DNA from: Planctomycetota bacterium
GTDB taxonomy: Bacteria; Planctomycetota; Phycisphaerae; UBA1845; UTPLA1
DNA length: 64,000 nt
Assembly: GCA_003576905.1 (NCBI GenBank)
Contig: QEVG01000023.1
Span: 1-64,000 of the forward strand
Direction of reading: 5' to 3'
Below, piece after piece: positions 1 to 64,000 of the stretch; position 1 is the stretch's first letter, and every line of letters begins with the position of its first letter. The translations under genes were made by a program, and so were the position numbers. The notes under the pieces are model-generated. The model did no database searches, was not told the origin of the DNA, and worked only from the letters and a program-made list of their open reading frames with translations.

Positions 1-1071
1 GCCGAGCGCGTGCCCAAGGTAGAGGGCAAGGTGATCGCCGAGCGCGGCGCGGCGTCCAACCGGCCGCGCGTACGCATCGAGGGAACCTTTGCGCCGTCGG
101 CCTCGGCCAAGGGCGAACCGGTGCGCTTCGCGACGGACGGCACGACCGCCAGCCGCATCGAAGACACTCCAAAGAAGTTCATGACCGGCAAGGCCGGCGA
201 TGCCGTAAGTCCGGAGCTGAACGCCCTGCTGCCGCCGAAGTACCTGGTCGATACGCCCTTCCGGCAGGACCAGACGATCTCCAGCATTTCCTACGTTCGT
301 TCCGAGACGGTGGACGGCGTCGAGTGCGACGTCATCAATGTGTCGTACAACCCCGCCGCCGGGATGGGCATGACCTACTGGTTCGGCAAGAAGGATTACC
401 TGCTGCGCCGGCTTGAGAATACGATCTCCCTACGTCAGCCGGGCGATCCCGCCCCGCAGAAGGGGAAGATTATCTTCAGCGCCAAGAATCTGGACGCGCA
501 GCCGAAAATCGATTCGAGCACTTTCACGCTTACCGGCCCCGACGGCTATGCACGCGCGACCTTCGAGCCCAAGCCGCAGGTCGGCGCGACCGGCCTGCTC
601 GCCGCGGGCACGCCGGCGCCGGACTGGGAGCTGAAGACGCTTGACGGGAAGCCCCTTTCGTTGAAGAGCCTGCGCGGAAAGGTGGTGATCCTTGACTTCT
701 GGGCGAGCTGGTGCGGGCCGTGCAAGATGGCGATGCCGGGGCTGGAGAAGCTTCACCAGCGCTTCAAGGACAAGCCGGTGGCGATCGTGGGCGTCAACTG
801 CCGCGAAAAAAGCGATCCGACGGAGGCCGCAGGAAGGGTCGTCAAGGACCTCGGGCTCAACTACACCCAGGTCATCGGGGGTGACGACGTCGCCAAGACT
901 TATCTTGTAAAGGGCATTCCCTGCTTCTACGTGATCGACACGGAGGGCAAGATTGTCTATGCCACCAGCGGCTGGCAGCCCCAGCATGACGAGATGATCG
1001 CCCAGTTCATCGAGGAGATCCTCAAGACCGCGGGTAAGCAGGCGGCCGCCGCGCCGGCTCCGAAGTCCTGA
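1..1071 (+). CDS. TlpA-type thioredoxin protein with LolA-like N-domain (5' partial)
   Basis: The reading frame is open from the first base, so the true start lies left of the window. The C-terminal half is a TlpA/ResA-type thioredoxin fold with the redox motif WCGPC (cysteine codons at 712-714 and 721-723) and the cis-proline segment GIPCFYVID. The preceding 200 residues resemble the LolA/DUF2092-like domain of the paralogue at 3148-4368, with the same order of blocks. By that alignment about 60 residues, including the signal peptide, are missing here. Family knowledge suggests an exported, envelope-side thiol-disulfide oxidoreductase; the substrate is unknown. The role of the LolA-like half is inference. 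Confidence 0.85.
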   Translation, partial: AERVPKVEGKVIAERGAASNRPRVRIEGTFAPSASAKGEPVRFATDGTTASRIEDTPKKFMTGKAGDAVSPELNALLPPKYLVDTPFRQDQTISSISYVRSETVDGVECDVINVSYNPAAGMGMTYWFGKKDYLLRRLENTISLRQPGDPAPQKGKIIFSAKNLDAQPKIDSSTFTLTGPDGYARATFEPKPQVGATGLLAAGTPAPDWELKTLDGKPLSLKSLRGKVVILDFWASWCGPCKMAMPGLEKLHQRFKDKPVAIVGVNCREKSDPTEAAGRVVKDLGLNYTQVIGGDDVAKTYLVKGIPCFYVIDTEGKIVYATSGWQPQHDEMIAQFIEEILKTAGKQAAAAPAPKS

Positions 1072-1143
1072 TACCGCGCTCGACATCCAGCGGCCGCGGC
1101 GGACAATGGCCCTTCGTGCCGGAGGCACGGGGAGTCGCCCGCA

Positions 1144-2928
1144 TTGAGCGCCACGCGGCAGACACAGATATTCCTTCTATTGCTCGCATCCGCCGCGCTG
1201 TTCCGGCTGCCGGCTCTGGCCACGGTGCCTCCGCCGTTGCACTGGGACGAGGCCTCGCGCGTGTACGACGCGTGGTGTCTACTTGAAACCGGTGCGGACC
1301 GCCACGGCGACGCCCGCCCGCTCTTCCTGAAGAGCTTCGGCGAGGGAGACTGGACGGCGTCGCTAACCACCTGGCTGACCGTTCCGTTCGTCGCGCTCTT
1401 CGGACCCGGCGCCTGGGCCGCGCGCCTGCCCGATGCGCTGCTTGGTGTCCTGACGGTGGCCGCACTGAGCGTGTTTCTGCTTCGGCTTCTCGGCCCGGCT
1501 CCGGCGCTCGTTGGTACCGCGATTCTGGCACTCGATCCGTGGCACATATCGCTCTGTCGGACCGGGCAGGAAGCCGGGTTTGCCCCGTTCTTTTTCATCA
1601 TGGCCCTTCTCGGCCTTCAGCAAGGCGGCCTCCTCGCGGCGCGCGAGCCGGAGCCTGACGCGTACCGCGATCGAACGCGTGAACGCGCCGACTTGCGTCC
1701 CGACCGCGCCGCCGCGGTCTGGGCGCTTGTCGCCGGGCTGATGCTCGCCCTGCACGCCTGGGTGTATCCCGCTACGCGCCTTTTCACGCCGTTGTTGGCG
1801 GTGGCCCTGTTCGCGACTCACCGCCACGCGTGGAGGGCGCGCTTCAACCAAAATCAGGAGCCCCTGGCGACCCTCTGCATCGGCGCTGTCATCGGATCCG
1901 CCCCGCTCTGGCTCACCGCGCTGTCCCACCTGGAGCGGCTTGCCGCGCGCGGGCGTGTCACCCTCTTCGCGGCGGAAGGTCTCTCGATCGGTGAGCGGGT
2001 CGTCGAATTCGTCCGGAACTACGCCGCAAACTTTTCGCCCGTGTATCAGTTCATCCGCAGCGACGAGATGTCGGGCATGACCGTGCGCGGCAGCGGACTG
2101 CACCTCGTCGCGGCCGCTCCGCTGGCGCTGATCGGCTTGTGGGCGGTTCTTCGCGGCTGCCGGATCTCGCCCTGGAACCGCCTGCTCCTCGCGTGGCTCG
2201 CACTCTACCCGCTTCCCGCCGCCATCTGCCGCGACTGGAACCCGCACCCCTTCCGCACCGTCGCGGGCATGCTGCTGGTCCCTCTCTTCGCGGCGCACGG
2301 CTGGCATTGGCTTGCAAACCGTACCGCAACATGGAGCCGCCGCGCACGGCGATACGCGGGCGTTGCCGCCGCGCTGGCGCTGGCCCTCAATGCCGGATGG
2401 TTTGCGGATGTCTATTTCCGCAGGATGCCCGGTCCGCTTGAGCGCGGGTACCAGACGGCGCTGGTCCGCGCGATGCAGTTTGCCGGGGCGCAGGAGCGAG
2501 CGGACTTCATCCTTGTCACGCGCTGGATGAATCAGCCGTACATCTATGCCCTGCTTTATGGGCCGGTCCGCCCCGACGAGCTCCCCGCGCTTCCGCGGCT
2601 TGAGGGAGCGGACACGCTCGGTTTTCACCAGTTTCTGCGCATCGGGAGGTTCTTCTTTCCTCCGCGCGAGCCGGATCGGACACCCGAGCTGACCGCCGCG
2701 TTCCAGCAGGCCTTCTCTGCCCTTGCCCCGGACGCCGAGGGACTGGTCATTGAAGAAGCGGGCCGGTTCGGAGGCGGCGAACTCCTGGCCACTTTCCGCA
2801 ATGGCGAAGAACCCGCCGCCGGTCCGCCCCTGGAGGTCCGCCGCTGGCGACGCTCCGAGGACCCCCGCCCGGTCGGCCCGGACGCGGGTCATGCGCCGAC
2901 CACCTCTTCGACGCCCACCCGCGATTGA
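1144..2928 (+). CDS. GT-C type membrane glycosyltransferase (family 39-like)
   Basis: A 594-residue polytopic membrane protein. After the first hydrophobic segment it has a short loop with WDE (residues 34-36) and further acidic residues, as in the first periplasmic loop of PMT/ArnT-like GT-C enzymes, which use polyprenyl-phosphate sugars. About ten hydrophobic helices follow, and the C-terminal third is soluble. The start is a TTG at 1144, with a GGAG-rich stretch about 10 bases upstream; no ATG fits better. It lies between two thioredoxin paralogues in the same direction but with 70-220 base gaps, so co-transcription is uncertain. Donor and acceptor cannot be told from the sequence. Confidence 0.75.
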   Translation: MSATRQTQIFLLLLASAALFRLPALATVPPPLHWDEASRVYDAWCLLETGADRHGDARPLFLKSFGEGDWTASLTTWLTVPFVALFGPGAWAARLPDALLGVLTVAALSVFLLRLLGPAPALVGTAILALDPWHISLCRTGQEAGFAPFFFIMALLGLQQGGLLAAREPEPDAYRDRTRERADLRPDRAAAVWALVAGLMLALHAWVYPATRLFTPLLAVALFATHRHAWRARFNQNQEPLATLCIGAVIGSAPLWLTALSHLERLAARGRVTLFAAEGLSIGERVVEFVRNYAANFSPVYQFIRSDEMSGMTVRGSGLHLVAAAPLALIGLWAVLRGCRISPWNRLLLAWLALYPLPAAICRDWNPHPFRTVAGMLLVPLFAAHGWHWLANRTATWSRRARRYAGVAAALALALNAGWFADVYFRRMPGPLERGYQTALVRAMQFAGAQERADFILVTRWMNQPYIYALLYGPVRPDELPALPRLEGADTLGFHQFLRIGRFFFPPREPDRTPELTAAFQQAFSALAPDAEGLVIEEAGRFGGGELLATFRNGEEPAAGPPLEVRRWRRSEDPRPVGPDAGHAPTTSSTPTRD

Positions 2929-3147
2929 CAGAATGGCCTCGCCATCCCGTCCGTTCTACACTATGAGCGAATCACCCCGAGCGGCGCTGCCGGCCCGCGG
3001 CCCGGCGATGAGCCGGGAGGAGGAGCCCTCCGATCTCCTTCAGCGACACCCGGCCGTAACGCCGAACCGCGCGAACGACGGCGCGGCCGAAAGAGCCGCT
3101 CGATCACATGGACCCCGAGTCCACAACGACCGTGCATGGAGCAAGGA

Positions 3148-4368
3148 ATGAACCTGCGACTGATCTCATTGACCTGCATCCTGATGGTTTCATCGCCGCT
3201 GGCCGCGCGGCTGCGCGCCGGTGACGAGCCGGATATCAAGGCCATCCTCACCCAGGTCGACAAGAACACGAAGGCCCTCGACGCCGTGAGCTACACGGCG
3301 GAGTTCTTCGGAGAGGGCGATCAATCGCTCGTGGACCGGGTGGGCCGCGTTCGCGGCACGGTGATCGCGAAGAAGAGCAAGAAGAGCCTGATGGGCAGTC
3401 TGTTCGGCACCGCCGGTGAAATGGCGCGGTACGAGGGCGAAGTCCGCCTGCCGGGCACGGAGGACTGGATCCCGTTCAAGATCTCCTGCGACGGGCGCAA
3501 CGTGTACCGCATCGACACCGCCGCCGAAACATTCACGCGGGGCAAGCTTCCCGACGCCGAGCAATTGCTGCGCCGCGGCCGGCCGCTGTTGATGTTCGAG
3601 TTCGTTCACCCAACGCCCTTCAGTGATGAGTTGAATGCGATCAAGACGGAGTACGAGGGCGAGAAGGAGATCGGCGGCGTCGCCTGCCACGTCATCTACG
3701 TACATTACAAGCAGAACGGCCTTCAGGCGCGGTGGTATTTCTCCAAGGACGAGCTGCTCCCCCGGCGCGTCGATCGCATTGTGAACGGCAACGAGAAGGG
3801 CGCGACCGTGCTGACCATCCGCGATCTGGACACGCGTCCGAAGATCGACGCCGGCACCTTCAAGCTCGATGTCCCCGAGGGATACATCGAGAAGAACTTC
3901 ACCCGCGGCGACGACGAGGCCGACCAGCTTCTGCCCGTCGGAAGCCAGGCGCCCGACTTCGCGCTGAAGACGCCCGAGAACCAGACGGTTCGACTCAGCG
4001 ATCTGAAGGGGCAGGTGGTCGTGCTTGACTTCTGGGCCACCTGGTGCGGGCCGTGCAAGCTGGCCATGCCCGGCGTTCAGCACCTGAGCGAGCAGTTCGC
4101 CGGAAAACCGGTGCGGGTCTTCGGCGTGAGCACGTGGGAGCGGGCAAACGGCAAACCGGCCGAGTACATGAAGGAAAAGAAATACACGTACGGTCTGCTG
4201 CTCGAGGGCGACGACGTCGCCGATGAGTACAAGCTCGAGGGGCTGCCGACGTTTTACGTCATCGACACCAAGGGCAAGATCATCTACGCCTCCACCGGAT
4301 TCCTCCCCGACAAGGAGAAGGAGATTTCGGCGGTCATCAAGCGGGCCATCGCGAACGGCGCGAAGTGA
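3148..4368 (+). CDS. TlpA-type thioredoxin protein with LolA-like N-domain
   Basis: A 406-residue exported protein. A signal peptide covers about residues 1-27. A LolA/DUF2092-like beta-rich domain spans about 30-250, and a TlpA-type thioredoxin domain about 265-400, with CGPC at residues 300-303 and the cis-proline block GLPTFYVID. I chose the ATG at 3148 because GGAG lies 6 bases upstream and the signal peptide then begins normally; an in-frame ATG at 3136 adds four residues. It is a paralogue of the truncated gene at the left edge. Likely role is envelope thiol-disulfide chemistry; the coupled LolA-like domain suggests binding of a hydrophobic or lipid partner, which is inference. Confidence 0.87.
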   Translation: MNLRLISLTCILMVSSPLAARLRAGDEPDIKAILTQVDKNTKALDAVSYTAEFFGEGDQSLVDRVGRVRGTVIAKKSKKSLMGSLFGTAGEMARYEGEVRLPGTEDWIPFKISCDGRNVYRIDTAAETFTRGKLPDAEQLLRRGRPLLMFEFVHPTPFSDELNAIKTEYEGEKEIGGVACHVIYVHYKQNGLQARWYFSKDELLPRRVDRIVNGNEKGATVLTIRDLDTRPKIDAGTFKLDVPEGYIEKNFTRGDDEADQLLPVGSQAPDFALKTPENQTVRLSDLKGQVVVLDFWATWCGPCKLAMPGVQHLSEQFAGKPVRVFGVSTWERANGKPAEYMKEKKYTYGLLLEGDDVADEYKLEGLPTFYVIDTKGKIIYASTGFLPDKEKEISAVIKRAIANGAK

Positions 4369-4369
4369 T

Positions 4370-4394
4370 TTCGCCCGTCGGGTGCGACGGCGAA
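4370..4394. terminator. Hairpin between convergent genes
   Basis: Arms at 4370-4380 and 4385-4394 pair with one bulged base around a GGTG loop, directly after the thioredoxin stop codon and just before the stop of the facing gene. There is no good T-run on either side, so termination is plausible but not certain. Confidence 0.4.
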
Positions 4395-4398
4395 GTCT

Positions 4399-5451
4399 TC
4401 ACTCGGAAACGCGAACGACATCCGGCAGGAAGAACTCCACCATGCGCTGGCCGCGGCCGTCGCCGGCATCAAGCATGCACCGCGCGCGAAGCGGGAGAAT
4501 CATCCCCTTTGGCACACTCGCCCAGAGATAGGCGCCGTTCGTGGACGCCTTCAGCCCCTCCTTGTGCGTCGTGGTCTGTTCCATCTTGTCGGTCCAGATC
4601 TGAACCGTGCCCGACATCGAGCCGACCGGCATGGCGTCCAGCTCTTCCGTCACGAGGTACACGCGAAACTCCTCCGGCGTCGCCAGGACACCCTCGAGGC
4701 GGAACTGGCCGGGCATGAACGGCATGAGCGTTCCGCCGTGGCTGCCGAGGTAACCCTTGCCCGGCATGGGTCCGCCGGACAGCGCCGCGACCGGCCCTCC
4801 GCAGCGCGGACACTTCTTCATGTCACGGGGACTGTCAACACCCAGACACATTCCGAAGCAGCCGAACCGTGTCTTTTGCGTGGCATTCGCGGCGCCGGCG
4901 GGCTGACTGGCCGCGGCCGGACCGGCGCTCCGGCGGGAGTCATAATACACGTCGGGTCCGAGCACGCACACTTCGCGCCGGCCATCGGCGGAGATCGCCA
5001 CCAGCGTCCGTCCCTGGCGCGACAGATCGGAGAGCAGCGTGGAGAAGATCACCAGTGGCTCGCCGGCCGGGTACTGCGGGGCGCTGAACGTGAGCTTCAC
5101 GCAGTTGTTCCGCGAGGCGGCTCGCTCTTCGAATGCTGCGGCCTTCAGCGTGACCGGGTGCGTCCGTCCGCCCCACATCAGGTGGAAGTTCTGGTTGACG
5201 TAGTTGGTCAGCGGTCCGCGCACGGCGAAGAGCTCGCCCTCGGTATATTGCGTGTCGCCGTCCTTGTCGATCGGAAACTTGGCTTCGACGGCGTCGCGAT
5301 CGATCCAGAGCGTCCCCACGATCTCCGGCGCCCTGACCTCCAGGCTGACGAAGGCCGTCACCTTCGAGAAGGGCGCGTCCGCCCGCGCCGCGGCGCTCGG
5401 CACAACCGCCAGCCCTGCGATCCACGCCGCGCGCATCACCCATTCACGCAT
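4399..5451 (-). CDS. Secreted protein with EF-hand loop and CxxC site, unknown function
   Basis: A 350-residue protein that I cannot assign to a named family. The ATG at 5451 is preceded by AGGAG at 8 bases and opens a signal peptide (about residues 1-25). A canonical EF-hand calcium loop is visible at residues 62-73 (D62, D64, D66, Q68, T70, E73). A second metal-type motif, CPRCGG, lies near residue 215 after a Gly/Pro-rich stretch and resembles heavy-metal binding inserts. The C-terminal part is beta-rich. Longer in-frame starts upstream lack a ribosome site. It converges on the thioredoxin gene and follows recG at 80 bases, on the same strand. Confidence 0.65.
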   Translation of the reverse strand: MREWVMRAAWIAGLAVVPSAAARADAPFSKVTAFVSLEVRAPEIVGTLWIDRDAVEAKFPIDKDGDTQYTEGELFAVRGPLTNYVNQNFHLMWGGRTHPVTLKAAAFEERAASRNNCVKLTFSAPQYPAGEPLVIFSTLLSDLSRQGRTLVAISADGRREVCVLGPDVYYDSRRSAGPAAASQPAGAANATQKTRFGCFGMCLGVDSPRDMKKCPRCGGPVAALSGGPMPGKGYLGSHGGTLMPFMPGQFRLEGVLATPEEFRVYLVTEELDAMPVGSMSGTVQIWTDKMEQTTTHKEGLKASTNGAYLWASVPKGMILPLRARCMLDAGDGRGQRMVEFFLPDVVRVSE

Positions 5452-5529
5452 CTGAGATTCTCCTGACCAAACCCATCGCTTACCGAACACGGGACCTGCC
5501 CGAAGACAGAGCCTGTTGCCCGACAAATG

Positions 5530-7596
5530 TCATCCGGCGCTGAGGAACCCGATCGCCGGCTCGTACTTCTCCGCCAGCACGCGCCGCAGCGCGGCATGTT
5601 CGGGAGCGGCCAGCCGGGAATCCTCGTGCACGATTGACTCCGCGTCGCGCTGCGCCATCCGAAGGAGGTCTCCGTCGGCCACCAAGTCAGCGACCCGAAG
5701 CTCCGGCAGCCCGTGCTGCCGCGTTCCGAGGAGCTCGCCCGGGCCGCGCAGCCGAAGGTCCTCTTCCGCGATTCTGAAGCCGTCCGTCGTTCTTGCAAGC
5801 ACCGCCAGCCGCTCATTCTCCGCCGCGCCGTCTGACGCCGCCAACAGGAAACAATAGCCGCGTCCCCGCCCCCGGCCCACGCGCCCGCGAAGCTGGTGAA
5901 GCTGCGACAACCCGAACCGCTCGGCGTGTTCGATCACCATGCAGGTCGCGGCCGGCACGTCGATCCCGACTTCGATCACGGTGGTCGATACCAGCACCTG
6001 GAGCTTGCCGGCAGCGAAGTCCCGCATGGCCGCCTCGCGGTCGTCCGTATTCATTCGGCCGTGGACGAGCCCGACCTTCCATTTTGAGAATACCTGGTTG
6101 CGAATCCGTTCGAATTCGGTCTTCGCCGCCTTCATCTCGACCTTGTCCGATTCATCCACCAGCGGATACACCACATAGGCCTGTTCGCCAAGGGCCAGAC
6201 GCGTCTGCACCGCCGCCCAGGCCGAGGCATGCTGCGCCGGCGGCACGACGCGAGTCACGATCGGCGAGCGACCCGGCGGCAGCTCGTCGATCGTCGTCAC
6301 GTCCAGATCGCCGAACACGGTCATCGCCAGCGTCCGGGGGATCGGTGTCGCGGTCATGATCAGGTAATGCGGCGACGGCCCCTTGCCGCGTATCGTTGCG
6401 CGCTGGCGAACGCCGAACCGGTGCTGCTCGTCCACGACGACCAGGCCCAGCCGGGCGAAGCGCACGCTCTCCTGTATCAGCGCGTGCGTCCCGACGACAA
6501 GGTCCGCCTCGCCGGCTTCGATGCGCTCCAGGGCCTCGCGCCGCTCGGACGCGGACATCCGGCCGACAAGGAGCACGACGCGCACGCGACTGTTCGCGAG
6601 ATACTGCGTAATCGAGCGATGATGCTGACAGGCCAGCAGCTCCGTGGGAGCCATGATGGCTGCCTGCCGGCCATTCGCGACGGCTACCAGCGCGGCATAG
6701 AGCGCGACCACGGTCTTGCCGCACCCGACGTCTCCCTGAAGCAGCCGATTCATCGGACGGGGTCGCGCCATGTCCGTGGTGATGGCCCGGATCGCCCGGT
6801 CCTGCGCGGCCGTAAGCGCGAAGCCGAACCGCCGTCGAATCCGCCGGTCAATCTCGGCATTGCACGGCAAGGCGTGCGCCTCGACGCCCGCGCGGAGCCG
6901 CCGGCGCGCGAGGCTCACGGCAATCTGCATGCACAGCAGTTCGTCGTAGGCCAGCCGCCGGCGCGCGGATGCCACATCGTTGTCCTTCGCGGGCCGATGC
7001 ATCGACTGGACCGCCCATCGCCGCCCGCACAGTTTCCGCTCGCGAAGGTAGGCCGGCGGATACCACTCCTCCACCTGATCGAGCAGTCGGCCCAGGTTGT
7101 CACCGATAAGCTTCGCGATCACCCGCGACGGCAATTCGGCGATCGCCGGGTACACGGGCACGAACCGGGCCGGCGCCGATTCATCCACGGGCGTGACGTC
7201 TTCGCCGATCACCTCGATCTTCGGATTGACCATCTGGGCCAGGTTCTGGAAAACCGAGACCTTGCCGGTGGCTCGAACCTGTGCCCCGCGCTCGATTCGA
7301 TCCGCCATCCAGCCGGCGTGGAACCAGGTCAGGCTCGCCCGACCCGTGTTGTCCATCAGTGTGGCCGAGATGGCCGGGCCCCGGCGCGTGAAACGCCGGC
7401 TCACGGCCACGATCTTGCCCGCGACGGTCGCCGTCATCCCCTCTTCCAGGTTCTCGATGTGCCGGGCTTCCTGCTTCTCGTGCCGCGCCGGGAAATACTC
7501 GACCAGATCCCGGACGGTGCGCACTCCAAGCCGGGCCAGGAGTGCCGCCCGGCGCGGGCCGACGCCCGGCAGATACTGGACCTCGTCGGACAGCAT
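5530..7596 (-). CDS. recG: ATP-dependent DNA helicase RecG
   Basis: A 688-residue superfamily 2 helicase that remodels stalled forks and Holliday junctions. The N-terminal wedge/OB region spans about residues 1-200. Walker A GDVGCGKT is at 288-295, followed by the DEQH box in VVVDEQHRFG, then motif VI with QLRGRVGRG and the RecG-typical block HAERFGLSQLHQ. The start is the ATG at 7596, which gives the conserved N-terminus LPGVGPRRA; a further 35 codons upstream would run into the neighbouring LysM gene and are not RecG-like. All expected motifs are intact and the length matches the family. Confidence 0.95.
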   Translation of the reverse strand: MLSDEVQYLPGVGPRRAALLARLGVRTVRDLVEYFPARHEKQEARHIENLEEGMTATVAGKIVAVSRRFTRRGPAISATLMDNTGRASLTWFHAGWMADRIERGAQVRATGKVSVFQNLAQMVNPKIEVIGEDVTPVDESAPARFVPVYPAIAELPSRVIAKLIGDNLGRLLDQVEEWYPPAYLRERKLCGRRWAVQSMHRPAKDNDVASARRRLAYDELLCMQIAVSLARRRLRAGVEAHALPCNAEIDRRIRRRFGFALTAAQDRAIRAITTDMARPRPMNRLLQGDVGCGKTVVALYAALVAVANGRQAAIMAPTELLACQHHRSITQYLANSRVRVVLLVGRMSASERREALERIEAGEADLVVGTHALIQESVRFARLGLVVVDEQHRFGVRQRATIRGKGPSPHYLIMTATPIPRTLAMTVFGDLDVTTIDELPPGRSPIVTRVVPPAQHASAWAAVQTRLALGEQAYVVYPLVDESDKVEMKAAKTEFERIRNQVFSKWKVGLVHGRMNTDDREAAMRDFAAGKLQVLVSTTVIEVGIDVPAATCMVIEHAERFGLSQLHQLRGRVGRGRGRGYCFLLAASDGAAENERLAVLARTTDGFRIAEEDLRLRGPGELLGTRQHGLPELRVADLVADGDLLRMAQRDAESIVHEDSRLAAPEHAALRRVLAEKYEPAIGFLSAG

Positions 7597-7616
7597 GGCT
7601 GTTCGGGCCGGTGGGG

Positions 7617-7952
7617 CTATGGAATGATCAGCCGGATTCCCGCGGGCACTTCGTCGGGGTGCGTCAGCCGTCGCTGGTTGGCGTAATAGATCTTTCGCCA
7701 CTGCGTCTCGCTCCCGTAGTACTTGCGCGAAATGCTGTAGAGTGTTTCGCCGGGCCGAACGAGATGCGTCTGGCCCGCGCCAAGGTCCGGATCGACGTAA
7801 TCCTCCGCAGGTTCGGCGGAGGGCGGCTCTTCAGCCCGTCGCGACGGGGGCGGCTCGTTTTCGGCCGGGGGGACGCCCACGTCCGGCGCACCGCACCCGA
7901 TGAAACAAGGGACCCACCCTAGAAATAACGTGACTGCCACTCGCAGGTACAT
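7617..7952 (-). CDS. Small LysM-domain lipoprotein
   Basis: A 111-residue exported protein. The signal peptide ends at a lipobox-like FIGC (Cys20), so it is probably lipid-anchored. A Pro/Glu/Arg-rich linker follows, then one LysM domain over about residues 60-111 with the typical HLVRPGETLYSIS start and a Trp-Lys-Ile-Tyr helix. LysM domains bind N-acetylglucosamine-containing glycans, usually peptidoglycan. The gene ends 20 bases before the recG start on the same strand and the two may be co-transcribed. A tethering role at the cell wall is inferred. Confidence 0.8.
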   Translation of the reverse strand: MYLRVAVTLFLGWVPCFIGCGAPDVGVPPAENEPPPSRRAEEPPSAEPAEDYVDPDLGAGQTHLVRPGETLYSISRKYYGSETQWRKIYYANQRRLTHPDEVPAGIRLIIP

Positions 7953-8579
7953 TTGCTGCCTGTCGGAGGGGCTGGTTAACCGTGACTCATCCGTGATTCA
8001 CGGGCGTCCCTGCCCGTCATCCCAACCGGAATTGTCGGGGCGCGCCCGCGGCAATGTCAACGCGTCGGCGAAAATCGGCAATTCTCGATGGAAAAGACGC
8101 ATACTGGCTTTCGGATTCCAGCGCTGCGCGGCCGGCGAGCACGCTTCGCCCGTGTCACTTGTCGAGGCCGCTCGCCATCGGTCGCAGTTGATTGACCCTC
8201 GATTGTGCGCCATGTGCAGCGCCGACGGCACGCGACTCCATGTGCCTGCGTCTGTGAACGCGACCTGCCGCACCGGCATGAGCCGGCCACGACATCGCGC
8301 GAATCAGTTGCATGGCCGTCGCTGAACGATGGGCGATATCCGCATGAGTCCGAACGCAATGCGGGTTTTCCCTTGCGATGCGCCGGCACCCAACATCGGT
8401 TTCTGTGTGCCTGTGCACTGGCGCGGGGAACACGCCGGTGAAGGTAATCCAGCAGCCCGCATTCTCCGATAAACCGAATGGTAAATCGGTTGACCAATCC
8501 GCGGGCCGGTCGCAAAATGGCGGATCGGAGCCAAAAAAACAGTACAGTTAAGGCACGATCTTTTCCCGTGGGGTGGTTC
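7953..8579. other. Intergenic region, 627 bases, divergent promoters presumed
   Basis: This lies between the divergent LysM and sugar-kinase genes. Several open frames exist but none has a ribosome site, a family resemblance or a bias like its neighbours. Base composition is a little lower in GC than the flanks. I see no tRNA, riboswitch or repeat. Promoters for both flanking genes must lie here, but I cannot pick out a convincing -35/-10 pair. Confidence 0.5.
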
Positions 8580-9485
8580 ATGTCCCTGCTCGTTACAGGC
8601 ACGGTTGGTATCGATACCGTCGAGACTCCGCACGGCACAGCCAATGACGTGCTCGGCGGATCGGCCTGCTACTTCAGCCTTGCGGCGAGCCTCCTGACGC
8701 CGGTACGGCTGGTGTGCGTCGTCGGCGAGGACTTCCCGGAGAAGTTTCGAAATCTTTTCGCGAACCGGCCGATCGACCTTGCGGGAATGGAGACGCGCGC
8801 CGGCTCGAAGACCTTTCGCTGGCACGGCCGATACGTCGGCGACATGAACCATGCCGAGACGCTTCGCACCGATCTGAACGTCGTCGCGGAGGCGCCGCCC
8901 AAAATCCCCGAGGCCTTCCGCGACACCGGCTATGTGTTCCTGGCCAACACGCATCCGGCCATTCAGCGCCGGTTCATCGAGCAGCTCCGCTCCCCCAAGC
9001 TGATCGTCTGCGACACAATGAACCTGTGGATCAACGAGTTCCGCGACGATCTCGTCAAGACGCTCTCCGCCGTTGACGGCGTCGTGCTGAACGACGGCGA
9101 AGCGCGTCTGCTGACCGGCCAGACCGATTTGATCCGCGCCGGCCTCGACGTCATCAAGATGGGACCTACGTTCGTCGTCATTAAGAAGGGCGAGCACGGC
9201 GCGATGTTGGTTTCGCCCGACGAGGTCTTCGTCCTGCCCGCATTTCCCACCGCGAATGTCAAGGACCCGACCGGCGCGGGCGACAGCTTCGCCGCCGGCA
9301 TGATGGGTCATCTCGCCGCCATCGACCGAATCGACGCCGGAGCGATGAAGGGCGCCATGGCACGGGGGGCCTGCATGGCTTCGATCACCATCGAGTCCTT
9401 CTCGCTCGATTCGATCCTCGCGGCGAAGCGGGAAACGCTGGATGCCCGGCTGACGAAATACAAGCAGATGCTCTCGTTCGACTGA
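8580..9485 (+). CDS. PfkB-family carbohydrate kinase
   Basis: A 301-residue cytoplasmic kinase of the ribokinase/PfkB family. The N-terminal block includes VGTVGID-like strands and VLGGSACYFS, where the double glycine contacts the sugar. The C-terminal signature DPTGAGDSFAAG carries the catalytic aspartate and the anion hole. I chose the ATG at 8580 (GGGGTGG just upstream) because the protein then begins directly with the Rossmann-like strand; an in-frame ATG at 8478 would add 34 unrelated residues. The substrate (sugar, nucleoside or other) cannot be decided. It is followed at 23 bases by thpR and may be co-transcribed with it. Confidence 0.88.
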   Translation: MSLLVTGTVGIDTVETPHGTANDVLGGSACYFSLAASLLTPVRLVCVVGEDFPEKFRNLFANRPIDLAGMETRAGSKTFRWHGRYVGDMNHAETLRTDLNVVAEAPPKIPEAFRDTGYVFLANTHPAIQRRFIEQLRSPKLIVCDTMNLWINEFRDDLVKTLSAVDGVVLNDGEARLLTGQTDLIRAGLDVIKMGPTFVVIKKGEHGAMLVSPDEVFVLPAFPTANVKDPTGAGDSFAAGMMGHLAAIDRIDAGAMKGAMARGACMASITIESFSLDSILAAKRETLDARLTKYKQMLSFD

Positions 9486-9508
9486 AACGGCCGGAGAGAA
9501 CCCGCTTC

Positions 9509-10069
9509 ATGCGCACGTTCATCGCCATCGACCTGGATGAAGCCGTCCGCCGGGACCTGGGCCGGCTCATTCAGCGGCTCAGCCCGCGGTGCGGAGATCT
9601 TCGCTGGTCGCGGCCGGACACCATTCACCTCACGCTCAAGTTCCTCGGCGAGGCCTCCGACGATCAGATCATGCCCATCTGCGGCGCCCTGCGGACGCTC
9701 GCCGCCCAATGCCAGCCTTTCGACATCGATGTCCGCGGAGCCGGCTGCTTTCCCGACGCCGGTTCGGTCCGCGTCGTGTGGGCCGGCGTGCACGATTTCT
9801 CGGGCATGCTCGCCCGATGCCAGAGCCTTTGCGAGGAGCTTGTCGCCCCGCTGGGCTTTCCCACGGAGCGCCGTCCGTTCTCGCCGCACCTGACCCTCGC
9901 TCGAAACAAGTCGCCCGCGCTCTCCGCCGATATCCGAAGGGCCGTGCTCTCCGAGGTCGAATTCTCGGCCGGAGTCCAGACCGTCAGCGCCGTTACGCTC
10001 TACCAGTCCACGCTGACGTCCCAAGGCTCGACCTACCAGCCGCTCTGTACCTGTCCGTTCGTCGACTAA
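9509..10069 (+). CDS. thpR: RNA 2',3'-cyclic phosphodiesterase (LigT/ThpR, 2H family)
   Basis: A 186-residue protein of the 2H phosphoesterase superfamily. Both catalytic HxTx motifs are visible: HLTL at residues 40-43 and HLTL at 127-130, each in its usual strand context (IHLTLKFLG and PHLTLAR). The N-terminus MRTFIAID is typical of the family. The enzyme opens 2',3'-cyclic phosphates on RNA ends. Length and motif spacing are normal. It starts 23 bases after the sugar kinase with a GGAGAG site. Confidence 0.93.
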   Translation: MRTFIAIDLDEAVRRDLGRLIQRLSPRCGDLRWSRPDTIHLTLKFLGEASDDQIMPICGALRTLAAQCQPFDIDVRGAGCFPDAGSVRVVWAGVHDFSGMLARCQSLCEELVAPLGFPTERRPFSPHLTLARNKSPALSADIRRAVLSEVEFSAGVQTVSAVTLYQSTLTSQGSTYQPLCTCPFVD

Positions 10070-10137
10070 TCACACCGGCGCGCGGCGCGGGCCGTCCGCG
10101 TTGACCGCCCTTCCGCGCGTCAGTAGATTCTTGCCCC

Positions 10138-12051
10138 GTGAGCATCTCTGCGGACCCACTCCTTCGCGCCCCGGCACGGCGAACTCGACGCGCCGGCCTC
10201 CTGCTTTCGGCGTTCTCGCTGCTCGTCTGCGTCAACCTGCTATCGGCCCAGACCGATTCCGCCCCCTCGGACGATGCGGCCGCCGTCGCTGCTTCCGCCC
10301 CCGCTTCGCCGCCCGCTCGACTCGAGCCGAAAGACTACTTCGGCCTCTGGTCGCTGGCGCCGGCGCTGGTCGCCATCGGGCTTGCCGTCATCACCCAGCA
10401 GGTCGTGCCGTCGCTTTCACTCGGCATCCTGACCGCCGCCGTGATGATGTGCTTCCATGCCGGCGACCACAACCCGATTCACATGCTGATGTACGCCGTG
10501 CGGCACTACCTGATCGGCGTCTTCATTCCGCCCGACCACGGCGACGTCAAGCGGATCGGAGATGGGTACAACCGCCTGCACGTCATCGTATTCACCCAGT
10601 TCATCGGCGGCATGATCGGCATCATCGAGGCCAACGGCGGCACCCGCGCGATGGTCGCCCGCGTCGTGCACCTGATGAAGACGCGCGTGCGCGGCCAGCT
10701 TGGGGCGTTGGCGGGCGGGATCATCATCTTCTTCGACGATTACGCGAACGCGCTCATTCTCGGTCCGGCGATGCGGCCCGTCTTCGACAAGCTTCGCCTG
10801 TCGCGCGCCAAGCTGGCCTACATCGTCGACTCCACCGCCGCGCCGGTCGCCTCGCTGTTCATCGGGACATGGCTGGCCACGGAGATCAATTACCTCGATG
10901 GGGCCATCTCCGGCCTTGGCGAGAGCCGGCCCGCCTTCCTCGAGGGCATGACCGGAACGAACGCTTTCTGGGGCTCCCTGCCCTATCGCACCTATGCGTG
11001 GCTTGCCCTCTGCTTCGTTTTCCTGATCGGCCTGACCGGCCGCGACTTCGGCCCGATGCGACGAGCAGAGGGCGAAGCATTGACCGGCGCGGGCCCCGCG
11101 GCCGCACCCGGCGATCAGGCCGAAGCGGAGAACGGCAAGCACTGGTTTCTCGGCTTCCTGCCGGTCTTCACGCTTGTTGCCATGACGGTGACACTCCTGC
11201 TCGTGACCGGCAGGCAAGGCTGCGATGCGGCCGGTATCGCCGTCGGATTCTCATCCTGGGCCGAGATCAAGAAGTCCATCATGGACATGCTCGGAAAGGC
11301 CGATTCGTACACCGCCCTGCTCTACAGCGGCCTCACTGCCGTCACCCTTGCCGCGATTGCCACCGTCTCCTCAAAGCGCCTCTCACTCTCTAAGACCATG
11401 TCCGCCATGACGACGGGCATGCAGCGGATCTTCGGGGCGCAGATCGTCCTCATTCTCGCGTGGGGGCTGGCCACCAGCACGCAGGACCTCCAGCTGGGTC
11501 AGGCCGCCACCGCTTTCATGCAGGACAAGGTCGATCGCGGGCTCTTCGCGGTGCCGCTGCTTCCCACGGTGATCTTCATCACGGCCTGCGTCGTCTCGTT
11601 CTCCACCGGCACAAGCTGGGGGACCATGGCCATCCTCTCGCCCACCACGGTCGCCATCGCGGCGAGCCTCCTCGCCCCATTGCCGGTCGAACAGGCCATG
11701 CCGCTCTTTTATGCCTCCATCGGGGCGGTCCTCACCGGCGCCGTCTTCGGCGATCACTGCTCGCCCATCAGCGACACGACCGTCCTCTCGGCAATGGCCA
11801 CCGAATGCGATCTGACCCAGCACGTTCGCACGCAGCTTCCCTATGCTCTCATCGTTGCGATCGTCGGTCTCCTCTGCACCGACCTGCTCGACTTTTTCCT
11901 TATTCGCAGCGTCCCCGACTTTTACAACAAATGGTGGAACGTCTATTTCGGCACCGCGATCGCCGCCGCGCTGCTATTCCTTATCGTCCTGCTTATCGGC
12001 CGCCGCCCGAAGGGGCTTGTCGCTGAACCTTCCGTCGAGATCGGCGTATAG
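10138..12051 (+). CDS. nhaC: NhaC-family Na+/H+ antiporter
   Basis: A 637-residue inner-membrane transporter starting at GTG 10138. It carries the NhaC-family blocks TGTSWGTMAIL and GDHCSPISDTTVLSA, the latter in the conserved half-helix that forms the ion path, with about eleven hydrophobic helices. The first 60 residues form an extra signal-like segment followed by an Ala/Pro/Asp-rich stretch, so the N-terminus is longer than in many members. A hydrophilic loop sits near residues 305-330. Related proteins exchange sodium for protons, or malate-lactate; the exact ion pair cannot be read from the sequence. It stands alone, with 188 bases before moxR. Confidence 0.88.
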   Translation: MSISADPLLRAPARRTRRAGLLLSAFSLLVCVNLLSAQTDSAPSDDAAAVAASAPASPPARLEPKDYFGLWSLAPALVAIGLAVITQQVVPSLSLGILTAAVMMCFHAGDHNPIHMLMYAVRHYLIGVFIPPDHGDVKRIGDGYNRLHVIVFTQFIGGMIGIIEANGGTRAMVARVVHLMKTRVRGQLGALAGGIIIFFDDYANALILGPAMRPVFDKLRLSRAKLAYIVDSTAAPVASLFIGTWLATEINYLDGAISGLGESRPAFLEGMTGTNAFWGSLPYRTYAWLALCFVFLIGLTGRDFGPMRRAEGEALTGAGPAAAPGDQAEAENGKHWFLGFLPVFTLVAMTVTLLLVTGRQGCDAAGIAVGFSSWAEIKKSIMDMLGKADSYTALLYSGLTAVTLAAIATVSSKRLSLSKTMSAMTTGMQRIFGAQIVLILAWGLATSTQDLQLGQAATAFMQDKVDRGLFAVPLLPTVIFITACVVSFSTGTSWGTMAILSPTTVAIAASLLAPLPVEQAMPLFYASIGAVLTGAVFGDHCSPISDTTVLSAMATECDLTQHVRTQLPYALIVAIVGLLCTDLLDFFLIRSVPDFYNKWWNVYFGTAIAAALLFLIVLLIGRRPKGLVAEPSVEIGV

Positions 12052-12239
12052 AGTCTCGGTTCCTTCCTTCAGCGGAGGGTCCGCGCGCCCGCGGAATCTG
12101 GACGCCGGTACCCCGTTGTCATACCATCGGGGATTCGCGCACCCGCGTGACAGGCGACCGGGTCGTCCGACGTCTATCCAGAGTAACCACCGCCTGAATT
12201 TCCCGAACCATCCTTTGGCCGCCAGGGAGGAACCCACAC

Positions 12240-13232
12240 GTGACGCAGCTTGATGTCAAGAAAATCGGTCCCGCCATCAAGGCCGCCAGCGAACCCTTCA
12301 GCCGGCTCCGCGACGAGGTCTCCCGCGTCATCGTCGGGCAGCGGGAAATGATCCACCATATGCTCATCGCCATTCTCGCCAACGGGCACATCCTGCTCGA
12401 AGGCGTGCCCGGCCTCGCCAAGACGCTCACCGTGTCGTGCCTTGCGCGTGGCATCCGCACCGGGTTTTCGCGCATCCAGTTCACGCCCGACCTGCTCCCC
12501 GCCGACCTGATCGGCACGTTGATTTACCAGCCCCAGACCGGGCAGTTCACCGTCAAGAAGGGCCCGATCTTCTCCAACATCATCCTTGCCGACGAAGTGA
12601 ACCGCGCGCCGGCCAAGGTCCAGAGCGCCCTGCTCGAAGCGATGCAGGAGCGCCAGGTGACCATCGGCGATCAGACGCATCCGCTGCCGCAGCCGTTCCT
12701 CGTCATGGCGACGCAGAACCCGATCGAGCAGGAAGGCACCTACCCGCTGCCCGAAGCGCAGGTTGACCGGTTCATGCTCAAGACGACCGTCGTCTATCCC
12801 TCGCGCGACGAGGAACGAACGATCCTCGACCGCATGGCCTTCACCAACCCGGAGAAGACCATCCAGCCCGTGACCAGCCCGGAGGAGATCATCAAGGCCC
12901 GCGAGACGGTCGACGAAATCTACATCGACGACAAGATCAAGGATTACATCGTCAGCCTGGTCATGGCCACGCGCGACCCGTCGCAGTTCGGCCTCAAGCT
13001 CAAGCATCTGATCCAGTACGGCGCGTCTCCCCGCGCAACGATCATGCTCACGCTCGGCGCCAAGGCCGGGGCGTTCCTCGCCGGGCGGGGCTTCGTGACG
13101 CCGCAGGATGTCAAGGACATCGCACCCGCCATCCTCCGGCACCGCGTCATCATCACCTACGAGGCCGAAGCCGAAGAAATCACCAGCGACGACGTCGTCA
13201 AGACCATCCTCGACCACGTTCCGGTACCGTAA
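12240..13232 (+). CDS. moxR: MoxR-family AAA+ ATPase (first gene of the Bat cluster)
   Basis: A 330-residue AAA+ chaperone-like ATPase. Walker A GVPGLAKT is at residues 55-62, Walker B ILADEVNRAPAK near 115-126, and sensor 1 lies in MATQNPIEQEGTYPL, all diagnostic for MoxR. The start is GTG 12240 with GGAGGAA about 8 bases upstream. It leads a run of eight or nine same-direction genes. In such clusters MoxR is thought to act on the von Willebrand factor A (VWA) domain proteins encoded downstream, probably in metal-dependent assembly or envelope stress; that role here is inference from context. Confidence 0.93.
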   Translation: MTQLDVKKIGPAIKAASEPFSRLRDEVSRVIVGQREMIHHMLIAILANGHILLEGVPGLAKTLTVSCLARGIRTGFSRIQFTPDLLPADLIGTLIYQPQTGQFTVKKGPIFSNIILADEVNRAPAKVQSALLEAMQERQVTIGDQTHPLPQPFLVMATQNPIEQEGTYPLPEAQVDRFMLKTTVVYPSRDEERTILDRMAFTNPEKTIQPVTSPEEIIKARETVDEIYIDDKIKDYIVSLVMATRDPSQFGLKLKHLIQYGASPRATIMLTLGAKAGAFLAGRGFVTPQDVKDIAPAILRHRVIITYEAEAEEITSDDVVKTILDHVPVP

Positions 13233-13238
13233 GCGACC

Positions 13239-14114
13239 ATGGAACCCAAGGAACTATTGAAGAAGATCCGGCGGATTCACATCCGCACGAGCCATATCGC
13301 GAATGATTTTTTCGCGGGCCACTACCACTCCGCCTTCAAGGGGCAGGGCATGGAGTTTGAGGAAGTGCGCGAGTATGAGCCGGGCGACGAAATCCGGCGC
13401 ATCGATTGGAACGTGACCGCGCGGCAGGGACGGCCCTTCGTCAAGCGCTTTCGCGAGGAGCGCGAGCTGACCGTCATGCTTCTCGTGGATGTTTCCGGCT
13501 CGCAGGAATTCGGCACGGCCGGGCAGCTCAAGCGCGAACTCGCCGCCGAAGTCGGCGCGACCCTCGCCTTCTCGGCCATCAAGAACAACGACAAGGTCGG
13601 CTTCATCGGCTTTTCAGACCGCATCGAGCGATACGTCAAGCCCGACAAGGGCACGCGCCACGTCCTGCGCGTCATCCGCGAACTGCTCACGCTCGAACCG
13701 ACCGGCCGCGGCACCGACATTGCCGGAGCGCTCGACTACTTCAACAAAGTCTCGCGCCGCCGGGCCGTCGTCTTTCTTATCAGCGACTTTCTGGCGGATC
13801 CGTGCGACCGCCAGATGCAGGTCGCCCGCCGCCGGCACGATCTGATCCCCATCGCCATCACCGATCCGCGCGAGGTCGAACTGCCCAAGGTGCGGTACAT
13901 CGACCTCGTCGACGCCGAGACCGGCGAACGCTTCACCCTCGACACGTCCAGCGCCGCGTTTCGACGCATGTACCAGGCCCGGGCGCTCGGCCGCGCCGAT
14001 CAGCGTCGAAAAGCCTTTCGCAGGATCAAGGCTGATGCCATCGAGCTTGTCACTGGGCAGTCGTTCATCGATCCGCTGACCCGCTTTTTTCACGCGAGGG
14101 AGGCGCGCCTGTAG
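13239..14114 (+). CDS. DUF58 protein with VWA-like domain
   Basis: A 291-residue cytoplasmic protein beginning 6 bases after the moxR stop. It has the DUF58 hallmark REYEPGDEIRRIDWNVTAR and, after it, a VWA-like fold with a MIDAS-type metal site DVSGS (residues about 86-90) and a second conserved TDIAGAL segment. DUF58 proteins almost always follow MoxR and are presumed partners of the ATPase. No membrane helices are seen, unlike the longer two-helix DUF58 class. Confidence 0.92.
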   Translation: MEPKELLKKIRRIHIRTSHIANDFFAGHYHSAFKGQGMEFEEVREYEPGDEIRRIDWNVTARQGRPFVKRFREERELTVMLLVDVSGSQEFGTAGQLKRELAAEVGATLAFSAIKNNDKVGFIGFSDRIERYVKPDKGTRHVLRVIRELLTLEPTGRGTDIAGALDYFNKVSRRRAVVFLISDFLADPCDRQMQVARRRHDLIPIAITDPREVELPKVRYIDLVDAETGERFTLDTSSAAFRRMYQARALGRADQRRKAFRRIKADAIELVTGQSFIDPLTRFFHAREARL

Positions 14115-14116
14115 CG

Positions 14117-15235
14117 ATGCACACGCGTGCCGCACAGTCCGGCGCCGTTCCCCGGGCCTTTTCGCGCCGCCGCGCGATGGTCCTGCTGTGCGTCTGGTGC
14201 TGCGCCTGCGACGCCCGATCTTCAAACGCCCCGACCACCGCCCCGGCCACGCAGGGCGCACCCCCGTCGCGCGACGTCGAAAAGGGGCCGGTCCGGGCCG
14301 TCGTCGAGATCGACCGCAACGCCGTCGTTATTCCTGAAACGCTGACGTTCACGCTTACCGTCGACGCCGAGCGCGGCGTCGAAGTAAAAATGCCCGAACT
14401 CGGCGAGCTGCTGGGCCCTTTCGGCGTCCAGAAGATCGAAAAGGCGGAACCCGCCGAAGGCGACGTCTACCGCCGCGAACGATGGACCGTGACCCTCGAG
14501 CCATTCCTTCCAGGCGACGTCGCGATTCCGCCCCTGACGATCGCCTTTCGCGACGCGCGGCCCCGCGCCGACGGCAGCGAGGCCGATGTTCAGGACTCTG
14601 TAGATACACCCGAACTCGGCGTCCGGGTCACGCAAGCCCTCGCCGACGTGAAGCCGCCGGTGGCCATCGACGTTCCGACCTCGCTCACCCTCCTCTACTG
14701 GGCGCTCGGCGTCATCGCCGCTATGGCCCTTGTCGCCCTGATTGCCCGCCGCCTGCGGCGCGAACGTCCGGAGGCCGCCCCCGCCGCGCCGATCGTTCCG
14801 GCCCATGTCTGGGCACTGGCACAGCTCGACATGCTCGCCGCCGAGGGCCTGATCGAGCGCGGGCGGATTCAGGAGTGGTACTACCGCATCAATGCCATTG
14901 CCCGCCAGTATGTCGAACGCCGCTTCGGCCTGATGGCCGGCGAGCAGACCAGCGAGGAATTTCTCCGCGACCTTCAGCGGTCCTCGTTCCTCTCCGCCCG
15001 GCACAAGGACATGCTTCAGCAGTTCGTCAGCGCGTGCGATCCGGTGAAATACGCCCGGCACCAGCCCGGTCCGGAAGACATCCGCTGGGTTAACACCGCC
15101 GCGCGCAACTTCGTCGTCGAAACCGCGCGCACCGAGCCCGTCGAAGCGCCATTGGACGATTCCCCGCCGGTCGCGCGCGAGCGCCCCGCAACTGCGGAAA
15201 CATCCGCGCCTGGCGCGCCAGGAGCTTCCGCATGA
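14117..15235 (+). CDS. BatD-like membrane lipoprotein of the Bat cluster
   Basis: A 372-residue protein starting 2 bases after the DUF58 stop codon. A signal region with several cysteines (VWCCAC) could act as a lipobox. A beta-sandwich domain (about 55-185) follows with BatD-like character, including LTFTLTVDAERGVEV. A single membrane helix sits near residues 193-212, and a helical cytosolic tail similar to DUF4381 (about 225-340) contains a long block around residues 255-290. The C-terminus is Pro/Ala-rich. Its position between DUF58 and batA matches the slot where DUF4381 proteins occur in other Bat clusters. Function unknown; probably part of the membrane complex. Confidence 0.7.
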   Translation: MHTRAAQSGAVPRAFSRRRAMVLLCVWCCACDARSSNAPTTAPATQGAPPSRDVEKGPVRAVVEIDRNAVVIPETLTFTLTVDAERGVEVKMPELGELLGPFGVQKIEKAEPAEGDVYRRERWTVTLEPFLPGDVAIPPLTIAFRDARPRADGSEADVQDSVDTPELGVRVTQALADVKPPVAIDVPTSLTLLYWALGVIAAMALVALIARRLRRERPEAAPAAPIVPAHVWALAQLDMLAAEGLIERGRIQEWYYRINAIARQYVERRFGLMAGEQTSEEFLRDLQRSSFLSARHKDMLQQFVSACDPVKYARHQPGPEDIRWVNTAARNFVVETARTEPVEAPLDDSPPVARERPATAETSAPGAPGASA

Positions 15236-16320
15236 TCACCTTCGGACAGCCCTGGTTTCTCGTGCTGCTGGGTGTGATTCCGCTTATCTGGTGGGCGCAC
15301 CTGAGTCCGCGCCGGCGCGCCGCACTTCGCTTTTCGTCCGTAAAGCGCGTCAAGGAGGGCGCGTCGCCGATCTCCCAGGCCGCGCGGCACGTGCCGCCGG
15401 TCCTCCGCTCGCTGGCCGTCGCCCTGCTCGTGCTGGCCATCGCCCGGCCCCAGAAGGCGGACGAAGAGACGCGCATCTCCACCGAGGGCATCGCCATTCA
15501 GCTTGTGCTCGACCGATCGGGCAGCATGAAAAACGAGGACTTCATCGACGCCGCCGGCCGCCGCCTCACTCGGCTCGACGCCGTGAAGAACGTAGTCCGC
15601 CAGTTTGTCGAGGGCGACGGCGACGAGATGAAGGGCCGCGACGACGACCTCGTGGGGCTGATCGTCTTCGCCCGGTATGCCGACACCGAGTGCCCGCTCA
15701 CGCACGATCACAGACAGGTGGTGCGCGCCCTGGAAGGTGTCGAGGTGCCGACCACGCGCGACGAGGACGGCACGGCGATCGGCGACGCGCTCCTGCTCGG
15801 GGTCGAGCGCACCCGCAACATCGCGCGGCGCTTCGGCGAGGACGACGCCTTCAAAATCAAGAGCCGGGTGATCATTCTGCTGACCGACGGCGAACAGAAC
15901 TTCGGCAAGTATCTTCCGTCCGAGGCGGCCGAGGCCGCCGCGGCCGTGGGCGTGAAGGTTTATACCATCGGCGCGGCGCCCGATTACCAGGAGCAGAGCG
16001 TCGGCGGCCTTCTCTTCCAGCCGCGCACGGTACGCGTTCCGGTGCAGGTGAACGAAGAAGAACTCCGGAAGGTCGCATCCATTACCGGGGGCAAGTACTT
16101 CCGCGCCCGAGACGCCGACTCGCTCAAGGCCATCTATGAGGAGATCGACCGGCTCGAACGGACGACGATCGACCGGGAAAGCTTTTTCCGCTATGAGGAA
16201 CTGGCGTACAAGTGGTTTCACATCGGCGGTGTGAAGCTTCCGCCGCCACTGCTGGTGGCCCTGCTGCTGCTGGGTCTCGAGCTGCTTCTGGTCAACACCC
16301 GACTGCGGAGGATTCCGTAA
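15232..16320 (+). CDS. batA: BatA: membrane-anchored VWA-domain protein
   Basis: A 362-residue protein whose ATG overlaps the previous stop as ATGA. Two N-terminal membrane helices (about 7-20 and 55-75) are followed by a VWA domain with the MIDAS motif DRSGSM near residue 95 and the distal aspartate in DEDGTAIGDALL. A C-terminal membrane helix (about 335-355) ends the protein. This is the standard Bat (aerotolerance-related) layout. The VWA domain faces the periplasm and should bind a divalent metal and a protein partner. Confidence 0.9.
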   Translation: MITFGQPWFLVLLGVIPLIWWAHLSPRRRAALRFSSVKRVKEGASPISQAARHVPPVLRSLAVALLVLAIARPQKADEETRISTEGIAIQLVLDRSGSMKNEDFIDAAGRRLTRLDAVKNVVRQFVEGDGDEMKGRDDDLVGLIVFARYADTECPLTHDHRQVVRALEGVEVPTTRDEDGTAIGDALLLGVERTRNIARRFGEDDAFKIKSRVIILLTDGEQNFGKYLPSEAAEAAAAVGVKVYTIGAAPDYQEQSVGGLLFQPRTVRVPVQVNEEELRKVASITGGKYFRARDADSLKAIYEEIDRLERTTIDRESFFRYEELAYKWFHIGGVKLPPPLLVALLLLGLELLLVNTRLRRIP

Positions 16321-16355
16321 CGCCGCCGACATCTCCGGCCGGACGACGCAATGCC

Positions 16356-17393
16356 ATGAACGAGTTTCAGATCGACAACGTGAAGCAGCTCTACTGGCTC
16401 CTGCTCGTGGTGGGATGCGCCGCCGCCGTCGTCTACGGCTTTGCCATGAAGGGCGCCGCCCTGCGCGCCTTCGCCCCGTCCGGCCTGCTGACCATTCTCG
16501 CTCCCGACGTCAGCCGTCCGCGCCAGATCGTCAAGTCCGTCCTGGCGATCGCGGCGATGGCGTCCATCGTCATGGCCCTGATCGGGCCGCGCTACGGCGC
16601 CTACTTCGAGGACGTTCAGCGTCGCCAGCTTGACATCATGATCTGCCTCGACGTTTCCCGAAGCATGCTCGCCGAGGACGCCGGGATGTCCCGCCTGGCC
16701 CGCGCCAAGGACGATATCAAACGCCTCATTGACAATCTCCAGGGCGGCATGATCGGGCTTGTCGCCTTCGCCGGCCGGGCCGACCTGGTCTGCCCCCTCA
16801 CCGATGACTTTGACTTCTACCGGCTTGTCCTCGACGACGTGAACATGGCCAGCGTTCAACTCGGCGGAACCAACATCGGCGAGGCCGTCGCCGTCGCGCG
16901 CCGCGCCCTGGGCGAAAAGCGTGGCCACCACCGCGCCATCGTCATCATGTCCGACGGGGAGGATCACGGCGAGGCGGCCGTTGACCAGGCCAGGCTCGCC
17001 CGCGAGGAGCACATCGCCGTCTATGCCATCGGTGTCGGCGATCAGGAACGCGGGGCCCTCGTACCGATCGACCAGGAAGGCCGGCGAAGTTACCTCATGT
17101 ACGAAGGCGAGCAGGTCTGGTCGAAAATGAACCCGCAGACGCTCAAGAACATCGCCCTCGCCGGGGGCGGAGAATATCATCCCAGCGGCCAGGTTGCCGC
17201 CGGGCAGCGGACGCTCGAATGGATCTACACCGCGAAGCTCGCCCCCTTGCAGGAGGCGGACCTTAAGAAAAAGCGGATTCCGAGCCAGCTGCCGCGCTTT
17301 GCATGGCCGGCGTGGCTGGCCCTGCTTCTGCTTGTCATCGAGACGCTCGTCAGCGAGCGTCGCCCGGCCAGACTTCGGAGCGCCCAGGCATGA
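16356..17393 (+). CDS. batB: BatB: second membrane-anchored VWA-domain protein
   Basis: A 345-residue protein with the same design as batA: N-terminal helices (about 9-27 and 62-82), a VWA domain with MIDAS DVSRSM near residue 97 and GGTNIGEAV, and a C-terminal helix. I set the start at ATG 16356, 35 bases after the batA stop, because the first membrane helix follows at once; a longer frame reaching back into batA has no support. BatA and BatB are expected to form a membrane complex. The stop overlaps the batC start as ATGA. Confidence 0.9.
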   Translation: MNEFQIDNVKQLYWLLLVVGCAAAVVYGFAMKGAALRAFAPSGLLTILAPDVSRPRQIVKSVLAIAAMASIVMALIGPRYGAYFEDVQRRQLDIMICLDVSRSMLAEDAGMSRLARAKDDIKRLIDNLQGGMIGLVAFAGRADLVCPLTDDFDFYRLVLDDVNMASVQLGGTNIGEAVAVARRALGEKRGHHRAIVIMSDGEDHGEAAVDQARLAREEHIAVYAIGVGDQERGALVPIDQEGRRSYLMYEGEQVWSKMNPQTLKNIALAGGGEYHPSGQVAAGQRTLEWIYTAKLAPLQEADLKKKRIPSQLPRFAWPAWLALLLLVIETLVSERRPARLRSAQA

Positions 17394-18406
17394 CGCACAG
17401 ATACAAATCCTTTGTGAGGCGATTGCGCACGACCCGGCCGAACTTTTTGCTCCGCGCGTGCGCGGCATTCGCCGTCGGGGCGGTCGCCCTCGCTTCCGCG
17501 CCGCCGGCCAATGCGCAGTCGCCCACCGCGCCGACGACCCCCTCGCTTCGCGCGGCCGCCGCCGGCATCGAACAGGGCAACCGACTCCTTGAGGAAGGCC
17601 GCTACGAAGAAGCCCTCGCGGAATATGAAAAGGCGCGGGCCAGCCTCCCCGATTCCGCCGAGGTCGCCTACGACCGCGGCATCGCCCTTTACCGCCTCGG
17701 GCGCTATTCCGAGGCGGAAAAGGCTTTTCAGGACGCGCTGGAGCCGGGCAACCTCGAACTGGAGGCCAAGGCGAAGTACAACCTCGGTCGCTCGGCGCAT
17801 GCTGCGGCCCTGGAAAAGAAGGACAACCTCCCGGACGCGATTAACGACCTGGGCCGCGCGATCAGCTTCTACAACGACGCGCTTCAGATCATCAAGGACG
17901 ACGCCGACGCGAAACTGAACAAGGAGGCCGCCGAGCGACTCCGGGCGTACCTCGAAAAGCTGCTCGCCCAGCAGCAACAGCAGCAACAGGAACAGAAGGA
18001 CAACCCGACCTCACAGCCGAACGAAGAGCCTGCGTCGCAGCCGAACGAGCCGCAGCCGTCTTCCCAGCCTTCCGAGGAGGAAAAGAACAAACAGGACCAG
18101 GGGCAGGAAGGGGACCAGGAGCAGGAAGGCGAGCAGGAGCAGCAGTCAAATCAGGATGGCGAGTCAAAGGAAGACCAGCAGAAGAAGGACCAGAAGGGTC
18201 AGTCCAGGAATCAGGACAAATCGGGCGATGGCAAGCAGGGCCAGCAGCAGCAAGCGCAGGCCAAAGGACAGGAAGGGAAGATGTCCGAAGAAGAGGCCGA
18301 GCCGATGCTCCAGGAGGCCCGCGACGCGGAGCGCCAGCGGCGCGAAGCCAACCGCATGCGCATGATGCGTCTTCGCGGGCGCATCCCCGTTAGACGAGAT
18401 TGGTAA
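17390..18406 (+). CDS. batC: BatC: TPR protein with Gln-rich charged tail
   Basis: A 338-residue exported protein. A signal peptide covers about residues 1-42. TPR repeats follow at about 50-130 (NRLLEEGRYEEALAEYEKA and a second copy). The region from about 185 to 300 is a run of Gln, Glu, Lys, Asp and Ser with a seven-glutamine block and almost no hydrophobic residues. The last 40 residues are basic and helical, with repeated RMRMMRLR. The ATG at 17390 overlaps the batB stop. Low-complexity tails are common in BatC proteins; this one probably acts as a flexible adaptor. Confidence 0.85.
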   Translation: MTHRYKSFVRRLRTTRPNFLLRACAAFAVGAVALASAPPANAQSPTAPTTPSLRAAAAGIEQGNRLLEEGRYEEALAEYEKARASLPDSAEVAYDRGIALYRLGRYSEAEKAFQDALEPGNLELEAKAKYNLGRSAHAAALEKKDNLPDAINDLGRAISFYNDALQIIKDDADAKLNKEAAERLRAYLEKLLAQQQQQQQEQKDNPTSQPNEEPASQPNEPQPSSQPSEEEKNKQDQGQEGDQEQEGEQEQQSNQDGESKEDQQKKDQKGQSRNQDKSGDGKQGQQQQAQAKGQEGKMSEEEAEPMLQEARDAERQRREANRMRMMRLRGRIPVRRDW

Positions 18407-18423
18407 GAGAATGTGACACACCC

Positions 18424-20202
18424 ATGACCAGGAAGACCAAGAGACCCGCCGCGATCGTGTTCGTCGCCGCCGCGCTGCTCGCGGCAGACTCGGCCCGCGC
18501 CCAGTCCGTCCGCGCCGAGATTTCCAGCGAACAGGCCGAAGTCGGCGAGGTGCTCGATCTCTATATCACGATCGTAAATCCCTCGCAGGCTACGGCGCCC
18601 GCGCCGCCTAAGACCCGGGACTTCGACATTCGAATCGCTTCAGTGACTCCTTCCGAAAGCACCCAGGTTCGGATCGTCAACGGCCAGATGACCCGCGAAG
18701 TGTCCTACACCTATCGTTACTCGGTCCGCCCGCTGCGAAACGGAAATCTGGTCGTTCCCCCGTTCATCTACAAGGAAAAGGGCCGCACATTCACCAGCCG
18801 ACCCATTCCCGTTTCCGTCGGCCAGGCCACCGCCGGCCCCTTTGTCCTGTGCGAAGTCGAGATCCCGCGCAATGTGGCCTACATCGGCGAGCCCGTTCCG
18901 ATGGCGCTCAAGATTTACGTGCGTCAGTTTCAGCAGGTCGGCTATGGCGTCCTGGATGCCAGCCAGATGTGGACGCTCCGCGACCGGGCGTGCCAGTGGG
19001 GCGTCTTTGCCGACGGCAACCTCTCGCCGGGCGTGCAGGAGGTTCGCCGCAAGGACGACGCCGGCGTCGAGCGCGACTTCTACGTCTTTTCCGTCGAGAC
19101 CACGATCTATCCCAACAAGTCGGGGCCCTTCGACTTCGGCGAGATTGAGTTCATTTACAAATACCCCCTCCAGCTTTCGCGATCGCTCATGGGCTACCAG
19201 ATCGAGCGCGCGCGCCGCATCGCCGCCACGCCGACCCTGCCCGAACTGACCATCGAGCCGATCCCCACCGAGGGCCGCCCGCCGGACTTCAACGGCGCGA
19301 TCGGCGTCTATTCAATCACCACGTCCGCAAAGCCCACCGAAATCCCCGTCGGCGACCCCATCACGCTCAGCCTGTCGATCCGAGGGGCGGGCTCGCTCGA
19401 ACGCCTGACACCGCCGCGGCTCGATCAGGTCGCCGCGCTGACGCGCGATTTTGAAGTCTCCTCCGACATACCCGCCGGGCGAATCGAAAACGACCGGAAG
19501 TTCTTCGCCGTCACGATCCGCCCGCTCCGCGAAGACGTAAAGCAGATCCCCGCGATTCCCATGAGCTACTTCAATCCGGCGACCGCCCGGTTTGAAACCG
19601 CCCTCAGCCGACCCATTCCGATTACCGTCACGGCCGCGGTCCGGCTCGCCCTGCCGGAGTCGCCGCAGTCCGACCTCGCCCAGGGGGCGGGCGTCCTGGC
19701 CCCGTTGGTCGAGACCACCGAGGGGCTTTTTCCGAATTACGACCGGCCCGAGGCCGTGCTGGCGAATCAGTCCGCCTCCCTCGGCACGGGCGTCTGGGTG
19801 CTGCTGCTTGTCATGCCCCTCGCCTACGTCGCGACGTGGATTGTCCAATCGCGCTCCGCGCGCCTGCGCAACAACGAGGCCCTGCGCCGCCGGAGCCAGG
19901 CGCTGGGCGCAGCGAAGAAGCTTCTCCAGTCGCCGCAGGCCGAGTCGCCCGGTACCGTCCGCGCAGCGGTCATGGGTTACATCGCCGACTGCTGCAATGT
20001 GCCCGCCGGGGGGCTTACGCGCTCCGAGGCGGTTCGGCTTGCGGCGTCGCGCGGACTGCCCCGCGACGTGACCGAGCGACTCGACCGGTTCATCGAGGAT
20101 CTCGAGTATGCCGAGTACGGCGGTTCTGCCGCTGCGCCGGCGGCCCCGGCCGGGCGGGCCCTTGGCCTCATCCAGGAAATGGAGCAAGCCGGCTTCCGAT
20201 GA
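18424..20202 (+). CDS. batD: BatD: membrane-anchored multi-domain beta protein
   Basis: A 592-residue protein. A signal peptide with cleavage near ARA-Q (about residue 28) is followed by several beta-sandwich domains typical of BatD (SEQAEVGEVLDLYITI near the N-terminus). A membrane helix lies at about 455-475 and a helical cytosolic tail ends the protein. I prefer ATG 18424; an in-frame ATG at 18400 overlaps the batC stop and adds eight residues before the signal sequence. Family knowledge places BatD in the periplasm, attached to the BatAB complex. Confidence 0.88.
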   Translation: MTRKTKRPAAIVFVAAALLAADSARAQSVRAEISSEQAEVGEVLDLYITIVNPSQATAPAPPKTRDFDIRIASVTPSESTQVRIVNGQMTREVSYTYRYSVRPLRNGNLVVPPFIYKEKGRTFTSRPIPVSVGQATAGPFVLCEVEIPRNVAYIGEPVPMALKIYVRQFQQVGYGVLDASQMWTLRDRACQWGVFADGNLSPGVQEVRRKDDAGVERDFYVFSVETTIYPNKSGPFDFGEIEFIYKYPLQLSRSLMGYQIERARRIAATPTLPELTIEPIPTEGRPPDFNGAIGVYSITTSAKPTEIPVGDPITLSLSIRGAGSLERLTPPRLDQVAALTRDFEVSSDIPAGRIENDRKFFAVTIRPLREDVKQIPAIPMSYFNPATARFETALSRPIPITVTAAVRLALPESPQSDLAQGAGVLAPLVETTEGLFPNYDRPEAVLANQSASLGTGVWVLLLVMPLAYVATWIVQSRSARLRNNEALRRRSQALGAAKKLLQSPQAESPGTVRAAVMGYIADCCNVPAGGLTRSEAVRLAASRGLPRDVTERLDRFIEDLEYAEYGGSAAAPAAPAGRALGLIQEMEQAGFR

Positions 20203-21083
20203 CGCGTATTTGCCTGCATTTGGCAAGGCCCCGACGGCGTCGCGCCTTCGCGACGGCTGCGTGGATTCTCCTGGCCGGCGCTGCGCTCGCCCGCGCGCAG
20301 GATGCCGCGGCTCCGCGGCTGCCCGTCACCGAGGCCGACCGCCGCGCCGTTCTGGCCCAGGCCCTCAAGGATTTTGAGTCCGCGGCCGCCCTCAAGAGCC
20401 ACTCCAGCGACGACGCGCGAAGGCTCTACGATGCCGCCCGGGCGGGGTTTCAGGCGCTCATCGACAGCGGCATTGTCAACGGCCGCCTCTATTACAACCT
20501 CGCCAACGCGCAGCTCCGCCTCGGCGACGTCGGCCGCGCCATCGCCAATTATCGCCGCGCCCTTCGCCTCATTCCCGGCGACGTTCAGGCACAGAAAAAC
20601 CTCGACTTCGCCCGGAAGCTCTGCGAGGTTCGCTTTCGAAAGCCAGCCTCCAGTGCCATGATGGAGACGCTCTTTTTCTGGCATTTCAGCACGTCGACCG
20701 CCGCCCGCACCCGCGCCGCACTCGCCGCCTATGTCCTCTTCTGGCTGCTGGCCCTCGCCGCGCGCATGGCGCCGCGCCGCCTTCCCGCCCTGACGTGGCT
20801 CATCGTCGCGATCGGCGCGCTGGCCCTCGTCGTCGGCGCCAGCGCGGCCTGGGACATCGCCCATTCCGACGCCCGCGCCGGCGTCCTGATCGCCGACGAC
20901 GTCACACTTCGCAAGGGCAACGGCGCGTACTATGAGCCGCAGCTTGAACAGTCTCTTCCGCGGGGCGTTGAATTCGACCTCATCGAGACCCGAACCGATG
21001 TCGACGGAAACCCGTGGCTCCACATCCGCCTGCCCGACGACAAGGAGGGCTGGTTGCCGGCGGATCAGGCCGAACTGATCTGA
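20199..21083 (+). CDS. batE: BatE: TPR and SH3-like membrane protein
   Basis: A 294-residue protein whose ATG overlaps the batD stop as ATGA. A signal peptide (about 1-27) is followed by TPR-like helices with LYYNLANAQLRLGDVGRAI. Two membrane helices (about 175-190 and 203-222) precede a C-terminal SH3-like domain (about 228-294) with VTLRKGNGAYYEPQL and ending WLPADQAELI. The TPR, helices, SH3 order is the usual BatE architecture. It closes the run of tightly packed genes that began at moxR. Confidence 0.85.
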   Translation: MTRICLHLARPRRRRAFATAAWILLAGAALARAQDAAAPRLPVTEADRRAVLAQALKDFESAAALKSHSSDDARRLYDAARAGFQALIDSGIVNGRLYYNLANAQLRLGDVGRAIANYRRALRLIPGDVQAQKNLDFARKLCEVRFRKPASSAMMETLFFWHFSTSTAARTRAALAAYVLFWLLALAARMAPRRLPALTWLIVAIGALALVVGASAAWDIAHSDARAGVLIADDVTLRKGNGAYYEPQLEQSLPRGVEFDLIETRTDVDGNPWLHIRLPDDKEGWLPADQAELI

Positions 21084-21395
21084 AGCAACCCCGCCGCGTG
21101 CGGCCGCGCGAAGCGCCTGCATCAAGGGCAGAGCGTCCCCGGCGTTTTCGACCGCTCGGCGCACCACACGGGATCAGTTGCCCTCGCGCCCCAATCACCC
21201 CCCTCCAGCGTCTCGCATAAGAACAATCGTCCGAAAAGGTTATGGGGCGACCTGCCGATTTACGGTGAATTCCCTGACGCTCAACCACGCTCGCGGTTGG
21301 ACCGATCCGTCCGGCGGAGTACCATTACAGAAAGGAGAAGGGGAGGCCGCCGGTCAGAGGCCCGGGCGGCGCCAACGCCTTCAGGAGGTCTTCAC
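21084..21395. other. Intergenic region, 312 bases
   Basis: This lies between batE and the zinc-site membrane protein. It contains no frame with a ribosome site except that of the next gene, and no hairpin with a T-run. GC falls in the middle (around 21220-21260). It may hold a promoter for the next gene, but I cannot name one. Confidence 0.45.
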
Positions 21396-21896
21396 GTGAG
21401 CGCTGCCGATCCTGTTCCGTCCGCCACGCAGCACGCCGCCGATGCCTCCCGGGGCCCGCTCTCCGGCGGCGTCGGGATCTTCGTCTTCATCGCGCTGTTC
21501 GGGGCCGCCGCGTTTCTGACCTATCGAACACTCACGACAGCCCCGATTCCGCCCGCCGAGCCGCTCAAGCTGACTTTCTACTGCGTCGAAGCCAGGAAGC
21601 CCTTCGACTACGACATCAAGGAGGGCGAGAAATGGCCGATCGTCTCGCCCTACACCGGAAAGGCCACCGGATACCCGGCCGAAAAGTGCTATTGGACCAA
21701 GGACGGCAAGAGGACTGAAGAGCCGACCTACGTCGTCCTCAATGAAACCCTGGGAAAAAGCGGCGACACGATCTGCCCCGTCTGCGGGCGGCTTGTAATC
21801 GGGCACAATCCCATGCCCGATGAGTCCGTGCCCCTGGCCGGTTCGACCACTCAGCCGGCCGCGCCGCCGACCACGCAGTCTGCCGGCGCGGATTGA
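21396..21896 (+). CDS. Membrane-anchored protein with CPVCG metal site, unknown
   Basis: A 166-residue protein starting at GTG 21396, chosen because a perfect AGGAGG lies 8 bases upstream. After about 25 polar residues comes one membrane helix (about 28-45) and then a small external or cytosolic domain with CVEARKPF and CPVCGRLVIGH, four Cys/His residues that could bind zinc. The tail is rich in Thr, Pro and Ala. I do not recognise a named family. It follows the Bat cluster after 312 bases and may be a separate transcription unit. Confidence 0.65.
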   Translation: MSAADPVPSATQHAADASRGPLSGGVGIFVFIALFGAAAFLTYRTLTTAPIPPAEPLKLTFYCVEARKPFDYDIKEGEKWPIVSPYTGKATGYPAEKCYWTKDGKRTEEPTYVVLNETLGKSGDTICPVCGRLVIGHNPMPDESVPLAGSTTQPAAPPTTQSAGAD

Positions 21897-21978
21897 GCGC
21901 GTTCCGGGCGGCATTGCCTGCGCATGCCGCCCTGCATGTCCTGTTCCTGATCGGGGGGAAGAACGAGAGGTAAGGACC

Positions 21979-22131
21979 ATGTTCGACCCCTTTGCAAGTC
22001 TCAGAAGCTGGATCGGCATCATGCTCGATGTGGTCGACACGCTTGTCGCCGCGTTTCTCACGCCGGTCTTCGGCCTTCTCGGCATTCCGATCCCCAGCGT
22101 GACCGACCTGATTCTGTCCGGACTCGCCTGA
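21979..22131 (+). CDS. Small hydrophobic peptide (50 residues), hypothetical
   Basis: The ATG at 21979 is preceded by a purine-rich stretch (GAGAGGTAAGGA) at suitable distance. The 50-residue product has one long apolar helix (about residues 10-40) with few charges and ends VTDLILSGLA. It lies 82 bases after the CPVCG protein in the same direction. No family is recognised; it could be a small membrane protein or a chance frame, since no independent support exists. Confidence 0.45.
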   Translation: MFDPFASLRSWIGIMLDVVDTLVAAFLTPVFGLLGIPIPSVTDLILSGLA

Positions 22132-22296
22132 CGATGGCGGCCCGATGCGCGCCGGCCCTGCTCGTTCATGCTCCCGTCCATCGCGGCGCCGGTGGATCAT
22201 TCTGTATAATGAAGCCCGCACCGCCGACTCCGGCACATGTACCCGCGCTCGCGCCCGACTGACCGGCCCGCGGAGCGCGGGCAGAAGGAACGCGCC

Positions 22297-23679
22297 ATGC
22301 CGACGATTCGTCGTATCACGCTCCTGGGCGTCGTCGCCGTCTTCGTCTCGCCGGCCATCGCCGGACCCGGCCCGGACATAGCCGTCTGCGACATCCAGAG
22401 CCTGACCCAGTACGGCCGCGTCGGTGAAACCGGCGCCGGCGTCGTCGGCCTGGCCTTCGGCACGACCCACTACAACGCCGGGGATGCGGGCGTCGAATTC
22501 GCGAGCCTCCCCGGCACCCAACACCCCGTCATGACGCAGAACCTTTATCGCCGCGCCGTCGTCGAGGGGCACACCCGGTTTGAGCAGATCGGCCAGTCAT
22601 GGGTCTTCAACAGCTATTGTCCTCTCCAGCAGAGCGCCTGTGCCGCATGCCAGCCGGACGGCATTTGCGGACCCACGCTGGGCGCCGGATGTTCGACGCC
22701 TCACTCGGCCGCCAATCATGCCGGGCAGGCCAATCTCTCGGCGCGCGGCTTCGTGAACCCGTTCACCGGCTCATTTCCCGCGAACCTCAACAGCCACGCC
22801 CACGCGCACGACGCGGTGTCGCATCGCATCCAGGTCCGCGATGCCGACCTGATGATGCCGGCCGCCGATTATTACATGGAGTCCATCGTCGTCGCGCCCG
22901 ATGACGCCGCCGCCGGGAATCATCTGAACAACGTCGCATACCGGCCCGTCGGCGTGTCGGGCCCCAACGCGTCCGGCGTTTTCTCCTTCCCCGGCCTCGG
23001 CGGCACGATTCAGGACACGCCCGCCCTCGCCGCATGGGACGGCGCGACGCGGATCGCGCTCGACCCCTCGCCGGGCGTCGACGGCCGCTTGATCATCGCA
23101 TACGAAGTCACGCCGATCGGAGGAGGCCTCCACCACTACGAGTACGCCATCTTCAACCAGAACAACGACGCCGCGGTCGGCGCGCTGACGATTCCCGTTG
23201 ATCCGTGCGCCGCAGTTACGAACACCGACTTTCACGCGGTCGCCAATCACCCGCCCGTGCCCGACGCGCCGAGCTACTCGAATGAGCCGTGGGCGGTCGA
23301 TGTCAGTGCCAGCGCGATCACCTGGGCCACGCAGACCTTCGCCGAAAACCAGAACGCCAATGCGATTCGCTGGGGCACGATGTACAACTTCCGCTTCGAC
23401 GCCGCCGGACCGCCGACGCTCGTCACGGCCACGATCGGCATGTTCAAGACCGGGGCACTGGCCGATGTCGCCATCATGGCCCCGGGCCGTCCCGCCGGGC
23501 TGGCGGCGGATATCAATGCCGATTGCAACTTCGACGCCGCGGACACGGCGATACTTGTGGACGTGCTTATCGGCATCGACACCGACCCCGGCCACGTGGA
23601 CCGCGCGGACCTCGATGCCAACGGCCTTAACGACGCCCGCGATATCCCCGTTTTCGTGGCCGAATGGCTAGCGGATTGA
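22297..23679 (+). CDS. Secreted protein with dockerin-like C-terminus
   Basis: A 460-residue exported protein starting at ATG 22297 (AGAAGGAA upstream), with a signal peptide ending near residue 22. The long middle part contains several cysteines (CPLQQSACAACQPDGIC) and many short beta segments, and I cannot assign it to a family. The last 60 residues look like a dockerin type I repeat pair: DINADCNFDAADTAIL and DLDANGLNDARDI, each a calcium loop followed by a helix. Such ends are common on planctomycete secreted proteins, where their partner is unknown. A TATAAT-like -10 box lies at 22205-22210 without a clear -35. Confidence 0.75.
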   Translation: MPTIRRITLLGVVAVFVSPAIAGPGPDIAVCDIQSLTQYGRVGETGAGVVGLAFGTTHYNAGDAGVEFASLPGTQHPVMTQNLYRRAVVEGHTRFEQIGQSWVFNSYCPLQQSACAACQPDGICGPTLGAGCSTPHSAANHAGQANLSARGFVNPFTGSFPANLNSHAHAHDAVSHRIQVRDADLMMPAADYYMESIVVAPDDAAAGNHLNNVAYRPVGVSGPNASGVFSFPGLGGTIQDTPALAAWDGATRIALDPSPGVDGRLIIAYEVTPIGGGLHHYEYAIFNQNNDAAVGALTIPVDPCAAVTNTDFHAVANHPPVPDAPSYSNEPWAVDVSASAITWATQTFAENQNANAIRWGTMYNFRFDAAGPPTLVTATIGMFKTGALADVAIMAPGRPAGLAADINADCNFDAADTAILVDVLIGIDTDPGHVDRADLDANGLNDARDIPVFVAEWLAD

Positions 23680-23734
23680 AAAGCCTCCGGCGGTCTTCGC
23701 AATCCACCGGCACCGCACCTATCATCCCCCTCCC

Positions 23735-24691
23735 ATGGCGAACGCCCCTGAAAATCCCGAGGGCTTCCCCGGCGCGATCCGACTCTTTCGCGCCGCCGGG
23801 ATCAATGTATACCTCCACTGGTCCTGGGCCGTCGTCGCCCTGATCATGATCCAGGGCCGCGCGGACGCGTACTCCGCACCCATCTGGGGCGCGGCGGAGT
23901 ACGTCACCCTTTTCGCCATCGTCCTCATGCACGAGTTCGGCCACGCCCTGGCCTGCCGGAGCGTCGGCGGTCGGGCCGATCGTATCCTGCTCTGGCCTCT
24001 CGGCGGCATCGCCTACGTCAATCCGCCGCGCCGCCCCGGCGCGGTCCTGTGGAGCATCGCCGCCGGGCCGCTCGTAAACGTCGTCCTCGTTCCGGTCACG
24101 CTCGGCGTGCTGATCGCCCTGAACACGTTTGCGCCCAGCGCCCCGGACGACCTGGTCCACTACGTCGATACCGTCGCGATCATCAACATCGGCCTGCTCG
24201 TCTTCAACCTGCTGCCGATCTACCCGCTCGACGGCGGACAGATTGTCCAGTCCATCCTCTGGTCCTTTCTCGGCCTGCCGCGCAGCCTGACCATCGCCGC
24301 GACGATTGGCATGATCGGCGCAGCCGGCGTCATCATCATGGCACTTATGGCCCGCAACGTCTGGCTTATCGTTATCGCCGTCTTCGGAATCAGCCAGTCG
24401 TGGTCCGGGCTCCTCCGCGCCGCCCAGCTTCGCAAGGCACTGAAAGTCCCCCGGCATGCACACCTGAGCTGCCCCGCGTGCCACGAGGCCCCGCCCTCCG
24501 GGCCGCTGTGGCCCTGCCGCTGTCCGAGCCGACGCTTTGACGCCTTCGCCTACGGCGGCGTCTGCCCCTTCTGCGGTGTCACTTATCCGCGCGTGTTCTG
24601 CCCATTCTGCGGAGAAGTCGCGCCCCCGGCGGCGTGGTTTCCGCCGGCGGCGGCCGCCCCGCCGCCGCCCGAGCCGGTGCGGCACGCCTAG
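23735..24691 (+). CDS. Site-2 protease-like M50 peptidase with zinc-ribbon tail
   Basis: A 318-residue intramembrane metalloprotease-like protein. The zinc motif HEFGH is at residues 66-70 in a membrane helix and LDGG at 165-168 supplies the third ligand, so the active site looks intact. About six hydrophobic segments are seen. The C-terminal 75 residues are unusual: Cys pairs at 246/249, 261/263, 277/280 and 289/292 form what look like two zinc ribbons, followed by a Pro/Ala-rich end. Family members cut membrane proteins such as anti-sigma factors; the substrate here is unknown. Confidence 0.88.
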   Translation: MANAPENPEGFPGAIRLFRAAGINVYLHWSWAVVALIMIQGRADAYSAPIWGAAEYVTLFAIVLMHEFGHALACRSVGGRADRILLWPLGGIAYVNPPRRPGAVLWSIAAGPLVNVVLVPVTLGVLIALNTFAPSAPDDLVHYVDTVAIINIGLLVFNLLPIYPLDGGQIVQSILWSFLGLPRSLTIAATIGMIGAAGVIIMALMARNVWLIVIAVFGISQSWSGLLRAAQLRKALKVPRHAHLSCPACHEAPPSGPLWPCRCPSRRFDAFAYGGVCPFCGVTYPRVFCPFCGEVAPPAAWFPPAAAAPPPPEPVRHA

Positions 24692-24747
24692 CCGCGTACC
24701 AACCGCTTACTCTCGCTTAAGAATAGTGGGATCTCGCCGGAAATGCC

Positions 24748-25797
24748 TCAGTATCGGCACTGGTCCGTCGATTCGTATGACTGCGAGATATTCGCCAGCC
24801 AGGTCAGCCAGAAATCCAGCGGCTGAAGAGCGAACGGGTCCGCCGCCGGAGCGGCCGGATCGCGGATCGGCGTCTTCAGACCTGCCTCGACCGCCCCCAC
24901 CGCCGCATCTCCGATCAGTCGATGCCCCACGCGCGACGGATGCACCGAATCCCAGAACAGGTGGCCGTCCGGCTCCGGCACCACCGTCCCGCCGTCTCCC
25001 GCGAGATAGCCCAACAGGCTGCCCGTCCACGCGGGATCGGTGACATTCGCGACGCCCGCCGGCGGGTGGGCGATGCCCTCCTCGAGTAACCCGGCAACAT
25101 CCAGTCGATAGATCGCGATCCCTTCAAGGACCGACAATTCGTCCAGCGTGGCAGCCAGCGCCGTGTTGAACGCCAGGGTCAGCCCCGTCGCCTGGGCCTC
25201 GCGCGGCGTTCCGCGATACCTCGGCACGCGCCCGATGTCCGGCAGGTTGGGCACGAGAAACTGCCTGCCGCCGCGAACGTACAAGTCGCGAACTGCCAGG
25301 CCGATATTCGCGGCCGAGTCCTCCATCGTCACCATGCACTCACCCGTGATCGATTCAAAAATGTCGATGGCCCCGGCCCAGATCACGAAGAGCTCCGTTC
25401 CGTTTGGCGTCCCCTTGTACAGCCGAATCTGCTCCCGAATGTTCGGCGCCAGTGGGAAGCCCGCATAGTTCGTCAGTCCCAGCCCCGTCGCCGCCGCGCC
25501 CAGCGCGAAATTCGTGCCCCCCCGATAGCTGGGGCGCGCGTCCAGTCCGAAGTGGCGAGCTAGATGCTCGATCCACGCCTCCCCGTTGGTGAAGCGACCC
25601 GCGTAATAGGGATCGGACGGAATGAACTGCGATACGTCCTTGAGATTCCCGGTGTCTGTCAGGCTGTCACCGAAGACCACGAGCTTTGAGAACGGTCCCG
25701 TCGGCACAGGGGGGTCGGTTCCGCACCCGGCCAGACTCCCAGGCAATGCCGCCCCTGCCAGGCAAGTTACCGCGACCCATACCGTCCTCGCGTTCAT
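24748..25797 (-). CDS. GDSL/SGNH-type esterase lipoprotein
   Basis: A 349-residue exported protein with lipobox LAGC (Cys25). Block I GDSLTDTGN carries the nucleophile Ser45, block II is the Gly in YRGGTNFALGAA, and block V DSVHPS supplies Asp283 and His286. Block III, normally GxND, reads GAID (142-145), so the oxyanion-hole Asn is replaced by Ile144. The fold is the plant-type GDSL lipase/autotransporter-esterase branch. Activity on acyl or acetyl esters is likely but may be weakened by the missing Asn. It converges on the M50 gene. Confidence 0.85.
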   Translation of the reverse strand: MNARTVWVAVTCLAGAALPGSLAGCGTDPPVPTGPFSKLVVFGDSLTDTGNLKDVSQFIPSDPYYAGRFTNGEAWIEHLARHFGLDARPSYRGGTNFALGAAATGLGLTNYAGFPLAPNIREQIRLYKGTPNGTELFVIWAGAIDIFESITGECMVTMEDSAANIGLAVRDLYVRGGRQFLVPNLPDIGRVPRYRGTPREAQATGLTLAFNTALAATLDELSVLEGIAIYRLDVAGLLEEGIAHPPAGVANVTDPAWTGSLLGYLAGDGGTVVPEPDGHLFWDSVHPSRVGHRLIGDAAVGAVEAGLKTPIRDPAAPAADPFALQPLDFWLTWLANISQSYESTDQCRY

Positions 25798-26103
25798 TCA
25801 CACACCCCACTGCGTCTGCCCCCTCCAGGCCGGACCTCCCATCAAGAATACCCTGAAATCGTCGCAATAGCCCGCAACCGAGCGCGTTATGCCTGCGGGG
25901 AGAGCGTGCGCGCGAACGCCGAAATCGGCTTGCCCCACGCGGGAATGCCCCTGTTTCGGCGGGGGCGAGCGCCCCTCGGCGGCTGGCCCAGCCGGTGCGA
26001 CGCGTGACCCGAAAGGCGGTACAATTGTCACCGTTAATCTATGGGGTGTTCATGCCCCTTTGGTGACTCAGCACATTCACACGACATGTACCCGAGATGC
26101 AGA
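25798..26103. other. Intergenic region, 306 bases, divergent
   Basis: This lies between the divergent GDSL lipoprotein and prepilin-like genes. A TACAAT -10-like box occurs near 26020-26030, ahead of the prepilin gene, without a clear -35 match. No repeat, RNA gene or small coding frame is supported. Confidence 0.4.
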
Positions 26104-26733
26104 ATGTTGACCGCGGACAACGCTCCGACTCACTCCGTGCCGCCGCGTTCGGCGCCCTCGCGCCGCGCCTTTACCCTTATCGAGCTGCTTCTGACGATCG
26201 CCATCATCGCCGTGCTGATCGGCATTCTCTTCCCGGTCTTGTCCGCCGCCCGGTCGCGCGGGGAGCGCACCGCGTGCAGCAGCAATCTTCATCAGGTCGG
26301 CATGGCGATGCGTTCCTACCTCGATGCCAACGCCGACATCTATCCGTTCGCGTCGTTCATGCCGTCGGTTGACGCATTTCCCGTTCCGTCCGGCGAGACC
26401 ATCTTCATCGCCGACGTCCTTCGCGATCATGCCTCAGGCGATCCCAAGGCGTTCGCCTGTCCGAAGGACACCGGGCAGATCGCCCGCACGGCTCCAAACG
26501 TAGGCAAGGCGTACTATGAGACCGAGAAGACCAGCTACGAGTATCGAAGCCATCTGCTCGGGGGGCAGACGATGGAAACCGCGCTTAAGCGCATCCAGGA
26601 ATTCACCGGCGAGCGCCGATCCGAGAACACGATCTGGATTTTCCGCGACTACGACAACTTCCACGGCACGGGCGGAAGCGACGGCGCCCGCCGATATGTC
26701 TACAGCGACGGCCATGTGACCGACTATGAGTAA
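26104..26733 (+). CDS. Prepilin-type protein with H-X-DG C-terminal motif
   Basis: A 209-residue protein with a type IV/type II prepilin leader: a basic segment then RRAFTLIELLLTIAIIAVL, where processing would leave Phe as residue 1 of the mature protein. The following segment CSSNLHQVGMAMRSYLDAN is typical of planctomycete pseudopilins. The C-terminus has His before SDGHV (residues near 185-203), related to the prepilin-associated H-X9-DG domain. I use ATG 26104; in-frame ATGs at 26086 and 26041 only lengthen the leader. Role: a surface or pseudopilus component, or a protein handled by that export route. Confidence 0.8.
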   Translation: MLTADNAPTHSVPPRSAPSRRAFTLIELLLTIAIIAVLIGILFPVLSAARSRGERTACSSNLHQVGMAMRSYLDANADIYPFASFMPSVDAFPVPSGETIFIADVLRDHASGDPKAFACPKDTGQIARTAPNVGKAYYETEKTSYEYRSHLLGGQTMETALKRIQEFTGERRSENTIWIFRDYDNFHGTGGSDGARRYVYSDGHVTDYE

Positions 26734-26804
26734 GCGGACCGATCCGCCGCGCCGCGCATGCGTGGGAAAACGTCCCGCGCGAGAATGAATCGGAGCACGA
26801 CACC

Positions 26805-27470
26805 ATGAAAGACTCGAACAGCAAGAAATTCGTGACCATCGCCCTGCTGGCGGCTGTCGCCCTGGCGGGCGGCGGCTGGGCGCTGAAATCGTACCTCGCC
26901 GCTCCGCAGGAAGAGCCGGTCGCACTGGCCGTTCCAGAGAATGCGTCCATGCAGGATCGCATGAAGGCGATGGACGAGTTCCGCGACAAGATGCGCCGCG
27001 AGGATATGACGGAGGAGGAGCGCCGAAAACTGGGCGAATCCATGCGGCGCTTCATGGAAGGCGAGATCCAGAAGCGGGTCGATGAGTATTTCAACGCCGA
27101 CCCCGAAGCGCGCGAGGCCATTCTCGACCGGCACATCGACGAGATGGAAGAATGGCGCAAGGCCATGGAAGAGCGCCGCCAGAAGGAAGAGGAGGAGCGG
27201 GCCAAGGCCGACGAGGGCAAGAGCGAAGAGGAAAAAGAAGCGGAGCACGAAAAGGAACGCGAGCGCTGGCGCGACCGGATGCGCTCGCGCAGCCGCGAAG
27301 AGCGCAAGGCCGACTCCGAGACGCGCAACCCGAACGAAATGGCCCAGCGTATGGCCTACATGTCCGCGATGCGAAAGCAGATGGAAAAGCGCGGCATCCA
27401 GCCCCCGCAGTGGGGCCCCGGCGGCCGCGGACCGGGCGGCAGAGGCCCCGGCGGCGGACCGAGAGGGTAA
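26805..27470 (+). CDS. Membrane-anchored charged coiled-coil protein
   Basis: A 221-residue protein. Residues about 8-28 form one membrane helix or uncleaved signal anchor. Residues 45-200 are almost entirely charged helix with Glu/Arg/Lys/Met runs such as EEERRKLGESMRRF, predicting a long coiled coil. The last 25 residues are Gly/Pro/Arg repeats (GPGGRGPGGRGPGG). It starts 71 bases after the prepilin gene, so the two may form an operon. No family is recognised; a structural or spacer role is only a guess. Confidence 0.7.
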   Translation: MKDSNSKKFVTIALLAAVALAGGGWALKSYLAAPQEEPVALAVPENASMQDRMKAMDEFRDKMRREDMTEEERRKLGESMRRFMEGEIQKRVDEYFNADPEAREAILDRHIDEMEEWRKAMEERRQKEEEERAKADEGKSEEEKEAEHEKERERWRDRMRSRSREERKADSETRNPNEMAQRMAYMSAMRKQMEKRGIQPPQWGPGGRGPGGRGPGGGPRG

Positions 27471-27502
27471 GCTCGCTCGCGAAAACCAATCGCGGTTAAA
27501 CG

Positions 27503-27538
27503 ACAATCCCGGCCACCCGAGGCCGGGATTGTTCTTTC
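27503..27538. terminator. Strong intrinsic terminator between convergent genes
   Basis: A perfect 12-bp stem (27503-27514 with 27521-27532) surrounds a six-base loop and is followed on the plus strand by TCTTTCC. It lies 32 bases after the coiled-coil stop and just before the stop of the facing dehydrogenase gene. Confidence 0.85.
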
Positions 27539-27578
27539 CGGATCGGTGAGATCCGCCTGGCCAATCGCGCGGCCTCAC

Positions 27579-28766
27579 TCAGAATGCCGCGTGGCCCGTC
27601 AGTTCTCGGCCGACGATCAGCTCGTGGATCGTCTCCGTCCCCTCGTAGGTGATGACGCTTTCGAGGTTCATCGCGTGCCGGATCGGGCAGCACTCGATGC
27701 TGATGCCGCCGGCGCCGAGGATGTCTCGCGCATCGCGCGCCACGTCCAGACCCATCCGCACGTTGTTCCACTTCGCCATGCTCACCTGGCTGTGGTGCAT
27801 GATCCCCTGGTCCTTGAGCCGCCCCAGTTGCAGGGCGAGCAGTTGCCCGGTCGTGATCCGTCGGGCCATGTCCGCCAGTCGCCGCTGGATCGTCTGTGTA
27901 TGCGAGATCGGCCGGCCGAAGACCACGCGAATCTTGGAAAACTCCAGCGCCTCCTTGAAGCACGCGATGGCCGCGCCGATGCCGCCCCAGGCAATGCCAT
28001 ACCGCGCCTGGGTCAGGCAGCCCAGTGGCCCCTTGAGGCCGACGACGTTTGGCAGGCGCTGGCTGTCGGGAATGCGCACGTTGTCGAAGAAAAGTTCGCT
28101 GGTGACCGACGCGCGAAGGCTGAACTTTCGCAGGATGTCCCGCGCCGTGTAGCCGGGCGTACCCTTCTCGACGATGAAGCCCATGATGCCCTGGTCGGTA
28201 TTGGCCCAGACGATCGCGATGTCGGCCACCGTGCCGTTGGTTATCCACATCTTCGCGCCGTTGATCACCCAGTCGCCGCCCTTCTTCACGGCGTGGGTCT
28301 TCATCGTGCCGGGGTCGCTGCCGCCGTCCGGCTCGGTCAGGCCGAAGCAGCCGATGACCTCGCCCTTCGCCATGCGAGGCAGGTACTTCGCCCGCTGCTC
28401 CTCGGTGCCGTAGGCAAGGATCGGGTGCATGCACAGGCTTCCCTGCACGCTGACAAAGCTGCGCACACCGCTGTCGCCGCGCTCCAGCTCCTGGCAGATC
28501 AGCCCGTAGCAGACGTTGTTGAGCCCGGCGCAGTCGTAGCCGTCTATGTTGCAGCCGAGCAGCCCGAGCGCCGCCAGCTCCGGGACCAGTTCGGAGGGAA
28601 ATCTATGATCCTCGTAGGCCTGCGCGATGATCGGCAGCACCTTTTCATCCACGAACCGGGCCACGGTCTCCTGGATGGTGATCTCATCCTCGGTGAGGAG
28701 GGTGCGGATGTTGAAGTAGTCATAGGCGTCAGGCGATTCGACGGACTTTGGGGCGACGGCGGTCAT
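27579..28766 (-). CDS. gcdH: Glutaryl-CoA dehydrogenase-like acyl-CoA dehydrogenase
   Basis: A 395-residue flavoprotein of the acyl-CoA dehydrogenase family. The FAD-binding LTEPDGGSDPGTM block, then WITNG, the block YGIAWGGIGAA, LGRLKDQG, and the end segment TYEGTETIHELIVGR with the catalytic Glu all match glutaryl-CoA dehydrogenases more closely than the general fatty-acid enzymes. The expected reaction is oxidation and decarboxylation of glutaryl-CoA to crotonyl-CoA in lysine or aromatic breakdown. ATG 28766 has GGAG 7 bases upstream; ATG 28778 is possible. No other pathway genes are next to it. Confidence 0.88.
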   Translation of the reverse strand: MTAVAPKSVESPDAYDYFNIRTLLTEDEITIQETVARFVDEKVLPIIAQAYEDHRFPSELVPELAALGLLGCNIDGYDCAGLNNVCYGLICQELERGDSGVRSFVSVQGSLCMHPILAYGTEEQRAKYLPRMAKGEVIGCFGLTEPDGGSDPGTMKTHAVKKGGDWVINGAKMWITNGTVADIAIVWANTDQGIMGFIVEKGTPGYTARDILRKFSLRASVTSELFFDNVRIPDSQRLPNVVGLKGPLGCLTQARYGIAWGGIGAAIACFKEALEFSKIRVVFGRPISHTQTIQRRLADMARRITTGQLLALQLGRLKDQGIMHHSQVSMAKWNNVRMGLDVARDARDILGAGGISIECCPIRHAMNLESVITYEGTETIHELIVGRELTGHAAF

Positions 28767-28903
28767 GTGCGGCTCCATGTCGGTGCGGGTAAGAACTCGG
28801 AAATACGTCTCAGGGCGAAGGATTATAAGGCAACCGTCCGGGGATCGCACACTGGCGGCAACCGCCGTGCGGTGCTCGACTTGCCGCATGGAGTCGGTCG
28901 AGC

Positions 28904-30043
28904 CTAATCGGCTGCGGCGGATGTCGTCGGTGCGGGAGGCGTGGATTCGCACCCCTGGGCCTCAGGAAGAACAACCACGGGGCCGCGGCCTATTGTGAGA
29001 AATCCAAGCCTCCGTGAAGGCATATCAAGAATGACAAGCATGTCCTCGATCTGAAAAACCGATTGATCGTGGGGCAGATTCACGGCGTTCCTCATGATCC
29101 ACGAAACAAATGGCGTGTCGAGAACAAGTGAATATGCAGGCTCATCGCCTTTTCGAATCGTGATTCCCTGCGCCCCCCAGAAGCCGGGCACCGCGATCCA
29201 CTCACCTCCGGCGATCGGGCACACAACCGTATGTTCCATCTCTTGTCCCCACATACCGTGGTTCGACCATGAATCTGGTTCGATTGTGAAGTTACTTTGG
29301 CGGCGAGGTGCGGCATCGTGACCGATTCCCCTGATGACAAGTTGTGCCGGCACGTCTCGACCGCTGACGCTCCAGAGATCATACAGGTCGCCTTCTTTGC
29401 CCTTGTCCACAAACAGGCGCGCGTTCGACATGGTCAGATTGGCATCTTTCACGCGTCGCTTGCCCGTGCCGTCGGTCAGAATACTCCAGATATCGCCATC
29501 GTTGCGATCGATGTAGTACACCGTTGCGGGGGGCTTTGCCACGAAGCCCAGGTCGGGTTCGATGGAGGAGCTGGTGTAGAGCGAAGCCTGGCTGAACAGC
29601 GAAAAGCAGGGTATGAGAATCGCGTACGAAGCGGTTTGTGCCAATAGCGTGGCACGAATCGCTTTACCGGGGCGTACTCCGGTGTTCTTCATCGCAAGAG
29701 AACAAAACGGCCATTCAATCGCTACGCTGCAAAGGAAAGATCCGACGACCGCAACGAGCAGGGCCCGCCATCCGGCCTGAACGGGTTCGACTCGGAGTTG
29801 GATTTCTGTGAACCAATCCGCAAGGTAAGAGACGCCCCATAGACCGACGAACATGGAGACGTAATTCGCCACAATCATGAAGAGAACGGTCCGCCCCGCC
29901 CTCGTCTTGAATACGGATGCAATAAGCAGGCCTTCTAGAATTCCAATCAGCGCGTTTCCAAAAAGCATGAACAAGCCAGACGCCCACATCAGGGGAGTGC
30001 CTGCATTTGCAACAACAGGCGTTGTCGTCCCCAGCAGATTCAT
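28904..30043 (-). CDS. Four-helix membrane protein with C-terminal soluble domain, unknown
   Basis: A 379-residue protein. Four hydrophobic helices lie at about residues 18-45, 51-76, 93-117 and 128-156. The remaining 220 residues are soluble and beta-rich with many short repeats such as YYIDRNDGDIW and FQIEDMLVILDM, perhaps a propeller-like domain. The stop lies 137 bases upstream of the dehydrogenase gene. Base composition is clearly lower in GC than the neighbours (33 of 60 in 29581-29640), and codon choice is more mixed, which suggests recent acquisition. No named family is recognised. Confidence 0.6.
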   Translation of the reverse strand: MNLLGTTTPVVANAGTPLMWASGLFMLFGNALIGILEGLLIASVFKTRAGRTVLFMIVANYVSMFVGLWGVSYLADWFTEIQLRVEPVQAGWRALLVAVVGSFLCSVAIEWPFCSLAMKNTGVRPGKAIRATLLAQTASYAILIPCFSLFSQASLYTSSSIEPDLGFVAKPPATVYYIDRNDGDIWSILTDGTGKRRVKDANLTMSNARLFVDKGKEGDLYDLWSVSGRDVPAQLVIRGIGHDAAPRRQSNFTIEPDSWSNHGMWGQEMEHTVVCPIAGGEWIAVPGFWGAQGITIRKGDEPAYSLVLDTPFVSWIMRNAVNLPHDQSVFQIEDMLVILDMPSRRLGFLTIGRGPVVVLPEAQGCESTPPAPTTSAAAD

Positions 30044-30661
30044 ACGGTGGAGGCCCCCCAGAGAATGAGCTTCGGCCTTGGCTGATTGGCAAGCAACATC
30101 CTCACAGTCCTTTATCCCCAGTCAATTACCTCTGCCAATGCGCATCGCGCAACTTCCAGGACCTGGGGGCAAGAGGCACACCGGATTCCCGATCAGGCAG
30201 AAGGTTAGCGACCGAACGGCCCTCGTTTCGACACCGATCGACCACTCTATTCCAATCGACACAAGCCTCTAATCTGGCGATGCCGGAAACAAACCAGAAC
30301 AGCTCCGCGATGTAGGTTTTCCTAAGAGCTGTTCCTGGTTTCCCTATGTATACGCAACGGATCAGTGTCCCACTGAGAACGGAGAGATTCTCCCTCTTGT
30401 CCGCAACAACCCGTTTAGCACCGACTAATGCCCCAACGAGGGCACATTGGCACGGGCAATGTCACCTTGCCCCCTCGAGCCAGCATTTGGGCAGAGTACC
30501 ACCCCCTTTGGCGCCAGGCGTATCGCCGCGCGTCTGGAAATGCTCGTTCTCCTGCGGTAAAATAGATCTGGCCTTCGCCAAGGAGACTCGGTGCTTAGAC
30601 TCCTGTCCGGGCACCGACATCGCGACTGGCTAAGGCACCCGGCTCGCTGGAGACGCCCATC
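30044..30661. other. Low-GC intergenic region, 618 bases
   Basis: This lies upstream of both flanking genes. GC is about 50% in 30301-30360 (30 of 60), well below the window norm. Small open frames occur but none has a ribosome site or a recognisable product. A TAAAAT -10-like box is near 30557, ahead of the secreted-protein gene. It may be the remains of an inserted segment. Confidence 0.45.
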
Positions 30662-31183
30662 ATGCTGCATTTATCTCGACGCCACCGCTGGAAAGCCGCG
30701 CTTGTCACCTCCGCGCTGCCCCTGTGGATCGCGGCCGACGCAAGCCAGTGTCCCACCGGGCTTTCCGGGACCATCTTCGGCCGGACCATTACCTACTCCG
30801 AAAGTTACGACGCGTGCGCCTCGTGCAACGAGGTGCGGTACACCGAGTTTGAGGACCCGACCAATCCAGAGGACACCGTCGTCGTCACCTTTGAAGCAAC
30901 CAGTGCCGACGCCCTCGACGCCGGTGATGTCTATGCGGAGCTTCAGCTCACCTGCGGCCACGGCGTCGGCGGCGCGCAGACCTTCCCGGTCACGTTCCAG
31001 GCCGCCGGGCTCACCACGCTCACGGGCCGGTTCGAAGGCAACGCGCGATCGCTTTGCGTCCCCGGCAGCGGACAGCGCTCGCCCGGCCTGTGGACAGTCT
31101 TCGTCCAACGGGTGGTCGCCCAGCAGGACGTGACCTTCACCTGGACCGTGTCGTACAAGGAATATGCCGATCAACTGAACTGA
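30662..31183 (+). CDS. Secreted protein, 173 residues, unknown
   Basis: A small exported protein. The basic N-terminus is followed by a hydrophobic stretch (about 12-26) that fits a signal peptide with cleavage near ADA. The mature part has six cysteines, among them YDACASC and LTCGHGV, and a beta-rich pattern ending WTVSYKEYA. GGAGACG stands about 9 bases before the ATG. The fold could be a small beta-sandwich, but I do not recognise a family. It is convergent with the alpha/beta hydrolase gene. Confidence 0.6.
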   Translation: MLHLSRRHRWKAALVTSALPLWIAADASQCPTGLSGTIFGRTITYSESYDACASCNEVRYTEFEDPTNPEDTVVVTFEATSADALDAGDVYAELQLTCGHGVGGAQTFPVTFQAAGLTTLTGRFEGNARSLCVPGSGQRSPGLWTVFVQRVVAQQDVTFTWTVSYKEYADQLN

Positions 31184-31246
31184 CGAGGGCAAACCGCCCG
31201 CGGCGGCCTGATGATCGCCCCCTGCCCCCGGACGGCGGATTCACCG

Positions 31247-32098
31247 TTACAGCTTCGCCTTCAGATAGGTCCGTGTTCGGTCAATTGCGATCCCCTGTTG
31301 CTCGAATCGTGTCAGTGGCGTCTCGGGGTCGCTTTCGCTGTCGGCGCCTGTCGGCTGCTGAAAGTAAAGGTGCAGTCCCATCGGAATTATTTCCACGGTC
31401 TTCTCCGAGCCGGACATCAGCCCCTGCATTGTCGCGGGCCATCCGTCGGCGGGGGCGACAATGTCATACTCCGCCAGCAGAAAGAGCGACGGCGCTCCCA
31501 CAAGCGGCAGGACCGCATTGGGATCCACTCCCGTCCAGAACGGCGAATCGGATGGCGCCCAGAAGACCAGCGCCTTGATTCGCGCATCCAGCCCCGCCGC
31601 GAAAGCGGCCATTGTTCCGCCGATGCTGTATCCCCCCGCGCCGATGCGACCGGCGTCCACGGCGACGCCGAACTCGCCGTCCACGGCCATCTGAAGCGCC
31701 TGCAGCGCGATGTCCGTATTGCGCTTGTGGTACTCGAAGTCCGTGAACATCAGCGGGCGCGTGTCGGGTACAATGACCAGGTAGCCCCAGCTGGCCAGCG
31801 CTTCGTGGAGGCTCTGGTGGTAATAGGACTGTACGTTTGAACCGAGGACCCAGATGAACGCCGGCAGCGGTCCCGTGGCTCCCACCGGTTCGAAGATCGT
31901 GAATCCCACCGGCATGCCATCCGCGCCGTTGTCGATCTCGACGCGCCGCTCGGTAAAGCCGAAGCTGCCCAGCTGCGCGGGGTTCGTCTCGAAGTTGTTC
32001 GGCTCCCAGATCGGGAAGATATTGCCGTCACAGCCGGCTGTAATTCCGATTAGCCCCAGGAAACACGAAGTGACCAGCCATTGTCTTGAGTACGTCAT
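31247..32098 (-). CDS. Alpha/beta-hydrolase lipoprotein (chlorophyllase/cutinase-like)
   Basis: A 283-residue exported hydrolase with a lipobox ending at Cys23 (ITAGC). The nucleophile elbow GYSIG carries Ser158, and Asp212 (AEYDIVAP) with His243 (MGLHLYF) completes a normal catalytic triad. The order and spacing fit the dienelactone hydrolase/chlorophyllase/polyester-hydrolase part of the superfamily. The substrate, an ester or short acyl chain, is not known. It is divergent from the methyltransferase at 32319. Confidence 0.83.
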   Translation of the reverse strand: MTYSRQWLVTSCFLGLIGITAGCDGNIFPIWEPNNFETNPAQLGSFGFTERRVEIDNGADGMPVGFTIFEPVGATGPLPAFIWVLGSNVQSYYHQSLHEALASWGYLVIVPDTRPLMFTDFEYHKRNTDIALQALQMAVDGEFGVAVDAGRIGAGGYSIGGTMAAFAAGLDARIKALVFWAPSDSPFWTGVDPNAVLPLVGAPSLFLLAEYDIVAPADGWPATMQGLMSGSEKTVEIIPMGLHLYFQQPTGADSESDPETPLTRFEQQGIAIDRTRTYLKAKL

Positions 32099-32318
32099 TG
32101 ATGAAACTCCCAGTTGCGCGTGAGTGAGCTGCTACCACCACAGTCTAGTCGGCAAGAACGCGCGGCGACCAGTTGATATCACAAGTCCCGGCGCGCGACA
32201 GCGTCCGGGTGAACGTTTTTTTCATGCCCCTCCTGCATGTCGGCAGAGAATCGATCATCTGCCGCTCGATCAAATCGTGCATTGACACCCCCGCACGCCC
32301 AAACAGAATGAACCGCCG

Positions 32319-33107
32319 ATGGATATTGTCGAAGAATACCGTAAACAGGCCGCATGGAGATCATGGCCCGCGATCTTCGCGGCCCTGCCGCCCGTTGATG
32401 GAAAAACCGTTCTCGATCTCGGCTGCGGGATCGGCGATCAGTCCGCCGAGTTGGCGGCCCGCGGCGCTTGCGTGATTGGCCTTGACGCTCAGGACGAACT
32501 GCTGGCCGCCGCCCGATCGCGGGGGCTGCCCCATGCCGAATTTCGCCATGCCGATCTGCACCGGCCCCTGGATCCTGCGATCATCGCGGACGGTTTGTGG
32601 GCCAGTTTCTCGCCGGCCTATTTCACCGACCTCGGTGCCGCCCTGGCCCGCTGGCTGCCCCACATTCGCCCGGACGGCTGGATTGCCCTCACCGAGATCG
32701 ACGACCTCTTCGGCCATGAGCCACTTTCAGTGAGGGCCCGCGCGCTTTTCGATGCATACGCCGCCGACTCTCTTAGCGCCGGGCGTTACGACTTCCACAT
32801 GGGTCGGAAACTTCGTTCCTGCCTCGAACGCGCCCGGTGTACTGTCACAACTGCGTTCTCGGTACCAGACCACGAATTCTCATTCGACGGCCCCGCCCGG
32901 CCCGACGTGCTCGAAGCGTGGCGCCGAAGGTTCACGCGAATGACACTCCTGCGCGATAGGGCTGGTTCCGATTGGGAGACGATCGCCGACGAGTTTCTCG
33001 GCTGCCTCCAGCGACCCGACCACCGATCACTCTGCACAGTGTGCTTTGTTCTTGCGCGGAAACAGATATCCCCACGCCCGAGCGCGGGAAGTGGAATCTC
33101 CCAATAA
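32319..33107 (+). CDS. SAM-dependent class I methyltransferase
   Basis: A 262-residue Rossmann-fold methyltransferase. Motif I is VLDLGCGIGDQSAEL near residues 30-44, and the acidic end of the second strand is VIGLDAQ. The third strand lies around FRHADLHRPL. The C-terminal part (FSVPDHEFSFDG) is not conserved in a way that reveals the substrate. There is no strong ribosome site before the ATG. The 220-base gap to the hydrolase contains a CCCGG/CCGGG inverted repeat followed by seven Ts near 32222, whose role is unclear. Confidence 0.8.
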   Translation: MDIVEEYRKQAAWRSWPAIFAALPPVDGKTVLDLGCGIGDQSAELAARGACVIGLDAQDELLAAARSRGLPHAEFRHADLHRPLDPAIIADGLWASFSPAYFTDLGAALARWLPHIRPDGWIALTEIDDLFGHEPLSVRARALFDAYAADSLSAGRYDFHMGRKLRSCLERARCTVTTAFSVPDHEFSFDGPARPDVLEAWRRRFTRMTLLRDRAGSDWETIADEFLGCLQRPDHRSLCTVCFVLARKQISPRPSAGSGISQ

Positions 33108-33490
33108 CCCGCTGCGCGCCGTCGATTACCCGAGGCCATTGCGAAAACCCCGAAGTACATCGGCATCGTCAATACGCGTCATCGCGTTTCGGGCATGAGC
33201 TATCGTATGTCTCGATTCAGCGCGCTGTGCCATAATGCACATCCAGTGCCGTGCCCGTCGTCTGGCATTGCCAATCCACCTCGATACGTGCGCCCGATTT
33301 CGCGCGCTTCGGTGGCAATCTGAGTCCACGGCGGCCCGCGACCTTGTTTCGAGGGAAGTGTCGAGTTATGCTTTCGATCTGAGGAAGGACGCCCGCCCTC
33401 ACAGTGCATCGCTCTTTTGTCCCGAGCTGCGATGCGGATCAAGCGGGCGGAATATTACGGAACGTGCATTTCATTTCAGGAGGGACACCT
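33108..33490. other. Intergenic region, 383 bases
   Basis: This lies upstream of the CHRD/PEP-CTERM gene. A small palindrome (TGGCATTGCCA, 33263-33273) and a weak TTGTTT/TATGCT pair near 33342-33370 are visible but not convincing. No sigma-54 type -24/-12 promoter is seen. No coding frame is supported. Confidence 0.4.
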
Positions 33491-34075
33491 ATGTCTCGAT
33501 TCTCGCGCTTTGTTCTGTCGGCTTTTGTTCTGATCGCATCCGGCTCCGTCGCCCAGGCGGCCCTGATCACGTACGTGGCGCACCTTGACGGGCCCAGCGA
33601 GTCTCCCCCGAATGCGTCGCCCGGAACCGGCACGGCCACGATCATCTACGACACCGATGCCCACACGCTGGACATGGACGTTACTTTTTCCGGCCTGATC
33701 GGCACAACCACGAACGCCCACATTCATGCCACCACCGCGGCGCCCTTCACCGGAACGGCCGGTGTCGCTACGACAACACCGACGTTTGCCGGCTTTCCGT
33801 CGGGCGTCACATCGGGCAGCTACATGGCCGTCCTCGACCTGACCCTTGCTTCGAGTTACTCCGCGGCGTTTCTTTCCGCCAATGGCAACAGCACGGCCGC
33901 CGCCGAAGCCGCCCTGATGACCGCCATCGCCGAGGGCCGCGCCTACTGGAACATTCACAGCAGTATGTTCTCTGGCGGCGAGATTCGCGGCTTTTTCAAC
34001 CTGATCCCCGAGCCGGCCACCCTGTCCCTTGTCGCGGTGGCGGGTCTATTCCTCCGGCGTCGCCGGCGGCGATAG
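33491..34075 (+). CDS. CHRD-domain protein with PEP-CTERM sorting signal
   Basis: A 194-residue secreted protein. The ATG at 33491 has a perfect AGGAGG 7 bases upstream and opens a signal peptide ending near AQA-A (about residue 19). The body is one CHRD domain with THAHIHATT-like and YWNIHS blocks, as in related proteins. The end is a classical PEP-CTERM: IPEPATL, a hydrophobic helix, then RRRRRR. This tail targets the protein to an exosortase, which is not in the window. It is transcribed towards a bidirectional terminator. Confidence 0.9.
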   Translation: MSRFSRFVLSAFVLIASGSVAQAALITYVAHLDGPSESPPNASPGTGTATIIYDTDAHTLDMDVTFSGLIGTTTNAHIHATTAAPFTGTAGVATTTPTFAGFPSGVTSGSYMAVLDLTLASSYSAAFLSANGNSTAAAEAALMTAIAEGRAYWNIHSSMFSGGEIRGFFNLIPEPATLSLVAVAGLFLRRRRRR

Positions 34076-34122
34076 ACCCCGCTCTCGGCCGGGTGGTCTG
34101 CGCGATTGCGCATCGATCTCTC

Positions 34123-34174
34123 AAAAGAAACACCGGCGAAGTCCGATCCGATTCGGCTTCGCCGGTTTTCTTTA
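34123..34174. terminator. Bidirectional terminator
   Basis: A 14-15 bp stem with one bulge (34132-34146 with 34153-34166) is flanked by AAAAGAAA on the left and TTTTCTTT on the right, so it has T-runs in both directions. It sits between the convergent PEP-CTERM and anti-sigma genes. Confidence 0.75.
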
Positions 34175-34219
34175 CTTCCCGACTGGGTGTATTGATCCGT
34201 TCCGCAACGAGCGCCGACG

Positions 34220-35245
34220 CTACGGCACCAGAAACGCGTCACTCCGCATGCTCGGCACCTCGCGGCCCGTGTACCGCTCGACGCCGATCACCCGGTAGAT
34301 GTCGTCGTTGTCGACCCCGACGCGCGGCGTCGCCGACCAGATCGCGCTCATGTCCGCACGCAGAACGTTCTGACCGTTCAGGCCCCCGTGGCTTCGCGAA
34401 TTCTCCGGAATCTGCCCTTCTCCGATCAGCCGCCGATCATCGTCCAGCATCGGGTTCATGTCCGCCACCAGGGGCATGTCCGGCTCGAACTCCGTCTTGC
34501 GCCATGGCGCCGTCACCAGGTTCGCCGAGTAGCTGTTATTTCGAGCGCTCGGAAAGTCATCGAACCGATCGAGATCCGACGCATGCACCGCGAAATCCCC
34601 CGCCCGCGCCGGATCGATGAACGCCTGGGGCGAAACATATCGGCCGCGCACGAGGAGGAACAGGTTGCGGCTGTTGCTGAAGCTGCCCGCGTCTCCCTGC
34701 CCGGCGGGCATCCATGAACCGCCGACCGGCACCGCGCCGGCGAAGGGCATGCTTGCGGAGTTCGCCTCGGTGTATCCGGCAATCCCGCCGCCGATCGTGC
34801 GAAGGTTATTCGCGCACATCGCCTGCTGCGCCGCGTTGCGCGCCGTGCGATAGCCCGGAACGAGAATGCCGACGAACAAGAGGATCGCTGCCGCGAGCCC
34901 GATCAGTTCGCGCATGGGCATCAGCGGTCCGCCGCCGGTGCCCGCCTCCGCCGCCTCCAGCGGTTCGGCCGCATTGGGGAATTTCAACACGCCCGACGCG
35001 CGTTCGACACGTGCCATGATTCTCGCGGTGAAGTCTCGGGGAGCGATGGGTTCGGGATCAAGATCGAGGGGGGCGAGCGTACGGCGTATCCGGGCACAGA
35101 TTTCGTTCAAGCGGGCCGAATCGGTGAACGACGCCTCAATGCGCCGGTTCTCGTCCGCGTCGGTCAACCCGAGGGCGTAACCGATCAATTCGGACTGCCG
35201 CTGCGCGTCCGGCACGTCCTGCGAACTGTTCTGCTGATTCGTCAT
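34220..35245 (-). CDS. Probable anti-sigma factor with pseudopilin-like outer domain
   Basis: A 341-residue protein directly downstream of an ECF sigma factor (21 bases). Residues 1-85 are helical and acidic, with ELIGYALGLTDADENRRIE, as in zinc-free anti-sigma domains. A membrane helix lies at 113-130. The outer part opens with a block at 144-158, CANNLRTIGGGIAGY, which closely resembles the segment after the prepilin helix of planctomycete pseudopilins. Near the end H286 and D298 (HGGLNGQNVLRAD) resemble the H-X9-DG pilin motif. It therefore looks like a fusion of an anti-sigma domain with a pilin-type sensor. The first part is family-based; the fusion reading is inference. Confidence 0.7.
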   Translation of the reverse strand: MTNQQNSSQDVPDAQRQSELIGYALGLTDADENRRIEASFTDSARLNEICARIRRTLAPLDLDPEPIAPRDFTARIMARVERASGVLKFPNAAEPLEAAEAGTGGGPLMPMRELIGLAAAILLFVGILVPGYRTARNAAQQAMCANNLRTIGGGIAGYTEANSASMPFAGAVPVGGSWMPAGQGDAGSFSNSRNLFLLVRGRYVSPQAFIDPARAGDFAVHASDLDRFDDFPSARNNSYSANLVTAPWRKTEFEPDMPLVADMNPMLDDDRRLIGEGQIPENSRSHGGLNGQNVLRADMSAIWSATPRVGVDNDDIYRVIGVERYTGREVPSMRSDAFLVP

Positions 35246-35266
35246 GATCCTGTTTCCACCCTGATC

Positions 35267-35896
35267 TCAGTCGCCGCGGCCCCGGCTCCCCGATTCTTCC
35301 AGCTTTCGGTACTGCTGGGCGAAATGCGACACCGCCGCGTGCAGCCGACTCTTCACCGTTCCCAGCGGAATCGAGAGAATGTCGGCAATCTCTTTGTAGG
35401 CGAACCGCTGGAAGTAACCCAGCATCAACACCTCCCGCAGGTTGTCGGGCATTCGCGCCACGACTTCGCCGACCCGACGCCGCGTCTCTTCGGCCTCGAG
35501 GGCGCTGTCGGGAGCGGCCTCGTCGTCCGACAGAAAGTCGAGATAGCTCACCGCGTCCGACGCGTCGCCGCCGGCTCCCTGGGAAAGCGGCAGTTCCCTT
35601 TTTCTCAACCGCGATCGCAGGAAGTCCCGCGCCTTGTTGGCGGCGATCGTGAACAGCCAGGGCCGAAACCGCCTCGATGCGTCAAAACCCGCCGCCGACT
35701 GGAATACCTGTACAAACGTCTCCTGAACGACATCCTCGGCCGCGGCGGAGTTGCGGATGAACCGGCTTACGAACCGGAACAGGTCCTCGCTGTGCCGCTC
35801 GACCAGGATCTCGAAGGAACCGTGATCGCCCGAGAGGAAATCGGCCAGCAGGCTCTCGTCTGAAGCAGCGCTACCCCGGTCTCCACGTCGGTTCAC
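35267..35896 (-). CDS. ECF-subfamily RNA polymerase sigma factor
   Basis: A 209-residue sigma-70 family ECF factor. Region 2 (about 25-95) includes AAEDVVQETFVQVF and FRPWLFTIAANKARDFLR, and region 4 (about 140-195) includes LREVLMLGYFQRFAYKEIADIL and GTVKSRLHAA. A 40-residue linker separates them. The start is GTG 35896 with AGG about 7 bases upstream. The next gene encodes its likely anti-sigma factor, so the pair should form a membrane-signalling unit. It is divergent from the sigma-54 activator. Confidence 0.92.
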   Translation of the reverse strand: MNRRGDRGSAASDESLLADFLSGDHGSFEILVERHSEDLFRFVSRFIRNSAAAEDVVQETFVQVFQSAAGFDASRRFRPWLFTIAANKARDFLRSRLRKRELPLSQGAGGDASDAVSYLDFLSDDEAAPDSALEAEETRRRVGEVVARMPDNLREVLMLGYFQRFAYKEIADILSIPLGTVKSRLHAAVSHFAQQYRKLEESGSRGRGD

Positions 35897-35996
35897 TCGT
35901 TACCTGCCATTCCTACGACCCCGGCCCAATTAAGGTTCTTAAACCAATCGGCCTCTTTATTTATGTCGGTGTCGCCCTGGGTGGGTCAATTTACCC

Positions 35997-36026
35997 TTGA
36001 CACCCCCCACCGGTCAAAAGTATTGT
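35997..36026 (+). promoter_or_regulatory. Sigma-70 type promoter of the sigma-54 activator gene
   Basis: TTGACA at 35997-36002, an 18-base spacer, then TATTGT at 36021-36026. The start codon of the activator gene lies about 40 bases further on. Confidence 0.55.
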
Positions 36027-36037
36027 TCCTTAAGGAA
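36026..36037. promoter_or_regulatory. Perfect 12-bp palindrome at the promoter end
   Basis: TTCCTTAAGGAA is a perfect inverted repeat overlapping the -10/start region of the activator promoter. Such a site could be an operator. A second AT-rich inverted repeat (TTAAG-GTT-CTTAA, 35930-35942) lies upstream of the sigma-factor gene. Confidence 0.4.
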
Positions 36038-36066
36038 GTTATGACGGATACGGGGCAGCGAAGGTC

Positions 36067-37671
<1,605 letters not shown>

Positions 37672-37696
37672 CAATCGAACATGACCGCGCGGTTCA

Positions 37697-38890
37697 TTAC
37701 GATCCCGCCTGCCCCCGCAGCCGCCGGCCGAGAATGAGACTCCCCGCCGCAGCTCCCCCCAATGCCACCGCGCACAGCACGATGCACTTGGGCAGAATCC
37801 CCGTGTAACCGCCGCCCTGAATCAGCGACATGAACCCGTCATACGACCACCCGTTGATCGTCAGCAGGCCCAGCTTCTGCATCCAGTCGGGCATGATCCA
37901 CCTCGGCACCATGCTTCCGCCGATGGCGCTCATCGCCAGGATGATCGTGGTGCCGAGCGAGTCGAGCTGCTCGCTCGTACGACAAAGCGACCCCAGCAGC
38001 ACGCCGAAACCCGTCGTCGCCAGACACGTCGCCAGCGTCAGAACAAAAAGCCCGCCGGTAATCTCCCAGATCGCCACGCCGAAGGCCAGCCACGCGAAAA
38101 GGTACATCGCGTAACACTGGACCAGCGCGAGCAGAAGCGAAAACGCCATCTCTCCCAGCAGCACGTGCGCCGGCGCGATCGGCGCCGCCAGCAACCGGCG
38201 CATTTCGCCCGTGCCAAGGGCCTCCAGGAGCGATCGCGCCGCACCCGTCGAGGAAAATAACAGGAACATCGGCACGATTCCCGCCAGGAACGTGTGCTTT
38301 GAGGCGATCTTCATCCGCCGGCTCGCCACGTCGTGCCGCTCGACCTTGATGAGCAGCTGTTCGCCCGGCTGCGTCGACGCCGCGGCCGCCTTGCCCGCCA
38401 GCGCCCCCATGGTCTTCTGGAAAAAATCACGTCCGGCGGCCATCTGGAGCATGCCGATCACGATCTCCGCCTCGACCGGCTCCAGCTTGTCGTAATAGAC
38501 CGTCACGCCGTGGTGCTTCGGTCCGGCCAGCGCGTTCGGAGCTTCCCCGAACCCCTTCGGAATGACGATCGCGACCCGGAACTTGCCGCGATGGCGAATG
38601 TGCTCCCGTACGGTTTCGACGGTCAGCGCCGGCCCCCCATCCTCCTGCACCCGAATGAGCTGAACGTTCTGTTGAGCGAGAATCGCCAGCAGCCGCTGCG
38701 ACGCGGGCGAGTCGTCCTCGTCAATGACCGCCACACGAAACGGCCGCCCCGCCGGGCCCGCGAAGATCGCCGTGAAAATTGCATAGAGCACGATGCCCGG
38801 CAGAAAGATGACCGCCAACGTCGCCGGGGAGCGCGACAGCACGCGGACGTGCTTTCCGGCGAGTGTCGCGATGATCCGCAGTGACCGCAA
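37697..38890 (-). CDS. ABC-2 type transporter permease (ATPase not in window)
   Basis: A 397-residue membrane protein of the ABC-2/YhgE-NatB type. One N-terminal membrane helix (about 25-45) is followed by a large external domain (50-200) and five or six C-terminal helices. The start is TTG 38890 with AGGTG nearby; no ATG serves. It is the last gene of a three-gene operon (TPR protein, TMTC-like protein, this one) with only 17 bases between it and the second. No ABC ATPase lies in the window, so its energy partner must be elsewhere. Exported substrate unknown. Confidence 0.85.
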   Translation of the reverse strand: MRSLRIIATLAGKHVRVLSRSPATLAVIFLPGIVLYAIFTAIFAGPAGRPFRVAVIDEDDSPASQRLLAILAQQNVQLIRVQEDGGPALTVETVREHIRHRGKFRVAIVIPKGFGEAPNALAGPKHHGVTVYYDKLEPVEAEIVIGMLQMAAGRDFFQKTMGALAGKAAAASTQPGEQLLIKVERHDVASRRMKIASKHTFLAGIVPMFLLFSSTGAARSLLEALGTGEMRRLLAAPIAPAHVLLGEMAFSLLLALVQCYAMYLFAWLAFGVAIWEITGGLFVLTLATCLATTGFGVLLGSLCRTSEQLDSLGTTIILAMSAIGGSMVPRWIMPDWMQKLGLLTINGWSYDGFMSLIQGGGYTGILPKCIVLCAVALGGAAAGSLILGRRLRGQAGS

Positions 38891-38907
38891 TCAGGCACCT
38901 CGTCGAC

Positions 38908-40806
38908 CTACGGCGCGGCGTCCGGCGCGAGCGCCCCGCGCCGTTTTCTGAGGCTTTCCGCGAGCGCCGTCTCGCCGCGCCGCTCCGCCTCGGCGATGCA
39001 CCGCGCCAGCAGCGCCGCCGCCTCCGCGCGGTCGCCCGCGCGCTCGCGGAGAATGGCCAGCCGCTCCATCGCCTCCAGGTGCGCCGGCTCCAGCGAGAGG
39101 GCGTATCGTAGCCGCGGCTCGGCTTCCTTGAAGTACCCATGTTCCATGAAAAGACGGCCCAGGGCCACGTGACCTTCCGCCATGTCAGGCTTCAGCGCGA
39201 GCGCCGCGCGATACTGCTCCAGCGCCCGGGCGTCGTCGCCGGCGCGCTCATAGGCCACGGCGAGGTAAAAGCAACTTTCCCAGCGACCCGGATACTCCGC
39301 GATGTCGGCAAGATACTCGGGGATCGCCTCCTCATACCTGCCCTGCCGCGCGAGAATCGCCGCCACGTTCCGATGTACGTTCGAATGCCGCCAGCCCAGG
39401 GACAATCCCTTGCGATAGTGCTCGATCGCCTCTTCGCTGCGCCCCTGCCCTTCGAGCGCGTGCGCCAGATGCGCGTGCGCCCCGCCGCTCGTCGGGTCTT
39501 GAGACAGCGCGAAACGCCAGAGCGTCTCCGAATCCGCCCACCGACGAAGCTGCGCCTGCGCCTCCACGGCGAGCCCGGCAAGGCCGATCAGCGTAAGCAA
39601 CATCATCGTCGGACCCCACCGCGCCGCCAGGCGCGCCGCCAGAGCGCCCATGAGAAGCGCGAGCGGCAGGCACGCGAGGTACGAATAGCGATCGGCCACC
39701 ATCTGCGGCCCGCGCTGAACCAGGCCGCTCACCGGGAGAATGAGAATGACATGGCAGATCACCGCGGCCACGACGCCCGGCGCGCGCCACCGGATCAGCC
39801 ACAGCGCCGCGATGCCCAGCGCGACGCCGACGCCACTGACCACCGCGAGCCGGTGCCATATGCCGAAGCCGACCGGGAACTCGTACAGCGGCGACAGCCC
39901 CGTCGGCACGATCGTCTTGTGCACATAGAACCCGAGCGAAACGGCGACCTGTGCAAGCCGCGTTGACACCGGGTGCTCCTGAAGAGTGGCCACCGCATCA
40001 GCACCCGCGGCAAGAAGAGCAACCACCGAAACGACCGCGGCGACGAGGAAGAATGGGATCTTCTCGCGCCACGCCGATCGGCCGGGCGCTTCGCCCCACC
40101 GGCGCGGCGTCGCGGGAATGCGCCCCAGCGGATAAACGTCCAGCACAATCAGAATGAGCGGCAACGTGACGGCCATCTCCTTGGAGAGGACCGCCAGCAG
40201 ATAGAACAAAAGCGCCGATGCCGGGAATCGGCCGGCGCCGCCGCCCGCGCGCTGCCTCTCCGCGTGCCGCAGGTACGTCCACACCGCGAGCAGCGAGAAG
40301 ATCGCCGCAAGAACATCCGCCCGGGCACTGAGCCAGGCCACCGACTCGGCCCGCAATGGATGCAGGCAGAAAAAAAGGGCCGCGGTCGCCGCCCCGAAAT
40401 AGACCGGCTCACGACCGCCGCGGGGCGCGGTCAATCGATACAGCCGAAGGGCCACGGCAAAGACGCAGACGGCTGCGATCGCGTGCAGGAAAAGCTGCGA
40501 CTCGTGAAAACGCGCCGCATCCAGCCCCCACAACTGGTAATCGACGGCATAGCTCAGCCAGTTCAGCGGCTGGTAATGCCCCATGTAGCGCGTCGTGAAA
40601 CACCAGCCGAGGCTGTCCGCCGAAAGCGATCGGATGTGCGGGTTGTTTAAGAAGTAGTCCGGGTCATCCCAGTTGATAAAGTCGCTGGGAATCGCCGGCC
40701 GCAACGCATAAAGGGTAACGAGGGGAATGCCCACGCCCAGCGCCAGGCAGAGACGCCCGTGCGATGTGCCCGCAGGTTGAGCCGGTTGGAGCGATTGATC
40801 CGTCAC
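38908..40806 (-). CDS. TMTC-like membrane protein with C-terminal TPR repeats
   Basis: A 632-residue protein starting at GTG 40806, which overlaps the previous stop as GTGA. The first loop has the signature INWDDPDYFLNN (residues 45-55) and the PLNWLSYAVD block, typical of TMTC/O-mannosyltransferase-like proteins (GT-C fold), then about ten membrane helices. From about residue 470 TPR repeats follow, with SEEAIEHYRKGLSL and DALEQYRAALAL as clear copies. The membrane half is likely a polyprenyl-phosphate sugar transferase and the TPR half a partner-binding module. Acceptor unknown. Confidence 0.83.
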   Translation of the reverse strand: MTDQSLQPAQPAGTSHGRLCLALGVGIPLVTLYALRPAIPSDFINWDDPDYFLNNPHIRSLSADSLGWCFTTRYMGHYQPLNWLSYAVDYQLWGLDAARFHESQLFLHAIAAVCVFAVALRLYRLTAPRGGREPVYFGAATAALFFCLHPLRAESVAWLSARADVLAAIFSLLAVWTYLRHAERQRAGGGAGRFPASALLFYLLAVLSKEMAVTLPLILIVLDVYPLGRIPATPRRWGEAPGRSAWREKIPFFLVAAVVSVVALLAAGADAVATLQEHPVSTRLAQVAVSLGFYVHKTIVPTGLSPLYEFPVGFGIWHRLAVVSGVGVALGIAALWLIRWRAPGVVAAVICHVILILPVSGLVQRGPQMVADRYSYLACLPLALLMGALAARLAARWGPTMMLLTLIGLAGLAVEAQAQLRRWADSETLWRFALSQDPTSGGAHAHLAHALEGQGRSEEAIEHYRKGLSLGWRHSNVHRNVAAILARQGRYEEAIPEYLADIAEYPGRWESCFYLAVAYERAGDDARALEQYRAALALKPDMAEGHVALGRLFMEHGYFKEAEPRLRYALSLEPAHLEAMERLAILRERAGDRAEAAALLARCIAEAERRGETALAESLRKRRGALAPDAAP

Positions 40807-42980
40807 GTGCCGACAGGGACACCGTAATCCGTCATCCACGCCTTCATGTCGGCGGTCAGGGCCCGGCCGGCGCGCAGTTCTGCGAGGAGCTTGCGCAGCT
40901 CGTCCTTGAGGCGCTCCCTCTCCGCGGAGTCGGAGGCGGGATCCTTCTCGAGAACGACAACCAGTTGGTGCAGCGTATTGGCCTGGAGCGTTTTGAGCTG
41001 CATCGGATACGGCGACCGCACGCGGCGGCACGTCTGGATGGCGTCGTTCATGACCTTGACTGCTTCCTTCACGTCGCCGGCGCTCACCAGGCATCTCGCC
41101 AGGTCGCGCTGAATCCGCACGTATTTGACAGGATCGGGCCGCTGACGCCGGTCGAGAATGTCCAGCGCCTCTTGCAAGGAAAACCTCGCAAGGTCGTAAC
41201 TCTTCTGGTCGATCTGGATCTCACCCATCGTGTGAAGGGCGTACACTTCGTCCGTCGAGTTCTTTCCCGCGCGGCTCTCGACGATCCGAAGCACGTCACC
41301 GCAGATCCGGCCCGCGGCATCGAGCTCACCCGCCTCGCGCAGCGCCCCGGCCAGGGCAATCAGCGGAGACGTCGTCTCGCGCTCTCCCTCGCCGTAGAGT
41401 GCCTTGGCATCGGCGGCAGCACGCTCGAGCACCGGCACGGCATCCTTCGACCGGCCGGCCTCGGTGTAGAGCCGGCCCAGCTGGGTCGTGCGCAGCACAA
41501 GCCGCTCGTTCACCTTCGGCTGCTTGGCCTGGTCCCACTTGTACACCTGCTCGCGAATGAGCAGGGCGTCTTCCACCATCCGCCGCGCCTGATAGACAAG
41601 GGCGACCTGCTCCATCTCGTTCACCGCCGCCCCATACTCGCCCTTCTCGTATAACTCGACGGCCTTGTCGCGCGCCTTGCGCAGGCTCTCCTCGCCTTCG
41701 GACTGATTGCCCGACTCCAGGCAGACCGTACCCAGCATGGTCAGGTGGTTGACGACGTTCTGGTCAACAGGAAGATTGAGCTTTTCATCCTGCGCAACCA
41801 TCGCCTTGTAAAGATCCATTGCTTCCGTCAGCTGGCCCTGCGCCCGGTACGCCTGGGCCAGGTTGCTCTTCTCGACGAGTGTGTCCCGGTTCTCAGGACC
41901 CAGCGTCTTTTCGAAGACCTCCAGCGCCCGCCGGCGAAGCGGGATCACCTCGTCTACAAGGCCGATCCTCCCATACAGCCAGGCGAGATTGCTCATCGAG
42001 ATCGCCGCGTCCCTCGAGTCAGAACCCATCGTCCGCTCTCGAATCACCAGCGCGCGCAGCTTATGGTTGCCCGCTTCGACCAAGTCCGCTGTCGATGTGT
42101 ATCCGAGCGCCGTCCCGAGGTTGTCCATCGTCTCGGCCGTCTCGGGTGTTTCGCCGACGCTCGTGTTCAGAATGAAAAGCGCCCGCCGCAGCGCGTCTTC
42201 CGCCTCATCGTATTTTCCCTGATAGATCCGCAGCCACCCCATCCGGTCCAGCACTGCCGCGGTCCGCGGATGTCCCTTACCGAACGTCCGCTCGCTGATG
42301 CCCAGCGAACGGGTCAGTGCCTTTTCGGCGTCGTCCAGCGCACGCAGCTCCGTCTGCGCGTTGCCAAGAATACGAAGCGGCTCAACGAGGTCCGCGCTCT
42401 CGGCGCCCAGAATGCGCTCGCGAATCTCGATCGCCTTCGCCGCTGCCGTGCGAGCCGGCAAAAACTCACTTTCCCGCAATGCCCGGTCGGCGATCTTCTC
42501 CTGCTTCGCTGCTTCGACAAGTTCCTCCCGCTGCTCCCCCGTGAATTCAAGGTACTGATCCATCAGCGTCGAAAACACGCCCGCCGATATGGTCAGATAG
42601 TGCACAAGCCCCACATTCCGTTTGAACTGGTCCAGCGCCTGAACCGCCTCCTGCCGCGCCCGTTCGAAGTCGCCGGCCGACCGGGCGTCGCGGGCCGCTT
42701 CAAGATGCTTCTCCGCCTCGCGCACTTCGGCAATCTGCCCCTCATTCAGGACAACGCCCTCTGCGTTCTTCAGCGGTGGCTTGTTGAGCGGCCTCTGCGA
42801 GGCCTGTGAATAAAGCTCGGCGTGCGTCGGCGACTTCGGACGCGTGGTCGGCGCGGAGGTCGTCGGCCGGGCCGCTTCCTGCGCGAGAGCGGCCGGGCTG
42901 CCGCCAATCCACGGAAACCAACCGGCGGCGAAAGCCAGGGCAAGCGGCAATCGAACATGGAATCGAATTCCGGCGTTCAA
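40803..42980 (-). CDS. Secreted tetratricopeptide-repeat protein
   Basis: A 725-residue exported protein starting at TTG 42980, chosen because AGGAG lies 8 bases upstream. A signal peptide (about 1-34) is followed by a Thr/Pro linker and then at least twelve TPR repeats, with clear units such as LYQGKYDEAEDALRRALF-type helices throughout. The repeats resemble the NB-ARC/kinesin-light-chain TPR type (DEAEKALTRSL). It should be a protein-protein scaffold in the envelope. It leads the operon with the TMTC-like protein and the ABC-2 permease. Confidence 0.83.
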   Translation of the reverse strand: MNAGIRFHVRLPLALAFAAGWFPWIGGSPAALAQEAARPTTSAPTTRPKSPTHAELYSQASQRPLNKPPLKNAEGVVLNEGQIAEVREAEKHLEAARDARSAGDFERARQEAVQALDQFKRNVGLVHYLTISAGVFSTLMDQYLEFTGEQREELVEAAKQEKIADRALRESEFLPARTAAAKAIEIRERILGAESADLVEPLRILGNAQTELRALDDAEKALTRSLGISERTFGKGHPRTAAVLDRMGWLRIYQGKYDEAEDALRRALFILNTSVGETPETAETMDNLGTALGYTSTADLVEAGNHKLRALVIRERTMGSDSRDAAISMSNLAWLYGRIGLVDEVIPLRRRALEVFEKTLGPENRDTLVEKSNLAQAYRAQGQLTEAMDLYKAMVAQDEKLNLPVDQNVVNHLTMLGTVCLESGNQSEGEESLRKARDKAVELYEKGEYGAAVNEMEQVALVYQARRMVEDALLIREQVYKWDQAKQPKVNERLVLRTTQLGRLYTEAGRSKDAVPVLERAAADAKALYGEGERETTSPLIALAGALREAGELDAAGRICGDVLRIVESRAGKNSTDEVYALHTMGEIQIDQKSYDLARFSLQEALDILDRRQRPDPVKYVRIQRDLARCLVSAGDVKEAVKVMNDAIQTCRRVRSPYPMQLKTLQANTLHQLVVVLEKDPASDSAERERLKDELRKLLAELRAGRALTADMKAWMTDYGVPVGT

Positions 42981-43049
42981 AGTGGAACTCCTCTATCGAT
43001 AATCGCGCGGCCGGGAGGACGACCCATCGCACGCCGCGCGGGCAGGTAA

Positions 43050-43091
43050 AAATAGAACGGGCCGCGAGTATCCATACTACTCGCGGCCCGT
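43050..43091 (-). terminator. Intrinsic terminator of the second PEP-CTERM gene
   Basis: A perfect 14-bp stem (43057-43070 with 43078-43091) and a seven-base loop, followed on the minus strand by TCTATTTTTA. It lies just past the stop of the gene at 43155. Confidence 0.85.
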
Positions 43092-43154
43092 CATGTTCAC
43101 AATTATGCGCGTATCGCGGCAGTTTGATGAGGCCGCGCTCGCGTGCACCACGCC

Positions 43155-43820
43155 TTACCGGCGGCGGCGAAGGCCGAGCAGCGCGCCCAGAGCCAGCAGG
43201 CCAAGCGTGCCGGGCTCGGGAATCAGCGTGCCGGAAATCGTCACGTCGTCGATGCGATTCGTGCCGGCAGAGGCCGTCGTCTGCTTCGACACCATCCGGA
43301 AATAAACCGCAGCCTGGTTGTCCAGATTGCTCGGACCCGTGTGCGGACCGAACAACGAGCCGGCCGTGTAGGCCCCGCTCGACCAGGTCACCTGGTTGAT
43401 GACGTAGTCCACAACCAGGGCCGTGAAGTTCGTTCCGTCGGTGCTCCACTCAAGGTCGAATTCCGAAGGGCCGGTCGAGCTTCGCGTCTGCTCCCACTGA
43501 ATCGTGATGCCTTCGTAGCCGAGCGTGCTGGTCCGGAACATGTAATAGTCGCCTTCCGACCAGTTGTTCGAGCTGAACGACTCGAACGAGCCGTTGCCCA
43601 CCGGGTTGCTGTACACGGCCGCGCCGACGGTGTGGAACCCCGTCGCCGGGCTGCCGGCGCCGGCGTTCAGGCCGCCCTCGGCAGAATGCGGACCCGCAGT
43701 GGTCGGAACGCTCGTCTCGAACGTCCACTTGGCCAGCTCCACAAGTGAGCCGGCGGACGCCGTCGAAGATGCGACTGCGAACATCGACAGCGCGACTGCA
43801 CAAGAAATGAAACGCTTCAT
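43155..43820 (-). CDS. PEP-CTERM secreted protein
   Basis: A 221-residue exported protein. ATG 43820 has GGAGG 7 bases upstream and opens a signal peptide ending near ASA-G (about residue 23). The body is beta-rich with LEWSTDGTNFTAL and YFRMVSKQTTA, resembling a jelly-roll of the kind found in other planctomycete PEP-CTERM proteins. The end is PEP-CTERM: IPEPGTLGLLALGAL then RRRR. It is destined for an exosortase-type system that is not in the window. A 7-bp inverted repeat lies about 100 bases upstream (43924-43942). Confidence 0.88.
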   Translation of the reverse strand: MKRFISCAVALSMFAVASSTASAGSLVELAKWTFETSVPTTAGPHSAEGGLNAGAGSPATGFHTVGAAVYSNPVGNGSFESFSSNNWSEGDYYMFRTSTLGYEGITIQWEQTRSSTGPSEFDLEWSTDGTNFTALVVDYVINQVTWSSGAYTAGSLFGPHTGPSNLDNQAAVYFRMVSKQTTASAGTNRIDDVTISGTLIPEPGTLGLLALGALLGLRRRR

Positions 43821-44211
43821 CCTGACACCTCCAATTGTTCCGTTTCGCGTGGCGTTCAAACCCTGCCGACCGCTACGATTTGCAGCCGGTTGCGGAGGGC
43901 GGAACGCGGTGAGACTTTCCCTCTCGTAGTATCCAACTACGACATGCAGCATATCAAATCGGGGCGCGCCATTCAATATGGGAACACCCCAATCCGCATT
44001 AAGACTCGATCAAAAAAATGAACGAAGTCGGCCGCCCGCGGGCCGAAGAAGTGGTTATCGGAGCATATCGTGCGTGGTCCGAAACAGGGGGGTCTCGACG
44101 CCGTCGCACCGCCCATCCGTCGCCATCAAAATATTGTCAGAAATGAAGTTAGACGAGTTCGCCGAACAGAAAGTCAGCGCTTTGGGGCGCTATCAAACGA
44201 GAATCCAGGGC
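43821..44211. other. Intergenic region, 391 bases
   Basis: This lies between the PEP-CTERM gene and the first pectate-lyase-like gene, both on the minus strand. It holds a perfect inverted repeat TCGTAGT-5-ACTACGA (43924-43942) upstream of the PEP-CTERM gene, and a hairpin at 44028-44046 that may end the lyase transcript. No gene is supported. Confidence 0.45.
44012..44046 (-). terminator. Possible terminator of the first lyase-like gene
   Basis: A 6-bp GC stem (44028-44033 with 44041-44046) with, on the minus strand, a T-run of seven at the complement of 44012-44018. The run is 9 bases past the stem, so this is a weak call. Confidence 0.4.
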
Positions 44212-46167
44212 TTAGTTCGCCGCAAGAGAGTTCAGGTACTCCTCGATGTTCAGGTACCCGTCGCTGTCCGTGTCCAGCAGGCTGTCATCCACCCAGGGGC
44301 TGCTCCCGATCTGAGCCTGCTCAAACGCGTCCGGAATGTGGTCGCCGTCCGAGTCGAGTGCAACGAAGTTCGCCGGCGGATACATCGCCGATACTGTGGC
44401 CTCGCTCGGAATCACCCGGTCGTTGACATACCACTTGTACGACCCCGGCCGCGCCAGGATTTCCAGGTAGTCATCCGGGAGGGTGTAGCCGTCCGGGAAT
44501 GTGCATGTCAGGCTTTGAAGGTAGGCGATCTGCCCGTCCAGAACCGTTTGTCCGGGCTGCAACCGGTAGGTGCGAGGCGTGCAAAAGTGCGACGACACAC
44601 CGACCGGCTCGAAAAACAAAACGGTCGCCGTATCGCCGTGATGGACGCCGATCCTCCGAAGCTCGGGGTCGTTGGCCGGGTTGTAGCCGGGCGTCGAGTT
44701 GCTGAAGGGCTGGGTCTGAACGACGTACGACAGTTCGTCGGCAAGCTCCTGATCGACCGTGTCTCGAACGGGCTTGTTTGCCCCCGCACTCTGAATCACA
44801 AGGTCCCGCGCCGTGGCCGCCGGATGCGTGGTCACCGTCGGCGGTTCATGCGGCTGGCTCAGGTAGTACATGCCGTTGTCGCTGGTCGGCGTCACAATGA
44901 ACCCGCACACGCTCGAGCCGGGGTTGCAGAGCGTGCCGTCGTTCGGGATCGAGTAATACACGCCGATATCCCATTCCGCCTGGGCCGAAGACGTGCGGAA
45001 GTAGCCGAAATTGTCGTTGATGTAGAGCTGCGGCGTGCCCGTGGAGTTCGCCGGCTGCGCCACGTGGATGGCGTTCCGCCCCGGCACGGTCATCGGCATG
45101 TCCAGCCCGCGCAGCAGGTAGTTGCCCACGTAGTTCACGCGCATCGGGCCCCAGAACTGCGACGCGGTGTTGAACCAGTTGTAGATGACGTTGTTTCGGA
45201 AATCCACGACGCCCGCCATCATGACGCGCGGGTTCCGGTTCATGTTGTGCGCGAACATCGAATGATGGATCGACAACCGCGTGAAGTCCGGCGGGCAAGT
45301 CGTACCCGGCGAAAGCCCCACGAGCATGCCCGTCCCCTGCGGGCCTTCCATGTGTCCATAGAGACTCGCCTCTGAGAAGATGCACCATTGAAACGTGATG
45401 TCCCGGACCCAGTGGTGCACGTCGATGGTCTCGTCGATCGACCACGAAAACGAGCAATGGTCGAAGACCACGTTGGTGATCGCGTCTTCATCGGGATTGA
45501 CGACGTCGTTGTCGTGTCGCGATAGCAGCGCGTTATCGCTGTTGTGGACGCCCAGCGGCTCGCCCCCCGCCTCGTCCACGTACGGCCGAATGCGAACGTG
45601 CCGGATCACGACCTCTTTCGCGTCCACGGCGACACCGTAGTGCGCGAGCGCTATGCCGGGCGAGGGCGCGCTTTGTCCGGCAATCGTGATGTACGGATTC
45701 TCGATCACGAGCGTCTCATCCAGCTCGATCGCCCCGCCCACCTTGAAAATCACGAACCGCGGCCCGCTCGCCTCGACGGCCTCGCGCAGGCTGCCGGGCG
45801 CCGCGACCATCTGGCCTACGTTGGGGTCGAATACCATGTCCTCAAGCGTGGTCACCGCGATGATCCGCGGTGCTACTCCCAGCGATGGGACGCCACGACC
45901 CGCGACACCGAACGCGCCGTACCCCTGTGCACCCGGAAAGACCGGAAGCGGTCCGGACGGTTGGCCGGGGTCGCCCGGATCCGAGCCGGGCCCCGTCGGA
46001 ACTTCGTCATTCGATTGATCCAGATTGCTACCGGGGTCCGCCGGATCCACCACGGCCCCGCCATCCGAGTCGAGCGGTGGCAGCAGTCCGGTCTGCTGAT
46101 TGCAGACCGCCCCCGCCAGGACCAGACAGCAGAGGAAGCAGACGTGTTTATTCTTGACCCAGGGCAT
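44212..46167 (-). CDS. Pectate-lyase-like secreted protein, copy 1
   Basis: A 651-residue exported protein. A signal or lipoprotein leader with LVLAGAVC (Cys22) is followed by an Asp/Pro/Gly-rich linker. From about residue 75 a right-handed beta-helix of the PL1-like kind follows, with FPGAQGYGAFG, PGSLREAVEASGPRFVIF, ITIAGQSAPSPGI and DHCSFSWSIDE; these blocks match the pectate lyase superfamily. The end has two calcium-loop-like repeats: DSDGDHIPDAFE and DTDSDGYLNIEEYL. Likely action is cleavage or binding of an acidic polysaccharide; catalysis is not proven. It has a close paralogue at 46538-48490. Confidence 0.8.
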   Translation of the reverse strand: MPWVKNKHVCFLCCLVLAGAVCNQQTGLLPPLDSDGGAVVDPADPGSNLDQSNDEVPTGPGSDPGDPGQPSGPLPVFPGAQGYGAFGVAGRGVPSLGVAPRIIAVTTLEDMVFDPNVGQMVAAPGSLREAVEASGPRFVIFKVGGAIELDETLVIENPYITIAGQSAPSPGIALAHYGVAVDAKEVVIRHVRIRPYVDEAGGEPLGVHNSDNALLSRHDNDVVNPDEDAITNVVFDHCSFSWSIDETIDVHHWVRDITFQWCIFSEASLYGHMEGPQGTGMLVGLSPGTTCPPDFTRLSIHHSMFAHNMNRNPRVMMAGVVDFRNNVIYNWFNTASQFWGPMRVNYVGNYLLRGLDMPMTVPGRNAIHVAQPANSTGTPQLYINDNFGYFRTSSAQAEWDIGVYYSIPNDGTLCNPGSSVCGFIVTPTSDNGMYYLSQPHEPPTVTTHPAATARDLVIQSAGANKPVRDTVDQELADELSYVVQTQPFSNSTPGYNPANDPELRRIGVHHGDTATVLFFEPVGVSSHFCTPRTYRLQPGQTVLDGQIAYLQSLTCTFPDGYTLPDDYLEILARPGSYKWYVNDRVIPSEATVSAMYPPANFVALDSDGDHIPDAFEQAQIGSSPWVDDSLLDTDSDGYLNIEEYLNSLAAN

Positions 46168-46537
46168 AGTCGTGTCCGAGAGTATTCGGCGAGCCGTTTG
46201 AGTAGCGCGTCAGATTCCGCAGCCCTCACCCAAACTTACAATACAAGTGCGACGAATCTGCCCTGAGAGACCCCAAAAAAATTAAGAGATTGAAGGTCTA
46301 TTATAGGGGCCCGACCCGGACCGCGAACCATCGCCGACGGCGCGGATTCGCGGCAATTGGATATGCCGACTCAGCTTACCGGCGAACAACGGCCCCTTCG
46401 ACCCGACCGGCAACAGGTACCTGCCCGCCGCGCGTGCCAACGGACTCTGCACTCCGATTAGACTCGGACCAGACCCTTGCCGCGCGACAACCCCTTGGAA
46501 TCGCGACAGCGACGGAGGGCTTCCGTCCCTGGGTTTC
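46168..46537. other. Intergenic region, 370 bases
   Basis: This lies between the two lyase-like genes, both on the minus strand. It has an AT-rich part with a TATAATAG sequence on the minus strand near 46295-46310, ahead of copy 1. No coding frame, RNA gene or repeat is supported. Confidence 0.4.
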
Positions 46538-48490
46538 CTAGTCCGCCAGGTCGTTCAGGTACTCTTCGATATTCAGGTATCCGTCGCCGTCCTGATCGAG
46601 AAGGCTGTCGGCGACGAACGGATTGGTGTGAAGGGTGATCGACTCATAGGGATTGGGGATCCCATCCTGGTCGGAGTCAATCCTGGGCGGCGTGTTGTAG
46701 TTTGCCGGATAAAGTCCGGCGATCGTGCGGGCCTCGGGTATAACGCGCGTATCGAGGGACCAGGGGTAGGCAGCGGGCCGCGCGAGGATCTCAAGATAAT
46801 CATCCGGCAGCGTCAGGTTATCCGGAAAGGTACAGTTCAGGCCTTGCAGCAGTTCGATCTGTCCGGAAAGGATCGTCTGAAACGGATCAAGCCGGATCGT
46901 CCGCGGCGTGCAGACGTGCGACGACACAAACACTGGATTGAAGAACAACACACGCGCGACTTCCCCGTGGTGCGGACCGAGCCGCCGCAGCCTCGCATCC
47001 GTGGCCGGGTCGTATCCCGGGTTCGTGCCGGAAAACGGACGCGCCGCCACGACGTACGCAAGCTCGTCGAAAAGTGCTTGATCGACGGCATCGCGCGCCG
47101 GCAACGTCGCCCCCGCGTGCTGGAGCACCCGGTCGCGCGCCGTCTCGGGCGGGTCCGTCGTGACCGTCGCGGCAAACGCCGGCACGACCAGCCGATACAG
47201 GCCGCCGAGCGTATCCGGGCGGACTTCAAAATAGCAGTTCGAGATATTGGGGGGACAGATCGTCCCGTCGTTGCGGATCGAGTAATAGACGCCGATGTCC
47301 CAGTCGTGCTGCTGCGCGGAGGTGCGCAGGATGCCGAGATTGTCGCGGACAAAAAGCCGCGGCGTCCCGTTCACATCCAGCGGACTCGACACCTCGATGG
47401 CCGACTGCGCCCGCACATAGGACCCGACGTCGAGCCCCGCCAGCAGGTAGTTGCCGATGTAGTTGATCCGCGCCGTACCGTAAAACTGCGACGGCGTCCT
47501 CCCCCAGTTGTAGATCACGTTGTTTCGGAAGTCGACGACGTCCGCGAAGATCACCCGCGGATTGCGGTTGCTGTTGTGCGCGAAAAGGCAATGGTGAATC
47601 GTCAGCCGCGTGAAGTTGCGCGGGCACGGACCGGTCGGCGGAAGGTTTACAAGCACGCCGGTCCCCTGGGGGCCCTCGACGTGGCCGTACAGGCTCGCCT
47701 CGGTAAAAGTACACCACTGAAACGTCAACTCACGAACCCAGTTATAGATGTCGATCGTCTCGTCGATTGACCAGGAGAATGAACAATGATCAAACACCAC
47801 GTTCGACACGGCGTCGGTGTCCGGGTTTTGAACCTCCGAATCCCGTTTCGAGATCAGCGCGTCGTCGTGCTGATGTCCGCCCAGGGGTTCACCCGCGGCC
47901 TCGTCGATGAAAGGCCGGAAGCGCAAATGCCGGATCACCACCTCGCGTGTGGCGACGCCCAGTCCCCGCCCGCAGATCGCGATACCCGGCGACGGCGCGG
48001 TCTGCCCGGCGATTGTGATATGCGGATTGCGAATCTCGAGGAGCGACTTCAATACGATCGCGCCGCCCACCCGAAACATCACGAATCGTGGACCGGTCGC
48101 CTCGATCGCCGCCCGCAGGCTTCCCGGCACGGTGACCATATGCCCGGTCACCGGGTCTCGAACCTGGTCCTCGAGCGTCGTGACATAAATAATGCGCGGC
48201 GTTGCGCTTAGCCCCCCCGGTCCGCGACCTCCGTAGGACACCGAGCCGAAGCCCTGCGCGCCCGGAAACGCTGGAATGCGGTTCTGCGCCCCCGTGGAGC
48301 CCGATCCGACGCGGCCCACCGCGTCCGGCTCCGGTCCTGGTAAGCCCACGTCTGCGCCATGCGGAGAGACACTTGAAACACCGTGGCCGTCCTCGCCCGA
48401 CTCGCCGGGCAATTGTGCAAGCAACTGTGTCGACGGTTCCAAGGCTGCGGCGCAGAGAATCAGAATGATGACTGCAACGGGATGCTTCAT
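46538..48490 (-). CDS. Pectate-lyase-like secreted protein, copy 2
   Basis: A 650-residue paralogue of the gene at 44212, with the same order of blocks: FPGAQGFGSVSYGGRGPG, PGSLRAAIEATGPRFVMF, ITIAGQTAPSPGIAI and DHCSFSWSIDETIDI. The leader differs, with a classical signal peptide and no lipobox. The end has DSDQDGIPNPYE and DQDGDGYLNIEEYL calcium loops. ATG 48490 has GAAGAG about 7 bases upstream. The two genes are tandem on the same strand, 370 bases apart, so they probably arose by local duplication and then diverged. Confidence 0.8.
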   Translation of the reverse strand: MKHPVAVIILILCAAALEPSTQLLAQLPGESGEDGHGVSSVSPHGADVGLPGPEPDAVGRVGSGSTGAQNRIPAFPGAQGFGSVSYGGRGPGGLSATPRIIYVTTLEDQVRDPVTGHMVTVPGSLRAAIEATGPRFVMFRVGGAIVLKSLLEIRNPHITIAGQTAPSPGIAICGRGLGVATREVVIRHLRFRPFIDEAAGEPLGGHQHDDALISKRDSEVQNPDTDAVSNVVFDHCSFSWSIDETIDIYNWVRELTFQWCTFTEASLYGHVEGPQGTGVLVNLPPTGPCPRNFTRLTIHHCLFAHNSNRNPRVIFADVVDFRNNVIYNWGRTPSQFYGTARINYIGNYLLAGLDVGSYVRAQSAIEVSSPLDVNGTPRLFVRDNLGILRTSAQQHDWDIGVYYSIRNDGTICPPNISNCYFEVRPDTLGGLYRLVVPAFAATVTTDPPETARDRVLQHAGATLPARDAVDQALFDELAYVVAARPFSGTNPGYDPATDARLRRLGPHHGEVARVLFFNPVFVSSHVCTPRTIRLDPFQTILSGQIELLQGLNCTFPDNLTLPDDYLEILARPAAYPWSLDTRVIPEARTIAGLYPANYNTPPRIDSDQDGIPNPYESITLHTNPFVADSLLDQDGDGYLNIEEYLNDLAD

Positions 48491-48749
48491 ATGGACTCTT
48501 CGCGTTTCTTCACGGGGTGGGAAACTACTTCCGGCGGGGCGTGTCGGGCGCGTCTCCGGCTGTCCTCCTGAATCACAGGAGTGAGTGAAATGTTATCGAG
48601 AACCCGCTGGAAATTCAAGGTTTTCGCCGAAAATCGCACGGCCCGAAAAGGCACTGCGGCCGATTCCGACAACCCTTCGCATGAATGATCGCTGTAAAAA
48701 ACCTCAATTGTCCTGAATTCCGCGATCGCGAAGGAAATGGCGCGGCGTG

Positions 48750-50045
48750 CTACGAGCCTGGTCCCTGCTGCGCCGAGCCCGAAAGCGCGTGCCGCGCAAG
48801 CACCCGGGTCTGCGTCGGGCTCACCAGTTCGTACTCGATATGCCGCCAGCGGATGCGCCGGCCCGCCATTGAAGCCTGGAACAGGGTCATGTGAATAAGC
48901 CCCGCCCAAAGCGCTCCACTCACGTCGGCCAGCGCGTCGCGCCAGGTCACGTCCGGCGCGTGGAGCACCTTGCGGATCGCCACCTGCCGCAGCGCGCAGC
49001 GCGCCACGGTGAGGAGCACGATCAGCGCCCACAGGACGCCGGCCGCCGCCGCCAGCGCCGCCGTTCCGAACCACTCCAGCGCCGCCCCGACGCACAGCAC
49101 CGCCGCGATCGTCCCGCCCCCCACGAACGCCGTGCACAGCAGCAGGCCCGCGCGCCAGATCTTCGGCGCGCAGATGCGCGTGATCACCAGTTGCCGCCGG
49201 GCGAATTCCCAGAACCCCCGCAGGCTCGTCGAATCGTGGCTGGGTATCAGCGCCTGCGGGACGAAGACGATCCGCAGTCCCGCCGCCTTGACGGCCTGGG
49301 TCACCTGGAGATCGTCCGACAGCGCCGACTCCCAGTGCCGCGCGATCTCCAGCGATTCGAACCGCGCCCGGCGCATCGCCGTCGCCCCGCCCCAGCAGAA
49401 GCGCGTCGCCTCGCGCTCCATCAGTGTCAGACTTGGGGCATTCCATACGCTGCGCACCGCGTTGGCCAGCCCGCCCGCGGCGCAGTACCAGCGAAAACCC
49501 GTCGCCGCGCCCACGGCCTCGTCCGCCAGCGGCGCCACGATGTGGCCGAGCCAGTCCTGGTTCGGCACCGCGTCCGAGTCGAGAAACACCAGCACTTCCG
49601 TCTCGTCCGGAACCGCGGCGACCGCCGCCAGAAGATTGTGTATCTTCTGCGACCGATGGCCGGTCGGCCCCGCCACGACGCTTCGGTGCCGCACGCCCGG
49701 CCACGCAGCCGCCCACCGCCGAACCGCTTCGTGCGCCGGATCGTCCGCAGACTCAAACGTGAAAATCACTTCGTACGCGCCGTAGCGCTGCCGGCCCAGC
49801 CGCTCCACGGTCTGATGCAACCGCTCATCGACGCCGCAGCACGGCAGGATCACCGTGACGCGCGGCTCGTATTTCCACTTTCCCGCGGCGTCGCGCAGAC
49901 CGGCCGACTCCCGCACCGCTCGCGCGACGTACCGGACAAAGCCGATGCCCGCGAAAAGCCCGATCAGCCCCTGAACGCATGCAAATACACAGATCGCCAG
50001 GAGAAGATAAATGGTCCAGTGAAGATCAGTCATGTGTTCCGTCAT
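48750..50045 (-). CDS. GT2-family glycosyltransferase, ceramide-glucosyltransferase-like
   Basis: A 431-residue membrane-bound glycosyltransferase. An N-terminal membrane helix (about 11-38) is followed by a GT-A domain with FLDSDAVP (DSD at 156-158), CWGGATAMRR, and SDDLQVTQ (243-250). The (Q/R)XXRW-like position reads RRQLVIT. C-terminal membrane helices follow. The family resembles ceramide glucosyltransferase and the hopanoid enzyme HpnI; the acceptor is unknown. I use ATG 50045; ATG 50033 is possible, and neither has a good ribosome site. It is divergent from the oxidoreductase at 50240. Confidence 0.85.
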   Translation of the reverse strand: MTEHMTDLHWTIYLLLAICVFACVQGLIGLFAGIGFVRYVARAVRESAGLRDAAGKWKYEPRVTVILPCCGVDERLHQTVERLGRQRYGAYEVIFTFESADDPAHEAVRRWAAAWPGVRHRSVVAGPTGHRSQKIHNLLAAVAAVPDETEVLVFLDSDAVPNQDWLGHIVAPLADEAVGAATGFRWYCAAGGLANAVRSVWNAPSLTLMEREATRFCWGGATAMRRARFESLEIARHWESALSDDLQVTQAVKAAGLRIVFVPQALIPSHDSTSLRGFWEFARRQLVITRICAPKIWRAGLLLCTAFVGGGTIAAVLCVGAALEWFGTAALAAAAGVLWALIVLLTVARCALRQVAIRKVLHAPDVTWRDALADVSGALWAGLIHMTLFQASMAGRRIRWRHIEYELVSPTQTRVLARHALSGSAQQGPGS

Positions 50046-50239
50046 CCGCCGAGCGCCGTTGACCCGGGCCGATTGCCCCCGCGCCGGTGCGGCCGTCCTT
50101 GCCGGCTCGACGAAGCCGCAATCATAGTCCTTTCCGCGCGGCCCGCCATGCGCCGCCCCGCCTGCGAATCCGCAGAAACCCGGGTAGAATCGCCCGGCCA
50201 GAGTCACACGATTGCCGCGGAAAACGGAGGGCGTTCGCC

Positions 50240-51376
50240 ATGACCAGGAAAGCCGTCGTTCTCGGATGCGGACTTGTCGGCGCAACAATCGCCCGCGACA
50301 TGGCCGCCGATCCGCGTTTCGAGGTCACCGCCTTCGACGCCAGCGCTGAGAATCTGCGCAAGCTTGCCGATGTTCCGCGCCTGACGCCGCGCCAGGCCGA
50401 CCTCGGCACGCCCGACGGCGTCCGCGTGGCCGTCGCCGACGCCGACGTCGTGCTTGGGGCCATGCCCAGCGCTCTCGGTCTCATGGTCCTTCGCACGGTC
50501 ATCGAATCCGGCAAACCCTTCGCCGACATCTCCTTCATGGCCGAGGACGCTACACAACTTTCCGGCCTCGCCCGCGAAAAAGGCGTCACAGCCGTCGTCG
50601 ACTGCGGCGTCGCCCCCGGCCTGGCGAACCTTGCGATCGGGCATTCACACGCCCATCTCGACCGCACCGACCGCGTCGTCTATTACGTGGGCGGACTTCC
50701 CAAACAGCCCTCGTGGCCGTACCTCTACAAGGCCCCCTTCGCCCCCTCCGACGTCATCGAGGAATACACGCGGCCCGCGCGCATGGTTGAAAACGGAAAG
50801 GTAGTCGCGAAGCCGGCCATGTCGGACCCCGAACGGCTTTCGTTCCCTCCGGTCGGCGAGCTTGAGGCCTTCAACACCGACGGGCTGCGTTCGCTACTCG
50901 ACACGATCGCGTGCCCCCACATGGTCGAAAAGACGCTCCGCTACCCCGGCCACATCGAACTGATGGCCGTGCTGCGCCAGACCGGCTTCTTCAAAAAGGA
51001 AGAGATCGACGTGCGAGGCGTCAGGGTCCGCCCGCTCGACGTCACCGCGAAACTTCTCTTTCCGATGTGGACCTACCAGCCGGGCGAGGAGGAATTCACG
51101 ATTCTCCGCGTCATCGTCGAAGGCGAAAAGGGCGGCCGCCCGCAACGCCACGTGTACGACCTGTACGACGAATACGATCACGCCACGAAGCAGTCATCCA
51201 TGGCGCGAACCACGGGGTTTCCCTGCGCAATCGTTGCCCGCATCCTTTCCGACGGAGAAATCACCGAGCCGGGCGTCCAGCCTCCGGAGATTCTCGGCCG
51301 CAGGCCCGGCATGATGGACCGAATGATCGAGGAACTCGCCCGGCGCGGCGTGCATCTGAAGTACCGGGTTGAGTGA
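50240..51376 (+). CDS. Saccharopine dehydrogenase-like oxidoreductase
   Basis: A 378-residue NAD(P)-binding protein. The N-terminus is a Rossmann fold with VVLGCGLVGATIARD, and the middle has the block DCGVAPGLANLAIG, diagnostic for saccharopine dehydrogenase-like proteins. ATG 50240 has GGAGG 8 bases upstream; in-frame codons before it lack any such site. The C-terminal catalytic part is typical in length. Many bacterial members are not true lysine-pathway enzymes, so the reaction is uncertain. It is convergent with the cytochrome gene at 51408. Confidence 0.87.
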   Translation: MTRKAVVLGCGLVGATIARDMAADPRFEVTAFDASAENLRKLADVPRLTPRQADLGTPDGVRVAVADADVVLGAMPSALGLMVLRTVIESGKPFADISFMAEDATQLSGLAREKGVTAVVDCGVAPGLANLAIGHSHAHLDRTDRVVYYVGGLPKQPSWPYLYKAPFAPSDVIEEYTRPARMVENGKVVAKPAMSDPERLSFPPVGELEAFNTDGLRSLLDTIACPHMVEKTLRYPGHIELMAVLRQTGFFKKEEIDVRGVRVRPLDVTAKLLFPMWTYQPGEEEFTILRVIVEGEKGGRPQRHVYDLYDEYDHATKQSSMARTTGFPCAIVARILSDGEITEPGVQPPEILGRRPGMMDRMIEELARRGVHLKYRVE

Positions 51377-51407
51377 CGCGCCACGGGACAACCGCCCGGC
51401 GCGAGTG

Positions 51408-51947
51408 TCATCCCCGCAACCCCCGCGGAGCGGCCAGGGCCAGCACCGGCCCCCGGAAATTCGCGTGGCATGCGTTGCAGGTGTCGACGATCTCGGCCAC
51501 CTTGGCCTTCATGCGCGCGCGGTCATCCTTGGCGGCGAGTCGGCCGAGTTCGCGGCATTCGCGCTCCAGCGTTGCGGCAAGCTCGTCGAATACCCGGCGC
51601 GATTCAACGGTCATCTCGGTCCCGCGATACACCGTCGGAATCAGCCGCGCATCGCTGGCCAGCTCGGACGCCAGTTGCGCCACCTTGACCGGATCGCGCC
51701 CTGAGTGCCATTCCACTTCCGGATCCTGTGCCAATCCGAGAAGGTTCAGCGCCCGCAGTTCATCCATGATCGTGCGCAGCCGTTCACTGTGAACCACATG
51801 CAGCCCGTGTTCGCTGTCGCCTGCCAGCGCCTCAGAAGCCGGCGGCGTCTCCCGTGACTTCCCGTCGCAGGCGGCCAACAGCACCAAGAGCCCGGCGGCC
51901 GCCCAGCCCGCCCCGCATACAACCACGAATCGACACGTCCAGGACAT
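51408..51947 (-). CDS. Cytochrome c-type lipoprotein (C-terminal CxxCH)
   Basis: A 179-residue exported protein. The leader ends in the lipobox LAAC (Cys25), so it is lipid-anchored. The body is a helical bundle, and the only heme-binding motif, CNACH, lies near the C-terminus (about residues 158-162), as in cytochrome c' and related four-helix cytochromes. ATG 51947 has AGGAG about 7 bases upstream. The likely role is electron transfer or gas/redox sensing in the envelope. It is divergent from the DUF983 gene. Confidence 0.82.
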   Translation of the reverse strand: MSWTCRFVVVCGAGWAAAGLLVLLAACDGKSRETPPASEALAGDSEHGLHVVHSERLRTIMDELRALNLLGLAQDPEVEWHSGRDPVKVAQLASELASDARLIPTVYRGTEMTVESRRVFDELAATLERECRELGRLAAKDDRARMKAKVAEIVDTCNACHANFRGPVLALAAPRGLRG

Positions 51948-52067
51948 GGCAGCATCTCCTCTATCGTGTGGCCGCTGCAAGTTCCGTGCCGCTGCGGAAG
52001 GCTCCGCTCCGCTATCGCCGAAAAGCCCCCCGCCCCGAAGACGATGCAATCGCCTAGAATGTGTTCC

Positions 52068-52475
52068 ATGGCGGGCGAGAGAATTCCGTACGGCAGCATC
52101 CTTAGCCGCGGACTGCGGCTCCGCTGCCCCCAGTGCGGCGTCGGAAAGCTCTTCAATCGCTGGCTTCACCTCGCCCCGAGCTGCCCCCACTGCCAGCTCG
52201 CCTACGAACCCCTTGAGGGAAACTCCTGGTGGTTCATGTATTACTCCACCGCCGTCTTCACCGGAGTCATCATTCTCGCGATGCTCCTGATCCGCCCCGC
52301 CAATCACGCTTTCGGGCGTCTCGTCATTTTTGCCGTGGCCTTCTTCCTGATCGTCTTGTCGCTCCCGTACCGCAAGGGACTCGCCATCGCTTTCGACTAC
52401 CTCTCCGAGCTGCGCTTCGGCAACCGCCCGGAACTGCGCCTGCGCGACCGAACGGATCGCGTGGATAATTCATGA
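52068..52475 (+). CDS. DUF983 membrane protein
   Basis: A 135-residue protein with two CxxC pairs near the N-terminus (RCPQCG and SCPHC) that should hold a zinc ion, followed by two membrane helices (about 58-78 and 86-106). This fits DUF983, a family found near heme and respiratory genes in some proteobacteria. I take ATG 52068; the frame is open upstream but has no ribosome site there. Its neighbour on the other strand is a cytochrome c lipoprotein. Confidence 0.83.
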   Translation: MAGERIPYGSILSRGLRLRCPQCGVGKLFNRWLHLAPSCPHCQLAYEPLEGNSWWFMYYSTAVFTGVIILAMLLIRPANHAFGRLVIFAVAFFLIVLSLPYRKGLAIAFDYLSELRFGNRPELRLRDRTDRVDNS

Positions 52476-52489
52476 CGGATCCGCGCGCA

Positions 52490-52521
52490 AAGAAACGGGA
52501 CGAGCCATGCCCGTCCCGTTT
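52490..52521 (-). terminator. Terminator of the LolA-like gene
   Basis: A 10-bp stem (52493-52502 with 52512-52521) ends on the minus strand in TTTCTTT. It lies just past the stop of the gene at 52549 and after the stop of the facing DUF983 gene. Confidence 0.75.
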
Positions 52522-52548
52522 CCGCGCTGTCGTGTTGTACTGTTCGGA

Positions 52549-53304
52549 TTACGGCATGCCGGGCATCTGCTGCTCCGGCATCTCCTGAACGGTGACGCCT
52601 TCCGGCGCCTTGAAGACGAACCGGTCCGCGGGAATGTCCGCGTCGATCTTTACGTCGGTCGTCGTCGAGGTCGAGGTCGGCTTGCCGGCCGGATCGAAAC
52701 TGACGCCCTTCAGGCTGACGCCGGTCTCCTTGTCGTAGTAGGCCAGGGCACGGCCCATCATCGAGGCTGCCGGATTGCCCGGCTTCAGCTTCATCTCGAA
52801 CACCCACGCCGGCTTTCCGTTCACCGTCTCGTCGGGCATGAGCTTTACGTCGAAATGCTCCTCCATCTGCTTGAAGCCGTTCTGCGGGTCGAAGGGATTG
52901 CCCTCCTTCTTCACGTCGGCCTTGCGCTTCGTCGCGGTCTTCTCGCCGCCCTGGTCGGCCAGCGAGTACCAGAAGCTTCCATCGCACACGTCCAGCGACT
53001 TGACCTCCTGCTTGTTCTCCTGTTCGCCCATCTTCTGCGTCGAGCTGGTCTCCGACTCCATCCGGGCGAGGATCTTGTCGCCCTTGTTGACGAACTGCGC
53101 GGTCTGCCGGGTGGTCGAAGACATCTTGAACTGCGGCGTGTCCATGTCCGTCTTCATTTCCAGCGTATACTGAATCGACTTGTACTTGGAGACCTTCTCG
53201 TGGATCTTCTTCTTGACCTCGTCGATCGTCTCGGCGCGGACCGCCACGGCGGTAACGGCGCAGACGGCGAGTGCGATGGCGGCGATTCGGGCGTGGGCTC
53301 TCAT
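52549..53304 (-). CDS. LolA/DUF2092-like exported protein
   Basis: A 251-residue exported protein. ATG 53304 has AAGGA about 8 bases upstream and opens a signal peptide ending near VRA-E (about residue 24). The mature part has the general LolA-like pattern, with SIQYTLEMKTDM early, a middle DVCDGSFWYS block and a late AYYDKETGVSLKGV. It looks like a free-standing version of the N-terminal domain that is fused to thioredoxin in the genes at 1 and 3148. Probable function is lipid or lipoprotein handling in the envelope, by family only. Confidence 0.78.
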   Translation of the reverse strand: MRAHARIAAIALAVCAVTAVAVRAETIDEVKKKIHEKVSKYKSIQYTLEMKTDMDTPQFKMSSTTRQTAQFVNKGDKILARMESETSSTQKMGEQENKQEVKSLDVCDGSFWYSLADQGGEKTATKRKADVKKEGNPFDPQNGFKQMEEHFDVKLMPDETVNGKPAWVFEMKLKPGNPAASMMGRALAYYDKETGVSLKGVSFDPAGKPTSTSTTTDVKIDADIPADRFVFKAPEGVTVQEMPEQQMPGMP

Positions 53305-53455
53305 GGGGTAATTCCTTGATGAAGTTTGCGAGGCTGCCGACCGCGACAACCGCAGTCCGGCAGCGGTAATACTACGTCCAATCGACCTCGATTGCAATTG
53401 CCGCCGCGCGCCGGCAAACGCCGCCGCGCGATGCAAATCCGAGGGATTCCACGAC

Positions 53456-54271
53456 TCAATCGCCCCGCACCATCCGAATCAGTTCCGGAAGCACCTCCCC
53501 CGCCGGACCTCGCAACCACAATTCGGCGCCGCTGTCTTCAACAGGATCGACCGCGATGAGCTTCGCCCCGGCCTCGCGGGCGATGACCGGCATCTCCGCG
53601 GCCGGCCAGACGCGCGCCGATGTCCCCACGATCAGCATCACGTCGCAATTCCCGGCGTCGAGCTGGGCGTGGCTCCAGTCCGGTTCGCGCAGCGATTCGC
53701 CAAACAGGACGATACCCGGCCGATAAACCCTGCGCCCCGACCAACCCATGATCCGGCGCGCCGCCAGCAACATCCTCGGCAGCTTGAGCACACCCGACAC
53801 GGCGCAGCGAATGCGCTCGCACGTATCAATCAATTCCCGTCGCGACACGCGCCACAGAAAACGCCCCTCGGCGCTTACCACGTCGAAAAGCGTTCCGTGA
53901 ATCTCGCGCACCGTCGAGCTGCCCGCCTCCTGGTGCAGCTCGTCAATGTTCTGCGTGATCACCTTGACATCGAGAAAGCTCTCCAGTTCCGATATCGCCG
54001 CGTGGCCGCGCGACGGCGCGGCCTTCGCAATCGGCTCGACAAGGGCGATGACAAACTCCGCCACCCGCGCAGGCTCGCGCAGCGCGGTCTTCGTCAAGCC
54101 GCCCCATGTCGCAAACTGCTCGGGCGGAAACCTCTGCCAGAACCCCTCCTCGTCGCGAAACGTGGGAATCCCGCTTTCGGCCGACACCCCCGCGCCCGTG
54201 AACACCACGACCCGCCGCGCCGAACCGATCCACGCGGCGGCACGCCGAGTTTCAGGTGAACAACCGGCCAT
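53456..54271 (-). CDS. Sir2-family NAD-dependent protein (zinc cysteines missing)
   Basis: A 271-residue sirtuin-like protein. The NAD-binding motifs are all present: GAGVSAESGIPTFR (26-39), TQNID (106-110), His125 in EIHGTLF, and GTSARV near the end. The region after the catalytic His, where normal sirtuins have two CxxC pairs for zinc, has only Cys151 and Cys156 and no pairs. The rest (RPGIVLFGE) matches well. ATG 54271 is followed directly by the family start. It lies 38 bases after the rlmL-like gene on the same strand. It could be a deacylase without the zinc ribbon or an NAD-degrading relative. Confidence 0.83.
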   Translation of the reverse strand: MAGCSPETRRAAAWIGSARRVVVFTGAGVSAESGIPTFRDEEGFWQRFPPEQFATWGGLTKTALREPARVAEFVIALVEPIAKAAPSRGHAAISELESFLDVKVITQNIDELHQEAGSSTVREIHGTLFDVVSAEGRFLWRVSRRELIDTCERIRCAVSGVLKLPRMLLAARRIMGWSGRRVYRPGIVLFGESLREPDWSHAQLDAGNCDVMLIVGTSARVWPAAEMPVIAREAGAKLIAVDPVEDSGAELWLRGPAGEVLPELIRMVRGD

Positions 54272-54309
54272 GCGACAGCCCCGTTCGCACCGCGCTGCCC
54301 CGACCTCAT

Positions 54310-55479
54310 CTACGAGACCGGCGCATCCCGCGTTCCCGTGTACAACTCGTACTTCAGCAGTCGGCACTCGATCTTCGCGTTCCAGAACGGAATCTTCCGG
54401 CTCGTCCGAAGGCCCACCCTCTTCGCAAGCTCCTTGCTGCCCGTGAAGATGTACCCCGTGTAGCCCGGGCACTTCTGCTTGAAGAAATCGCCGATCCGCT
54501 TGTACGTCCGTTCCAGTGCCTCGCTGACGCCCAGCCGGAGGCCGTACTCCGGGTTCAGCACGACGATGCCCGGCCCGGACGGCACCGGGGTCTCGCCAAA
54601 GTCGCACACCACGAACTCGATGAGGTGATCGACGCCGGCGGTCTTCGCGTTCTGCGTCGCGGCCGCCACGGCCTTCGGGTCGATGTCGGAGGCGATGATC
54701 TTCGCCGGAGCGTTCTTTCGCCGGCTCTTGCCCTCGTCCACGCGCATCCGCCTCCACGCCTCCGCGTCAAATCCCTTGACGTGCATCAGCCCGTAATTGG
54801 ACCGGAGCAGGCCGGGCGCGCGGCCCGTGGCGCTCAGCGCCGCCTCGATCGCCAGCGTCCCGCTGCCGCACATCGGATTCACGAACGGCACGCTCCCGTC
54901 GTAGCCCGTCGCCATGACGACGCCCGCTGCCAGAGTTTCCACCATCGGCGCCTTGAGCGGAATCTTTCGATACCCCCGGTCCGACAGCTTGGCGCCCGAC
55001 GTGTTCAGAGAGACCGAACACTGGTCGTTCTTCCAATAGACATTTATGACGATCGCGTGCCGGTCCGGGCCGCTCTCCGGCCGCGCACCATATCGCTCCT
55101 CGATCCGATCCACGATCGCGTCCTTCACCCGCTGATTGACGAACATCCAGTTGTCGATCGACGGGTGGTCCCCGCGCGAGTCGACGCAGACGTATTCATC
55201 GAGCGGCACGATCTCCTCCCACGAAATCGCGATGCAGTTGGCGTACAGCTCCTCCGGCCCGCCGCAGGGAAACGCGCCGAGCAGATAGTGCACCGCGATT
55301 GCCGTCCGCAGGCGCAGGTTCAGCCGCATGCAGTCGCGCAGCGTGCCGGTCAGCGCGACCGTCGTGTCGTACGCCTCGTCCACCGTGTAGCCGAGTTCGA
55401 TCACCTCGTGCTGAAGGAACTCCACCAAGCCGGGCGCGGTCGTGATGCGAATCGAATTGGGCTTGTCGATCTCAAGCAC
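54310..55479 (-). CDS. rlmL: RlmL/YpsC-type 23S rRNA methyltransferase-like protein
   Basis: A 389-residue protein with an N-terminal THUMP-like domain (about 60-165) and a class I methyltransferase domain (about 180-370). The SAM block is NPMCGSGTLAIEAAL and the second strand is ASDIDPKAV. The usual catalytic NPPYG reads NPEYG, so the second proline is replaced by Glu. Members of this family make N2-methylguanosine in 23S rRNA. The start is GTG 55479 (MLEIDKPNSIRI). The NPEY change could affect the reaction. Confidence 0.83.
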   Translation of the reverse strand: MLEIDKPNSIRITTAPGLVEFLQHEVIELGYTVDEAYDTTVALTGTLRDCMRLNLRLRTAIAVHYLLGAFPCGGPEELYANCIAISWEEIVPLDEYVCVDSRGDHPSIDNWMFVNQRVKDAIVDRIEERYGARPESGPDRHAIVINVYWKNDQCSVSLNTSGAKLSDRGYRKIPLKAPMVETLAAGVVMATGYDGSVPFVNPMCGSGTLAIEAALSATGRAPGLLRSNYGLMHVKGFDAEAWRRMRVDEGKSRRKNAPAKIIASDIDPKAVAAATQNAKTAGVDHLIEFVVCDFGETPVPSGPGIVVLNPEYGLRLGVSEALERTYKRIGDFFKQKCPGYTGYIFTGSKELAKRVGLRTSRKIPFWNAKIECRLLKYELYTGTRDAPVS

Positions 55480-55670
55480 GCGGGGAGTATAGCGAATCGC
55501 GGCGCTCCCTTCGCCGGAACAAGGCCGATAATCGCGACACGCACGAAAGCCGCCGCACGCACCGCCGGGCGGTACAATCCTCGCCGCCGCTTATTACTCA
55601 AGTTGTTGTTCGGGCCGGGTCGTTTTACTAGAATCGCCGGCAACACGGCGGCGGACAGGGAAGAATCTCC

Positions 55671-56537
55671 ATGCTCGGCGAGAAGATCGACTACATGCTC
55701 CTACGGCCCTTTGTCCACGCGCGCAACCGCGCCACGGAGGCCGAACTCGACGAGCGCGCCCGCCACTCCACCTTCACCCTTGCCGATGCCCGGACACACC
55801 TGCAAAAGGTCATCCACACCTATTTCAACGGGAAGCTCAAGATCGACCCGAGCGTGAGCTATCTCGACATCGGCTGCGGCATGGGCCGCCTGTCCATCGC
55901 CCTCGCCGACGCCGGCGCCCGCGATGTCACCGGCGTCGATGTCGTCCCGAGGCACGTCGACGAGGCACGAAACCTCGCCGAGCGGCTCCTGCCCGACAAC
56001 CGTCCGCGCTTCGAGTGCGCCGACATCAACCAGTGGCAGACGGACCGCACTTTCGACGTGATCTTCGGCCTGGGCTTCATGGAGCACGTGAACGAGCCGG
56101 ACCGCATCCTTGCCAGCCTGCCCCGGCTCATGAAGCCCGGCGGCGTCGCCTGCATGAGCTTCGAACCGTTTCAGTCGCCCACCGGCGACCACCTGAACGC
56201 CTTCTTCCGCGTCCTCATCCCCTGGCGCGGGCTCATCTTTTCCGAAAAGGCCCTGATGCGGCTGCGGCGTGAGTATTTTCGCCCGACCGACCCGGCCGAG
56301 CGCTTCAAGGACATCGTCGGCGGCCTGAACCAGATGAAGTACCAGGAGTGGCTCAAGTACATCCGCGATGCCGGCCTGCGCATCGACTACCAGAACGTCA
56401 ACCCGCAGCTCCGGCGCTACCAGCCGCTCGGGATCATCTCCGACGTGATTACAAAAGTCCCCCGGCTGGGCTGGTATTTCCAGATGCTCGTCTACGTCAT
56501 GCTCCGCAAGATCGACGATCCGACGACCGTGCGGTAA
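55671..56537 (+). CDS. SAM-dependent class I methyltransferase
   Basis: A 288-residue methyltransferase. Motif I is YLDIGCGMGRLSIALADA (about 63-80), motif II VTGVDVVP, and the post-I block ends in DVIFGLGFMEHV, where HV marks the UbiE/Coq5-like type. The first 55 residues are extra and helical, and the C-terminal part (about 200-288) is mostly basic and aromatic. The substrate is unknown. It is divergent from the RlmL-like gene; the 191 bases between them hold no clear promoter pair. Confidence 0.83.
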   Translation: MLGEKIDYMLLRPFVHARNRATEAELDERARHSTFTLADARTHLQKVIHTYFNGKLKIDPSVSYLDIGCGMGRLSIALADAGARDVTGVDVVPRHVDEARNLAERLLPDNRPRFECADINQWQTDRTFDVIFGLGFMEHVNEPDRILASLPRLMKPGGVACMSFEPFQSPTGDHLNAFFRVLIPWRGLIFSEKALMRLRREYFRPTDPAERFKDIVGGLNQMKYQEWLKYIRDAGLRIDYQNVNPQLRRYQPLGIISDVITKVPRLGWYFQMLVYVMLRKIDDPTTVR

Positions 56538-56618
56538 GCGCCGTATCCTCGGAAATCTCGTTCTCGTCAGGGAACTTGGAAGGCGCGCTCGCCTGATGCG
56601 ATGTCTCTACCACGTCCA

Positions 56619-57173
56619 TCATGGGGTCTGGGATTCGATCGATGCGGCTTGCTGAAACTCACGAACAACCGCCTGCAGCCGCCGAAAGGATCGTGAACGA
56701 CGGGCCAGTAGCTCGATGCGCGCGTTTGCAATCAATCGCGGCTGATCTACGGCCTCGCTGTACTCGCCCCGCCGCTCTCGGATCAGCCCTTTGAGATCAC
56801 CGGTGCAATCCGCGTCTTCGATATCAAACTCCGAGTCGCCGCCTACAATCCAAGCTTCGAATTCTTTCACCGGAAGCACCACGCGACACATGGTCTGCGG
56901 CAATAATCTCGCGAGCCGCTGTTCCAGTTGAGGGCCGAGCCGGGCGGCACAATCCTCGTCCGCATCAATCATGAGCAGGACCGCCCCCGACATGGAAATA
57001 TTCGAAGCCGCGATCCGAGCCGCCCTGTTCAGGTGCTCGTCGATAAGCAATCGGCTCCTTGGAAACCGCACGGGCCGCTTCACGTGCAATTCGGGCGCCA
57101 GCCTCCGCAGCAAAACCGGCAGGGCGGCAACGTCGCCATGCCCTTCAACGATTGGCGCAATTTCAAACGTCAT
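56619..57173 (-). CDS. DUF4276 protein (TOPRIM-like), partner of the AAA ATPase
   Basis: A 184-residue protein of DUF4276. The first motif VEGHGD (9-14, with Glu10) and the acidic block LLMIDADEDC (66-75, with D70, D72, D74) match the metal sites of a TOPRIM fold, and KEFEAWIVGG (102-111) is the family's own signature. Its ATG overlaps the stop of the AAA gene (ATGA), so the two are translationally coupled. OLD-, PARIS- and Gabija-type systems pair such an ATPase with a TOPRIM nuclease, so a DNA- or RNA-cleaving effector is likely; that is inference. Confidence 0.82.
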   Translation of the reverse strand: MTFEIAPIVEGHGDVAALPVLLRRLAPELHVKRPVRFPRSRLLIDEHLNRAARIAASNISMSGAVLLMIDADEDCAARLGPQLEQRLARLLPQTMCRVVLPVKEFEAWIVGGDSEFDIEDADCTGDLKGLIRERRGEYSEAVDQPRLIANARIELLARRSRSFRRLQAVVREFQQAASIESQTP

Positions 57174-58399
57174 GCAAGGGATGCCCAGAGCGTGCCCTCG
57201 GACTCGCGTTGCTTCCGAAGATCGTCCGGATCCGGCTCCAACTGATCAAGCCGGAGCAGTTCACCTGCGGTCGATAAGAGCTTCTTTAGAAGGTCACCCT
57301 TTGCGGGACTGAGCTTTCCGACGACGGTGCGCCCTTTTTCCAAAAGAACCGGCCGGATCATCTCCGCCGTAACACCCGGATGATCGAGCAGATCGGGACT
57401 ATGGCACGTGATGATAAGCTGCGTTGACCGGGATCCCTCGGACAGAGCGTCCATCAAGGCGGCCGCGGCGGCAGGGTGAAGCGCCGTTTCCGGTTCTTCA
57501 ATACCAATGAGCGTCGGACCGCCTTCCCCCGCCCCGCGAGCTGAGACCAGGGAGACAAGGATTCCCAGCGCGCGGATCGTTCCATCCGACAACGCGATCG
57601 CATCGAAGTTCGAGTTTCGGGTGCCCTCGGGTATATCAAGCTCCTGTGCCACCTCAATCGTCTCAAGCGCGCCAGCCTGTTTGTGCGAAATACGCGTGAT
57701 GGCGACTCCGATCGCCTGAACATACTCCTTCACACGATCGAGCAGCTTGGGGGACGATGCTTGAAGCTGCTTGATCACGCTGGCCAGATTCCGACCGTCA
57801 TGGACCAGGAGTTCGCCAGGCTCAGGCCGCTGCGGATATTTCATCGCCTCCGGATTGAGGTTGAGAAATGTCATTCGTGTAAGGATGTCGAATACGGGGC
57901 GGAATTCAGGGCTGCCAGACGCGGCGACCAGGTACAACCGATCTTCTGAGACCGCCGGCCCCGCCGCTTTCGGTGTCCACGCGAGGAGCTCGCCCCGTTC
58001 GAGTCTGAAGCAGTGTCGGTCGCCGTCCTTTGCACCGACGACCTCGCAAAACTCATGGTCGACGCGAAACCCTCTCCCATGAACCGCCGCTATCGAAAAG
58101 GCGTACCTCGCGCTCCGATGGTTGGGCAGTTCAAGGTCTATCGCTACGCCCGGGTGAGTGGGTCGGCCGCCCAGGGATTTGCGTCGAACCTGGTCGATGC
58201 CGCCTCGTTCGCGGATCGCGTACTCAAGCGTGTTTCGAAGCGCATCCGCAACGAATCTCAAAGCGTCGATCAGATTGCTCTTTCCGACTCCATTACGGCC
58301 GACAAGAATGGTAATGGGGCCAAGCTCAATGTCGCAACTGGCGATGCTCTTGTATTGGCGAAGCGCGAGCCGAGTTATCCGCCGACCATTGTGATTCAT
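57170..58399 (-). CDS. AAA ATPase of the AAA_15/AAA_21 (OLD/RecF-like) type
   Basis: A 409-residue ABC-like ATPase. Walker A GRNGVGKS is at 34-41, a signature-like LSDG at 270-273, Walker B LIGIEEPE at 297-304, and the H-loop TCHSP at 331-335. Between them lies a 220-residue insert as in RecF/OLD-like ATPases. ATG 58399 has no strong ribosome site and lies 54 bases after the sucC stop on the same strand. GC is lower than in the neighbours (31 of 60 in 58261-58320). It overlaps the DUF4276 gene and probably forms an ATPase-nuclease complex with it. Confidence 0.85.
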   Translation of the reverse strand: MNHNGRRITRLALRQYKSIASCDIELGPITILVGRNGVGKSNLIDALRFVADALRNTLEYAIRERGGIDQVRRKSLGGRPTHPGVAIDLELPNHRSARYAFSIAAVHGRGFRVDHEFCEVVGAKDGDRHCFRLERGELLAWTPKAAGPAVSEDRLYLVAASGSPEFRPVFDILTRMTFLNLNPEAMKYPQRPEPGELLVHDGRNLASVIKQLQASSPKLLDRVKEYVQAIGVAITRISHKQAGALETIEVAQELDIPEGTRNSNFDAIALSDGTIRALGILVSLVSARGAGEGGPTLIGIEEPETALHPAAAAALMDALSEGSRSTQLIITCHSPDLLDHPGVTAEMIRPVLLEKGRTVVGKLSPAKGDLLKKLLSTAGELLRLDQLEPDPDDLRKQRESEGTLWASLA

Positions 58400-58453
58400 G
58401 GCATGAACCCGTAATGAGCCACGGACACCTTCTGGCGTATCCGCGGTCTCCCC

Positions 58454-59629
58454 TCACACCGCCGCGCATACCTTCTTCGCCGCGTCCGTCAGATCGCTCG
58501 CCGGAATGAGCTGCTTGATCGCCGCCTCCTTCAGCATCGCCCGCGCCTGTTCCACGTTCGTCCCCTCCAGGCGCACCACGACCGGCACCTTGAACCCGAC
58601 CTCCTGCGCCGCGTGTATCAGCGCATCGGCAATCACGTCGCACTTCGCGATCCCCCCGAAAATGTTCACCAGGATCCCCTTCACCTTCGGGTCGCTCAGA
58701 ATGATCCGAAACGCCTCCACCGCTCCGTCCTTCGTCACGCTCCCACCGACGTCCAGAAAGTTCGCCGGCTCGCCCCCGTGCAGCTTGATGATGTCCATCG
58801 TCGCCATCGCCAGGCCCGCCCCGTTCACCAGGCAGCCGATGTTTCCGTCCAGCGCGATGTAGTTCAGGTTGTGTTCCGACGCCCGGATTTCGTTCGGGTT
58901 CTCCTCCGCCGGATCGAACATCGCCTGCACGTCCGCATGGCGGAAAAGCGCGTTATCATCAAAGCTGAACTTCGCGTCGATCGCCAGGATCTCACCCGGC
59001 GCGCCGCCCTTGTCCTTGGTCAGCACCAGCGGGTTGATCTCCGCCAGACTGCAATCCTTCTCGATGAAGATCTTCGCAAGCGTCTCCATCGTCTTCGCCG
59101 CCTGCTTCGCCGGCTCGCCCGACAGGCCCAGCGCCGTCGTCAGCCGACGCACCTGGTACGCCTGCAACCCCAGGTGCGGGTGCAGCCATTCCTTCACGAT
59201 CGCGTCCGGGTTCCGCGCCGCAACCTCCTCGATTTCGACGCCGCCCTCCTTCGATACCATCATGACCGGGCATCCCTTCGCCCGGTCCAGCACCATGCCG
59301 ACGTAGTATTCCTTCTCGATGTCCACCGCCGGCGCGAGCAGCAGCTTCTTCACCCTGACTCCGCTCGGCCCGGTCTGCTTCGAGACCATCGGCTCGGCCA
59401 GCATCCGCCGGCAGTTCTTCTCGATCTCCGCCGGGTTATCCGACAGGATGACATACCCCGCCTTCCCCCGGCCGCCGGCATGCACCTGCGCCTTGACCAC
59501 CAGCATGCCGCCGCCCAGCGCCTTGATCGCCGCCCCCGCCTGTTCGGCTCGATCAATTACCTCAAACTTCGGCACCGGCGCGCCGTGCGCCTGCAAGAGC
59601 TGTCGTGCCTGATACTCGTGAACTTTCAT
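58454..59629 (-). CDS. sucC: Succinyl-CoA synthetase beta subunit
   Basis: A 391-residue subunit of the TCA enzyme that makes succinate and ATP or GTP from succinyl-CoA. The N-terminus [16 protein letters not shown] is canonical, the ATP-grasp loop reads [12 protein letters not shown], and the C-terminal CoA/phosphate half has [18 protein letters not shown] and [17 protein letters not shown] 59629 gives the standard start. The alpha subunit gene sucD, often adjacent, does not follow: the next gene on the strand is the AAA ATPase. It is divergent from citrate synthase, another TCA gene. Confidence 0.95.
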
Positions 59630-59790
59630 GTTGCCTGATCTCCCGTTGCCGAAGTCCACTCGCCCCGCGGCCGGCCTTCCGCGACACCCGACCGGGCGAA
59701 ACAGTTTAGCGGAACTCGCCCGATGCGTCAGTCCCCGCAATCCCATCGAAAGTGGCCGCTTTCGGCGTGTTTCACTGCCGGTCGTGCGTT

Positions 59791-59818
59791 TTGCGACCCC
59801 CGGAAATTGCCCTATACT
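59791..59818 (+). promoter_or_regulatory. Sigma-70 type promoter of the citrate synthase gene
   Basis: TTGCGA at 59791-59796, a 16-base spacer, then TATACT at 59813-59818, about 50 bases ahead of the start codon. Confidence 0.5.
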
Positions 59819-59867
59819 CCCTTCTGGACGACGACACCATGACTTCAGCGACACCGAGGTACGACCC

Positions 59868-61067
59868 ATGCCGAAATTCCTAGGCCGCATCGAATTCCCC
59901 TGCACCATCGAACTGGGCCGCGGCCTCGAAGGCGCGATCACGAACGTCACCAGGATCGGCTATGTCAACGGCGAGGAAGGGCACCTCAACTACCGCGGCT
60001 ACAGCATTGAAGACCTCTCCGACAACTGTTCCTATGAAGAAGTCGCCTACCTGCTCATCTTCGGAAAGCTCCCCAACCGCGCCGAACTGAACACGTTTCA
60101 GCTCCGCCTCCGAAAAAGCGGTGAACTTCCAGAGGAGATCATCAGGATCATCGAGACCCTCCCGCGCGACGCCCACCCCATGAACGTCCTCCAGACCGGC
60201 GTCGCCGCCTTCGGCTGCCTCGACAGGGACTCGCTCGAAGTAACCCGACACGTCAGCGACCCCGCCGCCGCCCTCGAGATCGAAACCGAAATCGCCATAC
60301 GCATCATGGCCCGCACGCGAAGCATCGCGGCAGCTATCGCCCGCGCCCGAAAGGGCCAGGCCGTCCTCCAGCCCGATCCGAATCTCTCCTTCACCGGCAA
60401 CTACCTCTATCAGATGTCCGGCGAAAAACCGAGCCCCGTCACCGAGAAGCTGATGGACATTTGCCTCATCCTCCAGGCCGACCACGGAATGAACGCCTCC
60501 ACGTTCACCGCCGTCGTCACCCACAGCACCCTGTCGGACATGTACAGCACCATCGCCGCGGCCATCGGCTCCCTGCGCGGGCCGCTCCATGGCGGAGCCA
60601 ACGAGGCGGCACTCGAGGAACTCGCCGCCATCGGCGGACCGGAAAAAGCCAAAGCCTGGGTCGCCGAAAAAATCGCCAAGGGCCAGAAGGTCATCGGCTT
60701 CGGCCACCGCGTCTACAAGGCCTATGACCCCCGGGCACTCGTTCTCAAGAAACATGCCGAAGCCCTGTGCAGGGAAAAGGGGATGGAGTCGCTCTATCGC
60801 ACCGCCGTCGAAGTGGAAAACCTCTTCCTCGCCGAGATGAAGGCCAAGGGCAAGCCGATCTACCCGAACGTGGACTACTACAGCGGCATCGTCTACCACG
60901 CCCTCGGCTTCCCCACGCCGCTCTTCCCCGTCATCTTCGCCGTCTCCCGTACCGCCGGCTGGGCCGCCCGCGTGCTGGAGTACCTCCCCGAAAACCGCAT
61001 CTTCCGCCCCCGCGCGGTCTACGACGGCCCCACGGACCTGAAGGTCGTCCCCATCGAAAAGCGCTGA
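59868..61067 (+). CDS. gltA: Citrate synthase
   Basis: A 399-residue citrate synthase. The catalytic residues are all in place: His in HGMNASTF, His in GPLHGGANEAAL, and Asp in NVDYYSGI, together with the GFGHRVYKAYDPR block. The enzyme joins acetyl-CoA and oxaloacetate to start the TCA cycle (or the methylcitrate reaction in some relatives). ATG 59868 has GAGGT about 7 bases upstream; the reading frame extends further back but has no support there. The N-terminus (MPKFLGRIEF) is typical of the short bacterial type. It is divergent from sucC across a region with a clear promoter. Confidence 0.95.
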   Translation: MPKFLGRIEFPCTIELGRGLEGAITNVTRIGYVNGEEGHLNYRGYSIEDLSDNCSYEEVAYLLIFGKLPNRAELNTFQLRLRKSGELPEEIIRIIETLPRDAHPMNVLQTGVAAFGCLDRDSLEVTRHVSDPAAALEIETEIAIRIMARTRSIAAAIARARKGQAVLQPDPNLSFTGNYLYQMSGEKPSPVTEKLMDICLILQADHGMNASTFTAVVTHSTLSDMYSTIAAAIGSLRGPLHGGANEAALEELAAIGGPEKAKAWVAEKIAKGQKVIGFGHRVYKAYDPRALVLKKHAEALCREKGMESLYRTAVEVENLFLAEMKAKGKPIYPNVDYYSGIVYHALGFPTPLFPVIFAVSRTAGWAARVLEYLPENRIFRPRAVYDGPTDLKVVPIEKR

Positions 61068-61685
61068 GCCGAGCCGCGCGGCAGCAATCGCCGGGACGTA
61101 TTCTCCGCTGACGTTCCCCGCCTCCGCGAACGGGTCTATCTACTTATCTGCGGTCAGAGTCCTTATTGCCCGACTGGGGCTTCTCGCCCCGCCTTCATCC
61201 AGACACTTATCTCTTGTCGATTGAATCGCAGGCCACCGCGCCGTAGTATCCGCTCCTGGCTCCCAGGGCATCGGCGAGCACGGTAGCTTCGGCGATGCGA
61301 CGGCCGACGAGGAGTGCGGGCAGTCTCCTGCATGGATTGCCCGACCAATGGCCGGAGCCCGCCGCCCACCTCCGATCCTACCCCGTCAAGACGAGTGCAC
61401 CGACAGTTTGCTGATTCCCCCCTGGGGCTTCGCGCAAGGGAAGTGCCATGTCCAGGGCATCTCCGAGCGGGATCACCGTCACCCGTGTCTGGCCAGGTAT
61501 TCCGCTGCTCGATGCGCGACAGATGGCCGTGTATTCAGCTCCTGAATATAGCATGCCGGTTATCCGTTCCGTGGTTACGCACACCGGTCAATCGTCTCGC
61601 AAAGGGAGGTGGTCTGCGCATCCGACATTCAAGAGCGAACGTTCTGACACTTCGAAGAATCGTTGTCAGTAGAAAGGGGATCAGC
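61068..61685. other. Intergenic region, 618 bases
   Basis: This lies between gltA and the large secreted protein. GC is lower than in the coding parts. One small hairpin, GGGGC-5-GCCCC at 61176-61190, has no T-run. A short repeat of CTTATCT occurs near 61143 and 61205. I see no supported gene, tRNA or riboswitch. Confidence 0.45.
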
Positions 61686-64000
61686 ATGTCTTCGCACATC
61701 TTGGAAACACCACGTGAGAATGAGATTGTCATGAGACGGCTATGGAGGGTGTGCCTCGCAGTGATCGCGGGGCTGTCCTGGACCAGTTCAGTTGCGGCCC
61801 AATCGTTCACGACGAACGACCCCGCCGGCGATCGTCAGGAACCGAGGGCAGTTCCGTCGCTCGCTGCCTGGAACACAGCGGCGGAACGACCTGAACCGGG
61901 AGGTCGGCCCGGTCCAAGGCTGAATGCCACTGACGAAACACAGATGATCGAGGGGGATCTCGTCACGGTGCCTGGCCCGCGCTGGCTTGGCGACGTTCTC
62001 GTGGGCGATCCCACCTTCGACGAGGCGGAGCCGGCGATGCACAAGTCGCCCGATGGTACGCTCTTCATCGCCGTCGAGCAGTACGGTCCGACCTATGACG
62101 GCTGGGTGCGCGTCTATCGCTCCACCGATGGGGGCGCGTCCTGGGTCTGGCTGGTCAGCTACAGGACCGGCACGGCGTCCCGGAACCCTTCCATCACATA
62201 CGCCGAGCGCGGCTCCGGCGAGAAATGGGTTTACCTCGCATACGAAGCGACGATCTCGGACTCCACGAAACGCATCGTCGTGATTCGATTCAATCCCGAC
62301 AACACGAGTACGTGGGATCCAGCGACCGCCGCGACCGGCATCACGGGGACGCCGGATATCTACCCGCGCGTCTGCACGGACAATCTGGAATGGTCCGAGG
62401 GGTACTACGTCTATGTCACCTATGCGGTCAACGCCGTCGACTACTATGCCGTGATGTTCACGCGCAGCGTTGACTATGGCCTGACCTACTCGGTGCCGCA
62501 GGAAATCACCGGCGGCTCGGAGAGCTCCACGTTCGCGGCCCGCCCCGACATCGCCTATGGGACCGCCGGCCTGTTCGTCGCATTTGAGAAGCCGGGCTGG
62601 TCGGGCAGCGCCTGGAGGACGCAGGTCTGGGTAACGCGCAGCACCAACTACGGCGGTTCGTGGAACGTACCGGTGCAGTTGACCACGGCGGAGGACGGGG
62701 CCTGGCATCCATCCGTTGCGGCTGCCATTGGTGTGCCGACGGTGATGGTCGCCTTTACGCAGTCTTTCGCGTCACAGACTGACATTTTCTGCGCCTACTC
62801 GACGAACGGCGGCCAATCCTACAGCGCCGGCAGTGCGCTGCCTCGAACCTTTGACAACGAGAAGTCCGTCGCGCTCACGGTCAGCGACAGCGGCGGCCGC
62901 TACCACGCCGCATACTGGCGTGCCTATGACATTGAGTACACCAGCACCGATGCTGCCTCGCCGGGGCCGTGGGCGCCTGTCGCCCTGGTCAACGAGGCCA
63001 ATTGGGCAAGTTCGACCTACAGCCGGCCCGCCATCTGCGTCAATCCGGTCAAGCCGCCGGCCCAGGAAGCCTGTGTCGCGTGGACCGACTATCGTGGATC
63101 GTTCTACGACGTGTACTTCGATGCGGATTTTCGCGACGGCGCATGTTGTTTTCCCGACGAGTCCTGTGTCGTGATGAATGAAACGGAATGCATCAACACG
63201 GGAGGAACCTGGCAAGGCTCGGGCGTTGCGTGCGATCCGGAACTTTGTCTTATTGACCCGTGCGATACGGATGTCATCGCCCCGACCGCAACACTCAACC
63301 TGGGCGATTTCGTGTGTGTTCCGTTCGCCGACGCGACGCCCATCGTCGGCACCGCGACCGATCCGGAAGGCAATCTGCAGAGTTGGCTGATCGAGGAGCG
63401 CGGGATGGGCGCCGCCCCGTGGGTCGCCGTCGCAGTCGGTTATTCGCCGATGGTGAATGAAGTGCTCATGAATTGGATCCCCGCCGCACCAGGCTATCGC
63501 ATGCTGCGCCTGACCGTATTCGACACATGCGGACATGCTTCGACCGATGTGCGCCTCATGTACGCAGACCAGGGCCCCCAGGCAATCCTTAATGCACCGT
63601 CGAACGGCGCTACCATCGGCGGTTCTGCATTCTGCATTGACGGACTGGTGAGCCACGGCGTGTGCCCGCTTGATTGGCGGCTGGAATACCGCCCTGCCGG
63701 CGGCATGTGGACGCACCTCGCGCACGGAACAGGCGGTGTGTATAACCTGCCATTGACATACTGGAATACGACCTCCGTAGCCGACGGCCTGTACGAAATC
63801 CGCGTAACCGCATCCTCGATCGGCGGCAGCAATTCACAGACTGTCACCGTCAAGGTCGACAACTCAACTCCCATCGCGACGATCACCTCACCCATGACTT
63901 GCACCTTCGTCAGTGGGGTCGTTCCAATCGTTGGCACGGCGAGCGATGCCAATCTCCTGAGTTGGCAACTCTTCTACAGCGGAGGCGCTGCTCACAACTG
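61686..64000 (+). CDS. Large secreted protein with Asp-box repeats (3' partial)
   Basis: The frame is open from ATG 61686 (AAAGGGG about 6 bases upstream) to the window end, 771 codons, so the gene is cut at the right edge. ATG 61731 is a possible alternative start just before the hydrophobic signal segment (ending near VAA-Q). Residues about 100-450 contain sialidase/BNR Asp-boxes: STDGGASWVW, SVDYGLTYSV, STNYGGSWNV and STNGGQSYSA. A planctomycete-type cysteine motif follows, GACCFPDESC then CDPELC, and after it two Ig-like repeats (PTATLNL and ATITSPM). It may be a surface glycan-binding or sialidase-like protein; catalytic residues are not proven. Confidence 0.8.
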   Translation, partial: MSSHILETPRENEIVMRRLWRVCLAVIAGLSWTSSVAAQSFTTNDPAGDRQEPRAVPSLAAWNTAAERPEPGGRPGPRLNATDETQMIEGDLVTVPGPRWLGDVLVGDPTFDEAEPAMHKSPDGTLFIAVEQYGPTYDGWVRVYRSTDGGASWVWLVSYRTGTASRNPSITYAERGSGEKWVYLAYEATISDSTKRIVVIRFNPDNTSTWDPATAATGITGTPDIYPRVCTDNLEWSEGYYVYVTYAVNAVDYYAVMFTRSVDYGLTYSVPQEITGGSESSTFAARPDIAYGTAGLFVAFEKPGWSGSAWRTQVWVTRSTNYGGSWNVPVQLTTAEDGAWHPSVAAAIGVPTVMVAFTQSFASQTDIFCAYSTNGGQSYSAGSALPRTFDNEKSVALTVSDSGGRYHAAYWRAYDIEYTSTDAASPGPWAPVALVNEANWASSTYSRPAICVNPVKPPAQEACVAWTDYRGSFYDVYFDADFRDGACCFPDESCVVMNETECINTGGTWQGSGVACDPELCLIDPCDTDVIAPTATLNLGDFVCVPFADATPIVGTATDPEGNLQSWLIEERGMGAAPWVAVAVGYSPMVNEVLMNWIPAAPGYRMLRLTVFDTCGHASTDVRLMYADQGPQAILNAPSNGATIGGSAFCIDGLVSHGVCPLDWRLEYRPAGGMWTHLAHGTGGVYNLPLTYWNTTSVADGLYEIRVTASSIGGSNSQTVTVKVDNSTPIATITSPMTCTFVSGVVPIVGTASDANLLSWQLFYSGGAAHN

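Follow-up and report, generated by a model that had tools for sequence, protein, structure and literature searches.

What can a membrane-bound anti-sigma factor sense if everything downstream of its cytoplasmic domain appears to derive from a pseudopilin? The question is raised by a two-gene locus within the window, as we denote the whole stretch of DNA analyzed (positions 1-64,000 of contig QEVG01000023.1), in which the gene for an ECF sigma factor, P0002, precedes that for the window protein, P0001. Class I membrane anti-sigma factors such as RskA, RseA, and RsiW share with P0001 the operon order, the N-terminal domain, the single helix, and an outer sensor, but P0001 alone appears to have a pseudopilin-derived helix and outer domain; to our knowledge, the corresponding parts of the other three do not come from a pseudopilin. 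The signals to which planctomycete ECF sigma factors respond are mostly unknown. Proteins that combine an anti-sigma and a pilin-type part are called fused below.

The sigma factor gene (35267..35896, minus strand, GTG start) encodes a protein of 209 amino acids in which both Sigma70_r2 (66.1 bits) and Sigma70_r4_2 (43.5 bits) score above the Pfam cut-off. It is separated by a 21-nt spacer from the second gene (34220..35245, minus strand), which encodes P0001, a predicted membrane anti-sigma factor of 341 amino acids with a pseudopilin-derived helix and outer domain. P0001 contains a single hydrophobic stretch (residues ~107-135; the best other 19-residue window scores 0.7). The preliminary description, which placed an ECF sigma gene and a second gene at these coordinates and gave the latter one membrane helix, agrees with these observations. 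The upstream region of the sigma gene also serves a divergent gene (36067-37671, plus strand) for a regulator with the GAF-sigma54-activator-Fis architecture, and a gene for a CHRD-domain protein (33404-34075, plus strand), whose PEP-CTERM-like end scores below the cut-off, converges on the P0001 gene.

Residues 1-103 of P0001 (34937..35245, minus strand) are assigned to a cytoplasmic RskA-type anti-sigma domain and a linker, based on NCBIfam models and on profile comparison with the PDB. P0001 matches the anti-sigma model NF052375 with 40.5 bits over residues 20-144 (cut-off, 100) and PRK13920 with 19 bits. NF052375 also matches 29 of the 30 fused members of the window's group and 28 of the 29 members of another class; scores are given for only two members, both below the whole-protein cut-off. 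When a profile of 30 full-length relatives was compared with the PDB, RskA (4nqw) was recovered over profile positions 7-72 (E = 0.013), and a second profile, built from the other class, recovered RskA more weakly (E = 0.16). These comparisons place the N-terminal domain in the RskA class, in line with the anti-sigma-like N-terminus originally proposed. P0001 probably holds the ECF sigma factor at the membrane, with residues 1-103 as the predicted sequestering part. In several fused proteins (L079, L083-L086, and L214), two overlapping profile matches suggest two tandem anti-sigma domains ahead of the membrane helix.

The remainder of P0001, including the pseudopilin-type outer domain (residues 131-341; 34223..34855, minus strand), aligns with stand-alone pilins. 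Comparison of the 30 full-length relatives (A1) with 24 stand-alone pilins (A4) using hhalign yielded a probability of 100 and an E-value of 2.4e-41, with an alignment that spans P0001 residues 106-341, beginning where the pilin helix begins and reaching the final residue. Six further matches to P0001 were detected in its own genome, all in open reading frames with a prepilin leader; five start at residues 106-111, and the sixth (L005) starts at residue 54, across a stop. The best of these, L002, matches residues 111-313 with an E-value of 2.4e-14. This prepilin carries the classical leader AFTLIELLVVIAIIALLISILLPSLSRARE and ends in SDACLVP, which corresponds to SDAFLVP in P0001. A single-protein search of public contigs returned one relative, a stand-alone prepilin locus on JACQFE010000039.1 (Planctomycetota MAG), where one of the prepilins shares the string VGVDNDDIY with P0001.

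Among PDB sequences, the 30-member profile matched six type IV pilins over positions 95-166 (E-values from 7e-4 to 0.16) and, apart from these and RskA, nothing up to an E-value of 10. The profile of the other class matched geopilin, PilE1, and PilA (best E = 2e-4), GspG (E = 0.29) and, weakly, two fusion proteins and two designed helical bundles; L214 was excluded from alignment A3. The AlphaFold model of P0001, computed from just 4 sequences, is unusable (mean pLDDT, 37.3); it contains four helices within residues 13-84, a helix at residues 111-161, and two short ones. We conclude from the sequence comparisons that the membrane helix and outer domain of P0001 are homologous to stand-alone planctomycete prepilins over their entire length. 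The anti-sigma/pilin-type fusion suspected from the single sequence is borne out: one profile finds both parts at separate, expected positions, and the second profile, from the other class, finds them again, with the weaker RskA match given above.

The pilin-type first helix (residues 109-161; 34763..34921, minus strand) retains the landmark positions of pilins. In the pilin register, E113, P130, and C144 of P0001 correspond to E5, P22, and C36, so that the acidic residue 5 and Pro22 are both present. Among 107 distinct loci encoding fused proteins, Glu or Asp occupies the E5 position in 102, proline position 22 in 101, and cysteine position 36 in 98; in these totals, the identical loci L096/L192 and L097/L197 were counted once, and L078 and L099, in which insertions displace the register, were counted as they fell. 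By set, the acidic residue, Pro22, and Cys36 are found in 74, 73, and 71 of 79 fused proteins (75 of these from the window's class) and in 30, 30, and 29 of 30 from the other class. At the E5 position, Asp is about as frequent as Glu, and position 4 carries a basic residue (Arg or Lys) in 40/40 members of the window's order; the corresponding Arg112, beside E113, is not pilin-like. The first block of the outer domain, CANNLRTIGGGIAGY, lies at residues 144-158, as described earlier, and begins with the pilin Cys36. This cysteine is invariant in the window's order even though the cysteine of the FxCP motif found in most relatives is replaced by Asp in P0001 (AFIDPA, residues 209-212; 34610-34621, minus strand).

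Toward the C-terminus, the outer domain contains the motif NSxxH...GQNVLxxD (residues 282-298; 34352..34402, minus strand), a relative of the H-X9-DG motif. N282, S283, H286, G291, and Q292 are invariant in 40/40 members of the window's order. The His/Asp pair that the preliminary description singled out is located at H286 and D298 as claimed, but the two residues fare differently: H286 is His in 40/40 members of the order and in 31/35 from other orders, whereas D298 is Asp in only 26/40 and 30/35, respectively, and is not invariant. The H-X9-DG spacing that had been ascribed to P0001 is absent, as the protein has H-X11-D followed by Met and shows no match to TIGR04294, the H-X9-DG model. This model matches 1/30 members of the window's group (E = 0.051) and 12/29 of the other class (E up to 0.1), where the H-X9-DG form does occur. 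The changes at D298 and at the FxCP cysteine could mean a changed role of the outer domain. At the very end, the tail SDAFLVP (residues 335-341; 34223..34243, minus strand) is common to stand-alone pilins in the form SDACLVP, and D336 was found in 75/75 class members examined, as if the tail served in docking or protease recognition. The consensus (S/T)D(A/T)xLxP is kept in fused proteins and, slightly altered, in most of the nearest stand-alone pilins (L002 and its relatives in L172-L185 and L191).

Could the outer domain, pilin ancestry notwithstanding, now be a ligand or stress sensor with no link to a pilus or secretion system, such that ligand binding frees the sigma factor? The family name would suit this explanation: P0001 aligns with Pfam DUF1559 (PF07596) over residues 134-162 (13.1 bits, below the gathering cut-off of 23.3), the model matches 17/30 members of the window's group (E up to 1) and 22/29 of the other class (E up to 0.1), with L192 of the latter exceeding the cut-off (27.6 bits), and its old name, SBP_bac_10, stands for solute-binding. 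The many invariant residues in the outer part would fit as well. Yet conservation of E5 and P22 is roughly equal to that of the outer residues, and a free ligand-binding domain would need neither. In pilins, these two residues matter for subunit packing. PMC2754498 further reports that nine of 74 DUF1559 genes of Rhodopirellula were upregulated during the first hour of exposure to cold and salt shock, in favor of a stress sensor, but in the sources consulted, the solute-binding label has no experiment behind it. On balance, we consider a pure ligand sensor unlikely, albeit a serious competitor.

In contrast to the helix, the prepilin cleavage site is lost. P0001 has Leu at position -1, so that it lacks the Gly or Ala of a prepilin leader. 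Gly or Ala is found at this position in 9/107 fused proteins (4/79 in the first set and 5/30 in that of the other class) versus 38/38 stand-alone pilins, many of which are closely related to one another and do not represent 38 independent cases; 43 stand-alone pilin open reading frames were found, of which five had no start by the rule used and were excluded. With the prepilin peptidase site lost, the anti-sigma domain should remain attached, and retention of the pilin helix combined with loss of the leader matches the need of a tethered anti-sigma domain. Assembly into a fiber would not be expected of an uncleaved protein. That P0001 is nonetheless still processed and assembled as a minor pseudopilin, with the prepilin peptidase removing the anti-sigma domain and thereby freeing the sigma factor, we regard as quite improbable: the genome has one A24 prepilin peptidase match, E5 is kept, and nine members do have Gly or Ala at -1, but the other 98 lack the residue that is present in every stand-alone pilin, and the basic residue at position 4 in all 40 members of the window's order argues in the same direction.

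The fused architecture is widespread. In the window's order, 53/61 genomes (its own included) contain a match to the single-protein query that extends from residue 32 or before to residue 339 or beyond; in the window's class, more than 100 of 298 genomes have, among the matches listed, one that runs from before profile position 42 to positions 334-336. Outside this class, four loci with an anti-sigma domain and a pilin helix were found (L096-L099), and with L096 as the query, at least 63/198 genomes of its class match from residue 11 or before to residue 319 or beyond. The two classes are, we guess, Phycisphaerae and Planctomycetia. Profile-profile comparison of the two class sets produced a nearly full-length alignment (probability, 99.96; E = 3.3e-39). 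Of 107 distinct loci, 106 have a sigma gene upstream in the same orientation, within 200 nt in 104 and at distances of 333 and 506 nt in the remaining two; the sole locus without one, L026, is at a contig end. The architecture recurs next to a sigma gene in many genomes, and no sigma gene was found beside pilin-type genes at 16 loci (seven and nine). Many members of at least two Planctomycetota classes retain the sigma/anti-sigma pair.

In a tree of 58 helix and outer-domain sequences, one branch (SH-aLRT, 98) separates 23 stand-alone from 35 fused proteins; the tree is unrooted and quickly made, and 8 of the 14 proteins chosen from the other class were lost in trimming. A single branch between the two kinds fits one old fusion. 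That the pilin-like helix is a chance resemblance of a hydrophobic segment, or the fusion a product of misassembly, as might be read from the subthreshold Pfam score of P0001 alone and the unusable AlphaFold model, can be dismissed as extremely improbable given the full-length matches in 53/61 genomes of the order and at least 63/198 of another class, the E-value of 2.4e-41 against stand-alone pilins, and the Pfam match of L192, this phylum-wide conservation being decisively contrary.

A shared promoter element indicates how the pair may be controlled. Upstream of the sigma gene, the most common pair of two tetranucleotides is GAAC-N16/17-CGTA, found in 52/77 stretches, whereas in five shuffled sets, no such pair exceeded 10. 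Among the first 30 loci, the element is present in 28 of the 29 that bear a sigma gene and starts 50-75 nt ahead of a reference point set 30 nt into the sigma match. In the window, the predicted autoregulatory promoter is GAACC-N16-CGTA (35914..35938, minus strand), with GAACC as the -35 and CGTA as the -10 element. In other orders of the window's class, the element is rarer, and several sites are more than 110 nt away; these distant sites may be due to chance. The other class has it in 22/30 loci, ten of these 22 from two genera. The counts of 52/77 and 22/30 each include their own copies of L096/L192 and L097/L197. The frequent location of the sigma gene behind this element implies that the operon is autoregulated through it. 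The link of the element to P0002 is likely, but it need not be exclusive, as further ECF sigma factors may recognize it too.

The pair's own operon is the only target found in the window's genome: the refined pattern yielded 11 sites, no excess over the 11 of the reversed control. Across three genomes of its genus, GAACM-N15/16-CGTANNRA occurs 11, 10, and 18 times versus 11, 11, and 5 times for the reversed control, the excess being that of the third genome, G002. For sites with given loci, the downstream genes common to two genomes of the genus are the sigma gene, moxR, and an open reading frame pair (L121/L140) that looks like an antisense reading. We rejected moxR as a target: the site at window position 12025 coincides in part with the end of the preceding open reading frame, and only 4 of 23 anchorable loci have a site (2 of 25 could not be anchored). 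The gene for the MoxR-like ATPase and those downstream (12240-20202, plus strand) are preceded by a GAACC-N15-CGTA that is not conserved; the downstream genes resemble DUF58, VWA, and TPR proteins, presumably a Bat-type operon. Stand-alone pilin genes were likewise discarded as targets, with a site within 400 nt upstream in 1/38 (L186), which by our own estimate is about the chance level.

Four genomes of the other class contain 47 sites of the refined pattern versus 28 for the control. In 8/8 genomes of two genera, a site precedes ompH-lpxC (named by Pfam in one genome); six of these genomes were not used in finding the site, and two of the six were covered by the pattern search but escaped it, owing to differences outside the GAAC and CGTA blocks. 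Over 110 nt, GAAC, CGTA, and just two further positions are identical in all eight, and the probability of a site in a shuffled 1000-nt stretch is 0.02. Of 30 genomes searched, 29 have lpxC; in the 21 outside the two genera, the window's included, no site was counted within 1500 nt before it (a site at -1309 in L283 was left out). The gene preceding lpxC is not ompH-like in the window's genus and certain relatives, and the search there covers the lpxC upstream region only. SigmaE of the SigmaE-RseA envelope stress system controls genes such as ompH(skp)-lpxC, and the location of these genes behind a sigma-type promoter in the two genera is a likeness to that system, from which P0001 differs in its unrelated sensor domain and in that no site of the ompH-lpxC type was found in the window's genome. 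The conserved element before ompH-lpxC points to a role in outer-membrane stress in those two genera. The element was also observed before genes for an ABC transporter with an FtsX/MacB-type permease (by Pfam) in two genomes of one genus (L252 and L253), and before a prepilin gene with the leader FTLVELL in two genomes of another (L258 and L259).

Taken together, we lean, by a modest degree, toward an ECF sigma/anti-sigma pair with a sensor made from a pseudopilin and a bait-type release by proteolysis. In this scheme, residues 1-103 would keep the sigma factor at the membrane, and the pilin-like part would be a bait that never enters a fiber. In the inner membrane or periplasm, the bait would meet pseudopilins, the platform of a secretion system or pilus, or mis-sorted envelope proteins, with contacts made through the same surfaces as in a genuine subunit. 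Gain or loss of such a contact would expose the anti-sigma factor to cleavage by a periplasmic protease and then by a site-2 protease, the second cut falling within the pilin-type helix and setting the sigma factor free. The released sigma factor would transcribe its own operon and, in at least two other genera, ompH-lpxC, in the service of outer-membrane repair. The pilin-type helix and outer domain would accordingly report on pseudopilins, the secretion platform, or outer-membrane assembly.

Release of the sigma factor would probably be through regulated proteolysis. The window's genome encodes M50 proteins, one of which, with a frame of 916 codons, has its M50 domain split into two halves, as in RseP. 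PMC4183432 describes proteolysis of anti-sigma factors in general, and PMC6058289 an interaction of PilS with PilA, which is a precedent for the reading of pilins in the membrane. The ideas that P0001 senses the condition of the cell surface and that residues 1-100 bind the sigma factor, both proposed at the outset, appear plausible considering the gene linkage, the promoter element, and the ompH-lpxC site. Against a pseudopilin-based bait count the comparable frequencies of Asp and Glu at the E5 position and the non-pilin-like Arg112, as well as the lack of excess targets (11 vs 11) and of an lpxC site in the window's genome. More narrowly, P0001 might act as a decoy subunit that docks in the inner membrane, through its E5/P22 helix, with mature pseudopilins or with the platform and thereby counts free pseudopilins or secretion activity, a possibility that we hold tentatively. 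If true, a single protein would both sense a surface machine and signal directly to RNA polymerase, and this sensor would be kept across a phylum whose genomes often have many prepilin genes.

Class I anti-sigma factors and planctomycete prepilins were both known; their combination in a single protein is new within the one open literature library searched, where no anti-sigma/pseudopilin fusion in planctomycetes was found. A close functional parallel is the PilS-PilA system of Pseudomonas (PMC6058289), where an inner-membrane pilin likewise feeds into transcription control. The pilin is sensed there by a kinase, a protein of its own, whereas P0001 is a regulator made out of a pilin. In sequence, the relatives are the planctomycete prepilins (N_methyl with SBP_bac_10/DUF1559 or H-X9-DG), which are homologous to the P0001 helix and entire outer domain and which share C36, the NSxxH...GQN motif and, in the nearest cases, the C-terminal tail, but differ from P0001 in its lost cleavage site, ~100 extra N-terminal residues, and H-X11-D. 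If the proposed scheme is borne out, a former fiber subunit would be added to the types of anti-sigma sensors. The pair supplies a sigma factor, a likely anti-sigma factor, a promoter element, and a pilin-type input, and so gives a handle on both the greatly expanded prepilin/SBP_bac_10 families of planctomycetes and the signals of their ECF sigma factors, making the role of the pseudopilins testable in a tractable planctomycete. The size of these families is apparent from PMC8567305, which describes prepilins with N_methyl and SBP_bac_10 domains and 100 N_methyl proteins in Tuwongella immobilis. The window itself contains a short prepilin gene (26041-26733, plus strand), with an N_methyl match of 29.3 bits and the C-terminal end YVYSDGHVTDYE.
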